In this document: positions 1 to 64,000 of the stretch, piece after piece
Layout: each line of letters opens with the position of its first letter
How positions within the stretch are numbered: the first letter of the stretch is position 1
Origin: Aquitalea magnusonii
GTDB lineage: Bacteria > Pseudomonadota > Gammaproteobacteria > Burkholderiales > Chromobacteriaceae
DNA length: 64,000 nt
Assembly: GCF_003202035.1 (NCBI RefSeq)
Contig: NZ_QJKC01000011.1
Location: 1-64,000, forward strand
Direction of reading: 5' to 3'
Made by a program: the position numbers and the translations under genes
Notes under the pieces: generated by a model
Seen by the model: only the letters and a program-made list of their open reading frames with translations
Database searches by the model: none
Told to the model about the DNA's origin: nothing

Positions 1-1
1 T

Positions 2-112
2 GGGCAGGCGGGATTGGTGGCGGCGCAGCAGGACTTGCTGGATGGCTTGAGCCGCGAGATAGCGGCGGCGCTGGCGGCGCAGCCGGCGTGGTTGCTCCCG
101 GCCGCAGGCTAG
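2..112 (+). CDS. C-terminal end of a probable PqiC-type ABC transport auxiliary lipoprotein (partial)
   Basis: Only the last 36 codons lie in the window, in frame from base 2 and ending with TAG at 110-112. The peptide has a glutamine-rich helix (AAQQDLLDGLSREIAAAL) of the kind that closes PqiC/DUF330 outer-membrane lipoproteins, which work with MlaD-domain proteins in lipid transport across the periplasm. This is judged from helix pattern alone. Its stop overlaps the stop of the convergent amidase gene in a shared CTAG at 109-112. The start and the neighbouring mce/pqi genes are outside the window. Confidence 0.4.
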   Translation, partial: GQAGLVAAQQDLLDGLSREIAAALAAQPAWLLPAAG

Positions 113-1614
113 CCCTGGCTCAAGGGCGGGCGGCGCTGGAACCAGGGCTGCGCCTGTTCCAGTTGCGCTGCCAGCTGCAGCAGCAGCGCCTCCTTGCCAT
201 AAGCTGCCACCATCTGGGTGCCGATGGGCAGTTTGGCCTCATTCCAGAACAGGGGCACGCTCATCGCTGGCTGGCCGCTCATATTGAAGGGAATGGTCCA
301 GCCGATGTACTCCATCAGCTTGCGTGAATGCTCGGGCACCAGACGGCTCAGTTTCAAGGTCCAGTCCCAGCCCAGATGACCCAGCAACAGGGTGGACAGG
401 CATTGTTCAAAGCGCGAGGTGGCCAGTGCGCCGATGGCGGCCGGTGGCTGGTTCAGTACCGGCGTCACCAGCACATCGTAGCGTTGATGGAATGCCTGCA
501 TGATGCGGCCCTGGCGCAAGGCAAAGTCTCGCATCCAGGCAAATTCCCCTGCCGACAGCAGTTCGCCGTAGCGGGCCAGGGTCCAGCTGTCAGCCTCCAT
601 CAGGCGGAAATCCGCCCTGCGTCCGCATAGCCGCTGGCTGTTGCGAATCAGGCAGGCCAGCTCGCCGCAAATCATCACCAGCATGGCGTGACACATTTCA
701 TCGGCACTGCCCAGTGGCGGGTGGGCTTCTTCCACCTCATGGCCCAGCCCGTGCAGCAAGTGCAAGCTATGACTGAGTGCGGCTTCACCATCTGCATGCA
801 GTGTGCCGCCCAGAAACGGCTGGCGGGTAAAGGCAATGCGCAGTTTGCCGACAGGCTGTTGCAGGCTGGCCAGAAAAGAGGTGGCTGGCGGCGGGCAGTG
901 ATAGGCATCGCCCGCGTCAAAGCCCTGGCAGAGGATGTCCAGCATGGCTGCACTATCGCGCACGCTGCGGGTCAAGGCGTGTTCACTGGCATAGCCTTGC
1001 CACAGTTCGGAAGTATGCGGGCCGCAGGGGGAGCGACCGCGGCTGGGTTTCAGGCCGAACAGGCCGCAATTGGAGGCGGGGATGCGGATGGAGCCCCCGC
1101 CGTCGCCACCATGGGCAATCGCCACCATGCCACTGGCCACCGCAGCGGCCGAACCGCCACTGGAGCCGCCGCAGGTCCGGCTGGTATCCCAGGGGTTGCG
1201 GGTGGCACCGCTGAGCCTGGATTCGGTATAGGGGTAAAGACCAAACTCCGGCGTGGTGGTCTTGCCGGCGAAAATCAGCCCGGCCTGGCGATATCGGCGG
1301 ATCAGTTCGCTATCTTGTGTGGCGACATGGTGCTGAAACAGTCTGCTGCCACTGCGGGTAGGGCAGCCCTCGATGTCTGCCTGCAGGTCCTTGATCAGTA
1401 TCGGCAGGCCGGCCAGGGGGCTGGCGCCTGCGCGTAGCGGCTGACAAGCGGCTTGTGCGTCCAGGCGCAGCAGCACGGCATTGAGCGCCGGATTGTACCG
1501 GTCCATTCCTTCCTGAGCGGCGCGCAGCAGATCGGCCTGGCTGATCTCGCCCCTGGCCAGCAGGGCGGCCAGCGCGATGCCATCGTGGTTTTCGTATTCA
1601 GGAAAAAAAGCCAT
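109..1614 (-). CDS. amidase-signature family amidase
   Basis: This 501-residue protein belongs to the amidase signature family, which hydrolyses carboxylic amides in the cytoplasm. The Ser-cisSer-Lys triad is visible: Lys75 in ILIKDLQ, the cis-Ser at 151 in GGSSGGSAAAVASG, and the nucleophile Ser175 in GGDGGGSIRIPA; the 24-residue spacing between the two serines is the family standard. Length is normal. The substrate cannot be told from sequence. It is not gatA-like in context, since no gatB or gatC is near. It is divergent from the DMT exporter gene, sharing an AT-rich intergenic region with a long inverted repeat (1706-1772). Confidence 0.9.
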   Translation of the reverse strand: MAFFPEYENHDGIALAALLARGEISQADLLRAAQEGMDRYNPALNAVLLRLDAQAACQPLRAGASPLAGLPILIKDLQADIEGCPTRSGSRLFQHHVATQDSELIRRYRQAGLIFAGKTTTPEFGLYPYTESRLSGATRNPWDTSRTCGGSSGGSAAAVASGMVAIAHGGDGGGSIRIPASNCGLFGLKPSRGRSPCGPHTSELWQGYASEHALTRSVRDSAAMLDILCQGFDAGDAYHCPPPATSFLASLQQPVGKLRIAFTRQPFLGGTLHADGEAALSHSLHLLHGLGHEVEEAHPPLGSADEMCHAMLVMICGELACLIRNSQRLCGRRADFRLMEADSWTLARYGELLSAGEFAWMRDFALRQGRIMQAFHQRYDVLVTPVLNQPPAAIGALATSRFEQCLSTLLLGHLGWDWTLKLSRLVPEHSRKLMEYIGWTIPFNMSGQPAMSVPLFWNEAKLPIGTQMVAAYGKEALLLQLAAQLEQAQPWFQRRPPLSQG

Positions 1615-1705
1615 GGCGATGACCTGTCATGCAATTTGCTCAGCATAATCAGCTCTGATGGATGTTTCAAAGCAGCCCGCTGCTTGCTGATTGCGTGTTT
1701 GTTTG

Positions 1706-1772
1706 ATTAAGTGAAATAAAAAACCAGTATTGATGATAAATTAGGCGTGATTTGTTTTATTTCATACTTAAT
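1706..1772. promoter_or_regulatory. imperfect inverted repeat between divergent amidase and exporter genes
   Basis: ATTAAGTGAAATAAAA at 1706-1721 is repeated in reverse complement as TTTTATTTCATACTTAAT at 1755-1772, differing only by a 2-base insertion. It lies in a strongly AT-rich stretch between two divergent genes, where an operator shared by both promoters would be expected. No regulator gene is adjacent, so the binding protein is unknown. Confidence 0.4.
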
Positions 1773-1835
1773 TGGCAATTGTGTGTGAGTGGGTTTGGGT
1801 AAAATTTCTGACTTCACTCATTGCGCTGCCTCATC

Positions 1836-2783
1836 ATGTCCAGTTCCGGCTCCCCGTCTTCCCGCACCGCCTATCTGCTGCTGGTGCTGACCATGCTGCT
1901 GTGGTCCACCAACTTTGTCATTGCCCGTGCCATTCATGGCCAGATCGGTCCTTTCGGCTTGGCCTTCGGCCGCTGGGCCATTGCCTTGCTGTGTCTGCTG
2001 CCTGTCGGGCTGCCACGGCTGGCCCGCGCTTGGCCGCTGCTGCGGCAGCAGTGGCAAAAGCTGCTGTTACTGGGCGTATTCGGTATCGGGCTGACCAATA
2101 CACTGGTCTACGTTGCCGTGCGTAGCACCACCGCCACCAATGCCGTCATTCTCAATAGTGCCACACCGATGATGGTGTTGGTGCTGGGATCCCTGTATTT
2201 CCGCCAGCGTTTGCGCCGGCGTCAGTGGGCCGGCATGGGGCTGGCGCTGGCCGGGGCCTTGCTTATCGTACTGAAAGGCAAGCTGCTGGGCATGAGCCAT
2301 TTCCAGTTCAGCAGTGGTGATTTGCTGGTACTGGCCGCCGGGCTGTGCTGGGCGGTGTATACGCTGGGCCTGCGCACTCTGCTGCCAGGACTGGACCCGC
2401 TGGTGATGATGATGGTGCTGTTGCTGGTGGGCGAAGTGCTGCTGCTGCCGGCTTTTGTGATGGAAACCTGGCAGGCCGGCGGCTTTCACCTGCTGTCTGC
2501 TCCGACCATGGGCTGCTTGCTGTATCTGGGCATTTTCCCGTCGGTGCTGGCTTTCCTGATGTATAACCGCGCCATTGCCCAGGTCGGGGCTGCCAAGGCG
2601 GCTGGTTTTCTCTATCTGATGCCGGCTTTTGGTGCGCTGCAGTCCATCCTGCTGTTGGGCGAGGATTTGCGTTGGTATCATGTGGCGGGGCTGGCCGCCA
2701 TTTTTTCCGGCATTTTGCTGGGTTCGCTCAGCCGTGGTGCGGCTGCGGCTCGTCAGCCGACAACACTGTCGGTCGCCAAGTGA
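1836..2783 (+). CDS. DMT-superfamily (EamA) transporter
   Basis: This roughly 315-residue inner-membrane protein consists almost entirely of hydrophobic segments, about ten, in two EamA halves. The first half begins at LLLVLTMLLWSTNFVIARA and the second near LLVLAAGLCWAVYTLGLR; this duplicated WSxNFV/WAxYTL pattern is typical of drug/metabolite exporters. The ATG at 1836 is preferred over the in-frame TTG at 1821 because it starts just before the first helix; neither has a strong ribosome site. The substrate is unknown. Divergence from the amidase could link export to amide turnover, but that is only inference. Confidence 0.85.
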   Translation: MSSSGSPSSRTAYLLLVLTMLLWSTNFVIARAIHGQIGPFGLAFGRWAIALLCLLPVGLPRLARAWPLLRQQWQKLLLLGVFGIGLTNTLVYVAVRSTTATNAVILNSATPMMVLVLGSLYFRQRLRRRQWAGMGLALAGALLIVLKGKLLGMSHFQFSSGDLLVLAAGLCWAVYTLGLRTLLPGLDPLVMMMVLLLVGEVLLLPAFVMETWQAGGFHLLSAPTMGCLLYLGIFPSVLAFLMYNRAIAQVGAAKAAGFLYLMPAFGALQSILLLGEDLRWYHVAGLAAIFSGILLGSLSRGAAAARQPTTLSVAK

Positions 2784-3242
2784 TGTGGTTTTGACTACGG
2801 ATTTTTACGGATGGTTAAAAGTGTAGCCAGCGACTAAAGTTAGCTTTGTTGGCAGTGCCCGTACTTATTGGATCTCCTGCAGTACCTGCCAACCTTCTTT
2901 TTGTTTGTTGTTGAAGTACCTCTGGCTTTTGTTCCTCTTCAGTATTGGCTATAGCTCGGCCCGGTGAATCCTCCCCGACTCACCGGGCATTTTCTTGCCT
3001 GCCACCATTCCCGCTTGTTCTGTTGTTCAGCATGCATTGCTGTTGCAATGCGCTCGCCACCAGGGTGCTGTCACGGCTGTGGCAGTCTGAATCCGCGTAA
3101 ATCATGGTCAGTCGGCGGTCTATCCCCTACAATGGCGGCAGATCAACAGCGGCTGTGCCGATGGCGGCATGCAGCGGACGGGACTGGCCCGTGGCGGCAT
3201 GGCACCCGGCGCTACCCGCTTTTTTTATTACAGGATTATCCA
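2784..3242. other. intergenic region without a convincing gene
   Basis: These 459 bases separate the exporter from the pseudouridine synthase. The only clear element is the terminator at 2959-2996. The open frame that continues upstream of the pseudouridine synthase has no family-like sequence before residue [10 protein letters not shown] and is treated as non-coding. Confidence 0.6.
2959..2996 (+). terminator. Rho-independent terminator after the DMT exporter
   Basis: The 9-bp stem GCCCGGTGA (2959-2967) / TCACCGGGC (2980-2988) is followed by ATTTTCTT. It lies 175 bp past the exporter stop and would end that transcript before the pseudouridine synthase gene. Confidence 0.7.
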
Positions 3243-3971
3243 ATGGAACCCGTGCGCCTTTCCAAGCGTATGGCCGAGCTGGGCATCTGTTCCCGTCGCG
3301 AGGCGGACAGCTATATCGAGCAAGGCTGGGTCAAGGTAGACGGCGAAGTGGCCGTGCTTGGCCAGAAAGTGCTGCCGCACAACACCATCGAAGTACTGAA
3401 GAAGGCGCAGGATGCGCAATCTTCCCGTGTCACCATTCTGCTGAACAAGCCGATGGGCTATGTCTCCGGCCAGGCAGAAAAGGGTTATCAACCGGCGGTG
3501 ACGCTGGTGAAGCCCGACAATCACTGGGCGGAAGACCCGAGCAAGAAACGTTTCATTCCGGCGCATTTGCGTGGACTGGCGCCGGCTGGGCGGCTGGATA
3601 TCGATTCGGTCGGCCTGTTGGTGCTGACGCAGGATGGTCGTGTTGCCAAGCACATCATCGGCGAGAATTCGACGGTGGAAAAGGAATACCTGGTGCGTGT
3701 GACCGGGGAGCTGGACGAGCGTGGCCTGGCCCTGCTCAATCATGGCCTGTCGCTGGATGGCGAAGCGCTGAAGCCGGCGGAGGTGAGCTGGCAGAACGAA
3801 GACCAGCTGCGCTTCATCCTGCGCGAAGGCAAGAAGCGGCAGATTCGCCGCATGTGCGAGCTGGTGGGTTTGCGCGTGGTGGGGCTGAAGCGTATCCGCA
3901 TCGGCACCATCAAGCTGGGCAATCTGCCGACCGGGCAATGGCGTTACCTGCGCGACGACGAGATGTTCTGA
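3243..3971 (+). CDS. rRNA pseudouridine synthase (RsuA/RluB/E/F family)
   Basis: This 242-residue enzyme isomerises a uridine in ribosomal RNA. An N-terminal S4 RNA-binding domain (residues 4-50, with [15 protein letters not shown]) is followed by the catalytic domain containing [17 protein letters not shown], whose Asp119 is the catalytic aspartate, and the C-terminal [13 protein letters not shown] motif. The S4 domain resembles RluF most, but a longer loop lies before the catalytic motif, so the target uridine is not assigned. The ATG at 3243 puts the S4 domain at the N-terminus; longer in-frame starts add unrelated sequence. A terminator follows closely. Confidence 0.88.
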
Positions 3972-3994
3972 GCGGCAGCCTGTGGCGGACGAAC

Positions 3995-4018
3995 ACGGCG
4001 ACCGATGGTCGCCGTTTT
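3995..4018 (+). terminator. Rho-independent terminator after the pseudouridine synthase
   Basis: ACGGCGACC (3995-4003), the three-base loop GAT and GGTCGCCGT (4007-4015) form a 9-bp stem followed by TTT, 23 bp after the stop codon. Confidence 0.8.
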
Positions 4019-4059
4019 GCATGGTGGTGGCTGACTTGGTTTTGTAAGGCGGGCGTGAC

Positions 4060-5010
4060 ATGATCACTGCCATGAACGCCTATCTCATTCCCTTGCTATT
4101 GGTGCTGGCCGCTGTGCTGCTGGCCTGCTGTTTCCCTTCGGCTACCGGTCAGTACATGGTCCGGGCCTATTTGCGGCTGGCCGGTTTTCGCAGCCGCCGA
4201 TTGCGGCTGGAGCAGGGCGAGCTGGCCTTCCTGGAGGGCGGGCAGGGCAGCAATGTGTTGCTGATTCATGGTTTTGGCGGCGATGGTCCGGCCAGTTGGG
4301 GGCGGGTCATGGCCGGCTTGATCCGGCGTCACCATGTGCTGGTGCCGGACTTGCTGTGGTTCGGTCGCAGCCATGCGGCCAGCGCACCTTCGCTGATGGC
4401 GCAGGCCGATGCACTGGAGGCGCTGATCCGCGCGCGCATTGCCGGTCCGGTGCAGCTGGTGGGTTTGTCCTATGGCGGCTTTGTCGCGCTGGAGCTGGCG
4501 CGGCGCTTGCCGCAGCAGGTATCACAGCTGGTGATCATGGCCTCGCCCGGCATGGTGTATACCCCGGAAGACCAGCAGGACTTGCTGGCCCGTGCGCGGG
4601 TGGCGTCGGCCGAGCAGCTGTTCGTTCCGGCCGATCCGCAAGGCGTGGCACGCATGATGGCGATGGTGGGCAGCCCGCTGGCCCGTGCACCGCAGTTTTT
4701 GCTGAAGGACGTCTGGCAATTCTATTACCGTGACCGCGCACCACAGCTGCGGGCGCTGATGCAGGAACTGGCCACCCGGCAGGAGCAGCATCTTGAGCGC
4801 TTTTCCCAGCCATTGGCGATGCCGGTTGCCGTGATCTGGGGTTCGCAGGACGAGATTTTCCCGCTGGATATTGGTCAGCGCCTGGCGCTCTTGCTGGATG
4901 CGCCGCTGATTACCATCGACGGCGGCACCCATGTGCTGCCGGTGGTGTTTGCGGTGCAGACGCTGGCGGCTTTGCAAGACATTTTGCAAGGCAATTCGCC
5001 ACAAGTTTGA
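4060..5010 (+). CDS. alpha/beta-fold hydrolase with N-terminal membrane segment
   Basis: This 316-residue protein has one hydrophobic N-terminal helix (residues 9-24), probably an anchor or signal sequence, followed by an alpha/beta hydrolase domain. The HG motif LLIHGFGG (about 67-74) forms the oxyanion region; the nucleophile is Ser137 in GLSYGGF; the acid is probably Asp in WGSQDEIF and the base His in DGGTHVLP. The fold is that of esterases, lipases and C-C hydrolases, and no substrate can be named. A second ATG at 4072 is an equally possible start. It stands alone between a terminator and a gene of unknown function. Confidence 0.8.
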   Translation: MITAMNAYLIPLLLVLAAVLLACCFPSATGQYMVRAYLRLAGFRSRRLRLEQGELAFLEGGQGSNVLLIHGFGGDGPASWGRVMAGLIRRHHVLVPDLLWFGRSHAASAPSLMAQADALEALIRARIAGPVQLVGLSYGGFVALELARRLPQQVSQLVIMASPGMVYTPEDQQDLLARARVASAEQLFVPADPQGVARMMAMVGSPLARAPQFLLKDVWQFYYRDRAPQLRALMQELATRQEQHLERFSQPLAMPVAVIWGSQDEIFPLDIGQRLALLLDAPLITIDGGTHVLPVVFAVQTLAALQDILQGNSPQV

Positions 5011-5387
5011 TGCTGCGCTACCGCGGAACGGTAAAATCCGGGCATGCTGTATCAGGGTGTTCCGCTCGGCCTGCGCTCTGGGGCTGGCTGGTTTTCCGCT
5101 TGCCATTGCCGTTTCTTCCCCCCTTTGCCTAAGCACCTTTTCCCTGGCTGCTGGATTGGGTCGCCATGGGGGTGCTGCGTTAAAAACGCCCGTGGAATAC
5201 CCATTTGTCCGATGTCAACCTCGCTTTCCCACTTGTTGGCGGCCGGTTTCGCCTTGTCCCAGGCTAGCTGGCGCGACCTTGAGCCGGCGCCAGGCCGCCA
5301 GCAATCCTCCAGGTGCGGGAGCATGATGTTAATCCGGTACTGCAGGCGCTGATCCGGCCTGCAATCCGTTGTGAAGGGAGTCTGCTG
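5011..5387. other. intergenic region without a convincing gene
   Basis: These 377 bases precede the unknown-function gene at 5388. A weak promoter-like pair, TTGATG at 5007-5012 and TAAAAT at 5032-5037 (19-bp spacing), could drive that gene. Short open frames here have no recognisable features and no good ribosome site. Confidence 0.4.
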
Positions 5388-6446
5388 ATGTTTGATTGGC
5401 TATGGCAAAAACTGGCGCTGGATCCGGCGTCCCGCCAGCGCAAGGCCACTTTATTGCAGGCCATTGAAACCGTAGTGGATGGCAGTGATGCCCGGTTGCG
5501 CCTGTTGTCTGGCTATCAGCAACGCATGTTGCCCGGGATGCAGTGTTCGCTGGCTTATCTGGAGAGCCTGCCCTGGCAGCGCATCGAACCACTCGAACTG
5601 TCCTTGCGTGGCTTTGCGACTGACCGGCGGCTGGGCCTGCTGTTTTCCAGCCCGCTCAGCCTGTTGTTGTTTCTCAAGAGTAGTGCCGCACTGGCAGACT
5701 TCTTCCTGTCCGCCAGCAAGGGGGACGATGCCTGGGCCATGATGAGCATGAGCCGCAGCGAAACGGCCCGTTTTGGCATGACCGAGCACAATGGCGAAAT
5801 ACGCAGCGATGTGGCACAGCTGGTGGTCAGCTTTGATCAGCACCGCTTGATGGACCCCGCGGCCAATCAGGACGACCTGCAACAGAATGTCATTCAGCGC
5901 GGGCTGGCGGTGCTGGTGGCCGTCATTGGCCGACGTCTGCGGCTGATGCAGCAGATGCGGCTGGACTTGCAAAGCGAGCTGGAGCAGGTGCAACTGAAAC
6001 TGCTGACGCTTTCGCGTGGCGGCGGCAAGGTGATTGATGCGACCGGCAATGTCTCCTCCGGTGCGGCCAGCCTGCCTGCGGATGAAGCAGGCTTGCGCCA
6101 GCGGGAGGCCGCGCTGCAGCAGCAGTTGCAGCCGCTGGCCAGCCTGGCCGAACTGGGGGGCATACTGGATGTGGTGTGCCAGGTGCTGGAACAGCCGGCC
6201 ACGTTTTTCCGCATCGAGGCGGAAACCATCTATCTGAACCGCATGGGCGTACGCCATGAGCGGCCGGACGCCGACGATGTGACCGCGCTCAGCTTCGAAC
6301 ACGTGGTACTGGGGCAGTTGCAGCCGGTCTCCCGTGCCATCATGCCGGTACATGTCAATCGCCAGCAATTGCGCGAGCTGGAACAGCAGTTTGCCGACGA
6401 ACTGGCCAGCCTGCAGCAGCAACAGCAACAAAGCGGCCTATTCTGA
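5388..6446 (+). CDS. protein of unknown function with coiled coil and glutamine-rich C-terminus
   Basis: I do not recognise this 352-residue protein. It starts MFDWLWQKLALD behind a clear ribosome site (GAAGGGAG at 5372-5379), which rules out the longer in-frame start at 5313. No signal peptide is obvious; one moderately hydrophobic stretch (GLLFSSPLSLLLFL) lies near residue 84. The middle is rich in Q, L, R and E and looks helical or coiled coil, and the end is a glutamine-rich tail. Codon use looks native. It converges on and overlaps by 9 bp the DGC protein gene on the other strand. Confidence 0.65.
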   Translation: MFDWLWQKLALDPASRQRKATLLQAIETVVDGSDARLRLLSGYQQRMLPGMQCSLAYLESLPWQRIEPLELSLRGFATDRRLGLLFSSPLSLLLFLKSSAALADFFLSASKGDDAWAMMSMSRSETARFGMTEHNGEIRSDVAQLVVSFDQHRLMDPAANQDDLQQNVIQRGLAVLVAVIGRRLRLMQQMRLDLQSELEQVQLKLLTLSRGGGKVIDATGNVSSGAASLPADEAGLRQREAALQQQLQPLASLAELGGILDVVCQVLEQPATFFRIEAETIYLNRMGVRHERPDADDVTALSFEHVVLGQLQPVSRAIMPVHVNRQQLRELEQQFADELASLQQQQQQSGLF

Positions 6447-6839
6447 TGGTGTCTGGGCCAGACTGATGGCAAGGGCGCTGAGCAAGGGCCAGATTTCACC
6501 AGCCTGTTGCTCTTCATAAGCCTGATGCTTGCGTTTGATCACGCCCAGTTCTGACAGCAACAGCGTGTGGTCTGCCGTGACGTCGACCTGTTGCAGGCAG
6601 GCCTGGACGCAGGCCAGTCGGCAACCATCCAGGGCCAGCACCGGGCGGCCGGATTGTGCCAGCCTGACCAGTGCGGGCACACCGCCGCCGACACCGGCGA
6701 TGCAGGACATCTCGGCCAATCCTGCGCGGTCCAGTCGCAGGGCCAGATCATTGGCCATCTGCGCGGCACTGGAGCAGCCGGAGCAGGCATAGACCAGGGG
6801 AAGGTTCGGCTTTGTCATGCCCCATTGTGCGTTGGCCAT
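6438..6839 (-). CDS. DGC-domain putative zinc-binding protein
   Basis: This 133-residue cytoplasmic protein matches the small cysteine-rich DGC family. An N-terminal YACSGCSSAAQMANDLA motif is followed by LDGCRLACVQACLQ, containing the Asp-Gly-Cys triplet that names the family. The paired cysteines suggest zinc binding; the biological role of the family is not established. Two starts are possible: ATG at 6839 (used here) or ATG at 6818, which gives MTKPNLPLVYACSG. It lies downstream of the phosphatase-like gene on the same strand, 35 bp away, and may be co-transcribed with it. Confidence 0.75.
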   Translation of the reverse strand: MANAQWGMTKPNLPLVYACSGCSSAAQMANDLALRLDRAGLAEMSCIAGVGGGVPALVRLAQSGRPVLALDGCRLACVQACLQQVDVTADHTLLLSELGVIKRKHQAYEEQQAGEIWPLLSALAISLAQTPSE

Positions 6840-6874
6840 TCTGCCTGTGCCATTCGCCGCAGGCAGAATGCGCC

Positions 6875-8092
6875 CTAATCCTTCCGGGGTAGACGCAGGA
6901 TGAGCGGCACGCTCATTTCCGCTGCGGTCACGCCGCCATGCTGACCGGGCAGATAGAGCGGTTTCTCCTGGGGCAGCGTATCGCGAATGCTCCAGTCCTC
7001 CTTGGCCAGCAGGCAGACCTCACCAATCCGCTGCGCCAGTTGCGGATGCTGCGCGCCAGGGCCGAAGGCGCCGCCAGCCAGCAGCCTTTCACTTTCGATC
7101 ACCCAGCAGGCGTGGCCTATTTGCTGTTGTGCCAGGCTGATGAAGCGCTCCTGCAGGCCGGGCCGGAGATGGCAAAACACCGCGCGGCGTTCGCCGGACA
7201 AAGGTTGGGCCAGCATGGCATAGAGCGCGGGGAACGCCTCGTCCAGGCTGATCTGCCGCTCAACTGGCGTATCGACAAAACCATGATCAGCCGTGGCCAG
7301 CAAGGCGCAATCCGCCTGGTCGGCAATGGCTGCCAGGCTGGCAAATCCCTGGTCAATCTGCGCGAACAGCGTGCGGACCGCCTGGCTTTGCGTGCCTTGG
7401 CGGTGCATCAGGCTGTCCAGTTGCGGCAGATACAGATAGTGGAAGCCTGGCCTGCCTGCTGTTTGCAGGCAGCTGGCCAGCCACTGGAAAGCCTCGTCCA
7501 TGCTGCGGTAGCTGTGACGGTCGGCCGAGCCGGCATGGTGCAGGCTGTAGGGGGAATCGGCAATGTAGTGTGGCTGCAGTATCTGCACCTGGCGGCCAAG
7601 CTGCGGCAGCAGGGGCGGACAAACCAGCAGGCGACTGGCCAGTTGCTGCGGGGTGCTGCTGCTGTCGGCCGGGTGGCGCACGGTGAGCGGCAGCGGGGCG
7701 ACGATTTCAGCTGGTGCATTGCTGCCACTGTCGCTATACAAATGCCAACCCACCAGGCCATGGCTGGCGGGCGACTGCCCGGTCATCAGGCTGGTAATCG
7801 CTGCTGCGGTGGTGGCCGGAAAGACTGAAGTCAGCGTGGCAAGCTGATGTTGGTACAGCTGGCTGTGCGGCCCCAGTCTGGCCAGCTGCTGACTGCCCAG
7901 CCCGTCGATCAGGATCACTACCACATGGCGATGCCGGCCAATACCGGCCAGCCATGGTGGGCTGAGTTCCGGCATGCCGGTTTGTGGGCCGCCCAGTCCG
8001 GCACTCAGGCTGGCGCACAGGTTGAGCAGACTACCACCCTGAAAATCAGGCCAGTAGCTGCCGGGGCAGAGAGTGGAAAGCAAGGAGGGCAT
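6875..8092 (-). CDS. alkaline phosphatase superfamily (nucleotide pyrophosphatase/phosphodiesterase-like) protein
   Basis: This roughly 405-residue protein has the metal-binding and nucleophile motifs of type I phosphodiesterases: VVVILIDGLGSQQL (metal Asp), SVFPATTAAAITSLMTGQ (nucleophile Thr) and ATADHGFVDT (metal Asp-His), with a further His in the C-terminal PGQHGGVT. It probably cleaves a phosphodiester or phosphomonoester; the substrate is unknown. No clear signal peptide is visible. The ATG at 8092 (MPSLLSTLCPGSYW) is chosen because longer starts run over the start of the divergent cysteine-cluster gene. Confidence 0.78.
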   Translation of the reverse strand: MPSLLSTLCPGSYWPDFQGGSLLNLCASLSAGLGGPQTGMPELSPPWLAGIGRHRHVVVILIDGLGSQQLARLGPHSQLYQHQLATLTSVFPATTAAAITSLMTGQSPASHGLVGWHLYSDSGSNAPAEIVAPLPLTVRHPADSSSTPQQLASRLLVCPPLLPQLGRQVQILQPHYIADSPYSLHHAGSADRHSYRSMDEAFQWLASCLQTAGRPGFHYLYLPQLDSLMHRQGTQSQAVRTLFAQIDQGFASLAAIADQADCALLATADHGFVDTPVERQISLDEAFPALYAMLAQPLSGERRAVFCHLRPGLQERFISLAQQQIGHACWVIESERLLAGGAFGPGAQHPQLAQRIGEVCLLAKEDWSIRDTLPQEKPLYLPGQHGGVTAAEMSVPLILRLPRKD

Positions 8093-8168
8093 GCAAGGTT
8101 CGCAAGGCTGCTGAATTTCCCCCAGCTTACAGGCATACTGTGGCCTCTTGCATTTTCTGTTTTCCGCC

Positions 8169-8516
8169 ATGTCCTCATCCGAGCAAAACATCTGTCAACG
8201 CTGCGGCGCTTGTTGCGCTGCATTTCGCGTCAGTTTTCATCATTCCGAGCTGGATAGTGAACCGGGTGGCCGGGTGCCGGCGCGTCTGGCCGATGAGGAA
8301 ACCGCCAGCACGGTGCGCATGCGTGGAACCGATTATGCCCGCCCGCGCTGCATCGCCCTGATCGGCCGGGTGGGGGAGTCGGTCAGCTGTGGCATCTATA
8401 GCGAGCGGCCGTCTCCCTGTCGCGAATTCGGTGCGCGGGCCAGCATCGGAATCTACGAAACAGCATGTAACCGGGCGCGTGCCCAGCATGGCTTGCCGCC
8501 ATTGCAACTGGACTGA
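8169..8516 (+). CDS. YkgJ-family cysteine cluster protein
   Basis: This 115-residue protein has the CxxCGACC pattern (ICQRCGACCAAFRV) near its N-terminus, a Cys in RPRCIALIG, and a C-terminal pair in SCGIYSERPSPCREF. That is the conserved eight-cysteine arrangement of the YkgJ/CxxCxxCC family, thought to bind zinc or an Fe-S cluster. Function is unknown. The start MSSSEQNICQ at 8169 places the cysteine cluster at the expected distance. It is divergent from the phosphatase-like gene, with only 76 bp between starts. Confidence 0.82.
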   Translation: MSSSEQNICQRCGACCAAFRVSFHHSELDSEPGGRVPARLADEETASTVRMRGTDYARPRCIALIGRVGESVSCGIYSERPSPCREFGARASIGIYETACNRARAQHGLPPLQLD

Positions 8517-8653
8517 AGGCCGGTCATGTCGCACTAGGAAATTTCCCGACCGCATCTATGCTGAAGAAACCTTCCAGGCAGTATTGCAGAGCGGATTGTC
8601 TGGTGGTGCGAAGTCTCCACCTCGGTCAGCCAGCAGGGCGGTTGACCGAACCT

Positions 8654-8681
8654 GCCCCGGCCAGCGCGTCGGGGCTTTTTT
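8654..8681 (+). terminator. Rho-independent terminator, plus strand
   Basis: GCCCCG (8654-8659) and CGGGGC (8670-8675) form a stem followed by six T. It lies about 140 bp past the YkgJ-family gene and back to back with the phaA terminator. Confidence 0.7.
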
Positions 8682-8697
8682 GTGATGCGCCACAATG

Positions 8698-8723
8698 AAA
8701 AAACCGGGCGGAAGGCCCGGTTT
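8698..8723 (-). terminator. Rho-independent terminator after phaA
   Basis: Read on the minus strand, CCGGGC and GCCCGG (8704-8709 / 8715-8720) form a short-loop stem followed by six T, 23 bp past the phaA stop. It ends the phaCA transcript. Confidence 0.85.
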
Positions 8724-8745
8724 GCAGTGCAGACAAGACAGCTGT

Positions 8746-9927
8746 TTACGGACGTTCCACTGCCAGTGCAACACCCATGCCGCCACCGATACACAGGGTA
8801 GCCAGGCCTTTCTTGGCATCACGACGCTGCATTTCGTGCAGCAGGGTAACCAGTACGCGGCAGCCGGATGCGCCAATCGGGTGACCCAGGGCAATGGCGC
8901 CACCATTGACGTTGACCTTGTCGGCAGACCAGCCCAGTTCGCGTGCCACACCCAATGCTTGTGCGGCAAAGGCTTCGTTGGCTTCCACCAGGTCCAGCTC
9001 TTCCACGGTCCAGCCAGCTTTTTCCACCGCCTTGCGGGTGGCGGCAACCGGGCCGATACCCATGATTTCCGGAGCGCAGCCGGTCAGGGCATAGCCACGG
9101 ATCACGGCCAGCGGCTTCAGCCCCAGCTGATCAGCCTTGGCGGCCGTCATCAGCATCACGGCAGCAGCGCCGTCATTGATGCCGGAAGCGTTGCCGGCAG
9201 TGACAGTACCGTCTTTCTTGAAGGCCGGGCGCAGCTTGGCCAGGGTTTCGGCGGTGGTGCCGGCCTTGATGTATTCGTCGGTATCGACGGCCACCGGATC
9301 ACCCTTGCGCTGCGGTACCAGTACCGGAACGATCTCATCCTTGAACTTGCCAGCCTTCTGGGCGGCTTCGGCACGATTTTGCGATGCCAGGGCCAGCGCG
9401 TCCTGCTCTTCGCGGCTGATGCCGTATTTCTCTGCCACGTTTTCGGCAGTGATGCCCATGTGGTACTGGTTGTACACATCGGTCAGGCCGTCGGCCACCA
9501 TGGTGTCCACCAGCTGGGCATTGCCCATGCGGAAGCCATCACGCGAGCCCGGCAGGATGTGCGGCGACAGCGACATGCTTTCCTGACCACCGGCAATCAC
9601 GATTTCGGCATCACCAATGGCAATGGCCTGGGCAGCCAGATGCACGGCGCGCAGGCCGGAGCCGCATACCACATTGAGGGTGGTGGCCGGGGTGGAGATG
9701 GGCAGGCCAGCCTTGATCAGGGCCTGGCGGGCCGGGTTCTGGCCGACACCGGCGGTGAGCACCTGACCCAGAATCACTTCGCTGACGTCTTCCGGCTTGA
9801 CGCCGGTCTGGGCCAGCAGGCCCTTGATGACGGTCGCGCCCAGTTCCGGAGCCGGAACCTTGGCCAGTGCACCACCAAAGCTGCCTACGGCAGTACGCAG
9901 GGCTGCAACAATTACGACATCTTGCAT
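8746..9927 (-). CDS. phaA: acetyl-CoA acetyltransferase (beta-ketothiolase)
   Basis: This 393-residue thiolase condenses two acetyl-CoA to acetoacetyl-CoA, the first step of polyhydroxybutyrate synthesis. Length is exactly that of PhaA-type thiolases. The acylated Cys88 sits in [11 protein letters not shown], the catalytic His in [14 protein letters not shown], and the second Cys in LCIGGGMG. The ATG at 9927 has GGAG nine bases upstream; the longer in-frame start is not supported. It lies 84 bp downstream of phaC on the same strand, forming phaCA and ending at a strong terminator. The reductase gene phaB is not here. Confidence 0.95.
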
Positions 9928-10011
9928 AGTTAATTCTCCGTTATGGTTTTGGGGTGGGGTGGCCCCTGTCTGGAGCCAGTGCCCGGCGTCCATGCGCCGG
10001 GCATCAGGTGA

Positions 10012-11784
10012 TTATTGCAGGCTGGCTACCGTGCTGGGCATGGCTTTGGCCAGGACGTAAGTGCCAGGTGCGGCCACCAGCGCCGGGAACTCCTTGCTGC
10101 CGGCGGTCTTGGGGGCGGCAACCTTTTTGCCGGATTGCGGGGCCAGCCAGCTGTCCCAGTCTTTCCACCAGCTGCCCGGGCGGCTTTCCGCACCTTCCAG
10201 CCAGGCTTCCGGATCTTCCGGCAGGTTTTCATTCACCCAGTAGTTGCGCTTGTCCTTGGTCACCGGGTTGATGGAGCCGGCGATGTGGCCGGACGCACCC
10301 AGCACGAAGCGGCGCGACGGGGCACCGGTCAGGTACTTGATGCCGGAGAAGGCAGACTTCCACGGTACGATGTGGTCTTCGCGCGCGGCAAACACGTACA
10401 GCGGAATGTCCAGCTTGCTGATGTCGATGGGCACACCACACAGGGTGATGGCGTTTTTCTTCACCAGTGCATTGTTCAGGTAGAACTGGCGCAGGAAGAA
10501 GGTATGCATCGGCAGCGGCAGGTCGACGGCGTCGTTGTTCCAGTACAAGAGGTCGAACGGTGCCGGGGTCTTGCCCATCAGGTAGTTGTTGACCACGTAG
10601 TTCCATACCAGGTCGTTGGCGCGCAGGCTGGCAAAGGTACGGCCGATTTCCTTGCCGCTGATGATGCCGCCATGAGCCAGCTTGGCCTCACGGCTCTTGA
10701 CCAGGTTTTCGTCGATGAACACCTTGATTTCGCCCGGATCTTCGTGATCGATCAGCGAGGTCATGAAGGTGGCGCTGTCGATCAGCTTGATGCCCTTGGC
10801 CTGCATCACGCACAGCGAGGTGTTGAGGATGACGCCGCCCACGCAGAAGCCCAGTGCATTCATGCTGGGCTGTTTGGTGATCTTCTTCACGGTCTCGGCC
10901 GCGGCGATCACGCCCTGCTCGATATAGCTTTCCCAGGTGAAATGCTTCATTTCCGGTACGGCCGAGCGCCAGCTGATCAGGAACACCTTGTAACCCTGGG
11001 CGACAAAGTGGCGCACCATGGAGTTGTCCGGCTGCAGGTCCATCAGGTAGTACTTGTTGATGCAGGGCGGCACGATCAGCAGCGGCTTTTCGTACACTTC
11101 GGCGGTGGTCGGCGTGTACTGGATCAGTTCGATCAGGTCGTTGCGGAAAATGACTTCGCCCGGGGTGGTGGCGATATTCTTGCCGATCTCGAACTTGCTT
11201 TCGTCCGACATCGAGATATGGCCCTTCTGGAAGTCCTCGGCCATGTTCTTCATGCCTTCCACCAGGCTTTCGCCCTTGGTTTCCAGCGCCCGCTTGATGA
11301 CTTCCGGGTTGGTCAGCATGAAGTTGGTGGGGGCCATGGCATCCAGGTACTGACGGGTGGCAAAAGCCAGTTTTTCCTTGGATTCCTCTTCCAATTGCGC
11401 CTGGTCGACCAGCTCGGTCATCCATTTGGAAGTCTGCAGATAGCTTTGCTTGAGGAAGCTGTAGAAGGGATGCTCGTTCCATTCCGGCGCCGCGAAGCGA
11501 CGGTCACCGGCCGCTGCGGCCGGGGCAGCGCCGGCGGCAGGAGCCTTCTGGCCCAGAAACTGCATCCACATATTCATCTGCTGCTGGTACAGATTGGTTT
11601 GCATGGCCAGCAGCTGATTGGTGTTGTTCACCATCTGGTTCCAGGCGCCGGAAATCGGATTGGCTGCCGCATCCAGCGGCATGCCTGCGGTCATCGAATT
11701 GACAAACTGCTGCATCCACTGCTGATTGGCCTCGGAGAGGCTGGAGAAGAAGCTCTCCAGGGAAGTGGTCGTGTCCTGAGTCAA
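10012..11784 (-). CDS. phaC: class I poly(3-hydroxyalkanoate) synthase
   Basis: PhaC polymerises (R)-3-hydroxyacyl-CoA into PHA granules. The 590-residue protein has an N-terminal PhaC_N region and an alpha/beta hydrolase core. The lipase-like box [10 protein letters not shown] carries the catalytic Cys314; the Asp is in [13 protein letters not shown] and the His in [12 protein letters not shown]. The proposed start is TTG at 11784, because AAGGAG lies exactly seven bases upstream. The nearby ATG at 11802 has no ribosome site and lies within the would-be leader. phaA follows. Length and motifs fit class I (single-subunit) enzymes; no phaE or phaR is near. Confidence 0.95.
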
Positions 11785-12161
11785 GGTAAATCTCCTTAAC
11801 ATGCCGTGAGAGGTGGATGGATACGTCCTGCCCTGGCTGGTCGGGGGTGCCGCCGCCGGGGGGTACTCGCTGACTGTAACAGGACTGTATGACATTTTCA
11901 CCGGGTGAAGGTAGGCCGGATGGAAAAAATCCACAGCAGGGGAAGGGCTGTTGCGGCGATGCACAAATCATGTCTATGTCCTTAACCCAATTGCCCCAAA
12001 GCATGGGCCCTGCTTACAGCTGGCGACAGTACCGGCAGAAACGCCAAGGTGCTGCATGCTAACAGAATACGCGCGCTAAATGACAAAAGGATAAATTGCG
12101 CATTAGCCCAAGCGGGGCTACATCTGGGATAATTGCGGTCCTGAACCGGGAGGATTTCACT
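11785..12161. other. divergent promoter region of phaC and the FAH-family gene
   Basis: These 377 bases separate two divergent genes. The phaC ribosome site AAGGAG lies at its left edge and GGGAGG of the hydrolase gene at its right edge. I see no convincing small gene, and no promoter pair good enough to list. Confidence 0.5.
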
Positions 12162-12815
12162 ATGGCAGTGGTCAGACTCAATGGCGTCGAGCAAGGTGTC
12201 GGCAATATTTTCTGCATCGGACGCAATTACGCCGCCCATGTGGCCGAACTGGGCAATCAGCAGGAAGAAGAACCGCTGGTGTTTCTCAAGCCCACTTCCG
12301 CTCTTACGCTGAGCGGGCAGGACATCGTGCTGCCAGCCTATTCTGCAGATGTTCACCATGAGTGTGAGCTGGTGCTGCTGATTGGCAAGGGTGGCAATGA
12401 CATTCCCGAAGTAGACGCCTTGTCCCACATTGCCGGCCTCGGTATTGGCCTGGACCTGACGGCGCGCGATGTACAGAGCGAGGCCAAAAAAGGTGGCAAG
12501 CCGTGGACCAAGGCCAAGGGTTTTCGCCATGCGGCCTGCGTGTCGGATTTTGTCGCGGCGGCGGCCGTCGAGGCCGGCCAGCCCTTCACCTTCAGCCTGG
12601 AAGTGAACGGCACCGTCCGCCAGCGCGGCGATACCAGCCTGATGCTGTTTCCGCTGGCCACCATCATCAGCTATCTGTCACGGATTTATGGCTTGTCCGA
12701 TGGTGACCTGATCTATACCGGTACCCCGCAGGGCGTGGCAGCGCTGCGGCCGGGCGATGCCGTGCGGGCGCAGCTGGATGGCCTGGTGACTGCAGAGTGG
12801 ACGGTGGCAGCATGA
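12162..12815 (+). CDS. fumarylacetoacetate hydrolase (FAH) family protein
   Basis: This 217-residue protein matches the short FAH-family enzymes (YcgM/FAHD1-like), which act as acylpyruvate hydrolases or oxaloacetate decarboxylases. FCIGRNYAAHVAELGN near the N-terminus, HHECELVLLIGKG with metal-binding glutamates, GIGLDLTARDVQ with the metal Asp, and the end motif YTGTPQGVAAL are all typical. The ATG at 12162 has GGGAGG upstream. Its stop overlaps the hslR start as ATGA, so the two are translationally coupled. The precise substrate is not given by sequence. Confidence 0.85.
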   Translation: MAVVRLNGVEQGVGNIFCIGRNYAAHVAELGNQQEEEPLVFLKPTSALTLSGQDIVLPAYSADVHHECELVLLIGKGGNDIPEVDALSHIAGLGIGLDLTARDVQSEAKKGGKPWTKAKGFRHAACVSDFVAAAAVEAGQPFTFSLEVNGTVRQRGDTSLMLFPLATIISYLSRIYGLSDGDLIYTGTPQGVAALRPGDAVRAQLDGLVTAEWTVAA

Positions 12816-13219
12816 GCCGGCCAACCCAGGCAGAAGACGATGACAAGGTGCGGCTGGACAAGTGGCTGTGGGCTGCCCGTTTTTACAAAACCCGCCAGCT
12901 GGCGCACGAGGCGCTGGAGCTGGGGCGGGTGCTGGTGAATGGCGAGCGGGTCAAGGCTTCGCGCATCGTGCGTGAAGGCGATGCCTTGCTGCTGCGTATC
13001 AACCAGCTGGAATACCATGTCACCGTGTTGCAGCTGGCCACCCAGCGCCGGCCAGCCAAAGAGGCGGTGTTGCTCTACCGTGAAGACGAGGCGGGGCGGC
13101 AGGCACGCGAGGAGCGCATGCTGCTGCTCAAGGCCGAACATGCCAGTTTTCCGCATGGCGACGGCCGACCCACCAAGAAAGCCCGGCGCGATATCACGCG
13201 CTTCAAGGGCACCCTGTAA
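12812..13219 (+). CDS. hslR: ribosome-associated heat shock protein Hsp15 (S4 domain)
   Basis: This 135-residue basic protein starts with an S4 RNA-binding domain (KVRLDKWLWAARFYKTRQ to about residue 65) and ends in a lysine/arginine-rich tail (KKARRDITRFKGTL), the layout of Hsp15. Hsp15 binds free 50S subunits carrying a nascent chain after translation is interrupted. The start overlaps the previous stop by four bases (ATGA), so it is in an operon with the FAH-family gene, an unusual partner with no clear functional link. Confidence 0.88.
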   Translation: MSRPTQAEDDDKVRLDKWLWAARFYKTRQLAHEALELGRVLVNGERVKASRIVREGDALLLRINQLEYHVTVLQLATQRRPAKEAVLLYREDEAGRQAREERMLLLKAEHASFPHGDGRPTKKARRDITRFKGTL

Positions 13220-13275
13220 TCGCGAGTACACCATGCCGGGCCGGCATGGTGTGTTGCCTGTCTGATTGTGCTCTG

Positions 13276-14466
13276 ATGTCCGCTCCATCTGCTGTTTCCG
13301 GTGTTGCCACCCCTTCGCTGCGACCGTTTGCGCTGTTCTATTTTGCCTATTTCGCCTTTCAGGGCCTGTTCGGGCCGTTCTGGGGCCTGTATCTGGAGTC
13401 CCTGTCCTTCTCGGCATTGCAGATTTCCGTGCTGATGGCGCTGTCCACCCTGGCGCGTATTGCCGCACCCGGTTTCTGGGGCTGGCTGGCCGACCGCCAG
13501 GGACGTCGCCGCGCCATCATCATCAGCACTTCGCTGTGCTCGGCACTGGCTTTTGCCTTTGTCGGACTGGGGCAGGGCTTCTGGTGGATTTTCATCAGCC
13601 TGGCGGTGTCGCACTTTTTCTGGGCCGGCGCCTTGCCGCTGGTTGAGGCCAGTACCGCCTACCTGACACGGGCACAGCCTGGGCGTTACAGCCGGGTGCG
13701 GGTATGGGGGTCGATCGGCTTTGTCTGCCTGTCCATGGTGGGCGGCTATGTGCTGGACCTGATTCATCTGGCCAATCTGCCGTGGGCGCTGCTGTGCTTG
13801 CTGGTGCTGATTGTGCTGGCCGGCTGGCTGGTGCCCGATGTGGCTGCGCAGCGCGAGCAGGCGGCTGTCGCGCCCATCTGGCACACGCTGCGCCAGCCCA
13901 GGGTGCTGGCGCTCTTCGGGTGTTGCTTCCTGATGGCGTATGCGCACGGGCCTTATTACACCTTTTACTCCATCGGTCTGCGCCATGCCGGCTACGACAA
14001 GGGGGCCATCGGCCTGTTGTGGTCGGTGGGGGTGATCAGCGAAATCCTGGTATTCCTGTTGATGCCGCGCATCATGGGCCGCTTTTCGCTGGAGCGGCTG
14101 ATGCTGGTGTCCTTGCTCACCGCGGTGTTGCGCTTCCTGCTGATTGCCACGGTGGTCGGGCATCCGGCATGGGCGGTTCTGGCGCAAAGCATGCATGCGC
14201 TGACTTTTGGCCTGCATCACGCCACCTCGGTCGGGCTGATTCACCGCTTGTTTGCCGAACAGCACCAGGGCCGGGCGCAGGGGCTGTACATCATTGCCTC
14301 CTTCGGCATTGGTGGCAGCACCGGCGGGCTGGTGGGCGGCGTGTTGTGGCCGCATGGCGGCATGCTGCCCACCTTTGGCATGTCGGTGCTGGCGGCGGCG
14401 CTGGGTGTGCTGCTGTGCTGGCGCTATTTGCGGCCCCAGCCGGCAAGGCTTACTGCAGCAGCATGA
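13276..14466 (+). CDS. MFS transporter, HcaT-like (PPP family)
   Basis: This 396-residue inner-membrane protein has about twelve hydrophobic segments and resembles E. coli HcaT, a putative 3-phenylpropionate transporter. The stretch YSRVRVWGSIGFVC matches the HcaT YGKVRLWGSVAFV segment, and the N-terminus LFYFAYFAFQGLFGPFW is of the same kind. The ATG at 13276 follows hslR by 56 bp. The substrate is not established. Its 3' end overlaps that of the convergent MmyB-type regulator by 17 bp. Confidence 0.82.
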   Translation: MSAPSAVSGVATPSLRPFALFYFAYFAFQGLFGPFWGLYLESLSFSALQISVLMALSTLARIAAPGFWGWLADRQGRRRAIIISTSLCSALAFAFVGLGQGFWWIFISLAVSHFFWAGALPLVEASTAYLTRAQPGRYSRVRVWGSIGFVCLSMVGGYVLDLIHLANLPWALLCLLVLIVLAGWLVPDVAAQREQAAVAPIWHTLRQPRVLALFGCCFLMAYAHGPYYTFYSIGLRHAGYDKGAIGLLWSVGVISEILVFLLMPRIMGRFSLERLMLVSLLTAVLRFLLIATVVGHPAWAVLAQSMHALTFGLHHATSVGLIHRLFAEQHQGRAQGLYIIASFGIGGSTGGLVGGVLWPHGGMLPTFGMSVLAAALGVLLCWRYLRPQPARLTAAA

Positions 14467-15232
14467 TGAGCTTCAATTCGGGCGAGGCCGCCAGATTGAG
14501 TGTCAGTTGCTGGTAGACCAGCCGGCCACGCTGCGGATGGTTGAAGGCGCGCTCGCCGCCTTCGCGGCCTTGCACATCGTGTTGTTGCCACAAGCTGTCG
14601 AACTCGGCGCTGCCCAGGCGCAGCGTGTCCACCCATTGCTGGATGGTGCTTTCCTCCAGCCGCTCGCCGGCATCCGCGCGAAATTCCGCCACCATGCGCC
14701 GGGCCCGGGTCGGCCAGTCTTCCACCAGCAGGCGCGAGGCCGGCTGCAGGAACATGAAATCCAGCAGATTGTGCCGCGCCAGCGGCTGGTCCAGCCAGCC
14801 ACAGAACAAATCCTGCGCCAGGGCATTCCAGGCCAGGGCATTCCAGTGGCCATCCAGCACATAGGCGGGGCTGGTGATCACGGTGACGGCTGCAGCCAGT
14901 GCCTCGCGTGCCTGCGGATTGCGCTCGGCCGGGCGTTCCTGCGGGTTTTTCAGCCCGGCCAGCTTGAACAGGTAATCGCGCTCGGCATGGGTCAGCAGCA
15001 GGGCATCGGCCAGCCGCGACAGCGTGGGTGCCGATACCGACTGGCTGCGGCCTTGTTCGATCCAGGTCAGCCAGGTGGGGCTGATGCCGCACAGGGCGGC
15101 CACTTCCTCGCGCCGCAAACCCTTGGCGCGACGGCGCACCCCGGCGGGCAGGCCGGCTTGTTGCGGGCTGAGGCGCTCGCGGTGGGCGCGGATGAATTCA
15201 CCCAGCGGGCTGCTGGTCTTGCTGCTGCTCAT
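14450..15232 (-). CDS. XRE-type HTH regulator with MmyB-like ligand-binding domain
   Basis: This 260-residue regulator has an N-terminal helix-turn-helix (about residues 10-75; RREEVAALCGISPTWLTWIEQGR) and a C-terminal MmyB-type domain with the characteristic NALAWNALAQ and LDFMFLQPASR stretches, a PAS-like pocket thought to bind a fatty-acid-like ligand. The start MSSSKTSSPLGEF at 15232 has AAGGGGA upstream. It is divergent from leuC. Proteins of this family often repress themselves, and a pair of GTACTAG repeats lies in the intergenic region. Its target genes are unknown. Confidence 0.88.
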   Translation of the reverse strand: MSSSKTSSPLGEFIRAHRERLSPQQAGLPAGVRRRAKGLRREEVAALCGISPTWLTWIEQGRSQSVSAPTLSRLADALLLTHAERDYLFKLAGLKNPQERPAERNPQAREALAAAVTVITSPAYVLDGHWNALAWNALAQDLFCGWLDQPLARHNLLDFMFLQPASRLLVEDWPTRARRMVAEFRADAGERLEESTIQQWVDTLRLGSAEFDSLWQQHDVQGREGGERAFNHPQRGRLVYQQLTLNLAASPELKLIMLLQ

Positions 15233-15272
15233 GCGGTTTCCCCTTGAAGACAAGCTCAACGTGGTAGTGCCA

Positions 15273-15302
15273 GTACTAGTATAAATGCTTATCTTGTACT
15301 AG
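15273..15302. promoter_or_regulatory. paired GTACTAG repeats, candidate operator of the MmyB-type regulator
   Basis: GTACTAG occurs at 15273-15279 and again at 15296-15302, 23 bp apart (about two helical turns). Between them, on the minus strand, lies TATACT, a plausible -10 box for the regulator gene. The layout suits autoregulation by an HTH dimer, but no experimental motif for this family was used. Confidence 0.4.
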
Positions 15303-15464
15303 GAAAAAAGCTGAGACATGATGTCAGGCAACAGCAAGCATCATCACGGCTGCCAGATGCATGAGGCCGGGCTCATCCGCCTTGTAGTGCGCGCTGGCAG
15401 CGTGACAGAATGACTGCAAATCCGGCAAACCGGCGGCGCTGCCGCCATCAACGAGCAGGAAGCC

Positions 15465-16871
15465 ATGACAGCACAAACTCTTTACGACAAGCTCTGGTCC
15501 AGCCATGTAGTGCGGGAAGAGGCCGACGGCACCGTACTTCTGTATATCGATCGCCACCTGGTGCATGAAGTCACCAGTCCGCAAGCCTTTGAAGGGCTGA
15601 AACTGGCCGGGCGCGGCCTGTGGCGGGTCGATTCGGTGGTGTCCACTGCCGACCACAATACCCCGACCGACCATTGGGACGAAGGCATCAAGGACCCGAT
15701 CTCGCGCCAGCAGGTAGAAACCCTGGACGCCAATATCAAGTCCTTTGGCGCGCTGGCTTACTTCCCGTTCAAGGACAAGGGGCAGGGCATCGTGCATGTG
15801 ATGGGGCCGGAGCAAGGTGCCACCCTGCCGGGCATGACCGTGGTCTGTGGCGACAGCCATACCTCCACCCATGGTGCTTTCGGCGCACTGGCGCACGGCA
15901 TCGGCACCTCGGAAGTGGAGCACGTCATGGCCACCCAGTGTCTGGTAGCCAAGAAATCCAAGAACATGCTGGTGAAAGTGAATGGCCCGCTGGCAGCCGG
16001 CATCACCGGCAAGGATGTGGCGCTGGCCATCATCGGCAAGATCGGTACTGCTGGCGGCACCGGCTATGCCATCGAATTCGGTGGCGAAGCCATTCGCAGC
16101 CTGTCGATGGAAGGCCGCATGACCTTGTGCAATATGGCCATCGAAGCCGGCGCCCGCTCCGGCATGGTGGCGGTGGATGACAAGACCATCGACTACGTCA
16201 AGGGCCGCCCGTTTGCCCCTGGCGTGGCCGACTGGGATGCCGCCGTGGCCTACTGGAAAACCCTGCACTCGGATGAGGGCGCGCATTTCGACGCTGTTGT
16301 CGAGCTGGATGCCAGTGAAATCAAGCCGCAAGTCACCTGGGGCACCTCGCCGGAAATGGTCACCGACATCGATGGCAGCGTGCCGGACCCGGCCGCCGAA
16401 GCCGATCCGGTCAAGAAGGGCAGTATTGAACGCGCACTGTCCTATATGGGCCTGACCGCCAATACCCCGGTGAAAGACATTCCGGTCGACATCGTGTTTA
16501 TCGGCTCCTGTACCAATTCCCGTATCGAAGACCTGCGCGAAGCTGCTGCGGTAGCCCGTGGCCGTAAAAAGGCCGCCAGTGTGAAGCAGGTGCTGGTGGT
16601 ACCGGGTTCCGGCCTGGTCAAGGCCCAGGCCGAGGCCGAGGGGCTGGACAAGATTTTCATCGAGGCCGGTTTCGAATGGCGTGAGCCGGGTTGCTCCATG
16701 TGTCTGGCGATGAATGCCGACCGCCTGCAACCGGGCGAGCGTTGCGCCTCTACCTCGAACCGCAACTTCGAAGGCCGTCAGGGCCAGGGTGGACGTACCC
16801 ATCTGGTGAGCCCGGCCATGGCTGCCGCGGCGGGCATTGCCGGTCATTTTGTTGATATCCGTAGCCTGTAA
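15465..16871 (+). CDS. leuC: 3-isopropylmalate dehydratase large subunit
   Basis: LeuC is the [4Fe-4S] subunit of isopropylmalate isomerase, which converts 2-isopropylmalate to 3-isopropylmalate in leucine synthesis. The 468-residue length is standard. Cluster ligands are visible: Cys349 in IGSCTNSR, and Cys410 and Cys413 in GCSMCLAMN. The substrate motif [14 protein letters not shown] is intact. The ATG at 15465 has AGGA five bases upstream. Its partner leuD follows after an inserted small lipoprotein gene. leuA is not in the window. Confidence 0.97.
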
Positions 16872-16890
16872 GTACGAGAGGAGTTCCGAT

Positions 16891-17028
16891 ATGAAACAGT
16901 GGTTGCTGATTGTACTGGCGACATTGGCCCTCACTGCCTGCAATACCATGCGTGGCATAGGCCAGGATGTTTCCAAGGGTGGGCAGGCGATTGAAAACGC
17001 CGCCAAGGATGTTTCCAATAAAATGTAG
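16891..17028 (+). CDS. entericidin A/B-family small lipoprotein
   Basis: This 45-residue product has a signal peptide ending in a lipobox (MKQWLLIVLATLALTAC; Cys17 would be lipidated) followed by NTMRGIGQDVSKGGQAIEN, the conserved entericidin motif. Entericidins are tiny envelope lipoproteins; EcnA/EcnB were described as an antidote/toxin pair in enteric bacteria. Only one copy is present here. GAGAGGAG gives a strong ribosome site. It sits 19 bp after leuC and 83 bp before leuD, on the same strand. Confidence 0.88.
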   Translation: MKQWLLIVLATLALTACNTMRGIGQDVSKGGQAIENAAKDVSNKM

Positions 17029-17111
17029 ATTGGCCAAAGCGCGGGGCAAACCGTTGCTCCGCCTTGCCGAATACAAGCGATGGGCTTTGCTGCCCGTGAA
17101 ATGGCATAGCG

Positions 17112-17750
17112 ATGAAAGCATTTACTACCCTGAGCGGACTGGTTTGTCCGCTTGACCGCGCCAATGTTGATACCGACGCGATCATCCCCAAGCAGTTTCT
17201 GAAATCGATCAAGCGTTCCGGCTTTGGCCCCAACCTGTTCGACGAGTGGCGCTATCTGGACCACGGCGAACCGGGCATGGACAACAGCGTGCGCCCGCTC
17301 AATCCGGATTTCGTGCTGAACTTCCCGCGCTACCAGGGCGCACAAGTGCTGTTGGCGCGTGAGAACTTCGGCTGTGGTTCCAGTCGCGAACATGCACCGT
17401 GGGCGCTGGATGACCAGGGCTTCCGCGTGGTGATCGCCCCCAGCTTTGCCGACATCTTCTTCAATAACTGCTACAAGAACGGCCTGCTGCCGATTGTTCA
17501 GCCAGCCGAGGTGGTGGATCAGTTGTTCCGCGAATGTGAAGCGCAGGAAGGCTATACCCTGACCGTGGATCTGGCGGCGCAAACCATCACTACCCCGGCA
17601 GGGCAGGTGTTCAGCTTCGATATCACCGAGCACCGCAAGCACTGTTTGCTGGGTGGCCTGGATGAAATCGGCCTCACCTTGCAGCATGCCGAGCAGATCA
17701 AGGCCTACGAGGCGGCGCGCCGTCAAGCACAGCCCTGGTTGTTTGCCTGA
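17112..17750 (+). CDS. leuD: 3-isopropylmalate dehydratase small subunit
   Basis: LeuD pairs with LeuC to form isopropylmalate isomerase. The 212-residue protein has the swivelling-domain motifs of the family: the start [36 protein letters not shown], and [15 protein letters not shown], which is the substrate-recognition loop. Length matches proteobacterial LeuD. No strong ribosome site precedes the ATG. It is followed after 15 bp by the pyridoxamine-oxidase-like gene, so the leu transcript probably continues. Confidence 0.97.
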
Positions 17751-17765
17751 CAAGAGGACCGCCTA

Positions 17766-18326
17766 ATGGGACAGCGTTACCCGGCACTGAATGATGGCCA
17801 TGTCCGTTTCATCGAAGAGCAGCACCTGTTTTTCGTGGCGACAGCCATGGCTGACGGTCGGGTCAACCTGTCCCCCAAGGGCATGGACGCCTTGCGGGTA
17901 CTGTCACCGGAGCGGGTGCTGTGGCTGAATGTCACCGGCAGCGGTAATGAAACGGCGACACACCTGCAACACAACCCACGCATGACCCTGATGTTCTGCG
18001 CCTTTGCTGGCAAGCCGTTGATCCTCCGCCTGTATGGTCAGGCCAGGGCCATTCACCAGGGCGATGCCGAGTGGGAGGCGCTGGCGGCCTTCCTCCCCGC
18101 CTTGCCCGGTGCGCGCCAGCTATTTGACCTGACCGTGGAGCTGGTGCAGTCATCCTGCGGCATGTCGGTGCCATTCATGGATTACCAGGGCGAGCGCGAA
18201 CAGCTGAATGACTGGGCGAAAGCCAAAGGCCCGGAAGGCATTCGGCAGTACTGGCAGGACCGCAACCAGACCAGTCTGGATGGCGTGGCCAGCGGAATTG
18301 TGGAAAAGAGTCGCCAGCAGCGCTGA
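17766..18326 (+). CDS. pyridoxamine 5'-phosphate oxidase-related flavin-binding protein
   Basis: This 186-residue protein has the split-barrel FMN-binding fold seen in PNPOx-like proteins: HVRFIEEQHLFFVATAMADG, then VNLSPKGMDALRVLSPERV, and LRLYGQARAI. It is not PdxH; the PdxH C-terminal motif is absent. A flavin-dependent reductase or heme/F420-type activity is possible, but no substrate can be assigned. AGAGGA supports the ATG at 17766. It lies 15 bp after leuD and 19 bp before the small membrane protein gene, within the leucine cluster, with no obvious tie to leucine synthesis. Confidence 0.75.
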   Translation: MGQRYPALNDGHVRFIEEQHLFFVATAMADGRVNLSPKGMDALRVLSPERVLWLNVTGSGNETATHLQHNPRMTLMFCAFAGKPLILRLYGQARAIHQGDAEWEALAAFLPALPGARQLFDLTVELVQSSCGMSVPFMDYQGEREQLNDWAKAKGPEGIRQYWQDRNQTSLDGVASGIVEKSRQQR

Positions 18327-18345
18327 CGGGGAGGGGGAGCACAAA

Positions 18346-18630
18346 ATGCGAGCCAATATGGGGTTTCTGTATCGCCATCTGCTGCTCACCTTTGTCCTGC
18401 TGGGCCTGAGTTTTTTAATGTTTGGCGCAGCCACCGTCAATCTGGCCATCTTGCTGAACCTGAACATCCATTTGTGGCTGGATGTAGGCTGGCAGGCTGC
18501 CATGGATGGGGCCCTGAGCCAGTTATTGCAACTGCTGGGGCTGGGGTATGCCGCCATGCTGATGTATATCGTGTTCAAATGCTGTGAGCGGGTGCTGGTG
18601 GAGAGCCTCACCCGGCGGCATGACAATTAG
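18346..18630 (+). CDS. small membrane protein of unknown function
   Basis: This 94-residue protein is not recognised. It has two or three hydrophobic helices: LLLTFVLLGLSFLMFGAATV near the N-terminus, a moderately hydrophobic middle (LAILLNLNIHLWLDVGW), and LLGLGYAAMLMYIVFKCC before a charged tail (ESLTRRHDN). It is predicted to sit in the inner membrane. A strong purine-rich ribosome site (GGGGAGGGGGAG) precedes the ATG at 18346. It lies between the flavin-binding protein and leuB on the same strand and is likely co-transcribed. Confidence 0.65.
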   Translation: MRANMGFLYRHLLLTFVLLGLSFLMFGAATVNLAILLNLNIHLWLDVGWQAAMDGALSQLLQLLGLGYAAMLMYIVFKCCERVLVESLTRRHDN

Positions 18631-18700
18631 ACGGAGTGGGCAGTGCCGGGCCGCCCCCGGACTTGTCCGTCAATAATCCAGGGATAAAGAAGGAATCATC

Positions 18701-19765
18701 ATGAAAATCGCCGTATTGCCGGGTGACGGCATTGGTCCGGAAATCATTGCCCAGGCACGCCGCGTGCTGGACGTGCTGCGTCAGGATGGCCTGCCCATCG
18801 AGCTGGAAGAAGCCCCGCTGGGCGGTGCCGGCTACGATGCCTATGGCGTGCCGTATCCGGAATTCACCCAGAATCTGTGCCGCGCAGCCGACGCCGTATT
18901 GCTGGGCGCCGTGGGCGGCCCGCAATATGACAAGCTGGATCGCCCGCTGCGCCCGGAGCGCGGCCTGCTGGCCATCCGCAAGGACCTGAACCTGTTTGCC
19001 AACCTGCGCCCGGCCATCCTGTATCCGGAGCTGGCCAATGCCTCAACGTTGAAGCCGGAAGTGGTGTCGGGCCTGGACATCATGATCGTGCGCGAACTCA
19101 CCGGTGACATCTACTTCGGCCAGCCGCGCGGCATTGCCGTCAATGAACTGGGCGAGCGCGAAGCCTACAACACCATGCGCTACAGCGAGAGCGAAATCCG
19201 CCGCATCGCCCATGTGGCCTTTGGCATCGCCATGAAGCGCAACAAGAAGCTGTGTTCGGTAGACAAGGCCAATGTGCTGGAAACCACCGAGTTCTGGAAA
19301 GAAATCATGATCGACGTGGCGCGCGACTACCCGCAGGTGGAGCTGAGCCATATGTATGTGGACAATGCCGCCATGCAGCTGGTGCGCAATCCCAAGCAAT
19401 TCGACGTGATGGTGACCGGCAATATCTTTGGCGACATCCTGTCCGACGAAGCTTCCATGCTCACCGGCTCCATCGGCATGCTGCCATCGGCCTCGCTCGA
19501 CCAGAACAACAAGGGCCTGTACGAGCCTTCGCATGGTTCCGCCCCGGACATCGCCGGCAAGAACCTGGCCAATCCGCTGGCCACCATCCTGTCGGCCGCC
19601 ATGATGCTGCGCTACACCTTTGCCCAGGAAGAAGCCGCCCAGCGGGTGGAAAATGCCGTCAAGACCGTACTGGCCCAGGGCTACCGTACCGGTGACATCT
19701 TCGAGGCCGGCTGCGAGAAAGTCAGCTGCTCCGGCATGGGCGATGCTGTGGTGGCGGCGCTGTAA
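18701..19765 (+). CDS. leuB: 3-isopropylmalate dehydrogenase
   Basis: LeuB oxidises and decarboxylates 3-isopropylmalate to 4-methyl-2-oxopentanoate with NAD, the last pathway step before transamination. The 354-residue length is typical. Visible motifs are the N-terminal [21 protein letters not shown], the substrate Arg and Lys regions, the metal-binding aspartates in [13 protein letters not shown], and the NAD-binding [18 protein letters not shown] lies upstream of the ATG at 18701. A 142-bp gap with a hairpin separates it from asd. Confidence 0.97.
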
Positions 19766-19841
19766 AAAAAACTTCACCCGGATAGGGTTGACCCCATTGC
19801 CTCCTGCGCTATCGCGCTGCACAATGGAGTAATAAAAATAC

Positions 19842-19873
19842 TTGGCCCGCTAACGCTTGCGTTGACGGGCCAA
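19842..19873. other. hairpin between leuB and asd
   Basis: TTGGCCCG (19842-19849) pairs with CGGGCCAA (19866-19873); inside it AACG pairs with CGTT around the loop CTTG, leaving a 2x2 internal loop. There is no T-run after it, so it is not a standard intrinsic terminator. It may stabilise or partly terminate the leu message. Confidence 0.4.
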
Positions 19874-19907
19874 TCGCAACTTTAGAGACAGATCCCAGGA
19901 GAAACCC

Positions 19908-21014
19908 GTGAAAGTAGGCTTTGTAGGCTGGCGTGGCATGGTTGGTTCCGTGCTGATGCAACGTATGCGTGAAGAGAACGATTTCGCTGTCATCAACGAA
20001 CCGGTGTTCTTCACCACTTCCAATGTCGGCGGCAAGGGCCCGGACATCGGCCGTGACGTACCGGCATTGAAAGACGCCAAGAACATCGACGAACTGAAGG
20101 CCATGGATGCCATCGTCACCTGTCAGGGCGGCGACTACACCAGCGACATCTATCCGAAACTGCGTGCTGCCGGCTGGAATGGCTACTGGATCGACGCCGC
20201 TTCCACCCTGCGCATGGCTGACGATGCCGTCATCGTGCTGGACCCGGTCAACCGCAACGTGATTGACAGCGCACTGGCCAAGGGCGTGAAAGATTATATC
20301 GGCGGCAACTGTACCAACTCCATCATGCTGATGGGTATGGGCGGTCTGTTCCGCGAAGGTCTGGTGGAATGGGTTTCCTCCATGACCTACCAGGCTGCTT
20401 CCGGCGGTGGTGCCAACCACATGCGCGAGCTGATCAAGGGCATGGGCGTGGTACACGCTGCCGTGGCCGACGAGCTGGCCACCCCGTCTTCCGCCATTCT
20501 GGAAATCGACCGCAAGGTGGCTGCCGCCATCCGCGAAGACGTGCCGACCGAATTCTTTGGCGCACCGCTGGCTGGTGGTCTGATCCCGTGGATCGACAAG
20601 CAGCTGGATAACGGCCAGTCCAAGGAAGAATGGAAGGGCCAGGCCGAGGTCAACAAGATCCTGGGTACCGACGCCACCATTCCGGTGGACGGCCTGTGCG
20701 TGCGCATCGGCGCCATGCGTTGCCATAGCCTGGCACTGACCGTGAAGCTGAAAAAAGACCTGCCGCTGGCAGAAATCGAAGCCATCATCAAGTCCGGCAA
20801 CGACTGGGTGAAGTGGGTGCCGAACGACCGCGAAATCAGCGTCAAGGAACTGACCCCGGCCGCCATCACCGGTGGGCTGGAAGTCGGTGTCGGTCGCGTG
20901 CGCAAGCTGAACATGGGTGGCGAATACCTGTCGGCCTTCGTCATCGGTGACCAGCTGCTGTGGGGTGCGGCCGAACCGCTGCGCCGCATGCTGCGCATCC
21001 TGATCGAGCGCTGA
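19908..21014 (+). CDS. asd: aspartate-semialdehyde dehydrogenase
   Basis: Asd reduces aspartyl phosphate to aspartate semialdehyde, the branch point to lysine/diaminopimelate, threonine and methionine. The 368-residue protein has the NADP motif [18 protein letters not shown] at its N-terminus, the catalytic Cys in [12 protein letters not shown], and the catalytic His region with [10 protein letters not shown]. The start is GTG at 19908 behind CCCAGGAG. Length fits the gammaproteobacterial-type enzyme. A second ASADH-family gene follows. Confidence 0.96.
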
Positions 21015-21073
21015 TTCAGCTTGAAATAGACTTAAGGCTTTAACTGGACTGTCGCCGGAATCGACTACACTGC

Positions 21074-21103
21074 AAAGGGCGCCTTAACGCGCCCTTTGCT
21101 TTT
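21074..21103 (+). terminator. probable terminator after asd
   Basis: AAAGGGCGC (21074-21082), a six-base loop and GCGCCCTTT (21089-21097) form a 9-bp stem, followed by GCTTTT. It lies 60 bp past the asd stop. Confidence 0.65.
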
Positions 21104-21150
21104 GGCTGAGGTACAATCAGCCTTTTCCAAGAATGTAAGGATTTATTCGG

Positions 21151-22152
21151 ATGATGCAGCTTGCTGTGGTAGGTGCCGCTGGCCTGGTCGGCCAATCTGT
21201 TCTCGAACTGCTGGCCCAGCGCCAGTTCCCGGCGGAGCGGGTATTTGCCGTGGATGGCCCGGAGCATGAAGCGTCTACCGTCAGCTATGGCAATCTGGAA
21301 CTGGATATCCGTCAGCTGGATGAATTCGGTTTCGAGAATGTGGCGCTGGCCATCTTTGTCGCCGGCAGCGATGTGGCGCGCGAATATGTTCCGCAAGCCC
21401 GCGCCGCCGGTGTGACCGTGATTGACTTCAGCGATGCCTACCGGCTGGATGCGGAAGTGCCGCTGGTGGTGCCGTCTGTCAATGGCGACCAGCTGCAAGA
21501 TCTGGAAGCCGGTGCGCTGGTGGCTGCGCCCAACTGCACCGTCACGCCGCTGGCCATGGCGCTGCGTCCCTTGCTGCCCTTGCAGCCCAAGCGTCTGACC
21601 GTGGCAACGTACCAGTCGGTTTCCGGCGCGGGTCAAAAGGCGCTGGAAGAACTGGCCGAGCAAACCACCGCCTTGTTCTCGCAACGCGAATCGGAAAATG
21701 TCGTATTTGAAAAACGTATCGCCTTTAATGTGCTGCCGCAGATTGGTGCACTGGATGAAGACGGTATGGCCGAAGAAGAGCGTTCGATCGTGCTGGAATT
21801 GCGTCGCCTGTTGCAACAGCCGCAATTGCCGATTGAGGCCAGCGCAGTGCGTGTGCCGGTTTTCTTCGGACACGCCTGGGCGGTCAGCCTGGAAGTCGCT
21901 GCCGATATTGATCTGGTGCAAGTCAGAAACCGTCTGGTGGCGGCAGGATTGCAATGCGTCACCGCCGAGCAGCACGGCGGTTATATTACGCCAATGGAAG
22001 CAACCGGTAATGACGGCATATGGATCAGCCGCCTGCGCAAAACCGCAAATACCATTCAGTTCTGGCTGGCGGCAGATAATGTCCGTGTCGGTGCCGCATT
22101 GAATTGCGTGCTGGTTGCCGAGGCCATGTATAAAGCAGGCGTGTTTGAATAA
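21151..22152 (+). CDS. aspartate-semialdehyde dehydrogenase-family protein (Usg-like)
   Basis: This 333-residue protein belongs to the semialdehyde dehydrogenase family and is closest in layout to Usg. It has an N-terminal Rossmann motif (VVGAAGLVGQSVLELLA), LVVPSVNGDQLQ, and SVSGAGQKALEELAEQT. Unlike E. coli Usg, which has lost the catalytic cysteine, it keeps a Cys in AAPNCTVTPLAM, so activity is possible. In Pseudomonas-type genomes a usg-like gene also lies between asd and fimV. True function is unknown; redundancy with the upstream asd cannot be excluded. Confidence 0.8.
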   Translation: MMQLAVVGAAGLVGQSVLELLAQRQFPAERVFAVDGPEHEASTVSYGNLELDIRQLDEFGFENVALAIFVAGSDVAREYVPQARAAGVTVIDFSDAYRLDAEVPLVVPSVNGDQLQDLEAGALVAAPNCTVTPLAMALRPLLPLQPKRLTVATYQSVSGAGQKALEELAEQTTALFSQRESENVVFEKRIAFNVLPQIGALDEDGMAEEERSIVLELRRLLQQPQLPIEASAVRVPVFFGHAWAVSLEVAADIDLVQVRNRLVAAGLQCVTAEQHGGYITPMEATGNDGIWISRLRKTANTIQFWLAADNVRVGAALNCVLVAEAMYKAGVFE

Positions 22153-22162
22153 GAATAAATGT

Positions 22163-22190
22163 AAAGCCCCGGTTCATCCGGGGTTTTGTT
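22163..22190 (+). terminator. Rho-independent terminator before fimV
   Basis: CCCCGG (22167-22172) and CCGGGG (22178-22183) form a stem with flanking A and T runs (TTTTGTTGTT after it), just past the Usg-like stop. Confidence 0.85.
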
Positions 22191-22310
22191 GTTATGTAAT
22201 CTAGCTAAAAGCTTGGCTAGGGCCTAAGATGGCACTAGTTGCCAGCTCTTTGCCTGCGAGGGCAAACCGAGCGAATAAGATCAAGATAAATAAGTGCCGG
22301 AAGGTAGACT

Positions 22311-24656
22311 GTGAATAATCAGGCAAAATTCAAGCTGAGCGTGCTGGCGGTAGCGGTGGTTTGCTCGGCAAATGTATGGGCCGGACTTGGCAGGATCAAT
22401 GTGCGATCCTTCCTGGGGGAAACCTTTCACGCGGACATCGAGCTGACCGGGGTGCGCTCGAACGAACTGGAAGGCGCCCGCGTCGGCCTGGCCAGTCCCG
22501 ATACCTTCCGTGACCTGAATGTCGATTATGCCAGCACCATGTCGGCACTGCGCTTTCAGCTGGCGCCCTCGGCACATGGTGCCATTGTTCGCGTCAGCTC
22601 TGCCGTACCCATCAATGATCCCTATTTGCGCTTTGTGGTAGAGGCCAAAACCAGCTCCGGCCGCTCGGTGCGCGAATATACCGTGCTGCTCGATCCGGCC
22701 AGCTATAATGCGCCGCCATCCAAATCCATCGTGCAGGATGTACCGCAATATGCCGATGAAAACCTGTCCAGCCGTTACCAGGGCAAGACGGGCAAGGCCA
22801 GCCGCAATGCCGGCCGTGGCGTACTGCAGACCCGTGCCGGCTCTACCCTGCGCGGCATGGCCGCCAAGGCCGTCCCGCCGGGTGCCACGCTGGAGCAGAC
22901 CATGGCCGCACTGGTACAGGCCAATCCGCATGCTTTCAGCGATGGCAATCCCAATACCCTGAAGTCGGGCGTAACCCTGAAAATTCCGCCCGCCGCCAAG
23001 ATCAAGTCGCTATCTGCAGCACGGGTCAATGCCATCCTGCATCCCGACGGCGCAGCGGCAGAGGCCAAGTCGCCAGCGCACGGCCAGGGTGAGGATGTGC
23101 TCAAGGTGCTGCCGCCGGATGCCCCGGCCAGCCAGTCCAGCGCCAAGCTTTCCGTACTGGAACAACAGGTTTCCGCGCGTGAACAATCCCTGAAGGACGC
23201 CGAGGCCCGCATCTCGGCCCTCGAGCAGCAGCTCAAGGCCATGCAAAGCGGCAAGCCGCAGGCCTCCCAGCCGCAGGCCGAACCCCTTGCTGCCGCTTCG
23301 AGTCCGGCCACCGCTGCACCGCCGCAGCCGGCCAGCATGCCGCTTGCCGAAGCGGCCCCTGCAGCAAAACCTGCCGTGGTACACAAGCCGCTGGCACCTC
23401 CGCCTCCACCGCCCCCGCCAGAGCCTTCACTGCTGGACCGGCTCATCGACAATCTGCCGCTGGTTGGTGGCGGCGTGGCCGGTGTCGGCCTGCTGGGGCT
23501 GCTCGGCGCATTGATTGCCCGCCGCCGCAAGGCGGGCACCGCCACTTCGCTACAGCTGTCCACCCAGACCAATAACGCCGTGCTGGGCCGGAACGCAGTC
23601 GGCAGTGGCCCGCACACCGTCAGTGGCGGTCATTCCTTCATGACCAATTTCACCCAGGCATCGGGTGATATCGATGCTGCCGAAGTCGATCCGGTGGCCG
23701 AGGCCGAGGTATACATGGCCTACGGGCGCGACGCACAGGCCGAAGAAATCCTCAAGGATGCCCTGGCCAAGGATCCGTCACGGCAGGAAGTGCGCCAGAA
23801 ATTGCTTGAACTGTATGCGGCACGCCCGGATGCGGCCAATTTCGAAAAGCTGGCACGCGAGTTCCATGCCACGACTGATGGGAAGGGCCAGGCCTGGGCC
23901 AGAGTGGCCGCCATGGGCCTGGGCATTGACCCGACCAATGCGCTGTACCAGCTGCCGGAAGACGCCGCCCCTGTGGAAAGTCCTGCCGCCGTTGACGACG
24001 GCATCATCGATCTGGATCGTGAGTTGTTTGGCGATCTGCAGGCAGAGCCAGCCCAGGCGCCCGCTACGCTTGAGCCGGAACCGGCGGCAGATCCCTTGCG
24101 CGCAGCCTTGTTCGAAGAAGAAGCCCCCGCAGCCGAGCCGGCCCTGGCCGAAGCCAATATGCTGGATTTTGATCTGGATGCCGAACTGGCTGCCGCGCCG
24201 CTGGCCGAGCCGGTTGCCACGCCAAGCCCGGCCGAACCGGCCGCGGCGGAGAGCAATTTGCTGGATTTCGATTTCAACCTGGATGGTCTGGCGGCTGAAA
24301 TGGCTGCCGACAATCATGGCCAGCCGGAAACCGGCACCCTCGAGCTGCCGGCCTCTGCGGCCAGCACGGATGGTTTTGAATCGCTGTATGAAGACATGGT
24401 GGCGGCCACACCGGCCGCTGCACCGGCAGCCAGTGCTGCCGCCGTGGCCGCGCCTGCAGCCGAACCCGCTCCGGTAGTGGCCGAAGGCATGACCCTGCTG
24501 GATGATCCTTTGTCCACCAAGCTTGATCTGGCCAAGGTCTATCTGGACATGGGCGACCGTGATGGTGCCCGGGAAGTGTTGCAGGATCTGGTTGGAGAAG
24601 CACACGGAAGTTTGAAAGAGGAAGCCCAGGCTTTGCTTACCAAAATCAGCAGCTGA
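22311..24656 (+). CDS. fimV: FimV-type inner membrane protein
   Basis: FimV proteins bind peptidoglycan, act at the cell pole and support type IV pili, secretion and twitching. The 781-residue protein has a signal-like N-terminus ending VVCSANVWAGLG, the conserved FimV N-terminal domain (about 25-140: GLGRINVRSFLGETFHADIEL), a weak LysM-like region (about 185-235), a proline/alanine-rich segment with a coiled coil, a transmembrane helix near residue 385 (GGGVAGVGLLGLLGALIARR), an acidic TPR-like cytoplasmic part and the C-terminal FimV box (TKLDLAKVYLDMGDRDGA). The start is GTG at 22311 behind GGAAGG. A second FimV-type gene follows. Confidence 0.92.
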   Translation: MNNQAKFKLSVLAVAVVCSANVWAGLGRINVRSFLGETFHADIELTGVRSNELEGARVGLASPDTFRDLNVDYASTMSALRFQLAPSAHGAIVRVSSAVPINDPYLRFVVEAKTSSGRSVREYTVLLDPASYNAPPSKSIVQDVPQYADENLSSRYQGKTGKASRNAGRGVLQTRAGSTLRGMAAKAVPPGATLEQTMAALVQANPHAFSDGNPNTLKSGVTLKIPPAAKIKSLSAARVNAILHPDGAAAEAKSPAHGQGEDVLKVLPPDAPASQSSAKLSVLEQQVSAREQSLKDAEARISALEQQLKAMQSGKPQASQPQAEPLAAASSPATAAPPQPASMPLAEAAPAAKPAVVHKPLAPPPPPPPPEPSLLDRLIDNLPLVGGGVAGVGLLGLLGALIARRRKAGTATSLQLSTQTNNAVLGRNAVGSGPHTVSGGHSFMTNFTQASGDIDAAEVDPVAEAEVYMAYGRDAQAEEILKDALAKDPSRQEVRQKLLELYAARPDAANFEKLAREFHATTDGKGQAWARVAAMGLGIDPTNALYQLPEDAAPVESPAAVDDGIIDLDRELFGDLQAEPAQAPATLEPEPAADPLRAALFEEEAPAAEPALAEANMLDFDLDAELAAAPLAEPVATPSPAEPAAAESNLLDFDFNLDGLAAEMAADNHGQPETGTLELPASAASTDGFESLYEDMVAATPAAAPAASAAAVAAPAAEPAPVVAEGMTLLDDPLSTKLDLAKVYLDMGDRDGAREVLQDLVGEAHGSLKEEAQALLTKISS

Positions 24657-24805
24657 TGCCGAGCTTGTCGATCAGGTCCAGTTTTGTGGTGCCAGCCGCG
24701 CTGTTTTGCAATATTGTCGGTTTTACTATTGAATGGCACACGTTTTAGCCGGGTAGTTCATTAGCAATAAAACCTGCCTTAGCAGGAATCGGGGAAGTCC
24801 AGATC

Positions 24806-27466
24806 ATGGCTTCAAAACATAGCATGACCTTGCTCGCCATCTTGTTGGCCGGCATGGGCTCTGCAGGATCGGCCTTCGCCGGCCTGGGGCCGATTCATGT
24901 CCTGTCTTCGGAAGGTCAGCCTTTTGAAGCGGAAATTCCCGTGGTGGACGAAGAGCCGCAAGGGAATGTGCTGGTCAGCCTGGCTGATCGCAACAAATAT
25001 CCGCTGGTGTCGACATATAGCCAGTCGGCGCCGGTGCTGAAGTTTTCCGCCATCCGCAAGCCGGATGGCGGTATCCAGAAGATCCTGGTCAAGGGGCCCA
25101 GCCATTTCGATGAGCCCTTGCTGCGTTTCGCGGTGGAAATGAGCTGGCCAGCCGGCCGCCTGGTGCGGGAGTTCGAGGTCGATTACCTGCGGGATGGCCC
25201 GCCGCGCAAGGACAAACAGCCGGTTCATGACGACACGGTCAAGAAAAACGTCGTCTCGCCAGACCAGATGCCCCGTCTGAGCAGCCTGGGCCTGGGTGAA
25301 CTCAAGGTTAAATCCAAACTGGGCGAGCCACTGGTGGCCGAGCTGGAATTGTTCGGTACGGCAGTCAAGCAGACAGACAATGTCAGGGTGGCGCTGTCTG
25401 CAGATAGCCTGCAGGGTGCGCCCAGCGGCGAGCAGTTGCAGCTGATTGCCTCCATCTCGCACCAGATCAGCAAGTCGCCAGCCGGCAAATCCATGCTGTT
25501 GCTGCGCAGCAGCCAGCCGATGAACGACCCGGTGCTGGCTTTCCGCCTGGAAGTCGGTGCCGGCAATGTCCATGCGCAGAAACATTACAATCTGTTGCTG
25601 GATCCCAATGGCTACACCGTTGAAGAGCGTGCCGTCGACTCTGTTGGCGTGCGCAAGAGCGTGCATGGCGCAGACAAGGTGCAACCGCTGAAGGTGTACC
25701 GGGTTCTGCATGGCGATACCTTGTCGCTGATTGCCGCCAGGGTAAAGGGTGCCGGCAGTCAGGCCGATGTCGCCAGACGCTTGTATCGGAGTAATCCGGA
25801 TGCGTTCATCGCGGGGGATGTCAATCGCCTGCGCGCGGGGGCGGCCCTGAAATATCCGGCCGACTGGCGTCTGGCTGCGGATAATGCCCAGAGCAGTGTC
25901 GCGCAGCCTGCTGCAGCCCCGGAACCGCCGGCGCCGGCAGTCAAGGCCCCGGCCAAACCGGATGCCGTCGCCACCCTCAAACCCATGAGCAAGCCGGTGG
26001 CCGAAGCAGCGCATGCAGCGGCCAAGCCGGCAGCCTCGGCACCCCAGGTGACTGCGGTCAAGGCCGTGGCCGCCGGTGGGGCTGAAGCCGCGCAGGAAGA
26101 TCGCCTGAAGACCATTCTGCAAAAACAGGATCAGGCCTTGCTGCAGGCCCAGCAAAAGGCGCTGGAGCTGGAGCAGAAAATCCGCAATCTGCAAATTGCC
26201 AAAGCCGCAGCAGCCAGCACGGCTGCTGGCGAAACCCACGCTGCGGCCAGCCAGCCCGCGGTGGCTGCTGTTGCCAGTCAGCCAGCCGTCGCCGTAGTGG
26301 CCGTCGCCAGCCAGCCGGTCGCTGCCGTGGCATCGGCACCGGCAGCGCAGCCGGTGAAACCGGCCGAGCCGGCTCATCCGCCGGTCAAGGCAGCGCCGCC
26401 CAAGCCCGCAGTCGAGGCTGCGCCAGCGCCATCCATGGTGGATGATGTGCTGGACAGCCTGCGCAATAGCGGTGCGCTGATGTATGGCGGTGCCGCCGCC
26501 GCTGTCGGCCTGGGTGCGCTGCTGGTGGCACAGCGCCTGCGCCAGCGCAAGGCCGCCGAATCGGCGGGCAAGCCTGCGAGCAAGGCGGCTGCGGATAATG
26601 CCTCCATGCTGACCATGGGGCCGTTGACCACGCTGATGAGTGGCATCAAGCGCGGGGAAGGGATTGATCTGGCTTCGGTCGACCTGATTGCCGAGGCGGA
26701 GGTTTACCTTGCCTACGGTCGCATCGACCAGGCGCTGGAAATCCTGCGCGAAGGTCTGGTGCGCGAACCGATGCGCCAGGATCTGCGCTACAAGCTGCTG
26801 GAAGTATTGGCCATGCAGCCGGACAAGGACGGCTTCATCGCCGAAGCGACCACGGCGCGGGGTATTTTCGGCAAGGACAGCACCCTGTGGATGCGGGTGT
26901 GCGAACTGGGCCGCACGCTGGCACCGGAGCATCCGCTGTTTGATGCCAAGCCGGTCCCGGCCGCCTCGCCGCTCGACCTGGAGCCGGTGCGCGTCAATTC
27001 CACGGCCGCGGCCCCGGCCGCGATGGCCGAGGCGCTGCCGCAGCATGTGCCACCGCTGGATCTGGCTGCCGAGCTGGGGGCGCTTGAGCCCGAGCCGGAA
27101 ACGCCATTGGCCATGGATTTCCTCGACAAACCATCCGCCGGGCCCGCGCCGCTGCCGCCGGCTGCCGAGCCCAATCCGGCCTTGAGCGGCCTGGATGCCT
27201 TTGCCTCGCTGGGTGAGCAGGAGCTGGAAAACGCGGTAAAGCAGGCGCCCGAGCCCATGTTGAGCATGGACTTCCTGTCTGACCTGCCGGAATCGGTCAA
27301 GGTGGATCCACCGCCGCCGCCGCCGGCATCGCCAGCGCCGGCCGCAGCCCAAGGCAAGGCGCAGTCCGAGGCCAATGACAAGATGGAACTGGCCAAGCTT
27401 TACCTGGAAATGGGTGACAAGGAAACGGCAGCAGCCTTGATGAAGGAAGCCGGCCAAACCGTGTAG
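24806..27466 (+). CDS. second FimV-type protein with duplicated N-terminal domain
   Basis: This 886-residue protein is a tandem paralogue of FimV. After a signal peptide it has two copies of the FimV N-terminal domain: GLGPIHVLSSEGQPFEAEIP (about 27-135) and GLGELKVKSKLGEPLVAELE (about 158-272, ending LLLDPNGY). A LysM domain follows (KVYRVLHGDTLSLIAARV, about 293-350), then an Ala/Pro/Val-rich linker with a coiled coil, a transmembrane helix near 555 (LMYGGAAAAVGLGALLVAQ), a TPR-like acidic part (AEAEVYLAYGRIDQALEIL) and a FimV C-terminal box (KMELAKLYLEMGDKETAAAL) cut short compared with the first copy. It lies 149 bp after fimV and ends before a very long hairpin. Confidence 0.85.
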   Translation: MASKHSMTLLAILLAGMGSAGSAFAGLGPIHVLSSEGQPFEAEIPVVDEEPQGNVLVSLADRNKYPLVSTYSQSAPVLKFSAIRKPDGGIQKILVKGPSHFDEPLLRFAVEMSWPAGRLVREFEVDYLRDGPPRKDKQPVHDDTVKKNVVSPDQMPRLSSLGLGELKVKSKLGEPLVAELELFGTAVKQTDNVRVALSADSLQGAPSGEQLQLIASISHQISKSPAGKSMLLLRSSQPMNDPVLAFRLEVGAGNVHAQKHYNLLLDPNGYTVEERAVDSVGVRKSVHGADKVQPLKVYRVLHGDTLSLIAARVKGAGSQADVARRLYRSNPDAFIAGDVNRLRAGAALKYPADWRLAADNAQSSVAQPAAAPEPPAPAVKAPAKPDAVATLKPMSKPVAEAAHAAAKPAASAPQVTAVKAVAAGGAEAAQEDRLKTILQKQDQALLQAQQKALELEQKIRNLQIAKAAAASTAAGETHAAASQPAVAAVASQPAVAVVAVASQPVAAVASAPAAQPVKPAEPAHPPVKAAPPKPAVEAAPAPSMVDDVLDSLRNSGALMYGGAAAAVGLGALLVAQRLRQRKAAESAGKPASKAAADNASMLTMGPLTTLMSGIKRGEGIDLASVDLIAEAEVYLAYGRIDQALEILREGLVREPMRQDLRYKLLEVLAMQPDKDGFIAEATTARGIFGKDSTLWMRVCELGRTLAPEHPLFDAKPVPAASPLDLEPVRVNSTAAAPAAMAEALPQHVPPLDLAAELGALEPEPETPLAMDFLDKPSAGPAPLPPAAEPNPALSGLDAFASLGEQELENAVKQAPEPMLSMDFLSDLPESVKVDPPPPPPASPAPAAAQGKAQSEANDKMELAKLYLEMGDKETAAALMKEAGQTV

Positions 27467-27478
27467 TGCGGACGGCCA

Positions 27479-27524
27479 GGCCATGCAAAACGGGGGAGCC
27501 AATGCTCCCCCGTTTTGCATGGCC
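27479..27524. terminator. very long perfect hairpin, bidirectional terminator
   Basis: A 21-bp perfect inverted repeat with a 4-base loop (CAAT at 27500-27503) spans 27479-27524. Its core is AAAACGGGGGAGC and GCTCCCCCGTTTT, so each arm carries a T-run on one strand. It separates the second fimV gene from truA. Confidence 0.85.
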
Positions 27525-27691
27525 CACTGCCACGGGGATTATTTTGTGCTGCTGTCGCCGCGTGGCGGCAGGCTTATCATGCAAGACGGCATGGCGTAAA
27601 CCCCGCCGGATAGGGTAGAGTTGTTGTTTTAGCGTCCGTTGTTGTCGGCCAAGGCTGCGGCAGCGGAGGATGTTGCAAGCAAGGTGTGGGC

Positions 27692-28480
27692 ATGAGAATA
27701 GCGCTCGGCATCGAGTATGACGGCCGGGCTTTTTCCGGCTGGCAGACTCAGCCGCATGGCAATACCGTCCAGGACAGATTGAACCAGGCCCTGAGCCAGA
27801 TCGCCGGACAAGACATTACAACCCTGGCCGCCGGCCGTACCGATGCCGGTGTGCATGCGGCCATGCAGGTGGTGCACTTCGACAGCCCGATTGCGCGCCC
27901 GCTCAATGCCTGGGTACGCGGGGTGAATGCCCATCTGCCGCCCGAGGTGGCCGTGGTGTGGGCACGCGAGGTGGACGAGGATTTCCATGCCCGTTTCTCC
28001 GCCTTTTCCCGCGCCTACAGCTACTTCCTGCTGACGCATCCGGTGCGCCCCTGTCTGCTGGCCGGCAAGGTGGGCTGGTATCACCAGCCGCTGGATGTCG
28101 AGGCCATGCGCCAGGCTGCCACCATCTTGCTGGGGCAGCATGATTTTTCCAGTTTTCGTGCGGCAGAATGCCAGGCGAAAAGCCCGGTCAAACACCTGCA
28201 GCAACTGGAGATCAGCGAGGCGGGCGGGCTGATCCGTTTCGATCTGCTGGCCGATGCCTTCCTGCACCACATGGTGCGCAATATCGTTGGTGCACTGGTG
28301 TATGTGGGCAAGGGCAGCCTGGATGCGGCTGATCTTGAGGCGCTGCTTGCCGCACAGGATCGTACCCGTGCACCGCCAACTTTCATGCCGGACGGGCTGT
28401 ACCTGACCGGAGTCGGTTATCCGGCACAGTATCAATTGCCATCGCAGGCCGCACCGGCCCGCCTGGCGCTGTGGAGATGA
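27692..28480 (+). CDS. truA: tRNA pseudouridine(38-40) synthase
   Basis: TruA modifies uridines 38-40 in the tRNA anticodon arm. The 262-residue protein starts MRIALGIEYDGRAFSGWQTQ and carries the catalytic Asp51 in AAGRTDAGVHA; FLHHMVRNIVGALVYVG near the C-terminus is also conserved. The ATG at 27692 has AAGG seven bases upstream, preferred over the GTG two codons earlier. It is followed by trpF after one base, the standard truA-trpF-trpB-trpA order in beta- and gammaproteobacteria. Confidence 0.96.
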   Translation: MRIALGIEYDGRAFSGWQTQPHGNTVQDRLNQALSQIAGQDITTLAAGRTDAGVHAAMQVVHFDSPIARPLNAWVRGVNAHLPPEVAVVWAREVDEDFHARFSAFSRAYSYFLLTHPVRPCLLAGKVGWYHQPLDVEAMRQAATILLGQHDFSSFRAAECQAKSPVKHLQQLEISEAGGLIRFDLLADAFLHHMVRNIVGALVYVGKGSLDAADLEALLAAQDRTRAPPTFMPDGLYLTGVGYPAQYQLPSQAAPARLALWR

Positions 28481-28481
28481 T

Positions 28482-29105
28482 GTGAGCATCAGAATCAAGA
28501 TTTGCGGCATTACCCGGCCGGAGGATGGCGCGGAAGCCGCCCGCCTGGGCGCCGATGCCATCGGCCTGGTGTTTTACCCGAAAAGCCCGCGCAATGTCAG
28601 CCTGGCGCAGGCGCAGGCGGTGATTGCCGCCTTGCCGCCCTTTGTCAGCGTGGTGGCGCTGTTCGTCAATCCGGAGCGCGAATTGGTGGAAGAAGTGCTG
28701 GCGGCGTGCAGCATCGACATGCTGCAATTCCACGGTGAAGAAAGCGCGGAATTCTGCCGCTCCTTCCGCCGTCCCTATCTCAAGGCGGTACGGGTGAAGC
28801 CCGGACTGGACCTGACAGCCGCCGCCACCCGATACCCGGACGCCCGCGGCCTGCTGACCGACGCCTTTGTCGAAGGCGCGCACGGTGGCACCGGGACCAC
28901 CTTTGACTGGACCTTGTTGCCAGCAGACCTGCCCCTGCCGCTGATTTTGTCCGGCGGGCTGGACGACCAGAATATCAAGCAAGCCGTGGCCGCTGTGCGG
29001 CCGGCGGCAGTGGATGTTTCCAGCGGTGTGGAAGCAGCCAAGGGAATCAAAGATGCTGCCAGAATGGCAGCGTTCATATCAGGAGCAAGGCATGGAGCGG
29101 TATGA
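28482..29105 (+). CDS. trpF: phosphoribosylanthranilate isomerase
   Basis: TrpF converts phosphoribosylanthranilate to CdRP in tryptophan synthesis. The 207-residue TIM-barrel protein has the N-terminal [12 protein letters not shown] with the catalytic Cys, and the catalytic Asp in TTFDWTLLP. The phosphate-binding end is LSGGLDDQN to VDVSSGVE. It starts with GTG at 28482, one base after truA. Its last 14 bases overlap the start of trpB, suggesting coupled translation. Confidence 0.96.
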
Positions 29106-30294
29106 TCTTCCGGATGCAAACGGCCACTTCGGACCGTATGGTGGCGTCTATGTTGCCGAAACCTTGATGGCGGCACTGGACGAACTCAAGAACGAATACG
29201 AGCGCGTCAAGGCCGATCCGACTTTCTGGGAAGAGTTTCGCCACGAGCTGAAACACTATGTGGGCCGCCCCAGCCCCATCTACCACGCCAGGCGCTGGTC
29301 GGAGCAACTGGGTGGTGCACAGATTTTCTTCAAGCGTGAAGACCTCAACCACACTGGTGCGCACAAGATCAGCAATGCCATCGGCCAGGCCCTGCTGGCC
29401 CGCCGCATGGGCAAGAAGCGGGTGATTGCGGAGACCGGTGCCGGCCAGCATGGCGTAGCCACCGCCACCGTGGCTGCCCGCTACGGCATGGAATGCTTTG
29501 TCTACATGGGGGCAGAGGACATCAAGCGCCAGTCGCCCAATGTCTTCCGCATGAAACTGCTGGGTGCCACCGTGGTGCCGGTGGAGTCCGGCTCCAAGAC
29601 CCTGAAAGACGCGCTGAACGAAGCCATGCGCGACTGGGTGACCAATGTCGACAGCACCTTCTACATTCTGGGCACGGCGGCCGGTCCGCACCCGTATCCG
29701 ATGATGGTGCGCGACTTCCTGTCGGTGATCGGCGAGGAATCCAAAGAACAGATGCCGGAAGTAGCCGGTCGTCAGCCGGATGTGGTGGTGGCCTGCGTCG
29801 GTGGCGGTTCCAACGCCATCGGCATGTTCTATCCCTATATCAATGTGGACGGTGTGCGCATGGTGGGTGTCGAGGCCGGTGGCCATGGCATTGCCAGCGG
29901 CATGCATGCCGCTCCGCTGTCCGGTGGTGCCGGCGTGGGGGTGCTGCACGGTGCCAAGAGCTATCTGATGCAGGATGCCAACGGCCAGGTAGTGGAAACC
30001 CACTCGGTGTCGGCTGGCCTGGATTACCCTGGCGTCGGCCCGGAGCATAGCTACCTGAAAGACATCGGCCGCGCCGAATATGTCGCCATCGACGACCAGG
30101 AAGCCCTGAGCGCCTTCCACGACTGCTGTCATCTGGAAGGCATCATCCCGGCACTGGAATCCAGCCATGCGCTGGCCTGGGCCGCCAAGGTGGCGCCGAC
30201 CATGGGCAAGGACAAGGTGATTCTGGTCAACCTGTCCGGTCGTGGCGACAAGGACATCAATACCGTGGCCGGTCTTGCCGGTATCACGCTCTAA
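29092..30294 (+). CDS. trpB: tryptophan synthase beta chain
   Basis: TrpB joins indole and serine using PLP in the alpha2-beta2 tryptophan synthase complex. The protein has 400 residues. The PLP lysine is in [14 protein letters not shown], the phosphate-binding loop is [11 protein letters not shown], and [16 protein letters not shown] is conserved. The ATG at 29092 ([18 protein letters not shown]) has AGGAGCAAGG upstream and overlaps the trpF end. trpA follows after 18 bp. Confidence 0.97.
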
Positions 30295-30312
30295 CCAGGC
30301 TAAGGAAGGCTT

Positions 30313-31101
30313 ATGTCACGTATTGCTGCATGTTTTGCCCGGCTGGATGGCAAGAAGGCGCTGATTCCCTTTATCACCGCCGGCGACCCGCACCCTGCGC
30401 TTACGGTGGAGCTGATGCACGGCCTGGTGGATGGCGGTGCCGACATCATCGAACTGGGCGTGCCGTTTTCCGATCCGATGGCCGATGGCCCGGTCATCCA
30501 GCGTGCCTCCGAGCGCGCACTGCTGCACAAGGTGGGTCTGCGCGATGTACTGGCCATGGTGGCCCAGTTCCGCCAGACCAATACCACCACGCCGGTGGTG
30601 CTGATGGGCTATCTCAATCCGGTATTCGTCATGGGTTATGCCAGCTTCGCCGCGCAAGCGCGCGAAGCCGGCGTGGATGGCGTCCTGACGGTGGATTGCC
30701 CGCCGGAAGAGGCGGCGGAACTGTCTGCTGCGCTGATCGCGGCGGATCTGGACCCGGTATTCCTGATTGCCCCGACCACGCCAGAGGCACGGGTGCGTGA
30801 AATCGCCCGTCACGCCCGTGGTTATGTCTACTATGTGTCGCTGAAAGGCGTCACCGGTGCAGGAAATCTGGACATTGACGATGTAGCGCGTAAAATTGCC
30901 GCCCTTAGAGCACATATTCAGGTTCCCATCGGCGTTGGCTTCGGCATTCGCGATGCCGCCACCGCCAAGGCCATCTCAGTGACGGCCGATGCCGTGGTGG
31001 TGGGGAGCCGACTGGTGCAGGAAATCGAGGCGGCTACAGAACAAACCGCCAAAGAGCGGTTGACCGGTCTGGTAGCAGAATTGAAAGCTGCCATTCTTTA
31101 A
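30313..31101 (+). CDS. trpA: tryptophan synthase alpha chain
   Basis: TrpA cleaves indole-3-glycerol phosphate to indole, which is channelled to TrpB. The 262-residue TIM barrel shows the catalytic Glu and Asp in [16 protein letters not shown], the loop GVTGAGN, and the phosphate site [16 protein letters not shown] precedes the ATG. A terminator at 31111-31137 lies between it and accD. Confidence 0.97.
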
Positions 31102-31110
31102 GGACACGCA

Positions 31111-31137
31111 AACGGGGTGACAACACCCCGTTTTATT
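31111..31137 (+). terminator. Rho-independent terminator after trpA
   Basis: AACGGGGTG (31111-31119) pairs with CACCCCGTT (31124-31132), followed by TTATT, 9 bp after the trpA stop. It separates the trp genes from accD. Confidence 0.85.
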
Positions 31138-31183
31138 GTCAGTCCGGCATAGCCTGCCGGACTGCGTTGAGCAAGGAGTCAGC

Positions 31184-32053
31184 ATGAGCTGGTTGAACAA
31201 GCTCCTGCCGCCGAAGATCAAGCGCGATTCCCGCGCTGACAAGCCTTCAGCGGTACCGGAGGGGCTGTGGAGCAAGTGCCCGGCATGTGAAGCCGTACTG
31301 TATTACACCGACCTGGAGAGCAATCTGCAGGTATGTCCCAAATGTAATCACCACCACCCGCTGAATGCCCGTCAGCGGCTGCATATGTTGCTGGATGACG
31401 AAGGCCGCCGTGAAATCGGTGCCGAGGTCAAGCCGGTGGATATTCTCAAGTTCAAGGATGGCAAGCGCTATCCCGACCGCCTGGCAGCGGCGCAAAGCAG
31501 CACCGGCGAAGATGATGCGCTGGTGGTGATGCAAGGCAGCATCCATTCCATGCCGGCTGTCGTCGCCGCCTTTGAGTTCCGCTTTATCGGCGGCTCCATG
31601 GGTTCGGTGGTGGGTGAGCGTTTCGTGCGTGGTGTACAGGCTGCCATCGAAGCCAAGGCACCGTTCATCTGCGTGGCGGCATCCGGTGGTGCGCGCATGC
31701 AGGAGGGCCTGAACTCACTGATGCAGATGGCCAAGACCAGTGCCGCGCTGCAATTGCTGACCGATCACCAGCTGCCGTTCATCTCGGTACTGACCGATCC
31801 CACCATGGGCGGCGTGTCTGCCTCCTTCGCCTTCCTGGGCGATGTGGTGATTGGCGAGCCGGGTGCGCTGATCGGCTTTGCCGGCCCGCGCGTGATCGAG
31901 CAGACCGTGCGCGAAACCCTGCCGGAAGGCTTCCAGCGTTCGGAATTCCTGCTGGAAAAGGGTGCCATCGACATGATCGTCGATCGCCGCGAACTCAAGC
32001 GCAAGATTGCCGAGCTGGTGTCCATGCTGCAAAAGCAGGCGGCTGTTGCCTGA
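31184..32053 (+). CDS. accD: acetyl-CoA carboxylase carboxyltransferase subunit beta
   Basis: AccD with AccA transfers carboxyl from biotin to acetyl-CoA, making malonyl-CoA for fatty acid synthesis. The 289-residue protein has the N-terminal zinc ribbon with Cys32, Cys35, Cys51 and Cys54 ([10 protein letters not shown] and VCPKCNHH), then the crotonase-like carboxyltransferase core ([20 protein letters not shown] and [16 protein letters not shown]). AAGGAGT precedes the ATG at 31184. The usual downstream folC is not here; a terminator and a flavoprotein gene follow instead. Confidence 0.97.
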
Positions 32054-32082
32054 TTCTTGCTGACCGTCACGATGTGATGCAG

Positions 32083-32116
32083 GCCGCTTCCCTTGCTAAG
32101 GTAAGCGGCTTTTTTA
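32083..32116 (+). terminator. Rho-independent terminator after accD
   Basis: GCCGCTT (32083-32089) and AAGCGGC (32103-32109) form the stem, followed by a run of T (32110-32115). Confidence 0.85.
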
Positions 32117-32172
32117 TTTGCCTGGCCACGTGCTAAGGTAGTCGCTGCCCTCTTTATTGCCTGGATCCTGCC

Positions 32173-33564
32173 GTGCTCACCCCATCCCAACTCGCTGCCT
32201 TGCAAACCCTCATCCCGGCCGAACGCATTCATGACGATGCCGCTACGCTGGAGCGCTACGGCCAGGACTGGACGCGCTATACCAAGCCGCAAGCGGCGGC
32301 GGTGGTGTTTCCACGCAGTATCGAGGAGGTGCAGGCCGTGGTGCGCTGGGCCAATGCACATGCCGTGGCCATCGTGCCATCCGGTGGCCGCACCGGCCTG
32401 TCCGGCGGCGCCGTGGCGGCGCAGGGCGAAGTGGTGGTGTCCTTCGAGCGGATGAACCGTATCGATCAGTTCGACCCGCTGGCGCGCACCGTACGTTGCC
32501 AGGCGGGCGTGGTCACCGCGGCGCTGCAGGCCTTTGCCCGCGAGCAGGGGCTGCTGTATCCGGTGGACTTTGCCGCCAGCGGCTCCAGCCAGATCGGCGG
32601 CAATATCGCCACCAACGCTGGTGGCATCCGCGTGGTGCGCTATGGCATGACCCGTGACTGGATCGCCGGACTGACGGTGGTGACCGGCAGTGGCGAGTTG
32701 CTGCAGTGCAATCTGGGGTTGAACAAGAACAATAGCGGCTATGACTTCCGTCACCTGTTCATCGGCTCCGAGGGCACGCTGGGGCTGGTGGTGGAGGCGA
32801 CGGTGCGCTTGTGTGATCCGGCACCGCCAAGCGCAGTGCTGTTGCTGGCCGTGCCGCAATTAGCCGACATCATGGCGGTGTTCCATGCCTTTCGCAGCCG
32901 GCTCACCTTGCAAGCCTTCGAGTTTTTCTCCGACCAGGCCTTGAGCCATGTGCTGGCGGCCGAGCAGGCCAGGCCGCCACTGGCACAGCGCCAGCCTTTT
33001 TATGTGCTGCTGGAGTGCGAATTGCCGCCATCGGCTGACGATGCGCTGGTCTTGCAGGCATTTGAACATTGCCTGCAACAAGGCTGGGTGGCCGATGGCG
33101 TGCTGGCCCAGTCCGCGCAGCAGGCCGGTGCGCTATGGCGCTTGCGCGAGGGTATCAGTGCCGCCATCACCCCCTATACCCCTTACAAGAACGACATCTC
33201 GGTGGTGATCAGCCGGCTGCCCGCCTTCGTGGAGCGCTTGCAGGCCTTGCTGGAGCACGACTATCCGGATTTCGAGGTGCTGTGGTATGGCCATATCGGC
33301 GATGGCAATCTGCATATCAATGTGCTGAAGCCGGTCAGTTGGGCGCTCGCAGATTTCCGGCGCGCCTGCGAGGCGGTCAACGAGCAGGTATTTGCCCTGG
33401 TGGCCGAGTTTGCCGGCAGCATGTCGGCCGAGCACGGTGTGGGCTTGCTCAAGCGCGATTATCTGGGCGTGACACGTAGCGCGGCAGATAGGGCGCTGAT
33501 GCGCGGGGTCAAGGCGGTTTTCGATCCCAATAACATCATGAATCCGGGCAAGCTGCTGGCTTGA
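32173..33564 (+). CDS. FAD-binding oxidoreductase, GlcD/D-2-hydroxyacid dehydrogenase type
   Basis: This 463-residue flavoprotein has a PCMH-type FAD domain (PSGGRTGLSGGAVAAQ; ASGSSQIGGNIATNAGG) and a C-terminal FAD-oxidase_C domain with WYGHIGDGNLHINVL and the end motif FDPNNIMNPGK. It belongs with D-2-hydroxyglutarate, D-lactate and glycolate (GlcD) dehydrogenases. The exact substrate is uncertain: no glcE or glcF is adjacent, which favours a single-subunit D-2-hydroxyacid dehydrogenase. The start is GTG at 32173; the ribosome site is weak. It converges on the SDR gene with a GC-rich hairpin between. Confidence 0.85.
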   Translation: MLTPSQLAALQTLIPAERIHDDAATLERYGQDWTRYTKPQAAAVVFPRSIEEVQAVVRWANAHAVAIVPSGGRTGLSGGAVAAQGEVVVSFERMNRIDQFDPLARTVRCQAGVVTAALQAFAREQGLLYPVDFAASGSSQIGGNIATNAGGIRVVRYGMTRDWIAGLTVVTGSGELLQCNLGLNKNNSGYDFRHLFIGSEGTLGLVVEATVRLCDPAPPSAVLLLAVPQLADIMAVFHAFRSRLTLQAFEFFSDQALSHVLAAEQARPPLAQRQPFYVLLECELPPSADDALVLQAFEHCLQQGWVADGVLAQSAQQAGALWRLREGISAAITPYTPYKNDISVVISRLPAFVERLQALLEHDYPDFEVLWYGHIGDGNLHINVLKPVSWALADFRRACEAVNEQVFALVAEFAGSMSAEHGVGLLKRDYLGVTRSAADRALMRGVKAVFDPNNIMNPGKLLA

Positions 33565-33574
33565 GCACGGTTTT

Positions 33575-33608
33575 GCCTGCCACCGCCCGCCAGCGGCGGG
33601 TGGCAGGC
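33575..33608. terminator. GC-rich hairpin between convergent genes
   Basis: GCCTGCCACC pairs with GGTGGCAGGC and the inner arms CCGCC/GGCGG also pair, with a small bulge. No clear T-run follows on either strand, so termination function is only probable from its place between convergent stops. Confidence 0.45.
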
Positions 33609-33637
33609 ACACTGGTGAAGTGCCGGCTGCGCCAGGC

Positions 33638-34363
33638 TCAGGCCCAGGCGGCGCCGCCATTCAGATGCAGCACCTCGCCATTCATCCCCGGGTTGGCCAT
33701 CAGGAACAGTGCCGCCTCGGCAAACTCGCTGGCCTCGCCCAGCCGTTTCAAGGGCAGGGTATGGGCCAGGGCTTGCAGTCGCGTGGCATCGTTACCCAGC
33801 GCCCCGCTCAGCAGCGGCGTATGCATGGGGCCGGGGCTGATCACATTGATGCGGCGGGGTGCCAGCTCCGCCACCAGGCTGTGCGCCAGCGTTTCCACCG
33901 CACCGGCGGCCACGGCGGCCAGTGCCTTGCCCGGCTGTGGCCGCTGTGTGACCATGCCGGAGGTCAGGGTGATGGAGCCGCTGGCGGCCAGCCGGGGTGT
34001 TGCGGCGCGGATGCTGTGCACGCTACCCCAGAAGCGGCTGTCCAGATTGGTTTGCAGTGCGGTGATGTCTGCCTCCAGCAACAAGCCGGGGCGGATCACG
34101 GCGGCGGTGATCAGCAAGTGATCCAGCGCCGGGATGGCGGCGAAAAAGGCTTGAATGGAAGCGGCGTCCAGTACGTCGACGGGGTGGCCGCTGGCCTGTT
34201 GTCCCAGGCTGTGCACTGCCTGTTGCAGCTTGTCTGTGCTGGAGGAGCCGATGATGACCCTGGCACCGGCATGGATGGCTGCTTGCGCACTGGCCAGTCC
34301 CAGTCCGGAGCTGCCGCCGATGATCACGACTGTTTGGTCCTGCAAGCTGTGCCTGGTGCGCAT
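33638..34363 (-). CDS. SDR-family protein lacking the catalytic Tyr-Lys pair
   Basis: This 241-residue protein has a Rossmann fold of the short-chain dehydrogenase type: VVIIGGSSGLGLASAQAA (cofactor loop, residues 11-28), a central strand with LLITAAVIRPG where NAG is usual, and ELAPRRINVISPGPMHTP. The active-site Ser is present (TLTSGMV), but where YxxxK should lie 13 residues later the sequence is GKALAAVAAGAVETL, with neither Tyr nor Lys. Related subgroups with the same change are known in SDRs, so it may bind a nucleotide without classic reductase chemistry. GGAGGG supports the ATG at 34363. Confidence 0.8.
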   Translation of the reverse strand: MRTRHSLQDQTVVIIGGSSGLGLASAQAAIHAGARVIIGSSSTDKLQQAVHSLGQQASGHPVDVLDAASIQAFFAAIPALDHLLITAAVIRPGLLLEADITALQTNLDSRFWGSVHSIRAATPRLAASGSITLTSGMVTQRPQPGKALAAVAAGAVETLAHSLVAELAPRRINVISPGPMHTPLLSGALGNDATRLQALAHTLPLKRLGEASEFAEAALFLMANPGMNGEVLHLNGGAAWA

Positions 34364-34793
34364 ACGCCCTCCGAATTGGCTAAAAGAGCGATGCTAGAGC
34401 GGAGTTGGCCTGGGTGAAACCAGATATTTCCTTAACTGCCGTGGCAATATCCGGGGCTATCGCCTGCCGCCCGGCAGGGGGGGCGCTGACCGAGCCGTGG
34501 CCTATCCTGCGCTGGCCGGCGGCGGCAGTATTGACCGGAGAGCCGCGCCAGGGCAGGCTGTCGTGGTCGGTGTGAGCTGGCCGAGGGTCTGGCAGCCTGC
34601 CGTGCGTCGCATGCCTTTGCGACAGCGCATTTGCCCCTTTTCTGAGCGATGACTGCAAGTATTTCTACGGCAAAGGGTTTTTTGCTTTGTTCAAAGCTTA
34701 TCCACAGCTTTATCCTCTGATTGCTGTGGATAATTGCAGCCGGCAGCAAGAGGCGGGGCGGTGTTTGCCGGCCCGCTCTCGCTGTGCGGGTGG
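34364..34793. other. 430-bp intergenic region with an inverted DnaA-box pair
   Basis: This region lies upstream of the SDR gene and downstream of yheS, both on the minus strand. No convincing gene is seen. It becomes AT-rich towards 34650-34735 and holds the two DnaA-box sequences listed separately. Confidence 0.5.
34698..34733. promoter_or_regulatory. two consensus DnaA boxes in inverted orientation
   Basis: TTATCCACA at 34698-34706 and TGTGGATAA at 34725-34733 both match the DnaA-box consensus exactly, in opposite orientation. With flanking bases they form an 11-bp inverted repeat (TTATCCACAGC / GCTGTGGATAA) around a 14-base loop. Binding by DnaA, or simply a hairpin, is possible. Confidence 0.5.
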
Positions 34794-36710
34794 TCAGTCC
34801 GGGCTGTCCATGCCGTTTTCCAGTGCCTCCAGCTGTTCTTGCAGCAGCATCCAGTCTTCTTCTACTTGAGCCAGTTCACTGCTGACCACGCCCAGCCGTT
34901 TGACCGCCTCGGCCAGCCTGCCCTTGTTGGCCTCGCTATAGGCGTCCTCGCCGGACATAAAGGCATCCAGCTGGTTTTTTTCGCTGCTGAGCTGTTCCAG
35001 CTGCTTTTCCAGCTTGGCGAGCTGGCTCAGTAGCGGCTTTTTCAGCTGGGCCAGCTTCTGGCGGGCTTCGGCCTCCTGGCGTTTCTGCTCCTTGCGGTTG
35101 ACGCTTTGGGCGTCACCCGTGGAGGGTTTGCCGCTTTCCGCCAGCTGGGCCAGCCGCCATTGGCGATAGTCTTCCAGATCGCCATCAAAGGGCGTGACGG
35201 TGCCGCCGCTGACCAGCCAGAACAGGTCGGTGGTGGACTCCAGCAGGCTGCGGTCGTGGGATACCACGATCAGCGCGCCGGAGAAGTCCTGCAAGGCCAG
35301 CGTCAGCGCATGGCGCATTTCCAGGTCCAGGTGGTTGGTGGGTTCGTCCAGCAGCAAGAGATTGGGCTTTTGCCAGACGATCATGGCCAGGGCCAGCCGG
35401 GCCTTTTCGCCGCCGGACATCGGGCCGACCAGATCGGTGGCATTGTCGCCACGGAAATTGAAGCCGCCGAGGAAGCTGCGCAACTCCAGCTCGCGGGCGC
35501 CAGGTGCCAGTCGCTGCATATGCTGCAGCGGCGACTCATCCACGCGCAGGGTTTCCAGCTGGTGCTGGGCGAAATAGCCTATCTTCAGCGTTTGTGCCTT
35601 GATCAGTTCGCCTGCCTGTGCCGGCAGATCGCCCGCCAGCAGCTTCACCAGCGTCGATTTGCCGGCACCATTCACCCCCAGCAGGCCGATGCGGCTGCCG
35701 GCTTCCACCGACAGCGACAGGCCGCGCAGAATGGTGGTGCTGCCGTAGCCGATATCCACCTTGTCCAGCCGCAGTAGTGGATTGGGCAGATTGTCCGGGC
35801 TGTCGAAGTGAAAATCGAAGGGCGAGGCGACATGGGCCGGGGCGATGCGCTCCAGCTTTTCCAGCGCCTTCACCCGGCTTTGTGCCTGCTTGGCCTTGGT
35901 CGCCTTGGCCTTGAAGCGGGTGATGAAGGACTCCAGATGGGCAATCTGGCGTTGCTGCTTGTCAAACTCGCCCTGCTGGCGCGCCAGCTTTTCCGCACGC
36001 ATGGTTTCAAACTGGCTGTAATTGCCGGTGTACAGCGTCAGGGTCTGGTTGGCTACTTCGGCGATATGACTGCAAATACTGTCGAGGAAGTCACGGTCGT
36101 GCGAGATGATCAGCAAGGTGCCCGGATAGCTTTGCAGCCAGTCTTCCAGCCACAGCACGGTTTCCAGATCCAGGTGGTTGGTGGGTTCGTCCAGCAGCAG
36201 CAGGTCGGAGCGGCACATCAGCGCCTGCGCCAGGTTCAGCCGCATGCGCCAGCCACCGGAAAAGCTCTTGACCGGCTGCTGGTGTGCTTCGGTGGCAAAG
36301 CCCAGGCCAGTCAGCAGCTTGGCGGCGCGGGCCGGGGCAGAGTAGGCCTCGATGCGGGCCAGTTCGCCGTGCAGATGGCCGATGGCGCTGCCATCGTCAC
36401 GCGCCTCGGCGGCCGCCAGTTCGGCTTCCAGCTGGCGCAGTTCGTGGTCGCCATCCAGCACGTAATCGATGGCAGCGGTATCCAGTGCCGGCGTTTCCTG
36501 TGCCACATGGGCCATCACCCATTGCCTGGGGATGTCGGCGTCACCGCCATCGGCATGCAGCTCGCCCTTGAGCAGGGCAAACAGGCTGGATTTGCCCACG
36601 CCATTGGCACCGACCAGGCCGGTCTTGTAGCCGGGATTCAGGGTAAGGCTGGCGTTGACCAGCAATTCTTTCAGGCCGCGACGCAGGCTGAGGTTTTTCA
36701 GTTGGATCAT
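34794..36710 (-). CDS. yheS: ABC-F family ATPase, YheS-type
   Basis: This 638-residue cytoplasmic protein, almost the same length as E. coli YheS, has two ABC ATPase domains and no membrane segments. Domain 1 has Walker A GANGVGKSS, signature FSGGWRMRLNLAQAL and Walker B LLLLDEPTNHLDL. Domain 2 has GVNGAGKST, MSGGEKARL and the same Walker B. The linker KATKAKQAQSRVKALEKLE is a hallmark of ABC-F, and the C-terminus is a coiled coil. ABC-F proteins act on the ribosome to relieve stalls or resist antibiotics. The ATG at 36710 (MIQLKNLSLRRG) is chosen by family alignment. It lies just downstream of tsaD. Confidence 0.92.
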   Translation of the reverse strand: MIQLKNLSLRRGLKELLVNASLTLNPGYKTGLVGANGVGKSSLFALLKGELHADGGDADIPRQWVMAHVAQETPALDTAAIDYVLDGDHELRQLEAELAAAEARDDGSAIGHLHGELARIEAYSAPARAAKLLTGLGFATEAHQQPVKSFSGGWRMRLNLAQALMCRSDLLLLDEPTNHLDLETVLWLEDWLQSYPGTLLIISHDRDFLDSICSHIAEVANQTLTLYTGNYSQFETMRAEKLARQQGEFDKQQRQIAHLESFITRFKAKATKAKQAQSRVKALEKLERIAPAHVASPFDFHFDSPDNLPNPLLRLDKVDIGYGSTTILRGLSLSVEAGSRIGLLGVNGAGKSTLVKLLAGDLPAQAGELIKAQTLKIGYFAQHQLETLRVDESPLQHMQRLAPGARELELRSFLGGFNFRGDNATDLVGPMSGGEKARLALAMIVWQKPNLLLLDEPTNHLDLEMRHALTLALQDFSGALIVVSHDRSLLESTTDLFWLVSGGTVTPFDGDLEDYRQWRLAQLAESGKPSTGDAQSVNRKEQKRQEAEARQKLAQLKKPLLSQLAKLEKQLEQLSSEKNQLDAFMSGEDAYSEANKGRLAEAVKRLGVVSSELAQVEEDWMLLQEQLEALENGMDSPD

Positions 36711-36753
36711 GTTAGGCAGGCTGGCCGGATGCGTGGCACCCGGCGTGGTTGGT

Positions 36754-37779
36754 TCAGGCGGCGGGCAGGGTGGACAGGTCCCAGCGCGGTTTGATCGAAT
36801 AGCTACCCGGTGCCGTGGCGTATTGCAGCCGCATGGCGCCGGCAAAGGCAATCATGGCGCCGTTGTCGGTACACAGCGCCAGTGGCGGGTAGTACACCTG
36901 CAGCTTGCGCCGCAGGGCGGCCTGATCCAGCGCGGCGCGCAGCTGCTTGTTGGCCCCCACGCCACCGGCCACCACCAGTTTTTTCATGCCGGTCTGTTTC
37001 AGCGCCTTGAGCGATTTGCTGACCAGCACTTCGACAATGGCCTCCTGAAAGGCGCGGCAGATGTCCTTGCGGGTTGGCTCGTCAATCTCGCCATGCTCGG
37101 CTTCCACCTGTTTGCTGAGTGTCAGCACGGCGGTTTTCAGGCCGGAAAAGCTCATGTCCAGGTTGTCACTGTGCAGCATGGGGCGTGGCAGGCTAAAGCG
37201 TGCCGGGTCGCCTTCTTCTGCCAGTTTCGACAGCAAGGGGCCGCCAGGGTAGGGCAGGCCCAGCAGTTTGGCGGTTTTGTCGAAGGCTTCGCCGGCCGCG
37301 TCGTCCAGCGTTTCACCCAGTACCTCGTACTGGCCGATGCCGCGCACCGCCATCAGCTGGGTGTGGCCGCCAGAAACCAGCAGGGCGATAAAGGGAAAGT
37401 CTGGCCGTGGCTCTGCCAGCAGTGGCGACAGCAGATGGCCTTCCAGATGATGAACGCCGATCACCGGAATGTTCAGGCCAAAGGCCAGTGCATTGGCCAC
37501 GCTGGCCCCCACCAGCAGCGCCCCGCCAAGGCCGGGACCCTGGGTGTAGGCGATGGCGTCCACATCGGCCAGGGTCTTGCCGACTTCGGCCAGACAGGCT
37601 TCGGTGAGCGGGATGACCCGGCGGATGTGGTCGCGGCTGGCCAGTTCGGGCACCACGCCACCGTATTCGGCGTGCATGGCCATTTGCGTATGCAGATGGT
37701 GGGCGATGAGGCCCGCCTTCAGGTCGTACAGTGCAACGCCGGTTTCGTCGCACGATGATTCGATTCCAAGTACCAGCAT
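36754..37779 (-). CDS. tsaD: tRNA N6-threonylcarbamoyladenosine transferase
   Basis: TsaD transfers the threonylcarbamoyl group to A37 of ANN-decoding tRNAs, with TsaB and TsaE. The 341-residue ASKHA-fold protein shows [19 protein letters not shown] at the start, metal-binding histidines in [24 protein letters not shown], and [12 protein letters not shown]. The ATG at 37779 gives the standard N-terminus. It is divergent from the OsmC gene and 43 bp upstream of yheS on the same strand. Confidence 0.96.
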
Positions 37780-37901
37780 GATGGCTTTATAACAGGGTAA
37801 TCTTTCCATTTTACCGGTGAATCTTTGTCTGCCCAAATCGGGAATGATAGTCTGTGGCGATCAAGCGGATTTGCGCTGAACAAAAGCGGAAGGGTGGAGC
37901 A

Positions 37902-38318
37902 GTGAAAGCAAGACTGAAATGGGTGGATGGCGTGTGCTTCATGGGCGAGAGCGGTAGCGGCCACGCGGTGGTGATGGATGGCGCGCCGGAGGGTGGTGGC
38001 CGTAATCTGGGGCCGCGCCCGATGGAGCTGCTGTTGCTGGGCACGGCCGGTTGTACCAGCTATGACGTGATTTCCATCCTGAAAAAGTCGCGCCAGCAAG
38101 TGACCGACTGCTGGGTGGAAATGGAGGCCGAGCGTGCCGAGACCGAACCCAAGGTCTTCACCAAAATCCATTTCCATTTTGTGGTGACCGGGCGGGAGCT
38201 GAAGCCGGAAGTGGTGGAGCGGGCCATCAAGCTGTCGGCCGAGAAATATTGCTCGGCCTCCATCATGCTGGGCAAGACTGCCGACATCACCCACGATTTC
38301 GAGGTGCGTGAGGGCTGA
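37902..38318 (+). CDS. OsmC-family protein
   Basis: This 138-residue protein has the OsmC/YhfA fold: VKARLKWVDGVCFMGESGSG, MELLLLGTAGCTSYDVISIL with one conserved Cys, and KYCSASIMLGKTADITHDFE with the second. Paired cysteines like these reduce organic hydroperoxides in OsmC/Ohr proteins; the YhfA-like branch has no firm function. The start is taken as GTG at 37902, which matches the usual N-terminus; a GTG at 37854 is also in frame. A strong terminator follows. Confidence 0.82.
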   Translation: MKARLKWVDGVCFMGESGSGHAVVMDGAPEGGGRNLGPRPMELLLLGTAGCTSYDVISILKKSRQQVTDCWVEMEAERAETEPKVFTKIHFHFVVTGRELKPEVVERAIKLSAEKYCSASIMLGKTADITHDFEVREG

Positions 38319-38359
38319 TGTCCTCAGCGGGTAGCCTGGCTGCCCCTGTCAGTAGTCAA

Positions 38360-38400
38360 CAAGACCGCCGCTGCCATCGGGTAGCGGCGGTCTTGTTTTT
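38360..38400 (+). terminator. strong Rho-independent terminator after the OsmC gene
   Basis: A 13-bp stem, CAAGACCGCCGCT (38360-38372) with AGCGGCGGTCTTG (38383-38395), is followed by TTTTT. It insulates the flagellar operon from upstream transcription. Confidence 0.92.
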
Positions 38401-38528
38401 GCCGCTGGCGGCAGTGGCGGTGACACGGCGGCAAAACTTGCCGCTCCTGCCGCTTGCCGCGACCTGTCTGCTGGTGGGGTGATGGGGTGAAACCAATAAA
38501 ATCAATGCTCTGAATGGATGGTTTTGCC

Positions 38529-38544
38529 TGGCACGGTTCCTGCT
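38529..38544 (+). promoter_or_regulatory. sigma-54 promoter of the flgB operon
   Basis: TGGCACGGTTCCTGCT fits the -24/-12 consensus TGGCACG-N4-TTGCW with one mismatch; the GG and GC pairs are at the required 12-bp distance (38530 and 38542). It ends 33 bp before the flgB start, and the next strong terminator is upstream. In polar flagellar systems rod/hook operons are class III sigma-54 genes under FleQ/FlrC-type control. Confidence 0.8.
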
Positions 38545-38576
38545 AATGATGGGGACGTATCCAGGGAGGCAAGGTC

Positions 38577-38987
38577 ATGTTGGACAAGATTGGCAAGGAA
38601 TTCGATTTTCAGCAGCGGGCGCTCAATTTGCGCGCATACCGCCAGGAAGTCATTGCCAGCAATATTGCCAACGCCGATACCCCCAATTACAAGGCAGTGG
38701 ATTTCGATTTCAAGCAGGCCTTGCAGTCTGCGCAGGATGGACAAGGCAAGCTGGCGATGAATGTGACTGATGCGCGTCATCTGGCGGGAAACGCAGGCGG
38801 CAGTGCCGGCAAACCGGCTGTGCAGTATCGCAATGCGGTACAGCAAAGCCTGGACGGTAACACGGTGGACATGGATGTGGAGCGCGCTGCCTTTGCCGAT
38901 AACGCCTTGCAGTACCAGTCCACGCTCACCTTTCTGAGCAAGCGTATTTCCAGTCTGAATAGCGCCATCACCGGTGGAGGTCAGTAA
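38577..38987 (+). CDS. flgB: flagellar basal-body rod protein FlgB
   Basis: FlgB is a proximal rod subunit exported through the flagellar type III apparatus. The 136-residue length is standard. It starts [20 protein letters not shown] and has the rod-family motif [30 protein letters not shown] precedes the ATG. It is the first gene of flgBCDEFGHI and lies 33 bp after a sigma-54 promoter; flgC follows after 2 bp. Confidence 0.96.
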
Positions 38988-38989
38988 AC

Positions 38990-39400
38990 ATGTCGCTCGC
39001 TAATATTTTTGCCATTTCCGGTTCGGCACTGACAGCCCAGTCCATGCGTCTCAACGTGGTGGCCAGCAATATCGCCAACGCGGAAAGCGCCACCAGCTCC
39101 ACCGGTCAGCCTTACAAGGGCCGTCACGTGGTGTTTACCGCGCTGCCGGTCACCGCCGATCAGCCGCAAGTGGCTGGGGTGCGGGTGACTTCCATCGTGG
39201 AAGACCAGACCCCGCCGCGGCTGAAATACGACCCCAGCAACCCTCTGGCGGACGAAAAGGGCTACGTCAACATGCCCAATGTCAATCCGGTCGAGGAAAT
39301 GTCCGACATGATTTCCGCCTCGCGCTCGTATCAGACCAATGTGGAAATGATGAATACCGCCAAAACCTTGCTGCAGAAGACCCTGCAGCTTGGACAGTGA
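38990..39400 (+). CDS. flgC: flagellar basal-body rod protein FlgC
   Basis: FlgC is a proximal rod subunit. The 136-residue protein has the N-terminal rod motif [19 protein letters not shown] and the C-terminal heptad region [16 protein letters not shown] that forms the D0 coiled coil. GGTGGAGG is the ribosome site, placed within the end of flgB. Spacing to flgB is 2 bp and to flgD 15 bp. Confidence 0.96.
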
Positions 39401-39415
39401 TGAAAGGCAGCAGCC

Positions 39416-40120
39416 ATGACCAGCTCGGTTAATTCCTCGACCAATCCGTATGCGATGCTGAACGGCAGCTCCAGTACATCTGGCAGCAGCACCAGCTCGA
39501 CCAATGCCAATACCGATACCAGCGCACAGGGTATCCAGGATCGCTTCCTCAAGCTGCTGGTGACGCAGTTGCAGGCGCAGGACCCGATGAATCCGATGGA
39601 TAACAGCCAGATCACCAGCCAGATGGCGCAGATCAGCCAGGTATCCGGCATGCAGACGCTTAACACCGCCATGCAGAGCCTGGTGCAGTCGCAAGCCGCC
39701 AACCAGTCATTGATGGCCGCCACCATGATTGGCAAGCAGGCACTGGTACCGGGCAATGCGCTGAGCCTGACCAGCGGTTCCAATGTGCAAGGTGCGGTCA
39801 ATCTGAGTGGCGCTGCCACCGACTACACCGTCAGCATTGCCGACGCCAATGGCAATGTGGTGGATACCCTGACGGTGAAAAGCCCCAGCAGCGGTCTGAA
39901 TTCCTTTAACTGGGACGGCAAGGATGCCAACGGCAACCAGCTGCCCAGCGGCAAATACACGTTCAGCGCCAAGGCCACCAGTGCCAGCAGTACTGCGGTA
40001 ACGGCCACGCCGTATGCCAACCAGGCGGTCACTGCCGTCAGCTGGGCCAGCGGTACGCCGCAGCTGATCATGAAAGACGGCAGCAGCGTCGGTCTGGCCA
40101 GCATTGCCCAGTTGTCTTAA
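39416..40120 (+). CDS. flgD: flagellar hook assembly scaffold protein FlgD
   Basis: FlgD caps the growing hook and is discarded later. The 234-residue protein has a Ser/Thr-rich N-terminus, the signature FLKLLVTQLQAQDPMNPMD (about 42-60) and a C-terminal FlgD Ig-like/tudor part with the FNWDGKDANGNQLPSGKYTF motif. It lies between flgC and flgE, as expected. Confidence 0.95.
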   Translation: MTSSVNSSTNPYAMLNGSSSTSGSSTSSTNANTDTSAQGIQDRFLKLLVTQLQAQDPMNPMDNSQITSQMAQISQVSGMQTLNTAMQSLVQSQAANQSLMAATMIGKQALVPGNALSLTSGSNVQGAVNLSGAATDYTVSIADANGNVVDTLTVKSPSSGLNSFNWDGKDANGNQLPSGKYTFSAKATSASSTAVTATPYANQAVTAVSWASGTPQLIMKDGSSVGLASIAQLS

Positions 40121-40161
40121 TCAAAAGTCATTAGCGCAAACAGGTTTCGGGGAGTAGTGTC

Positions 40162-41427
40162 ATGGGTTTTCAACAAGGTTTGAGCGGTCTGAATTCGGCG
40201 TCTGCACAGCTGGATACCATCGGTAACAACGTATCCAACGCCAGCACCGTCGGTTTCAAGAGTTCGCGCACCGAGTTTGGCGATCTGTTCTCCACCAGCT
40301 TTTATGGTGTGGCCAATACCAGCGCCGGTATCGGCTCGCAGGTGAGTGGGGTCACCCAGTCCTTTAGTGCGGGCAACATTACCCCGACCGGTCGCAGCCT
40401 GGACCTTGCCATCAATAACAACGGCTTTTTCATCGTACGGCAGAATCCGACCTCCAGCACCGGCTCGCTGGCCTATACCCGTAATGGCCAGTTCCAGGTG
40501 GACAAGGATGGTTACATCGTCAATGGCAACGACCGCCTGCAAGGCTGGATGGCCAATAATGGCGTGGTGACCCAGGGCCCGGTCACCGACCTGAAACTGC
40601 AAACCAACCTGATTTCGCCGGCAGCGACTACCAAGGTCTCCATGGGGGTCAATCTGGACTCTCGCCTGAGTGCCCCTACGGTGACGCCGCTGAATCCGAC
40701 CAATACCAATAGTTTCAACTGGTCGAATGCCGCACAGGTGTATGACAGCCTGGGTAATCAGCACAACCTGACCCTGTACTACGTCAAGGGCACGCCGACC
40801 GCCACCGGCACGCCGTGGACGGTAACCGCCTATGTCGATGGCAGTCCGGCTAGCGGCACCAATACCTACACGATGAACTACGATACCTCCGGTAATCTGA
40901 TCACTACTACATCTACCACACCTCCCACGCCTATCGCACCGTTCAGTGTCACCTTCTCCCCGACGCCGGTGAATGGTTCTTCGGCACCGGTAACCTTTAC
41001 CGTGGATTACACCGGTTCCACCCAGGTGGCGCAGGCTTCCGGTACCCCGACCGAAACAGTGGATGGCTATGCCCCGGGTACGCTGAGCAGCATGAATATC
41101 GACACCCACGGCAATATCATGGCCAGCTTTTCCAATGGTCAGAACAAAGTCATCGGGCAAGTGGCGCTGGCCACCTTCACCAACTCGCAAGGCCTGCAAA
41201 ATGAAGGCGGCAACCGCTGGCAGCAGACCCTGCAATCCGGCGTGCCAGCCTACAATGCCCCGGGTTCCGGCAATGCCGGTACCGTGCAGTCGCAGGCACT
41301 GGAAGATTCCAACGTCGACCTGACTGCGGAACTGGTCAACATGATTACCGCGCAGCGCTTCTACCAGGCGAATGCCCAAACCATCAAGACCGAAGACACC
41401 TTGATGCAGACCATCATCAATCTGTGA
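40162..41427 (+). CDS. flgE: flagellar hook protein FlgE
   Basis: FlgE forms the hook. The 421-residue protein starts MGFQQGLSGLNSASAQLD, with the rod/hook motif IGNNVSNASTVGFKSSRTEF, a threonine-rich variable surface region (about 180-310), and the conserved C-terminus LVNMITAQRFYQANAQTIKT. GGGGAG is the ribosome site. It is separated from flgD by 41 bp with no promoter seen. Confidence 0.96.
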   Translation: MGFQQGLSGLNSASAQLDTIGNNVSNASTVGFKSSRTEFGDLFSTSFYGVANTSAGIGSQVSGVTQSFSAGNITPTGRSLDLAINNNGFFIVRQNPTSSTGSLAYTRNGQFQVDKDGYIVNGNDRLQGWMANNGVVTQGPVTDLKLQTNLISPAATTKVSMGVNLDSRLSAPTVTPLNPTNTNSFNWSNAAQVYDSLGNQHNLTLYYVKGTPTATGTPWTVTAYVDGSPASGTNTYTMNYDTSGNLITTTSTTPPTPIAPFSVTFSPTPVNGSSAPVTFTVDYTGSTQVAQASGTPTETVDGYAPGTLSSMNIDTHGNIMASFSNGQNKVIGQVALATFTNSQGLQNEGGNRWQQTLQSGVPAYNAPGSGNAGTVQSQALEDSNVDLTAELVNMITAQRFYQANAQTIKTEDTLMQTIINL

Positions 41428-41466
41428 TTGATGTCAGCCAGATCAGCCTAAGGAAGCGGGGAAACA

Positions 41467-42207
41467 ATGGATAAGATGCTGTACCTGGCCATGACCGGTG
41501 CCAAACACATCGATTTGCAGCAAGCCACCACGGCCAATAATCTGTCCAATGCCAATACCAATGCCTTCAAGGCCGATCTGGCCTCCTTCCGTGCGCTGCC
41601 GGTAGTGGGCCCCGGTGCGCCGACCCGTACTTATGTGGTGGACAACACCATTGGCCATGACATGAGCCAGGGCAGCCTGATGCATACCGGCAGCCCCAGT
41701 GACTTTGCCCTGGGTTCGCCCGGTTTCTTCGCCGTGCAGGCCGCGGATGGCAGTGAAGCCTATACCCGCGATGGCGGCTACGTGCTGGACGCCAATGGCA
41801 TGATGCGCACCCGCAGTGGCCTGCCCATCACCGGGGATGGCGGCCCGATTACCGTGCCGACCGGCTATCAGGTGCAGCTGGGTCAGGATGGTTCGGTTAT
41901 CGGCGTGCCGCAAAACGGCAAGGACCGTACCCCGCAACTGCTGGGGCAGATCAAGCTGGTCAATCCCGGTGCCAAGGAAGTGTACAAGGGGCCGGACGGC
42001 CTGTTCCGCATGAATAGTGGCGATACCGCCACGGCCGACACCTCGGTCAAACTGGTGCCGGAAACGCTGGAAGCCAGCAATGTCAACGCGGTGGAAAGCC
42101 TGGTGCAGATGATCTCCCACGGTCGCCAGTACGACATGAATATCAAGCTGATGACCAATGCTGATCAGAACGATCAGAAAGCCACCCAGCTGCTGGCCAT
42201 GGGCTAA
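41467..42207 (+). CDS. flgF: flagellar basal-body rod protein FlgF
   Basis: FlgF is a proximal rod subunit. The 246-residue protein has the N-terminal motif TANNLSNANTNAFKADLASF, the central D1 region with SPGFFAVQAADGSEAYTR, and the C-terminal VESLVQMISHGRQYDMN. It is placed between flgE and flgG as in most proteobacteria. Confidence 0.95.
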   Translation: MDKMLYLAMTGAKHIDLQQATTANNLSNANTNAFKADLASFRALPVVGPGAPTRTYVVDNTIGHDMSQGSLMHTGSPSDFALGSPGFFAVQAADGSEAYTRDGGYVLDANGMMRTRSGLPITGDGGPITVPTGYQVQLGQDGSVIGVPQNGKDRTPQLLGQIKLVNPGAKEVYKGPDGLFRMNSGDTATADTSVKLVPETLEASNVNAVESLVQMISHGRQYDMNIKLMTNADQNDQKATQLLAMG

Positions 42208-42260
42208 GCCCAGCTGCTCCCATACTCATAACAAATCAAGAATTCTGAGGAAACACCGCC

Positions 42261-43043
42261 ATGATGCGTGCGCTTTATGTTGCCAAGACCGGGATGGACT
42301 CCAGCCAGTTCAATCTGGATGTCATTTCCAACAACCTGGCCAACGTCAACACCGTGGGTTTCAAGCGCGGGCGCGCTGTGTTCGAAGATCTTTACTATCA
42401 GACCCTGCGCCAGCCGGGTGCGCAGCTGGCAGATGGCAGCACCACGCCCACCGGTTTGCAGGTTGGTACTGGTGCCACGGCAGTGGCTACCGCCAAGAAC
42501 TTCACCCAGGGCAATATGACGCAGAGCAGCCAGCCACTGGACTGGGCGATTACCGGCGACGGCTTTTTCCGTATCCTGCGCCCGGATGGCACCACGGCTT
42601 ATACCCGTGATGGTGAGTTCAAGCGCAACTCCAGCGGTGACATCGTCACCTCGGATGGCTATCAGCTCAACCCCAATATCAATATCCCCAGCACGGCTTC
42701 GCAAATTACCGTTTCCACCGCCGGTGTGGTGCAGTACTTCCTGCCCAACAATCCGGCACCGCAAACCGCCGGCACCATCCAGCTGACGACCTTCATCAAT
42801 CCGCAAGGTCTGGAAAGTGTCGGCAATAATCTGTACCTGCAAAGTGCCTCCTCCGGCGATCCGCAGGATGGCGATCCGGGTACGGACAGCCGTGGTCTGG
42901 TCATGCAGGGTTTTCTGGAAGGCTCCAACGTCAATGTGACCGAGGAACTGGTCAACATGATTACCGCCCAGCGTTCGTTTGAAATGAACTCCAAGGCGAT
43001 CACCACGGCCGACCAGATGCTGCAGAAGCTGACGCAGATGTAA
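42261..43043 (+). CDS. flgG: flagellar basal-body distal rod protein FlgG
   Basis: FlgG builds the distal rod. The 260-residue length is standard. It starts MMRALYVAKTGMDSSQFNLD, continues ISNNLANVNTVGFKRGRAVF, has YYQTLRQPGAQLADGS (the FlgG-specific segment), and ends ELVNMITAQRSFEMNSKAI. An alternative ATG is the next codon. GAGGAAA is the ribosome site. Confidence 0.97.
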   Translation: MMRALYVAKTGMDSSQFNLDVISNNLANVNTVGFKRGRAVFEDLYYQTLRQPGAQLADGSTTPTGLQVGTGATAVATAKNFTQGNMTQSSQPLDWAITGDGFFRILRPDGTTAYTRDGEFKRNSSGDIVTSDGYQLNPNINIPSTASQITVSTAGVVQYFLPNNPAPQTAGTIQLTTFINPQGLESVGNNLYLQSASSGDPQDGDPGTDSRGLVMQGFLEGSNVNVTEELVNMITAQRSFEMNSKAITTADQMLQKLTQM

Positions 43044-43123
43044 GCTGCCGGTTCTGCTGGTGGTATTTAAACGCTAAAATCAGTTTTTGCTTGATGGCCG
43101 GCTGGCGGTGTGAGGAGGGCGGA

Positions 43124-43807
43124 ATGAAAATGCTGAAATGGATGATGCCGGGGATGCTGGCATTGCTGCTGGCCGCTTGTGCGGCGCAGGAGCCGCCGCT
43201 GGTGACCCTGCCCATGACTGCGCGGCCGCAACCGCAAGCCAATACCCTGCCGGCCAATGGTTCCATCTTCCAGGCGGGCAGTTACCGTGCCATGTTCGAA
43301 GACAAGATGCCGGCACTGGTGGGCGACACGCTGACCATCTCGATTCAGGAAAAGTCCTCCACCTCGCAGTCGGAACAAACCACGGCCACCCGTTCTTCCG
43401 CGCTCAATGAAAGCCTGTCCAGCGGCATCCAGCTGCCGTTTGTGCCTAGCAGTCTGGGCAAGGGTGTCGGCGCTTCCATAACCGGCAGCGGCTCGGCCAA
43501 CAATACCGGCAAGGGCACCAATCAGGTGGCCACCACCTTTGTCAGCTCCATTACCGTCACCGTGATCGAAGTGCTGGCCAATGGCAATCTGGTGGTCAGC
43601 GGTGAAAAAGTGGTGCGAATCAATGGCGATACCGAATCCATCCGCCTGTCCGGAGTGGTCAATCCGCGTGATATCGCGGCCGACCGTTCGGTCTCCTCGC
43701 TCAAGGTGGCCGATGCCCGCATCGAGCAGGAAACCAAGGGTAATAACCGTCTGTACAACGAGCCGGGCTGGCTGGCCAAATTTTTCCTGAGCATCATGCC
43801 CATTTGA
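43124..43807 (+). CDS. flgH: flagellar L-ring lipoprotein FlgH
   Basis: FlgH forms the outer-membrane L-ring around the rod. The 227-residue precursor has a lipoprotein signal (MMPGMLALLLAAC; Cys19 is the lipidation site), the segment LPANGSIFQAGSYRAMFED, DTLTISIQEKSSTSQSEQT and the C-terminal VNPRDIAADRSVSSLKVADA. GGAGGGCGG precedes the ATG at 43124; longer in-frame starts would hide the signal peptide. Confidence 0.96.
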   Translation: MKMLKWMMPGMLALLLAACAAQEPPLVTLPMTARPQPQANTLPANGSIFQAGSYRAMFEDKMPALVGDTLTISIQEKSSTSQSEQTTATRSSALNESLSSGIQLPFVPSSLGKGVGASITGSGSANNTGKGTNQVATTFVSSITVTVIEVLANGNLVVSGEKVVRINGDTESIRLSGVVNPRDIAADRSVSSLKVADARIEQETKGNNRLYNEPGWLAKFFLSIMPI

Positions 43808-43828
43808 TGACCAGGACTGGATGACATC

Positions 43829-44926
43829 ATGAAAAAATTCCTGCTTGCACTGACTTGCCTGCTGCTGGGGGCGCAAGTGCTGGCGGCCGACCGGCTCAAG
43901 GACATTACCAATATTGCCGGCGTGCGCTCCAACCAATTGCTGGGTTACGGCCTGGTGGTGGGGCTGGATGGCAGCGGCGACAAGGTGACTTCCTCGCCGT
44001 TTACCGGTCAGTCGCTGTCGAACATGCTGACCCAGCTGGGCGTGCAGATTCCGCCCGGAACCAAGGTCGACCCCAAGAATGTGGCGGCAGTCAGCCTCAC
44101 CGCCACCTTGCCGCCCTTCGCCCGTAAAGGCCAGGCGCTGGATGTCACCGTCTCCTCGATTGGCGATGCCAAGAGTCTGCGCGGGGGGACCTTGCTGCTG
44201 TCGCCACTCAAGGGGGCTGACGGGCAGATTTACGGCATGGCGCAGGGTAATGTGCTGGTGGGCGGTGCAGGCGCAGCGGCCGGTGGCAGCAAGGCGCAGA
44301 TCAACCAGCTGAGTGTGGGGCGGATTGCCGGTGGTGCCACGGTGGAGCGTGAAGTGCCCACGGCGCTGGGGAGTGGCGAATTCATCAATCTGGAATTGCA
44401 GGAAGCCAATTTCACCATGGCCAACCGGGTGGTCCAGGCCATCAACAAGGCATTTGGCAGTGGCACCGCCCGTGCGGTGGACGGTGGCCTGGTGGAAGTA
44501 CGTGCGCCCTTCGATTCCAACCAGCGCGTGCAGTTTCTGTCGCGGATGGAAAATCTTGCCGTCGACCCGGCAGAAGTTTCCCCTCTGGTCATCATCAACG
44601 CCCGGACCGGCTCCATCGTGATGAACCAGGCGGTACAGCTGGAACCCTGCGCCATCGCCCACGGCAACCTTACCGTCACCATCAGCAACAACCCGCAGGT
44701 CAGTCAGCCCCCTGCGCTGTCTGGAGGGCAGACGGTGGCCACCAATCAGGCCAATGTCAGCGTCACCAGCGATGTCGGCAAGGTGCTGAAAGTGGCCAAG
44801 AGCGCCAATCTCAACCAGGTTGTCTCGGCACTGAATGCACTGGGTGCCACGCCGCAAGACCTGATTTCCATCTTGCAGGCAATGAAGGCTGCCGGATCGC
44901 TCAAGGCCGATTTGCAAATCATCTGA
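43829..44926 (+). CDS. flgI: flagellar P-ring protein FlgI
   Basis: FlgI forms the periplasmic P-ring. The 365-residue precursor has a Sec signal peptide (MKKFLLALTCLLLGAQVLAA) and starts the mature part DRLKDITNIAGVRSNQLLGY. GLVVGLDGSGDK, VSLTATLPPFARKGQ and the C-terminal LVSALNALGATPQDLISILQ-type end are conserved. A Rho-independent terminator lies 19 bp after the stop, closing the flgB-I unit. Confidence 0.97.
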   Translation: MKKFLLALTCLLLGAQVLAADRLKDITNIAGVRSNQLLGYGLVVGLDGSGDKVTSSPFTGQSLSNMLTQLGVQIPPGTKVDPKNVAAVSLTATLPPFARKGQALDVTVSSIGDAKSLRGGTLLLSPLKGADGQIYGMAQGNVLVGGAGAAAGGSKAQINQLSVGRIAGGATVEREVPTALGSGEFINLELQEANFTMANRVVQAINKAFGSGTARAVDGGLVEVRAPFDSNQRVQFLSRMENLAVDPAEVSPLVIINARTGSIVMNQAVQLEPCAIAHGNLTVTISNNPQVSQPPALSGGQTVATNQANVSVTSDVGKVLKVAKSANLNQVVSALNALGATPQDLISILQAMKAAGSLKADLQII

Positions 44927-44944
44927 GCCCGGTTTTTCTTGCTG

Positions 44945-44971
44945 AAAAAGGCCCCGTCGACGGGGCCTTTT
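44945..44971 (+). terminator. Rho-independent terminator between flgI and flgJ
   Basis: AAAGGCCCCG (44947-44956), the loop TCGA and CGGGGCCTTT (44961-44970) form a 10-bp stem with A and T flanks. It ends flgB-I just before the flgJ promoter. Confidence 0.88.
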
Positions 44972-44975
44972 GCGT

Positions 44976-44991
44976 TGGCCCGCTTCTTGCT
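44976..44991 (+). promoter_or_regulatory. sigma-54 promoter of flgJ
   Basis: TGGCCCGCTTCTTGCT matches TGGCACG-N4-TTGCW with one mismatch, and the GG (44977) and GC (44989) elements are 12 bp apart. It sits directly after the flgI terminator and 24 bp before the flgJ start. Confidence 0.82.
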
Positions 44992-45015
44992 TTTAGCCGG
45001 GTGGAGGAGTGAAGA

Positions 45016-45975
45016 ATGACGACGCAGTTTTCCAGTACCTATACAGCAAACGATGCCCTGAACCAGCAGCTGGCGGTGGATCCCACCCAGATGTCCAGCC
45101 TGCGTTCGCGCATGGCCAAGGACCCCAAGGGGGCGGCCAAGGAAGCGGCGTCGCAGTTCGAAGCCCTGCTGATGGGAACCATGCTGAAAACCATGCGTGA
45201 AACCAAGTTTGACGACGAGGGCGACTCCGCCATGGATACCTACCGCGGCATGCTGGACCAGCAGATGGTGCAGTCGCTGAGCCGTGCCGGCGGCATGGGA
45301 ATTGCCGATCTGGTGTACAAGCAGATCGCCAAGCAATCCGGTTTTGATGCCGGCAGCGATGCCAGCAAGCTGCGTCCGGCGGCCAGCAGCCCGGTACTGC
45401 CCACCCGTTTTAGCCAGTCGAGCGGGGTGAAAGCCTATCAGGCCGCACAGAGCGAGGCAGCCAGCGCCGGCCTGGCCACGGCGCAGGCAGACAGCACCGT
45501 CGTCAGCGATGGCAAGAGCTTCATCCAGGGCATGTTGCCGCATGCCCGCAATGCAGCGTCCCAGCTTGGGGTGGCACCGGAGTTCGTGGTGGCCCATGCC
45601 GCGCTGGAAAGCGGTTGGGGCAAGCGTGCCATTCGCAATGCGGATGGCAGCAATTCACACAACCTGTTCGGCATCAAGGCCACCGGTGACTGGCAAGGCA
45701 AGTCCACCAGCATCACCACCACCGAATATGTGAACGGTAGTGCGCAGAAAAAGGTGGAGAAATTCCGCTCTTATGATTCGTATGCCGATGCCTTCAGCGA
45801 TTACGCCAGCATGCTGAAGAATTCGCCGCGCTACCAGGCCGCATTGAATCAGGGCCGCAATGTGCTGGGTTTCGCCCAGGGCTTGCAAAACGGCGGCTAT
45901 GCCACCGATCCGCGCTATGCGCGCAAACTGGTGGATGTGGCGGCTACGCTGGCACAGCAGGCGGTGCGCTCTTGA
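45016..45975 (+). CDS. flgJ: flagellar rod assembly protein/muramidase FlgJ
   Basis: FlgJ caps the growing rod and cuts peptidoglycan for it. The 319-residue protein has both halves: the N-terminal rod-cap domain (ASQFEALLMGTMLKTMRET, about 50-70) and a C-terminal GH73 glucosaminidase domain with HAALESGWGKRAI, where the Glu is catalytic, and YGSYxxAFxDY-like SYDSYADAFSDYASML. This is the dual-domain beta/gamma type. It has its own sigma-54-like promoter. Confidence 0.96.
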   Translation: MTTQFSSTYTANDALNQQLAVDPTQMSSLRSRMAKDPKGAAKEAASQFEALLMGTMLKTMRETKFDDEGDSAMDTYRGMLDQQMVQSLSRAGGMGIADLVYKQIAKQSGFDAGSDASKLRPAASSPVLPTRFSQSSGVKAYQAAQSEAASAGLATAQADSTVVSDGKSFIQGMLPHARNAASQLGVAPEFVVAHAALESGWGKRAIRNADGSNSHNLFGIKATGDWQGKSTSITTTEYVNGSAQKKVEKFRSYDSYADAFSDYASMLKNSPRYQAALNQGRNVLGFAQGLQNGGYATDPRYARKLVDVAATLAQQAVRS

Positions 45976-45976
45976 T

Positions 45977-46003
45977 TAAAGTTTCAGCAGTTGCGGTCGA
46001 TAA
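45977..46003 (+). promoter_or_regulatory. sigma-28 (FliA) promoter of flgKL
   Basis: TAAAGTTT (45977-45984), an 11-bp spacer and GTCGATAA (45996-46003) match the FliA consensus TAAAGTTT-N11-GCCGATAA with one mismatch. It lies in the short flgJ-flgK gap, starting just past the flgJ stop, with the flgK ATG 18 bp downstream. Confidence 0.88.
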
Positions 46004-46021
46004 AACAGCAGAGAGGCGATA

Positions 46022-47821
46022 ATGGGCTCAAACATTTTTTCCATTGGCCTAAGCGGCCTGAATGCAGCACAAACTGCGCTTTCTGTTGTCGGCCAGAATA
46101 TTTCCAATGCCAATACTCCGGGCTACAACCGCCAGGTGCTGAGTCAGGCGGCGCGCATGCCGCAGCAGGAAGGCTTCGGCTACCTGGGGCAGGGGGTGGA
46201 CATCACCGGTGTCAGCCGTATTTATGACAAGTATCTCGATTCGCAAGTATTGAGTGCGCAGGCCGGCAGTAACTTCTATTCCAGCCAGTTGTCGCAGCTG
46301 AACCAGATCAACAATCTGCTGGCTGATCCGACCGTCGGGCTGAATAATTCTTTCCAGAGTTTTTACAGCAGCCTGCAGACGCTGTCGCAGGATCCGTCGT
46401 CGATTCCCAGCCGGCAGACCGTGGTCAACATGTCGCAGGCGCTGGTGTCCAACTTCACTGCCATCGGCAACAATCTGTCCCAGATGCAGGCCGGGGCCAA
46501 TTCGCAGATTACCAGCACTGTCACCAGCATCAATGCGCTGACCCAGAACATCGCTGATCTGAACCATCAGATCGCAGCGGCGGCGGCCAGTAATACCCAG
46601 CAGCAGCCCAATGACCTGATGGATCAGCGCGACCAGGTCATGGAGCAGCTGAACAAGCTGGTGACTGCCAAAGCAGTGCCACAGTCGGACGGGACCTATA
46701 GCGTGTTCGTCGGCAATGGTCAGGCACTGGTGATCGGGAACCAGGCCAGCAAGCTGGCTACCCAGGCCGATCCGGCCAATCCGCAGAATGTGCAGGTGAC
46801 CTATCCCAATCCCAATGGCACTGCCACGGTGATTTCCAGTTCGGTGCTGTCAGGCGGGCAATTGGCCGGTTATATGTCTTTCCGCGACGGCACCCTGCTG
46901 ACCACCCAGCAAAAGCTGGGTACGCTGGTCATCGACTTCACCACGGCGATGAATTATCAGAACCAGCTGGGGCGTGACCTTTCGGGCAACCAGGGCGGGA
47001 AGATTTTTGCCGACATGACCAGCTATGCCACGCATCCGCAAGATGCCGTGGCCAATATGCAGTTGCTGCTGGCCGATCCTTCCAAGCTCGCGGCATCTTC
47101 GTCCTTGCAGCTGGGTGCCGGTGGCATTAGCCCTGCCGGCACCGGTGTCACCTTGTCCGGCGTCTGGGCCAGCCTGCCCGGCACCTATGGCTGGAGCAGC
47201 ACCACCACGCCGCCGACTACCGCGACCCATCCGCTTACCGGCCTCAGCGGTATGACCATTACCGCAACGAGTGCCACGACTATCAACGCGACACTGACCG
47301 GTGGTCCTGATGGGGGGCAAACCTTCAAAGTTGTGCCAGATCCTACGGTCTCCAATGGTTACAAACTGGTAGACAACACGGCCCAGGCCAATGATCTGGG
47401 CATCAAGTTCCAGTTATCCGGCCAGATACAGGCTGGCATGACCATCAATGTCGCGCCGGTGCCGGTCGGCACCGCGGTCATCGGTAATGGTAATAATCTG
47501 GGCGAGATGATGGCGTTGCAAACCCGCAAGATCGTGGATGAAAACAAGAACGGCAGCAATGGCGGCTTGCAGTCTTTCCAGACTTATTACTCCACCACCG
47601 TCAGTTATGTGGGCAATGCCACCAATACGGTGAGCCTGGCCTCTTCGTCGCAGACCACCTTGCTGCAACAGGCCACCACTTCGCGTTCCAATGTCAGTGG
47701 CGTGAACATGGATCAGGAAGCAGCAGACCTGATCAAGTACCAACAGGCTTATCAGGCATCTGGCAAGGTGCTGCAGATTGCACAAACCATTTTCCAGCAG
47801 ATCCTGCAAATGGGCGGCTGA
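46022..47821 (+). CDS. flgK: flagellar hook-associated protein 1 (FlgK)
   Basis: FlgK is the first hook-filament junction protein. The 599-residue protein starts with IFSIGLSGLNAAQTALSVVG and the motif NISNANTPGYNRQVLSQ. Conserved HAP1 segments include DLNHQIAAAAASN and DLMDQRDQVMEQLNKL. The C-terminus is SNVSGVNMDQEAADLIKYQQ to FQQILQMGG. A Thr-rich variable part lies near residues 385-450. It is expressed from the adjacent sigma-28 promoter with flgL. Confidence 0.97.
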   Translation: MGSNIFSIGLSGLNAAQTALSVVGQNISNANTPGYNRQVLSQAARMPQQEGFGYLGQGVDITGVSRIYDKYLDSQVLSAQAGSNFYSSQLSQLNQINNLLADPTVGLNNSFQSFYSSLQTLSQDPSSIPSRQTVVNMSQALVSNFTAIGNNLSQMQAGANSQITSTVTSINALTQNIADLNHQIAAAAASNTQQQPNDLMDQRDQVMEQLNKLVTAKAVPQSDGTYSVFVGNGQALVIGNQASKLATQADPANPQNVQVTYPNPNGTATVISSSVLSGGQLAGYMSFRDGTLLTTQQKLGTLVIDFTTAMNYQNQLGRDLSGNQGGKIFADMTSYATHPQDAVANMQLLLADPSKLAASSSLQLGAGGISPAGTGVTLSGVWASLPGTYGWSSTTTPPTTATHPLTGLSGMTITATSATTINATLTGGPDGGQTFKVVPDPTVSNGYKLVDNTAQANDLGIKFQLSGQIQAGMTINVAPVPVGTAVIGNGNNLGEMMALQTRKIVDENKNGSNGGLQSFQTYYSTTVSYVGNATNTVSLASSSQTTLLQQATTSRSNVSGVNMDQEAADLIKYQQAYQASGKVLQIAQTIFQQILQMGG

Positions 47822-47836
47822 GGCGAGGGTTGAATC

Positions 47837-48751
47837 ATGAGAATCAGTACCGCAACATCCTATATGACCGGCACCTACGATATGCAATCGCTGCAGTCGC
47901 AGTTGCAGACCCTGCAAACCCAGCTGGATACCCAGAAGCGGGTGGTGACTCCGGCAGATGATCCGGTTGCCGCTGCGCGTATTTTGCAGCTGAGCCAGTC
48001 CGATGGCATGAATACCCAGTTTGTCACCAATACCAAGGCGGTGGAATCGACCTTGTCGCTGGCCGAATCCCAGCTGACCAATGCCTCCAACCTGCTGACC
48101 AGCATCAAGGCGGTCGCCATTCAGGCGGGAAATACCGTCCTGACCTCGGACCAGTTGCTGATGATCCAGAAACAGGTGCAGGAAGGCATTGCCGAAATGA
48201 CCGGTTATGCCAATGCGACCGATGGCAAGGGCAATTACCTGTTTAGCGGCAACAAGGTGGATACTCCTCCCTATGTGCTGGATGCCACTTACACCGCCAC
48301 GTATCAAGGCGATACCGGCCAGCGCAATGTGCCCATCAGCTCCTCGCGCAGCATGCAGATTTCCGATGCCGGCAGCAATGTGTTTGGCAATGCCAGCAGT
48401 GCCACCGCCGTGTTTGATGCATTGAAGTCGCTGAATGATCTCTTGGCGCAAAATCCAAAGCCGGCCACCTATAGCACTGATATGGGGAATATCGTCTCAG
48501 CACTGGATTCCGCGCAAAAAAACCTGGCCACCAGCATTGCCTCGATTGGTGCACGACGCCAGGAAAACCAGAGTGTGCAGGATATGGGCACCCAGCTTGG
48601 CTTGCAGTACAAGACCGGCATCAGTGATTTGCAGGATCTGGACATGCCCAGTGCCATCACCAGCTTTACCCAGACCCAGACTTCATTGAAATACAGCCAG
48701 CTGGTATACAACAAGGTGAGCAGCCTGTCGCTGTTCAACTATATGTCCTGA
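47837..48751 (+). CDS. flgL: flagellar hook-associated protein 3 (FlgL)
   Basis: FlgL is the second junction protein, related to flagellin. The 304-residue protein begins MRISTATSYMTGTYDMQ and has TQKRVVTPADDPVAAARILQ, the flagellin-like N-terminal motif. The C-terminal D0 region ends SLKYSQLVYNKVSSLSLFNYMS. It follows flgK by 15 bp, and a hairpin terminator follows the stop. Confidence 0.95.
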   Translation: MRISTATSYMTGTYDMQSLQSQLQTLQTQLDTQKRVVTPADDPVAAARILQLSQSDGMNTQFVTNTKAVESTLSLAESQLTNASNLLTSIKAVAIQAGNTVLTSDQLLMIQKQVQEGIAEMTGYANATDGKGNYLFSGNKVDTPPYVLDATYTATYQGDTGQRNVPISSSRSMQISDAGSNVFGNASSATAVFDALKSLNDLLAQNPKPATYSTDMGNIVSALDSAQKNLATSIASIGARRQENQSVQDMGTQLGLQYKTGISDLQDLDMPSAITSFTQTQTSLKYSQLVYNKVSSLSLFNYMS

Positions 48752-48787
48752 TGTCCTGAGCCCCGTCGCATCGCTCAGTGAGAAATC

Positions 48788-48809
48788 GGCCGCCCTTGGG
48801 CGGCCATTT
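48788..48809 (+). terminator. Rho-independent terminator after flgL
   Basis: GGCCGCCC and GGGCGGCC (48788-48805) form a tight stem-loop followed by ATTTT. It lies between convergent flgL and astE. Confidence 0.75.
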
Positions 48810-48826
48810 TCATGCTGGATGGGCTA

Positions 48827-49840
48827 TCAGGCGTCGAGCATGGCCGGCTCCACCACGATGCCGGCACGCAGGCCCGGTTTGACGCCGGGATTGGGAAACA
48901 GAATGCGCTCCTCGCCACCGCTGGCCACATAGCGTTCTGCGCCATCATCGGCAATCAGCATGCCATCCGGCAGCACGGTGAAGTTTTCCACGCTGGCAGC
49001 CAGATGCAGGCGGAAAGCTTCGCTGTGCTTGATCAGATCATATTTGGCACGGAATAGCGGGTAGTCGCCATCGCGGTAGTCGGGCAGGGTGGGCGTGCTG
49101 TTGTCCAGCAACTGGCGCAGGGCCTGATCGATGCCGGCAAAGCGGCTGAGGTCGTTCTCGCCAAAAGGCCTGGCCTTGCCCAGCTCCAGCGTGAAGGCAG
49201 CGGCCTGATGTTGCTGGCTGGTGTAATAGCTGAAGGTATTGGCCGGCTTGCTGTGCAGCAACACCGCCTCGATACCGCAATGTTTCAGCCAGGCCAGCTG
49301 GCTGCGTTGGTGCGGGCGCTGATGCAGGAAGGGATAGATGGCAAATTTTTCGTAGACCGAACCGCGAATGGCGGTGTGCAGGTCGTAATGCAATTTGCCA
49401 TGCTCCGGGCCGGCCTGCGCGAAGAAGCGGCTGGCGTGTTGTTCCAGCAGTGCGGCGCGCTCCGCTTCGTACAGGCCGGCGTGTGGCTGATGGGCACCAT
49501 TGAACAGGCGATTCAGATCGTAATCCAGGTAGCGTTCACCGCAGCGCATGGCTTGCGGATTGCCGAACAGCACCAGCAAGGGGTGGTGCAAGTGCAGCCG
49601 GCCGCTGGCGATGTCGGACAGGATGCCGTCCACCACTTCCACCGGTGCGGTTTCATTGCCGTGTATGCCGCAGGACAGCAGGATGTAGCTGCAGTTGGCA
49701 GCGGGTGTGGCCGGGCGTAGTTCGACCGCGCTGTCATCATGCCAGCAGGCGGTGACACCGTGCGCCAGAGTCCAGCTGGTTTCCGCCAGCGCTGCCGGTT
49801 GCAGCACATGCTGCAGAAAACGAGAATGCGAGGTGGTCAT
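48827..49840 (-). CDS. astE: succinylglutamate desuccinylase
   Basis: AstE is a zinc carboxypeptidase-fold enzyme that releases glutamate and succinate from N-succinylglutamate, the last step of the arginine succinyltransferase pathway. The 337-residue protein shows the zinc ligands His60 and Glu63 in SCGIHGNETAPVE and His155 in HYDLHTAIRGS; DYDLNRLFNGAH is also typical. None of astA, astB, astC or astD is adjacent, so the gene is isolated from the usual ast operon. Confidence 0.92.
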   Translation of the reverse strand: MTTSHSRFLQHVLQPAALAETSWTLAHGVTACWHDDSAVELRPATPAANCSYILLSCGIHGNETAPVEVVDGILSDIASGRLHLHHPLLVLFGNPQAMRCGERYLDYDLNRLFNGAHQPHAGLYEAERAALLEQHASRFFAQAGPEHGKLHYDLHTAIRGSVYEKFAIYPFLHQRPHQRSQLAWLKHCGIEAVLLHSKPANTFSYYTSQQHQAAAFTLELGKARPFGENDLSRFAGIDQALRQLLDNSTPTLPDYRDGDYPLFRAKYDLIKHSEAFRLHLAASVENFTVLPDGMLIADDGAERYVASGGEERILFPNPGVKPGLRAGIVVEPAMLDA

Positions 49841-49940
49841 GGGCTATCCGTGCGGAGGGAAGGGCTGATTGTAACCATTCCCGCATGGCTTGCAGCCGGC
49901 ATGCCGCGCATTTGAACGCGGATGCCGTATCTGGGCAAAC

Positions 49941-50726
49941 TCAGTCTATCCAGCCGGGTTTGCGCATTTCCAGAAAAGCCTTTACCCCTTCCTGGCCTTC
50001 CTCGCTGCGCCGCAGGGCGACGATGCGGTCCACTGTCAGCGCGATCACTTCCGGGCCGATGTCGTGGTGTTCGATGTCACGGATCAGCTGTTTGGCGGCA
50101 ATCATGGCATGCGGGCCGTTCAGCAGCAGCTGGCGGCACATGTGAGCGACCGCGTCATCCAGCTCGTCGTTTTCCACGGTCTGGTGGATGAGTCCCAGCC
50201 GGCGCGCCTTGCCGGCATTGATGCGCTCGGCGGTAACAAAGTAGCGCCGCGCCGCGCGTGGGCCGATGGCGCGCACGATATAGGGTGCGGCCAGTGCCGG
50301 AATGATGCCCAGCTTGACGTCGGAAAAGCAGAACAGCGCCTCGGCGACGCTGATGGACACATCGCAGCAGGCGACCAGTGCCGCGCCAATGCCGAAGGCC
50401 GAGCCCTGTACCCGCGCGATGGTGGGTTTGGGCAGGTGGTCCAGTGTTTCCAGCAGGGTGGACAGGCGCTGGGCATCACGCCGCAGCTGGGCTTCGTCGA
50501 AGTCGGTCAGGCGACGCATCCAGGCACTGTCGTGGCCGGCGGAAAAGCTGATGCCTTCGCCGGTCAGGATGACGGCGCGGATGCTGTCGTCTTCGGCCAG
50601 GGTTTGCAGGGTGGCGGTCAGCAATTCCACCATCTTGTCATCCAGGGCATTGTGCAATTCGCCGCGATTCAGGGTAACGGTCGCAATGCCCTGCGGGCTG
50701 ACCTTGAGCAGTACGGCTTCTTCCAT
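49941..50726 (-). CDS. enoyl-CoA hydratase/isomerase family protein, LiuC-like
   Basis: This 261-residue crotonase-fold protein is closest in pattern to methylglutaconyl-CoA hydratases of leucine breakdown: SAGHDSAWMRRLTDFDEAQL, LPKPTIARVQGSAFGIGAAL and IPALAAPYIVRAIGPRAARR. Of the two catalytic glutamates of classic hydratases, the first is Ala (as small residues in LiuC-type enzymes) and the second is Asp, in FCFSDVKLG where SEVKLG is usual. Activity may therefore differ. GAGGAG supports the ATG at 50726. It lies 43 bp after the alpha/beta hydrolase gene, on the same strand. Confidence 0.82.
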   Translation of the reverse strand: MEEAVLLKVSPQGIATVTLNRGELHNALDDKMVELLTATLQTLAEDDSIRAVILTGEGISFSAGHDSAWMRRLTDFDEAQLRRDAQRLSTLLETLDHLPKPTIARVQGSAFGIGAALVACCDVSISVAEALFCFSDVKLGIIPALAAPYIVRAIGPRAARRYFVTAERINAGKARRLGLIHQTVENDELDDAVAHMCRQLLLNGPHAMIAAKQLIRDIEHHDIGPEVIALTVDRIVALRRSEEGQEGVKAFLEMRKPGWID

Positions 50727-50769
50727 CAGGTTCTCCTCGGTATTTCTTGTTGTTGTGGCGCAGGGCGCT

Positions 50770-51558
50770 CTAGGGCTGGCAAAAACGGAAAATGCTGCGC
50801 ACAAAGGCTTCGGCCGCTTCGATATGCAGCACATGGGCGGCATGCGGCAGCAGCTCCAGCGTGGCACCGCTGATGCGTTCTTGCAGCAGTCGTGCCTGGT
50901 AAAGCGGCGTCAGGCGGTCTTCTTCGCCCAGCAGGATGTGGCAGGGCAGCCTGATCTGCTGCAACCAGTTGCGCGCATCGTGTTCCCTGACGCCATTGAT
51001 CAGCCGGATCACGGCATCCCAGTCCACCATGCCGGCCATTAGCTTCATGTCGTCCAGCATGGCGGCATTGGCTGCCAGAAAACGGCTGGAAAACAGCCAG
51101 GGCACGCTGGCGCTGTAACGCAAGTCGAGGCCGCCGATGGCATTGGACTCGATCCAGCTCTGGCTGATGCGGTTGTTGACTTCGTCCGACCAGGCCAGGG
51201 TGGCGGCCAGCAGCAGCTTGTGCAGGCGCTGGCCATGGCGGTGGGCAAAGTGCTGCGCCACCATGCCGCCATAGGACAGGCCCACCAGATAGACTTTTTC
51301 CAGCTGCAAGGCATCCAGCAGGGCGGCCGCCAGGTCGGCCTGCTCGGTCAGTGTGTACTTTTCTGCCACAGGCTTGTCGCTTTGGCCCTGGCCGAGAAAA
51401 TCCAGCCGCAACAGCCGGTACTGGCTTTCCAGTGCCGGTGTCATCAAGGTCCAGCCGGGGGTGGACATGGTGATGCCATTGAACAGCAGCAGGGTGTGCT
51501 GGCCTTGTCCGGTCAGTTCGTAGAACAGTGAATGTCCGTTGAGCGTGATATGTGGCAT
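50770..51558 (-). CDS. alpha/beta-fold hydrolase, 3-oxoadipate enol-lactonase-like
   Basis: This 262-residue hydrolase has the HG-equivalent region LLLFNGITMSTPGW, the nucleophile Ser in VGLSYGGMVAQHFA (about residue 96), the Asp in LLGEEDRLTPL and the His in LPHAAHVLHIEAAE. Layout and length resemble PcaD and related lactonases or esterases. The substrate is unknown, and no protocatechuate genes are near. GGGAG precedes the ATG at 51558. It probably forms a two-gene unit with the enoyl-CoA hydratase. Confidence 0.82.
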   Translation of the reverse strand: MPHITLNGHSLFYELTGQGQHTLLLFNGITMSTPGWTLMTPALESQYRLLRLDFLGQGQSDKPVAEKYTLTEQADLAAALLDALQLEKVYLVGLSYGGMVAQHFAHRHGQRLHKLLLAATLAWSDEVNNRISQSWIESNAIGGLDLRYSASVPWLFSSRFLAANAAMLDDMKLMAGMVDWDAVIRLINGVREHDARNWLQQIRLPCHILLGEEDRLTPLYQARLLQERISGATLELLPHAAHVLHIEAAEAFVRSIFRFCQP

Positions 51559-51747
51559 GGGCGACTCCCGCTGGCATGAGTGCGGCCGGATGGCGTCGAC
51601 TCTGCTTCATTCTAGGCTGCATTGTGTCTGGCAGGCCAGTTGGCAGGGTTATTTTGCGTTGCCGTTGGTGATCCGGGTAACCAGACTGTCATTTGCGCAG
51701 TTTAAAGTGCTGGCTGGCCTCATGGCGGGATAGCTTGATAATCGGGT

Positions 51748-53571
51748 ATGAACTGTATGTCTCAGACGGAAGTGGCGGAGCTGGAGCAATTTGCCTCCCG
51801 CTGTCAGGAGCTGGAGCTGATCATCAATGAACGGCGATTGCAGCCGGTGTTTCAGCCCATTGTTGATCTGGAAAGCGGCGTCATCCTCGGTTACGAGGGG
51901 CTGATCCGTGGCCCGTCCAACAGCCCGCTGCATGCACCGGTCAGCCTGTTTGACCAGGCCGAGCGTTGCAATATGACGGTGATGCTGGATCGTACCTGCC
52001 GCCAGGTCACCATGGAGCGCTTTGTCGAGCTGGCGCTGTCCGGTTTGCTGTTCCTGAATATCTGCCCCGCCACGTTGCTGGCACCGGAGCACCGCCATGG
52101 CGAAACGCTGGCCTTTCTGGAAAAGATTGGACTGGCAGCCGAGCGCATCATCATCGAAGTCACCGAAACCACCCCCAGTGGCTGCTATACCGCCTTGCGC
52201 TGTGCCACCGAGCATTACCGCGAACACGGCTTCCGTATTGCGCTGGATGATCTGGGTGAAGGTTTTTCCAATTTGAGACTGTGGTCGGAGCTGCGGCCGG
52301 ACTTCGTCAAGCTGGACAAACACTTTGTCCAGCAGCTGCATCTGGATCCGCTCAAGGAGCAGTTCGTGCGCTCCATGGTGGATATCGCACGCCAGTCGGG
52401 CGCCATGCTGGTGGCCGAGGGCATCGAAACCGTGGCCGAGCTGCGCACCCTGCAGCGGCTGGGCGTGCGTTACGGCCAGGGCTATCTGCTGGCCCGCCCC
52501 AATGCCGCGCCCGCACTGGATCTGCAAATTCATGTCAAGGGAGTAGCCTGGTCGGGCAGCCGGCCGCGGCTGCCATGGCAAGTGCCTGCCGTAGCGCGTG
52601 ACCTGCTGCAGGAGGTGCCCTATCTGGAGCCCAAGCTGCCCAATGAGGCGGCTTACCGGATTTTTGCCAGCGACCCGGCACGCTTTGCCATTCCGGTGGT
52701 GGAGAATGGCGTGCCCATCGGCCTGCTGCGCCGCCATCATCTGCTGGAAAGTTTTGCCAAGCCTTTCAATCGTGAGTTGTACGGTAAAAAGCCCTGCACC
52801 ATGATGATGGACAAGCAGCCGCTGATCGTCAGTGCCGACATCAATGTGCATGAGCTGTCGGCGCTGGTGGTGGCTTCCGAGCAGCGCTACCTGGTGGATG
52901 GCTTCATCATTACCGAAAACGGCCGTTATCTGGGCATGGGCACCGGTTTTGCCCTGATGCGCAAGATGACCGAGCTGCAGATTTCCGCCGCCCGCTATGC
53001 CAATCCCCTGACCGGGCTGCCCGGCAATGTGCCCTTGTCCGAGGCCATCGACCGCCTGCTGGAAGCCCGGCTGCCTTTCGTGGTGGCGTATGCCGATCTG
53101 GACAATTTCAAGCCCTTCAATGACCTGTACGGTTATGCGGCTGGTGATGAAATGATTCAGCTGGTGGGGCGTTTGCTGGTGGAGTGCGCCGACCCGGACC
53201 GTGATTTCGTCGGCCATGTCGGTGGCGATGATTTTGCGCTGTTATTCCAGTCGGCAGACTGGCAAGAAAAATTGCAGGGCATGCTGCAGGCTTTCGACCA
53301 CAGTGTGCGCAGTTTTTTTGATCCCGCGCATCTGGCCGCCGGCGGTTTTGAAATGACCGGGCGCAACGGCGAGCAGATGAGTTTTCCGCTCACCAGCCTG
53401 TCGGTGGGCGTGGTGCGGGTGAGTCCGGGTCAGTACCCCACTCACTATGAAGTCGGCTCGGCCACCGCCGAGGCCAAGAAACAGGCCAAAAAGCAGCCCG
53501 GCAGCTCCTTGTTCGTCGAGCGGCGGCATCTGCTGCCTGTTCCGCACGACTCACGGCCAGCGGGCGTTTGA
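51748..53571 (+). CDS. EAL-CBS-GGDEF domain signalling protein
   Basis: This 607-residue cytoplasmic protein has an N-terminal EAL c-di-GMP phosphodiesterase domain (about 25-255), a CBS-pair region (about 290-405) and a C-terminal GGDEF domain (about 420-590). The EAL signature reads GYEGLIRGP (EGL); metal and catalytic residues remain: Asn in LNICPATLL, Glu in IEVTETTP, two Asp in IALDDLGEGFSNL, Lys in DFVKLDK, Glu in VAEGIET. The GGDEF signature is GGDDF, so cyclase activity is doubtful. No sensor or membrane segment is visible. It most likely hydrolyses or senses c-di-GMP. An ATG three codons later is an alternative start. Confidence 0.9.
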   Translation: MNCMSQTEVAELEQFASRCQELELIINERRLQPVFQPIVDLESGVILGYEGLIRGPSNSPLHAPVSLFDQAERCNMTVMLDRTCRQVTMERFVELALSGLLFLNICPATLLAPEHRHGETLAFLEKIGLAAERIIIEVTETTPSGCYTALRCATEHYREHGFRIALDDLGEGFSNLRLWSELRPDFVKLDKHFVQQLHLDPLKEQFVRSMVDIARQSGAMLVAEGIETVAELRTLQRLGVRYGQGYLLARPNAAPALDLQIHVKGVAWSGSRPRLPWQVPAVARDLLQEVPYLEPKLPNEAAYRIFASDPARFAIPVVENGVPIGLLRRHHLLESFAKPFNRELYGKKPCTMMMDKQPLIVSADINVHELSALVVASEQRYLVDGFIITENGRYLGMGTGFALMRKMTELQISAARYANPLTGLPGNVPLSEAIDRLLEARLPFVVAYADLDNFKPFNDLYGYAAGDEMIQLVGRLLVECADPDRDFVGHVGGDDFALLFQSADWQEKLQGMLQAFDHSVRSFFDPAHLAAGGFEMTGRNGEQMSFPLTSLSVGVVRVSPGQYPTHYEVGSATAEAKKQAKKQPGSSLFVERRHLLPVPHDSRPAGV

Positions 53572-54164
53572 TCAATTAAACAAACAGCAGAAATTTGCCT
53601 GTTTTGTATCAAATATTTTTTGCCATAGCGGGTTTTTTACCAAAACAAAGGCGCTGTGAGGCTGGGAAGCCACATTGCAGTGTCACTTTTGATCAAGTTT
53701 CGTTTTGAGGCTTGTCAAATTTATTAAACGTAAGCTAGGCTTCTCTCCAGCAAAAGAGCAGCGGCAAAGACTGCTCTGGGTGACGGTGCAGGCACTCCTG
53801 CAGGGCGCAAGCGATTTGCCCCTGGCCGGGAAAGCCTGTCCACCCCACCACGTACGGGAGAGTAGGGGAGGAGCCAGCATGAAATACGCGACACCAGATA
53901 TTGCCGTCCGTGACGACAGCACAGGCCACGCCTGTTTCTGCCAGCCTCCTCGAAATGATATCGTTTCCGATTTGATCGTTTTTCCCGCTTTTTTCCTTGC
54001 TGGCTACTGCCCATCCGGGTTGGGTGCTGGTATTGTTTTGAAAGCGGATTAGGTGCGAGTGGAAAGAGCAGCCCGGCTGCCCTTTCTGGAAGCTGACCCG
54101 ATAATCAGGTCGCGAACACGCGAAATCAGCCGCCAAGGCTGGAATAGTTGGAGGGAGCAAAATC
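53572..54164 (+). other. 593-bp region upstream of potG with several hairpins, possible structured leader
   Basis: No convincing gene is seen. From about 53755 there are consecutive local hairpins: GAGCAG/CTGCTC (53756-53776), TGCAGG/CCTGCA with a 4-base loop (53787-53802), GGGC/GCCC (53803-53821) and CCCCA/TGGGG-like pairing around 53832-53870. A 57-codon frame starting at 53879 has an unusually good ribosome site (GGGGAGGAG) and a hydrophobic C-terminal half, but no known family. An AT-rich promoter-like stretch precedes the hairpins (about 53690-53730). It may be a cis-regulatory leader of potG; no riboswitch class was recognised. Confidence 0.3.
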
Positions 54165-55346
54165 ATGACGGATGCTGTAGCGGCCAATAAGCCGGTTCAA
54201 TCAGTTGCGGGCGCACAGGCTGCCAAGCAGGTTCAGAGCGTGCAAGCCAATGACAAACCTTATCTGCGCATCAGCGGAGTGGTAAAGAAGTTTGGCGACA
54301 ACGTTGCCGTTGACCATGTCGATCTGGATATTCGACAGCACGAAATTTTCGCCCTGCTGGGTAGTTCCGGCTGCGGCAAGTCCACCCTGCTGCGCATGCT
54401 GGCGGGCATGGATTCCCCGACCTCGGGCAAGATCGTTCTGGATGGCGAAGACATCATCGGTCTGGAGCCCTATGAGCGCCCGGTCAACATGATGTTCCAG
54501 AGCTATGCCCTGTTTCCGCACATGACCGTGGCCGAGAACATCGCCTTTGGTCTGAAGCAGGACAAGCTGCCCAAGGCTGAAATCAGTGCCCGTGTCGATG
54601 AAATGCTCGATCTGGTACAGATGCGCAAGTACGCCAACCGCAAGCCGCACCAGCTGTCCGGCGGCCAGCAACAGCGTGTGGCGCTGGCGCGCAGTCTGGC
54701 CAAGCGTCCGAAACTGTTGCTGCTGGATGAACCGCTGGGCGCACTGGACAAGAAGCTGCGCCAGCAAACCCAGCTGGAACTGGCCAACACCATCGAAAAA
54801 GTGGGCGTGACCTGCATCATGGTGACCCATGACCAGGAAGAAGCCATGACCATGGCCGACCGCATCGGCATCATGAGCGAAGGCAAGCTGCTGCAAGTGG
54901 GCACGCCGACCGAGATCTACGACTACCCGAACTGTCGTTTCACCGCCGAATTCATCGGTGAAACCAATATGTTCGAAGGCGCGGTGACGGTGGATGAGGC
55001 CGACCGCGTGGAAATCACCTCGCAGGAACTGGGTGGCGTGGTGCGTATCGACCACGGCATTACCGGCCCCAAGGGCATGCATGTCTGGGCCAGTGTGCGC
55101 CCGGAAGATGTCCGCCTGGATCGCAAGCCGGTGACTGCCGGCCCGAACATGGCCGCCGGTGTGGTGGAAAACATCGCCTACATGGGCAGCTATTCCATCT
55201 TCCACGTCAAGCTGGCCAGCGGCAAGATCATCAAGAGCGTGGTGCCGTCCTCGCGCTGGTACGATGCCGATGAAACCGCCCCGACCTGGGGTGATCCGGT
55301 GTTTGTCAGCTGGCGTGCCGATGTGCCGGTGGTGCTGACCCAGTAA
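54165..55346 (+). CDS. potG: putrescine/polyamine ABC transporter ATP-binding protein, PotG-type
   Basis: This 393-residue ATPase closely follows E. coli PotG, including [20 protein letters not shown] and [12 protein letters not shown]. Walker A GSSGCGKS is at 66-73, the signature is [15 protein letters not shown], Walker [13 protein letters not shown], and a TOBE domain lies at the C-terminus. It would energise import of putrescine or a related polyamine at the inner membrane. The substrate-binding protein (PotF) and permeases (PotH, PotI) are absent from the window. A PuuB-like oxidase gene follows at 188 bp. GGAGGGAG precedes the ATG. Confidence 0.88.
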
Positions 55347-55534
55347 GCGGCCCCCACTGAACCGGGCGGCTGCACCGCGGCTGCCGGGGTGTTGTGAGTG
55401 GGAGGCAATGGCTCCCGCACAGGCCAGGAGCGGATGACTCGCAAGAGTGTCCGCTCTTTTTCCGTCCGCACCGGTCATCATCCGGCCAGAGATCGCCAGA
55501 TTCATCCTTCCCTTTCCTTGTTCGCGAGGTCCTT

Positions 55535-56824
55535 ATGCTCCGCTTTGCCCGACAGCCGCACGCACCTTCCTACTATTGCGCCACTGCCCATGCCTGGCAG
55601 GCCTGCCCCGAGCTGCAGGGTTCGGCCAGCGTTGATGTCTGCGTGGTGGGCGGCGGGCTGGCCGGCTTGTCGGCGGCGCTCAACCTGGCCGAACGCGGCT
55701 TGTCGGTGGCCTTGCTGGAAGGCAGCGCCATCGGCTTTGGCGCTTCCGGCCGCAATGGTGGGCAGGTGATTGCCGGCTATGCCTGCGGCATCGATACCCT
55801 GCGCGAGCAGCTGGGCGCTGAGCTGGCACGGGTGATGTGGGATATGTCGGTGGAAGCGGTCGACATCATCGACGACCGTGTCCGGCGCCATGGCATAGAC
55901 TGCGACTGGACCCGCGGCTTTTGCAATGCCGCGCTCAAGCCACGCCACATGCAGGAGCTGGCAGAGTGGCAGCAGGAAGCCGAGGAAGAATACGGCTATG
56001 GCGGCATGGAACTGTGGGACAAGGCCAGGCTGGCGCAGCAGCTGGGCAGCGAGCGTTATCTGGGTGGTCTGTATGATCCGCGCTCCGGGCATCTGCACCC
56101 GCTGAATTATGCGCTGGGGCTGGCGCGGGCCGCCCAGGCCGCCGGAGTGCGCATTTACGAGCAGACACCGGTCCTGCGGCTGGAGCACGGCAGCCGCCCC
56201 AAGGTGCATGCCGAGCATGGCACCATCAGCTGCGACCATGTGGTGCTGGCCTGCAATGCCTATATCGGCCAGCTGGTGCCGCAGCTGGAGCGCAAGATCA
56301 TGCCGGCCGGCACCTATGTCATTGCCACCGAAGCGCTGGGGCGCGAGCGCGCGGCCAGCCTGATCGCCAACAATATGGCGGTGTGCGACACCAATTTCGT
56401 GCTCGACTACTATCGCCTGTCGGCCGATCACCGTTTGCTGTTTGGCGGCAAGGTCAGCTATTCCGGCAAGCAGCCGCACAATCTGGCGGCGGCCATGCGC
56501 CAGGACATGCTGCGCGTGTTTCCGCAGCTGGCCGATGTGAAAGTGGACTATGCCTGGGGCGGCTTCTGCGACATCACCGTCAACCGGGCGCCGGACCTGG
56601 GCCGGCTGGATGGCAATATCTACTATATGCAGGGCTTTTCCGGCCACGGCGTCAATGTCACCGGCATCGCCGGCAAAGTGATTGCCGAAGCCATTGCCGG
56701 CACGGCCGGGCGGCTCGACCTGTTTGCCCGGCTGCAGCACCGTGATTTTCCTGGCGGCAAGCTGTTGCGCACCCCGGCACTGGTGCTGGGCATGGCCTAT
56801 TACCGCATGCTGGATGCGCTATAA
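55535..56824 (+). CDS. puuB: FAD-dependent oxidase, gamma-glutamylputrescine oxidoreductase (PuuB/PauB) type
   Basis: This 429-residue DAO-family flavoprotein resembles E. coli PuuB along its length: VVGGGLAGLSAALNLAE (FAD-binding), IGFGASGRNGGQVIAGYA, SGHLHPLNYALGLARAA, NFVLDYYRLSADHRLLFGG, and NIYYMQGFSGHGVNVT. PuuB oxidises gamma-glutamylputrescine in putrescine breakdown. The start MLRFARQPHAPSYY at 55535 follows GCGAGGT. puuA, puuC and puuD are not here, so another primary amine substrate is possible. Context with PotG, SpeA and a PuuP-like permease supports a polyamine role. Confidence 0.72.
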   Translation: MLRFARQPHAPSYYCATAHAWQACPELQGSASVDVCVVGGGLAGLSAALNLAERGLSVALLEGSAIGFGASGRNGGQVIAGYACGIDTLREQLGAELARVMWDMSVEAVDIIDDRVRRHGIDCDWTRGFCNAALKPRHMQELAEWQQEAEEEYGYGGMELWDKARLAQQLGSERYLGGLYDPRSGHLHPLNYALGLARAAQAAGVRIYEQTPVLRLEHGSRPKVHAEHGTISCDHVVLACNAYIGQLVPQLERKIMPAGTYVIATEALGRERAASLIANNMAVCDTNFVLDYYRLSADHRLLFGGKVSYSGKQPHNLAAAMRQDMLRVFPQLADVKVDYAWGGFCDITVNRAPDLGRLDGNIYYMQGFSGHGVNVTGIAGKVIAEAIAGTAGRLDLFARLQHRDFPGGKLLRTPALVLGMAYYRMLDAL

Positions 56825-57286
56825 GGAGCGCGGTAGGCCCCTTGGCCTTGTCCTGGCCTTCCCGCTGCCTGCCCCAGGCCGCTTGTTGCCGGCCTGCTGA
56901 CGCATTGTGCCGCGTCTGGCAAGGCTGCGCGGCAGGGCGCTGAATGTTGAAAATCTTGCACAGTGCGGCCACGGCCTGCTTGCCGGCGCAGAATGGAAGA
57001 TATGCCATCCATGCGGCCTGCCAGCAGCACATCTGCCATTTATTGCCGGCCATAAAAGGCCGTCATGCCATGCGCCTTGTCCAAAAAAATGCACGTAGCG
57101 CCGCGTCATCAAACTTTTACTTGTCAAGCAGCGTGATGTTGTTAAAATCCGCGCTCGTTTTGCAATGCAAAACACTGACAATCAATTGTTTCGCTCCGAC
57201 ATCCCAGGCCCACATAAAAGCTTTGTAGCCCGAAAGCCGCGCACTAAGGAGCGGGGTTATCCATCGAATCATTGAGGGAAAATCTC
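56825..57286 (+). other. intergenic region holding the speA promoter and leader
   Basis: These 462 bases contain no convincing gene. The right part is AT-richer and holds a near-consensus sigma-70 promoter (57121-57148), leaving about 130 bases of untranslated leader before speA. The left part is GC-rich and featureless. Confidence 0.5.
57121..57148 (+). promoter_or_regulatory. sigma-70 promoter of speA
   Basis: TTGTCA (57121-57126) and TAAAAT (57143-57148) with a 16-bp spacer lie about 138 bp before the speA start codon. Confidence 0.65.
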
Positions 57287-59167
57287 ATGGCTTGGACTGT
57301 GGCTGATAGCCGGAGCCTGTACGGCATCCGGCATTGGGGGGCGGGTTATTTTGACGTGGGCGACAATGGCTGCATTCAGGTGCAACCCAATGTGCGCCAC
57401 GACACGCGTATCGATTTGCACGAATTGAGCCGCCAGCTGGGCGCCAAGGGACTGGACCTGCCGCTGCTGGTGCGTTTTCCCGACATCCTGCAGGACCGCG
57501 TGACACGCCTGTGCCGCGCTTTCGACAGCGCGATTGCCACGCAGAATTACGGCAACCGCTACACGGCCATCTATCCGATCAAGGTCAACCAGCAAGAAGC
57601 GGTGGTGAAAAGCATCATCGCCACCCGCGACGTGTCCATCGGCCTGGAAGCCGGCTCCAAGCCGGAACTGATGGCGGTGCTGGCGCTGGCCCCCAAGGGC
57701 GGCACCATCATCTGCAATGGCTACAAGGACCGCGAATTCGTGCGCCTGGCGCTGATTGGCCAGAAGCTGGGCCATCAGGTATTCATCGTCATCGAAAAAG
57801 AATCCGAGGTCGACCTGGCCATCGAAGAAAGCCAGAAGCTGGGCGTGCGCCCGATGCTGGGCATGCGCGTGCGTCTGTCCTCGCTGGCCAGCAGCAAATG
57901 GGCAGATACCGGCGGTGACAAGGGCAAGTTCGGCCTGTCCGCAGCCCAGCTGATTTCCGCTGCCGACAAGCTGGCCGCTGCCGGCATGTCCGACTGCGTG
58001 CGCCTGATGCACTTCCACATGGGTTCGCAGATTGCCAATATCGGTGACTACCGCTCCGGCTTCCGCGAAGCCGTGCGCTATTTTGCCGAACTGCGTGCGC
58101 TGGGCCTGCCCATCGACCACGTCGACGTGGGCGGTGGCCTGGGCGTGGATTACGACGGCACCCATTCGCGCAATGCCAGCTCCATCAACTATGACATGGA
58201 CGAATACGCCCAGGTCATCGTATCCATGCTGGCCGAGTTCTGCGACGAAAACGGCATTCCGCATCCGCGCATCCTGTCCGAATCCGGCCGCGCCATGACC
58301 GCCCACCACGCGGTGCTGATCATGAACGTGACCGACGTGGAGCGCTTGCCGGAAAGCGTGCCGGAAGTGGCCGACCTGTCGGTACTGGCCAAGCCGGTGC
58401 GCAAGCTGTTCGAGCTGATGGAGCTGACCGACGAGGAAATGGTGACGGAGATCTATTACCGTGCCAGCCATTACGCCTCTGATGTGTCCGACCTCTATTC
58501 CGCCGGTCGCATTTCGCTGAAGGAAAAGGCCATGGCCGAAGACGTGCACGCCACCCTGTGCCGTCGCCTGCACCGCCAGCTGCAAGCCAGCCAGCGTTCG
58601 CAGCGCCAGGTGTATGACGAGCTGACCGACAAGCTGGCCGACAAGTATTTCTGCAACTTCTCGGTGTTCCAGAGCCTGCCGGATACCTGGGCCATCGACC
58701 AGATCCTGCCCATCATGCCGGTACACCGGCTGGATGAGCAGCCCACCCGCCGCGCCGTGCTGCAGGATTTGACCTGCGATTCGGACGGCAAGGTAAAGCA
58801 GTATGTCGACCAGCAAAGCATCGAATCCAGCATGTCGGTGCATGATGTCGAACCGGGCAAGGAATACCTGATCGCCGTGTTCATGGTGGGTGCTTACCAG
58901 GAAATCCTGGGTGACATGCACAATCTGTTCGGCGATACCGACTCGGTCAACGTCTATGTGCGCGACAACGGCCAGCTGGAATTTGCCGGTGTCGAGGAGC
59001 ATGACACCATCGAAGACATGCTGCGCTATGTGCACCTGTCGCCGGAGGAAATCCTCAACCGCTACGAAGAGAAGGCCCGTGCGGCCGACCTGTCCAGCGA
59101 TGAGCGCAATGTGTTCTTTGCCGAATTCTGCCGCGGTCTGAAACAGTCGTCCTATCTGTCGGTGTAA
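57287..59167 (+). CDS. speA: biosynthetic arginine decarboxylase
   Basis: SpeA decarboxylates arginine to agmatine, the first step of one route to putrescine. The 626-residue PLP enzyme of the alanine-racemase fold shows the PLP lysine (Lys99) in [31 protein letters not shown], the glycine-rich [17 protein letters not shown], and the C-terminal [20 protein letters not shown]-type end. The ATG at 57287 ([13 protein letters not shown]) has AGGGA eight bases upstream. speB is not adjacent; the neighbouring amidohydrolase might act on downstream carbamoyl intermediates, which is only inference. Confidence 0.96.
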
Positions 59168-59190
59168 GCCGCGCAGGTCTGATGCCAAAG

Positions 59191-59219
59191 AAAAAGCCCT
59201 GAGTGATCAGGGCTTTTTT
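59191..59219. terminator. bidirectional terminator between speA and the permease gene
   Basis: AAAAAGCCCTGA (59191-59202) and TCAGGGCTTTTTT (59207-59219) form a strong hairpin with A and T runs, suited to both convergent genes. Confidence 0.92.
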
Positions 59220-59238
59220 ACGTCTGGAAGGGCTGGAA

Positions 59239-60573
59239 TCAGCCTTCGGCTTCAACAAAGTCCAGTTCCGGCGGCTCACGGCGGAAGAAACCGGTGAGCT
59301 TGGCCAGGTAGGCAATGCCCAGTGCCAGCCAGATCAGCCCCAGCATGATGGCGCGGCTATCCAGGCTGACCAGCAGCCACAGGTCGGCCAGCATGCCGAT
59401 CAGTGGAAACAGCAGGAACAGGAAGAAGTCACGCAGCGCACGACGACGCTGACGCACGTAGTAGTGGGCAATCACCGACAAGTTAACGAAGCTGAAGGCC
59501 AGGAAGGCACCAAAGTTGATAAAGGAGGTGGAGGTGGTGACATCCAGCTTCAGTGCCAGCAGCGCTACCACGCCGCAGATCAGCAGATTGTTGACCGGAG
59601 TGCGAAAGCGCGCATGCAGCTTGCCGAAGATGGACGGCGGCAGCACCGCGTCGCGGCCCATGGCATACAGCAGGCGCGAGGCGCTGGCCTGCGCCGACAG
59701 GCCGGAGGCAAACTGGCCGATGATCAGGCCGATCAGGAAGATGCTGGCAAACAGGTCGCCACCGATATTCTTGGCAATCTCGAACGCCGCATCATCCACG
59801 CTCTTGAACTGGCTGGACGGATGGGCCAGCTGCACAAAGTAGGATGCCACCACGAAAATCAGCCCGCCGATGATGGTAATCCACATGATGGCGCGCGGAA
59901 TGGTGCGGCGTGCATCACGGGTTTCTTCTGTCAGCGTGCTGACCGCGTCAAAACCCAGAAAGGAATAACAGGCCACGGCAGCACCGGCCATGATCATTGG
60001 CAGCTTCATGTCGCCACGGAAAAAGGGCGCCAGATTCCACAAGGGCTTGCTGGCATCGCCCGCCACATAGTGGATGCATAGCGCCACAAAGGCCAGCAGC
60101 ACCAGGAATTGCAGCAGCATCATCAGGTAGTTGACGGTATTGGCCATCTTCAGCCCGACAATGTTGATCAGCGTGGTCAGCACGATGAAGGCAATCACCC
60201 ATACTGCCATCGGGATGCCGGGAAAGGCCGCCGCCAGATAGGCCGCGCCGATCAGCCAGATGGCCATCGGTAAAAACAGATAGTCCAGCAGCACCGCCCA
60301 GCCCACCAGAAAGCCCAGCTTGGCGTGGATGGATTTGCGGGTGTAGGTATAGGCCGAACCGGCCACCGGAAAGGCCGCCGCCATGCGGCCATAGCTGTAA
60401 GCGGTAAACAGCATGGCTACCAGTGCCAGCAGATAGGAGGCTGGCACCATGCCATCGGTCATTTGCGCCAGGATGCCGAAGGTCCCCAGTACGATGATGG
60501 GCGTCATGTAGGCCAGCCCGAACAGCACCACGGAACCCAGCGTCAGCGAGCGCTCCAGTTGTTTCGTTTCCAT
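59239..60573 (-). CDS. APC-family permease, PuuP-like
   Basis: This 444-residue inner-membrane protein has about twelve hydrophobic helices and resembles the E. coli putrescine importer PuuP: GLAYMTPIIVLGTFGIL, VPASYLLALVAMLFTAYSYG, GSAYTYTRKSI, GFLVGWAVLLDYLFLPM, CYSFLGFDAVSTLTEET and ASRLLYAMGRDAVLPP. It probably imports putrescine or a related amine or amino acid by proton symport. AAGGAG lies six bases before the ATG at 60573. It is 85 bp downstream of the nitrilase-family gene on the same strand, so they are probably co-transcribed. Confidence 0.85.
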   Translation of the reverse strand: METKQLERSLTLGSVVLFGLAYMTPIIVLGTFGILAQMTDGMVPASYLLALVAMLFTAYSYGRMAAAFPVAGSAYTYTRKSIHAKLGFLVGWAVLLDYLFLPMAIWLIGAAYLAAAFPGIPMAVWVIAFIVLTTLINIVGLKMANTVNYLMMLLQFLVLLAFVALCIHYVAGDASKPLWNLAPFFRGDMKLPMIMAGAAVACYSFLGFDAVSTLTEETRDARRTIPRAIMWITIIGGLIFVVASYFVQLAHPSSQFKSVDDAAFEIAKNIGGDLFASIFLIGLIIGQFASGLSAQASASRLLYAMGRDAVLPPSIFGKLHARFRTPVNNLLICGVVALLALKLDVTTSTSFINFGAFLAFSFVNLSVIAHYYVRQRRRALRDFFLFLLFPLIGMLADLWLLVSLDSRAIMLGLIWLALGIAYLAKLTGFFRREPPELDFVEAEG

Positions 60574-60658
60574 TGTTTCTCCTTTGTGGCTCATGTTTGT
60601 GTTTGTTGTCATGAGCCTGTCTCTTTTGTTTTGACTGCTGGTGATTGCTAGCGCGTGG

Positions 60659-61474
60659 CTAGTGGCGGATGCGGAAGCTGCGCTGGCCGTTTGCGCCGCA
60701 GCTCACTTCACCGCTCAGCGCAATGCGCCGGTCGTCCAGATAGCGGTAATCGCGGCGGCTGGCTGCCAGTTGGCCCAGGTCCAGTGCCACGCGCAGTTGT
60801 TGCGGGTCGCGGCCACAGCTGGCTACCACTTGGCCGAAGGGGTTGATCACCGCGCTTTCACCGGCAAATTGCAGGCCATCGCCACTGCCGCAGCGGTTGG
60901 TCATTACTGCGAACAGCTGGTTTTCCATGGCACGCGCGGTAATGGCGGTACGGTGCACCGGGCCGTAAGGGTCCATATTGCCGTTGGTGACGATCAGCAG
61001 GTCCACCTCTTGCTGCGCCAGGGCGCGGGCGGTTTCCGGAAACTCGATGTCGTAACAGATGAGGATGCCCACGCGCAGACCATCCCATTCGCAGCTGACC
61101 AAGGCATCGCCAGGGGTGAAGATGCCGTGGTCGGAAGCCCACAAATGGGTTTTGCGGTAGGCCAGTGCCACGCCGTGCGGGGTGAGCAGGGCGGTAGTGT
61201 TGTAAAAGCGGCCCTCATGCGCCTCGGCAAAACCGATGGCGATGCTGATGTTCTTGTCGCGGGCGGCCTGCTGGATGGTGCGGATGGCCGGGCCGGCTAT
61301 GGGCTGGGCCAGGCTGGCGATATTGTCCGCCGTGGGAAAGCCGCTGAGATAGGTTTCCGGGAATACCAGCAGGCGGGTATCCGGCCCGCAACGGGCGATG
61401 GCGTCCAGGGCGCTGGCGGTGTTGGCCGGGATGTCGCCATCGACACCGGGCAGCTGGGCCAGTTCTACAATCAT
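60659..61474 (-). CDS. carbon-nitrogen hydrolase (nitrilase superfamily amidase)
   Basis: This 271-residue protein has the full nitrilase-superfamily triad: Glu40 in LVFPETYLSG, Lys108 in AYRKTHLW and Cys140 in ILICYDIEFPE. It is an amidase or carbamoylase rather than a true nitrilase by size and pattern. Next to polyamine genes, an N-carbamoylputrescine or gamma-glutamyl-amide type substrate is plausible but unproven. AAGGAG supports the ATG at 61474. It is divergent from the LuxR-type regulator gene. Confidence 0.82.
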   Translation of the reverse strand: MIVELAQLPGVDGDIPANTASALDAIARCGPDTRLLVFPETYLSGFPTADNIASLAQPIAGPAIRTIQQAARDKNISIAIGFAEAHEGRFYNTTALLTPHGVALAYRKTHLWASDHGIFTPGDALVSCEWDGLRVGILICYDIEFPETARALAQQEVDLLIVTNGNMDPYGPVHRTAITARAMENQLFAVMTNRCGSGDGLQFAGESAVINPFGQVVASCGRDPQQLRVALDLGQLAASRRDYRYLDDRRIALSGEVSCGANGQRSFRIRH

Positions 61475-61652
61475 GCTGTCTCCTTGGTTGACTGTTGTCA
61501 GACTACATCGCCAGCGCCTGCCAGTGACGGGCAACAGGCTGTCGATAAGTCGGTAAGCGTGCTAGCGTGAGGGCTGTCAGCACAGGGCCCAGTATCGGTT
61601 GCTGTCCTGCGTATGAAAATTACATCAAGTGGGTAACCAGATTGGGGTAGTC

Positions 61653-62429
61653 GTGGCTTTGGAAATGCAGGATATCGCCTGGCATCGCACGGTGGGGCGT
61701 TTGATCGATCAGCTGGACAAGCCGGTGTTCTGGCCAGCCTTGCTGGGCGTGCTGGCCGACTACGTGGCCTTTGACAGCTGGGTGGTGCTGCTGTTTTACC
61801 CGGATCGCCCGCCCACGGTGCTGGCCGAGCAGGCCATGGCCGATGGCGGGGTGGATACGCTGTTTCAGGATTATCTGCAGGGCCTGTACCGGCTGGACCC
61901 GTTTTATGTCGCCAGCCTGGAGTACCGCCATGCCGGGCTGTTGCGGCTGGACGAGGTGGCACCGGACCGCTTTCCGTTTACCGATTACTACCAGCGCTAT
62001 TTCCGCCTGAACATTGTCGAGGATGAGGTGCAGTTCAACCTGCCTGGCGAGGATGGCAGCACCTTGTGTCTGTCACTGGGGGCCGGACAGCGCTTTAGTC
62101 CGGAGCAAATGGCAATCTTGAGCCTGTTGCAGCCCTGGGTACTGGCCCTGATGCGCCAGCGCCTGCATTTCGAGCAATTGGCGGCCAGCAAGCCTGCTGT
62201 AGCCGCCCCGCAGGCAGCCCCGGTCGGGCTGGAGGGGCAGGGCCTGACCCTGCGCGAGAATGAGGTGGCGCAACTGATGCTGGGCGGCCATTCCAGCAAG
62301 GCGATTGCCCAGCGCTTGCAGATATCGGTGGAGACCGTGCGCGTACACAAGAAACACCTGTACAGCAAGCTGGGCATCAATTCGCAATCCGAGCTGTTCT
62401 CGGTATTCCTGCGCGCCAGCCGGGCGTGA
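61653..62429 (+). CDS. LuxR-family transcriptional regulator
   Basis: This regulator of about 258 residues ends in a LuxR-type helix-turn-helix (LTLRENEVAQLMLGGHSSKA followed by IAQRLQISVETVRVHKKHLY). The N-terminal 190 residues are not a recognisable autoinducer-binding or receiver domain; they contain WPALLGVLADYVAFDSWVVL and aromatic-rich stretches, suggesting an effector-binding fold. No luxI is near. Start choice is uncertain: GTG at 61653 has GGGG upstream, while GTG 61629 and ATG 61665 are in frame. Its divergence from the amidase-permease unit suggests it controls them. Confidence 0.8.
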   Translation: MALEMQDIAWHRTVGRLIDQLDKPVFWPALLGVLADYVAFDSWVVLLFYPDRPPTVLAEQAMADGGVDTLFQDYLQGLYRLDPFYVASLEYRHAGLLRLDEVAPDRFPFTDYYQRYFRLNIVEDEVQFNLPGEDGSTLCLSLGAGQRFSPEQMAILSLLQPWVLALMRQRLHFEQLAASKPAVAAPQAAPVGLEGQGLTLRENEVAQLMLGGHSSKAIAQRLQISVETVRVHKKHLYSKLGINSQSELFSVFLRASRA

Positions 62430-62452
62430 AAAAGCCTGCGCGTGGCAGGCTT
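62429..62452 (-). terminator. minus-strand terminator next to the displaced mnmA 3' end
   Basis: On the minus strand AAGCCTGC and GCAGGCTT (62445-62452 / 62432-62439) pair and are followed by TTTTT. It lies 8 bp beyond repeat copy A, in the position expected for the original terminator of mnmA, and converges on the LuxR-type gene. Confidence 0.72.
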
Positions 62453-62459
62453 GGTGTGA

Positions 62460-62504
62460 TGCCGGGCTTGCTTACTGGATGATGCCGCCACCCAGACAGA
62501 TGTC
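62460..62504 (-). repeat. repeat copy A: duplicated 3' end of mnmA
   Basis: These 45 bp match 63155-63199 at 43 positions. Read on the minus strand they encode [10 protein letters not shown] and a stop, the C-terminus of MnmA, plus 12 bp beyond. Both differences are silent third-position changes (ATC/ATT and GGT/GGC). Upstream of it there is no mnmA reading frame, so it is a detached gene end. Confidence 0.9.
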
Positions 62505-62532
62505 GTATTGGCTTATCCAGACCTAGTCTTGA

Positions 62533-63015
62533 TCATTTTGCCGGTATCGATTGCTGCTTCCATTCCCTGACATAGTCGGCAAATTTCAAAGGGAGCCCAC
62601 CGCTATCACCTGTGCCTTCGGCAAATTCCCTGAGTAAGGAACGGGTACAGAAATAGTCATCCTTGAAATGGTAATTTTGTGGAAAATGAATCGGTGCGAT
62701 TTGTTGGCTTGCTGCATATTTGAAAGCGGCAATGGCCTGTTCTGTTTGTTCCGCACCAACTTCAAGGAGCAGATTTTTGCGGATGATCTGCTGCAATTCC
62801 TGTTGATATACACCGTGTTTTGCTTGCCATTGTGCATACGCGGCTTGCAAGGGGGCTACGCTGGCCGGGGCAATGTCTGAGCAGGATTGCAGCGTATTCG
62901 GGAATAAACCCTGTACATCCAGAAAGGCAGTCGCGAAGATTTGCATCTTGCCAGCGTTGCCTGCGAAAACAGAGCTGGTTAGGCCAGCAAGCAACGCCAC
63001 GAGTATTCTGAGCAT
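62533..63015 (-). CDS. exported protein of unknown function within an insert at mnmA
   Basis: This 160-residue protein is not recognised. It has a Sec signal peptide (MLRILVALLAGLTSSVFAG) and a helical mature part with two cysteines, in LQSCSDIAPAS and DDYFCTRSLL, which could form a disulfide in the periplasm. GGAGG lies before the ATG at 63015. The gene is visibly richer in A and T than its neighbours and lies between two copies of the mnmA 3' end, so it was probably acquired by transfer. Immunity or inhibitor-type small periplasmic proteins look like this, but no function is assigned. Confidence 0.7.
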   Translation of the reverse strand: MLRILVALLAGLTSSVFAGNAGKMQIFATAFLDVQGLFPNTLQSCSDIAPASVAPLQAAYAQWQAKHGVYQQELQQIIRKNLLLEVGAEQTEQAIAAFKYAASQQIAPIHFPQNYHFKDDYFCTRSLLREFAEGTGDSGGLPLKFADYVREWKQQSIPAK

Positions 63016-63117
63016 ATCGCCTCCATTGTGATGATTGGACCGCCACCATGAGTGGTGGTGGCCAATTGAATCAGTGATTCTCAACAATGATTGAAGCGAT
63101 GCGCAATGACACAAATA

Positions 63118-63145
63118 GCCATTGCGTATTTTGGCAATGGCTTTT
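63118..63145. terminator. hairpin terminator after mnmA
   Basis: GCCATTGC (63118-63125) and GCAATGGC (63134-63141) form an 8-bp stem. On the plus strand TTTT follows; on the minus strand TATTTGT follows, 22 bp past the mnmA stop. Confidence 0.65.
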
Positions 63146-63154
63146 AGCTGGTGG

Positions 63155-63199
63155 TGCCGGGCTTGCTTACTGGATGATGCCGCCGCCCAGACAAATGTC
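63155..63199 (-). repeat. repeat copy B: 3' end of the intact mnmA
   Basis: This is the copy attached to the mnmA reading frame. It spans the last 10 codons, the TAA at 63167-63169 and 12 bp beyond, and matches 62460-62504 at 43 of 45 positions. The two copies are direct repeats 695 bp apart. Confidence 0.9.
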
Positions 63200-64000
63200 C
63201 CCGTCGTACAGCACGGCAGACTGGCCCGGCGTCACCGCCCACTGTTTTTCGCGGAAGGTGAGGGTGGCCTGGCCATCCACCACCGGCGACAGCGAACAGG
63301 CGGCATCGGCCATGCGGTAGCGGTTTTTGGCGGCGTATTCGCCGGCAGCCGGCGCGCCATTCAGCGTCCACGACAGATCGCTCATCGCCAGCGTGGGCTT
63401 GAGCAGCAGCGGGTGGTCGTGCCCCTGCACCACAATCAGCTTGTTGCCTGGAATATCCTTGCCGGCGACAAACCACGGCTCGCCACTGCCATCCTTGCTG
63501 CCGCCTATGGTCAGGCCCTTGCGCTGGCCCAGCGTGTAATACATCAGGCCCATGTGCTCGCCCACCACCTTGCCATCCGGCAAGATCATCTGGCCGGGCT
63601 GGGTGGGCAGATAGCGTTGCAGGAACTCACGGAAGGGGCGTTCGCCGATAAAGCAGATGCCGGTGGAGTCCTTCTTGGCGGCGGTAGGCAGCCCGGCTTC
63701 CTCGGCCAGCTTGCGTACTTCGGTCTTGCGGATGTCGCCCAGCGGGAACATGGCTTTGGCCAGCTGGTGTTGCTGCAGGCGGTACAGGAAGTAGCTCTGG
63801 TCCTTGGTGTGGTCCACCGCCTTCATCAGGTAGTGCAGGCCGTCCTTTTCCATCTTGCGGGCGTAATGACCGGTGGCGATGCAGTCGGCACCCAGTTCCA
63901 GCGCATAGTCCAGAAAAGCCTTGAACTTGATTTCGGCATTGCACAGCACGTCCGGATTGGGCGTGCGGCCGGCCGAGTATTCCTTGAGGAAGTAGGAGAA
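63167..64000 (-). CDS. mnmA: tRNA-specific 2-thiouridylase MnmA (partial, N-terminus outside the window)
   Basis: MnmA thiolates U34 of the Lys, Glu and Gln tRNAs. The C-terminal 278 residues are here, reading to the window edge in frame. [20 protein letters not shown] contains the first active-site Cys, [13 protein letters not shown] is conserved, and [14 protein letters not shown] contains the second Cys. The C-terminal beta-barrel ends [16 protein letters not shown]. The frame is intact. Its 3' end is the site of the duplication described at 62460 and 63155. Confidence 0.95.

Follow-up and report, generated by a model that had tools for sequence, protein, structure and literature searches.

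The 3' end of mnmA, the gene of the tRNA 2-thiouridine synthase, is an accessory-gene slot, or islet, in one Aquitalea clade, and its content varies between species. In the Aquitalea magnusonii genome analysed here, foreign DNA lies 33 nt before the original end of mnmA: one copy of the gene end (copy B) restores the full reading frame, and the original end (copy A) has been displaced together with its terminator. We give about an even chance to the explanation that we prefer, namely one old insertion in the ancestor of the clade, which was later reshaped by homologous recombination. Throughout, the window is the whole stretch of 64,000 nucleotides that was analysed, and its own genome is G000 in our sample of the genus.

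Structure of the duplicated mnmA end

The direct repeat at the end of mnmA spans 49 nt, with copy A at 62456-62504 and copy B at 63151-63199, both read on the minus strand and identical at 46 of the 49 positions. An earlier note on this DNA had described a repeat of 45 nt (62460-62504 and 63155-63199); its identity, when recomputed, was indeed 43/45, and the match extends to the 49 nt given above. Each copy was said to encode the last 10 residues and the stop codon of MnmA, in agreement with a coding part of 33 nt (62472-62504 in copy A), and the two mismatches that fall inside this part are both synonymous, as had been claimed. Copy B was also correctly assigned to the intact gene: according to the repeat alignment, it comprises the final 33 nt of mnmA and 16 nt past the stop, and it ends an intact reading frame with Pfam MnmA domains (63167..64000, minus strand), which is the 3' part of a gene that continues past the window. 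Copy A was recognized as the displaced original end from the repeat alignment and from the loci of relatives. Across a query of 260 amino acids, MnmA was 97-100% identical in genomes G001 to G007. The mnmA reading frame of a more distant genome, G015 (L075), was about 10 residues longer than the usual C-terminus.

Of the 8 families listed for direct repeats of 36 nt or longer across the 64-kb window, the mnmA repeat was the best matched (94%), with the runner-up at 90%. Two other repeats were observed in the window. Three imperfect 112-nt direct repeats at 39266-43026, which were 63-71% identical to the reference copy and spaced by 2.0 and 1.6 kb, are perhaps paralogous genes in a row. A 48-nt repeat at 35318-36208 (90% identical, copies 843 bp apart) might correspond to two similar halves of a single gene.

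Empty and filled sites in the genus Aquitalea

The genus sample comprised ten genomes, eight of which, this genome included, have the mnmA-luxR neighbourhood; G008, with only an mnmA fragment, and G009, with other neighbours, were left out as uninformative. Strains in which mnmA runs straight into copy A and its terminator, for which the earlier note had proposed to search, were found in five of these eight genomes (G001, G003, G004, G006, and G007). At these empty sites, the mnmA stop is followed by the copy-A-side sequence, the same hairpin as in the window, and then luxR, at a distance of 46-48 bp from that stop in all five genomes. In the window, this luxR-type regulator gene (61629..62429, plus strand; GerE domain) is convergent with mnmA and forms the conserved far flank.

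Inserts were present in three of the eight genomes: this genome, A. palustris MWU14-2217 (G002), and G005. In A. palustris, the same cargo gene as in the window, here called P1, was located between exact 33-bp copies (33/33). Other cargo between the same ends, which had likewise been proposed as a check, was observed in G005, whose insert of 2643 bp holds two tandem genes of the fimbrial type (PF00419; L046:2518-4836) that are 74% identical to each other and have only distant paralogues elsewhere in the genus (up to 47%). All three inserts abut copy A at the identical base.

A tree was built from 3150 shared columns in the 20 kb beyond mnmA. The clade {G000,(G005,(G002,G007))} was recovered with 100% bootstrap support, and the inner placing of G005 with 65%. 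Inserts were confined to this clade, and one of its four genomes, G007 (sister to A. palustris), has an empty site; the sites of the sister group (G001, G003, G004, and G006) were empty in four out of four genomes.

The insert and its cargo gene

The insert between the two coding copies (62505..63166, minus strand), which is absent from the five genomes with empty sites, measures 662 bp and has a GC content of 48.9%, versus 59.4% in the mnmA-side flank. This agrees with the earlier description of about 650 bp of AT-richer DNA with one gene for an exported protein, except that export is apparent only: the N-terminus of the product looks like a signal peptide, as judged by eye from the residues. 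The gene, P1 (62533..63015, minus strand), has 160 codons and, according to family scans and a search for homologues, encodes a 160-aa, apparently exported protein of an orphan family.

P1 matched no Pfam, PHROGs, or PADLOC family, had no significant match in NCBIfam or the PDB, and gave zero matches in the plasmid and phage collections. When the DNA of the locus was compared with the plasmid collection, three records matched, over the mnmA end only. Within the genus, the insert gene was missing from the other eight genomes (one of which is only 61% complete). Homologues were identified in 3 of the 61 family genomes, namely this one, A. palustris, and G084, a member of another genus, which carries a tandem pair; the pair, at 52-57% identity, represents the only clear relatives of P1 found besides that of A. 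palustris. A search of the class returned 2 of the 369 genomes, this genome and one weak partial match (E 4.8e-4), and a search of genome contigs, which reaches close relatives only, returned a single locus, in A. palustris. Two cysteines are invariant across the four P1-type sequences. The G084 pair (L114:6829-7864) is flanked by a metNIQ-like transporter on one side and a fadD-like gene on the other (names from ORF reading), with no mnmA end nearby, in a setting that reads like ordinary chromosome.

Between this genome and A. palustris, P1 had a dN of 0.059 and a dS of 0.36 (dN/dS about 0.16), and the gene looks to be under purifying selection. Its dS is inside the range obtained for host genes of the same two genomes (0.17-0.43; n = 11), as inheritance from before the two species separated would predict; this range excludes three of the ten upstream ORFs, in which dN exceeded dS and which are probably not real genes, as well as the nitrilase gene, which gave no usable value. 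The P1 gene of A. palustris was considered as a broken gene with two internal stops, and this was rejected: its frame merely ends six residues sooner.

Terminators and transcription

The hairpin at 62432-62452, on the far side of copy A, runs into T's (62429..62452, minus strand) and had a computed folding energy of -12.8 kcal/mol (z -3.8). A minus-strand terminator had been placed 8 bp from copy A; the hairpin and its T's are there, and the distance is 7 bases from the 45-nt copy, or 3 from the 49-nt copy. The hairpin was absent from the output of two simple terminator scans. We call it a terminator because of its fold and because the same hairpin is located directly behind mnmA at the empty sites, which also confirms that it marks the site of the original mnmA terminator, as had been supposed. 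In the window, it now lies behind the cargo gene.

Terminator-like sites numbered three in the scanned stretch, versus 0.9 in shuffled sequences. A simple scan placed one terminator-like hairpin behind the present end of mnmA (63117..63142, minus strand); it is possibly a new terminator within the insert, and in this genome it might cut mnmA transcripts short. A search of 62380-63300 for sigma-70-like promoters found none. Since the cargo gene has the direction of mnmA and lies between mnmA and the old terminator, P1 may be transcribed from mnmA, with transcripts stopping at that terminator.

The shared insert end and the divergence of copy A

The end of the insert that adjoins copy A (62505..62558, minus strand) was homologous among the three inserts, despite the different cargo of G005. 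The alignment of this 54-bp end between G005 and A. palustris matched at 37 of 54 positions without gaps, with a score of 117 that none of 500 Markov-resampled sequences attained; between G005 and this genome, the score was likewise reached by 0 out of 500. No such signal was detected in the left 150 bp of the G005 insert, for which 117 and 159 of the 500 resampled sequences scored as high, and the first ~35 bp of the inserts of this genome and A. palustris match poorly. Among the 61 family genomes, the shared end was located (at most three mismatches) only in A. palustris and G005, by a pattern that does not reach the more diverged end of this genome itself. Between G005 and A. palustris, the insert end was 69% identical, versus 80% or more in the flanking windows listed. 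The 21-bp right edge was also considered as a recurring sequence and was rejected as background: with at most three mismatches, it occurred at 7 places in 6 of the 10 genus genomes, three of them being the insert ends and the other four having three mismatches, and a reversed control gave 2 places.

Copy A of G005 differed from that of A. palustris at 10 of 33 positions, 7 of which were codon positions 1 or 2, and from the mnmA end of its own genome at 13 of 33, as would fit an old copy that is out of use. Copy A of this genome differed from that of A. palustris at 2 of 33 bases, both changes being synonymous; the mnmA end of G007 is two bases off both A. palustris copies. The probability of two or fewer changes in 33 positions was 0.12 at a divergence of 14.5% (that of the insert), 0.03 at 20%, and 0.005 at 25%. 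Slow change of copy A was considered as proof of independent insertion and was rejected on the first of these values (P 0.12 at p 0.145). The divergence figures for copy A do not decide between one and several insertions.

Recombination of the flanks

Diagnostic sites were those at which G005 and G007 share a base that is not present in three or more of the four genomes of the sister clade, and offsets were counted from the copy A stop. This genome carried the sister-clade base at 46 of 52 sites between +250 and +850 and at 3 of 6 between 0 and +250; on the other side of the insert, it did so at both sites within the final 100 bp of mnmA, versus 4 of 21 at -500 to -100. In A. palustris, 23 of the 31 sites between +250 and +400 had the sister-clade base, as did 1 of the 21 from there to +850. 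Judging from these patterns of bases, the flanks have apparently moved between the clades via homologous recombination, which would also provide a route for the gain, swap, and loss of the insert. We also considered, as a general rule, that copy A is refreshed by import from the sister clade. This fits the present genome, with sister-clade sites on both sides, but fails for A. palustris, in which such sites cluster at about +250 to +306.

Search for an integrase and an attachment site

No integrase was found among the ORFs of the three inserts, and the cargo genes that were scanned had no integrase match. A larger, integrase-bearing element at mnmA in relatives, for which the earlier note had suggested a search, did not emerge: a degenerate pattern detected a second mnmA end in 2 of the 61 family genomes and 2 of the 399 order genomes, the same two in both cases, this genome and A. 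palustris. The pattern matched at all in 54 of the 61 and 59 of the 399 genomes, respectively, and decayed or divergent ends, such as that of G005, escape it. A narrower pattern for the conserved end of mnmA matched none of the viral contigs. Among the matches listed, PF00589 integrases lay less than 20 kb from mnmA in G010 and G025 (downstream) and in G015 (upstream side), and about 30 kb from it in G063 and G067; a clear second mnmA end was missing from the integrase regions of G010, G025, and G015, where the best candidates had 10-11 mismatches in 30. In the stretch some 12-20 kb downstream of mnmA in G010 (L163:36-7723), ORFs resembling large recombinases and a helicase were observed together with a PF00589 integrase; this run is apparently an unrelated island.

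None of the open-licence papers retrieved on mnmA or trmU as an attachment site was relevant, judging by title. PMC4701971 mentions neither mnmA nor trmU, and the passages of PMC6884506 that mention mnmA name it among other genes.

Origin of the insert

The locus had been read as a mini-island at an mnmA attachment site. Insertion with a replacement end, with copy A as the displaced original, is upheld; a dedicated attachment site is not supported: the inserts have no integrase, a second mnmA end was detected in only two genomes, both Aquitalea, among the 61 of the family and the 399 of the order, and P1 had no match in the plasmid and phage collections. The attachment-site reading is a possible one, and a single ancestral insertion explains the data at least as well as a repeatedly hit site, since the inserts are found in one clade and have one common end.

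Under a single old insertion, DNA would have entered a single time, in the common ancestor of the clade formed by this genome, A. palustris, G005, and G007, when an mnmA end that it carried recombined with the one on the chromosome. Entry may have been by a single crossover or by a homology-assisted illegitimate join; an integrase since lost is also possible. The cargo, P1 or the fimbrial pair, would later have been exchanged by homologous recombination across mnmA and luxR, and flanks would have been imported from the sister clade. The same base next to copy A, the homologous 54-bp end, and the host-like dS of P1 favour one old insertion with such an exchange of cargo and a loss in G007, as do the five empty sites, the restriction of inserts to the well-supported clade, the decay of copy A in G005, the visible recombination of the flanks, and the low dN/dS of P1. 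This loss, which would have occurred through the direct repeats or through import of an empty allele, must be assumed, since G007 is empty and is the sister of A. palustris. This empty site, together with copies that are still pristine in A. palustris and this genome, speaks against a single insertion and is explained directly by independent ones; the near-identical copy A of the two genomes fits recent independent insertions too. The insert end of G005, which has diverged from that of A. palustris more than the listed flanking windows have, and the 65% bootstrap for the inner placing of G005 likewise count against it.

Site-specific integration by three independent insertions is possible, if rather doubtful. 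Small elements whose attP included the mnmA end would have been integrated by a tyrosine recombinase that acted in trans or was lost, the 54-bp end being an element end. The common insertion base, the differing cargo of G005, the replacement-end anatomy, and the exact 33-bp copies of A. palustris are consistent with this explanation, the empty site of G007 needs no loss under it, and a locus near mnmA in Erysipelothrix is described as a hot spot for several elements (PMC12785378). Several negative results oppose it: none of the inserts has an integrase, no second mnmA end was detected outside the genus (61 family and 399 order genomes, of which 54 and 59 matched the pattern), the conserved end matched none of the viral contigs, and P1 had no match in the plasmid and phage collections. 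Moreover, at most three mismatches from the pattern, the supposed element end occurred only in A. palustris and G005 among the family genomes, and the left end of G005 is unlike those of the other two inserts, the first ~35 bp of which match poorly. A further reading takes the mnmA 3' end in Aquitalea as the landing place of single-gene cassettes with no integrase and with one end in common, which are moved in trans and are repeatedly gained and precisely lost. It strikes us as improbable; if true, different species would carry different exported or fimbrial-type cargo. Homologous import from a donor with a natural mnmA-P1 order, through homologous recombination within mnmA plus, 33 nt ahead of the recipient's stop, an illegitimate join made separately in each lineage, would account for the replacement end, the truncated copy A, and the absence of an integrase, and it is in line with the mosaic flanks of this genome and with homology-facilitated illegitimate recombination, a process described in PMC3240628. 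We regard it as unlikely: three separate joins on one base with homologous ends are hardly expected, and the three P1-bearing genomes of the 61 include no donor, two of them being the inserts themselves and the third having its pair far from mnmA. Simple tandem duplication in place, copying the end of mnmA, or an error of assembly, either one without foreign DNA, would suit a repeat that is short and direct. This is highly improbable in view of the same arrangement in A. palustris, the other cargo in G005, the five empty sites, the AT-richer insert, and the absence of P1 from the other eight genus genomes, including the one that is 61% complete.

Significance and comparison with known systems

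The locus, with its empty sites and alternative cargo, shows on a small scale how a gene can be gained behind a conserved one, and adds P1, a protein that is uncharacterised, apparently exported, and known from few genomes. The decaying, displaced mnmA end could serve as a clock, and short repeated gene ends mark islets that have no integrase. In itself, this is a fairly ordinary small site of gene gain and loss, and insertion with a replacement end is a known kind of arrangement.

Genomic islands and ICEs integrate at the 3' end of conserved protein-coding genes such as guaA, prfC, icd, and mnmE. As in these elements, the Aquitalea locus combines a replacement end next to the gene with a displaced original at the other edge, and it has direct repeats, empty sites in relatives, and accessory cargo. 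Unlike them, the Aquitalea insert has no integrase, excision, or transfer genes, measures only 0.66-2.6 kb, and was seen in one clade of one genus.

Erysipelothrix rhusiopathiae, a distant bacterium, belongs to the Firmicutes. A hot spot of integration close to its mnmA is described in PMC12785378; as in Aquitalea, mobile elements lie near the gene and the contents of a single locus differ. The Erysipelothrix elements are prophages and islands, and the likeness is one of nearness to mnmA. This hot spot indicates that mobile DNA occurs by mnmA elsewhere too.

Finally, the Aquitalea locus resembles homology-facilitated illegitimate recombination (PMC3240628) in that DNA would have been gained with no recombinase of its own and with one homologous side. 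It differs from that process in that one join is common to three Aquitalea species, which probably reflects a single old event.
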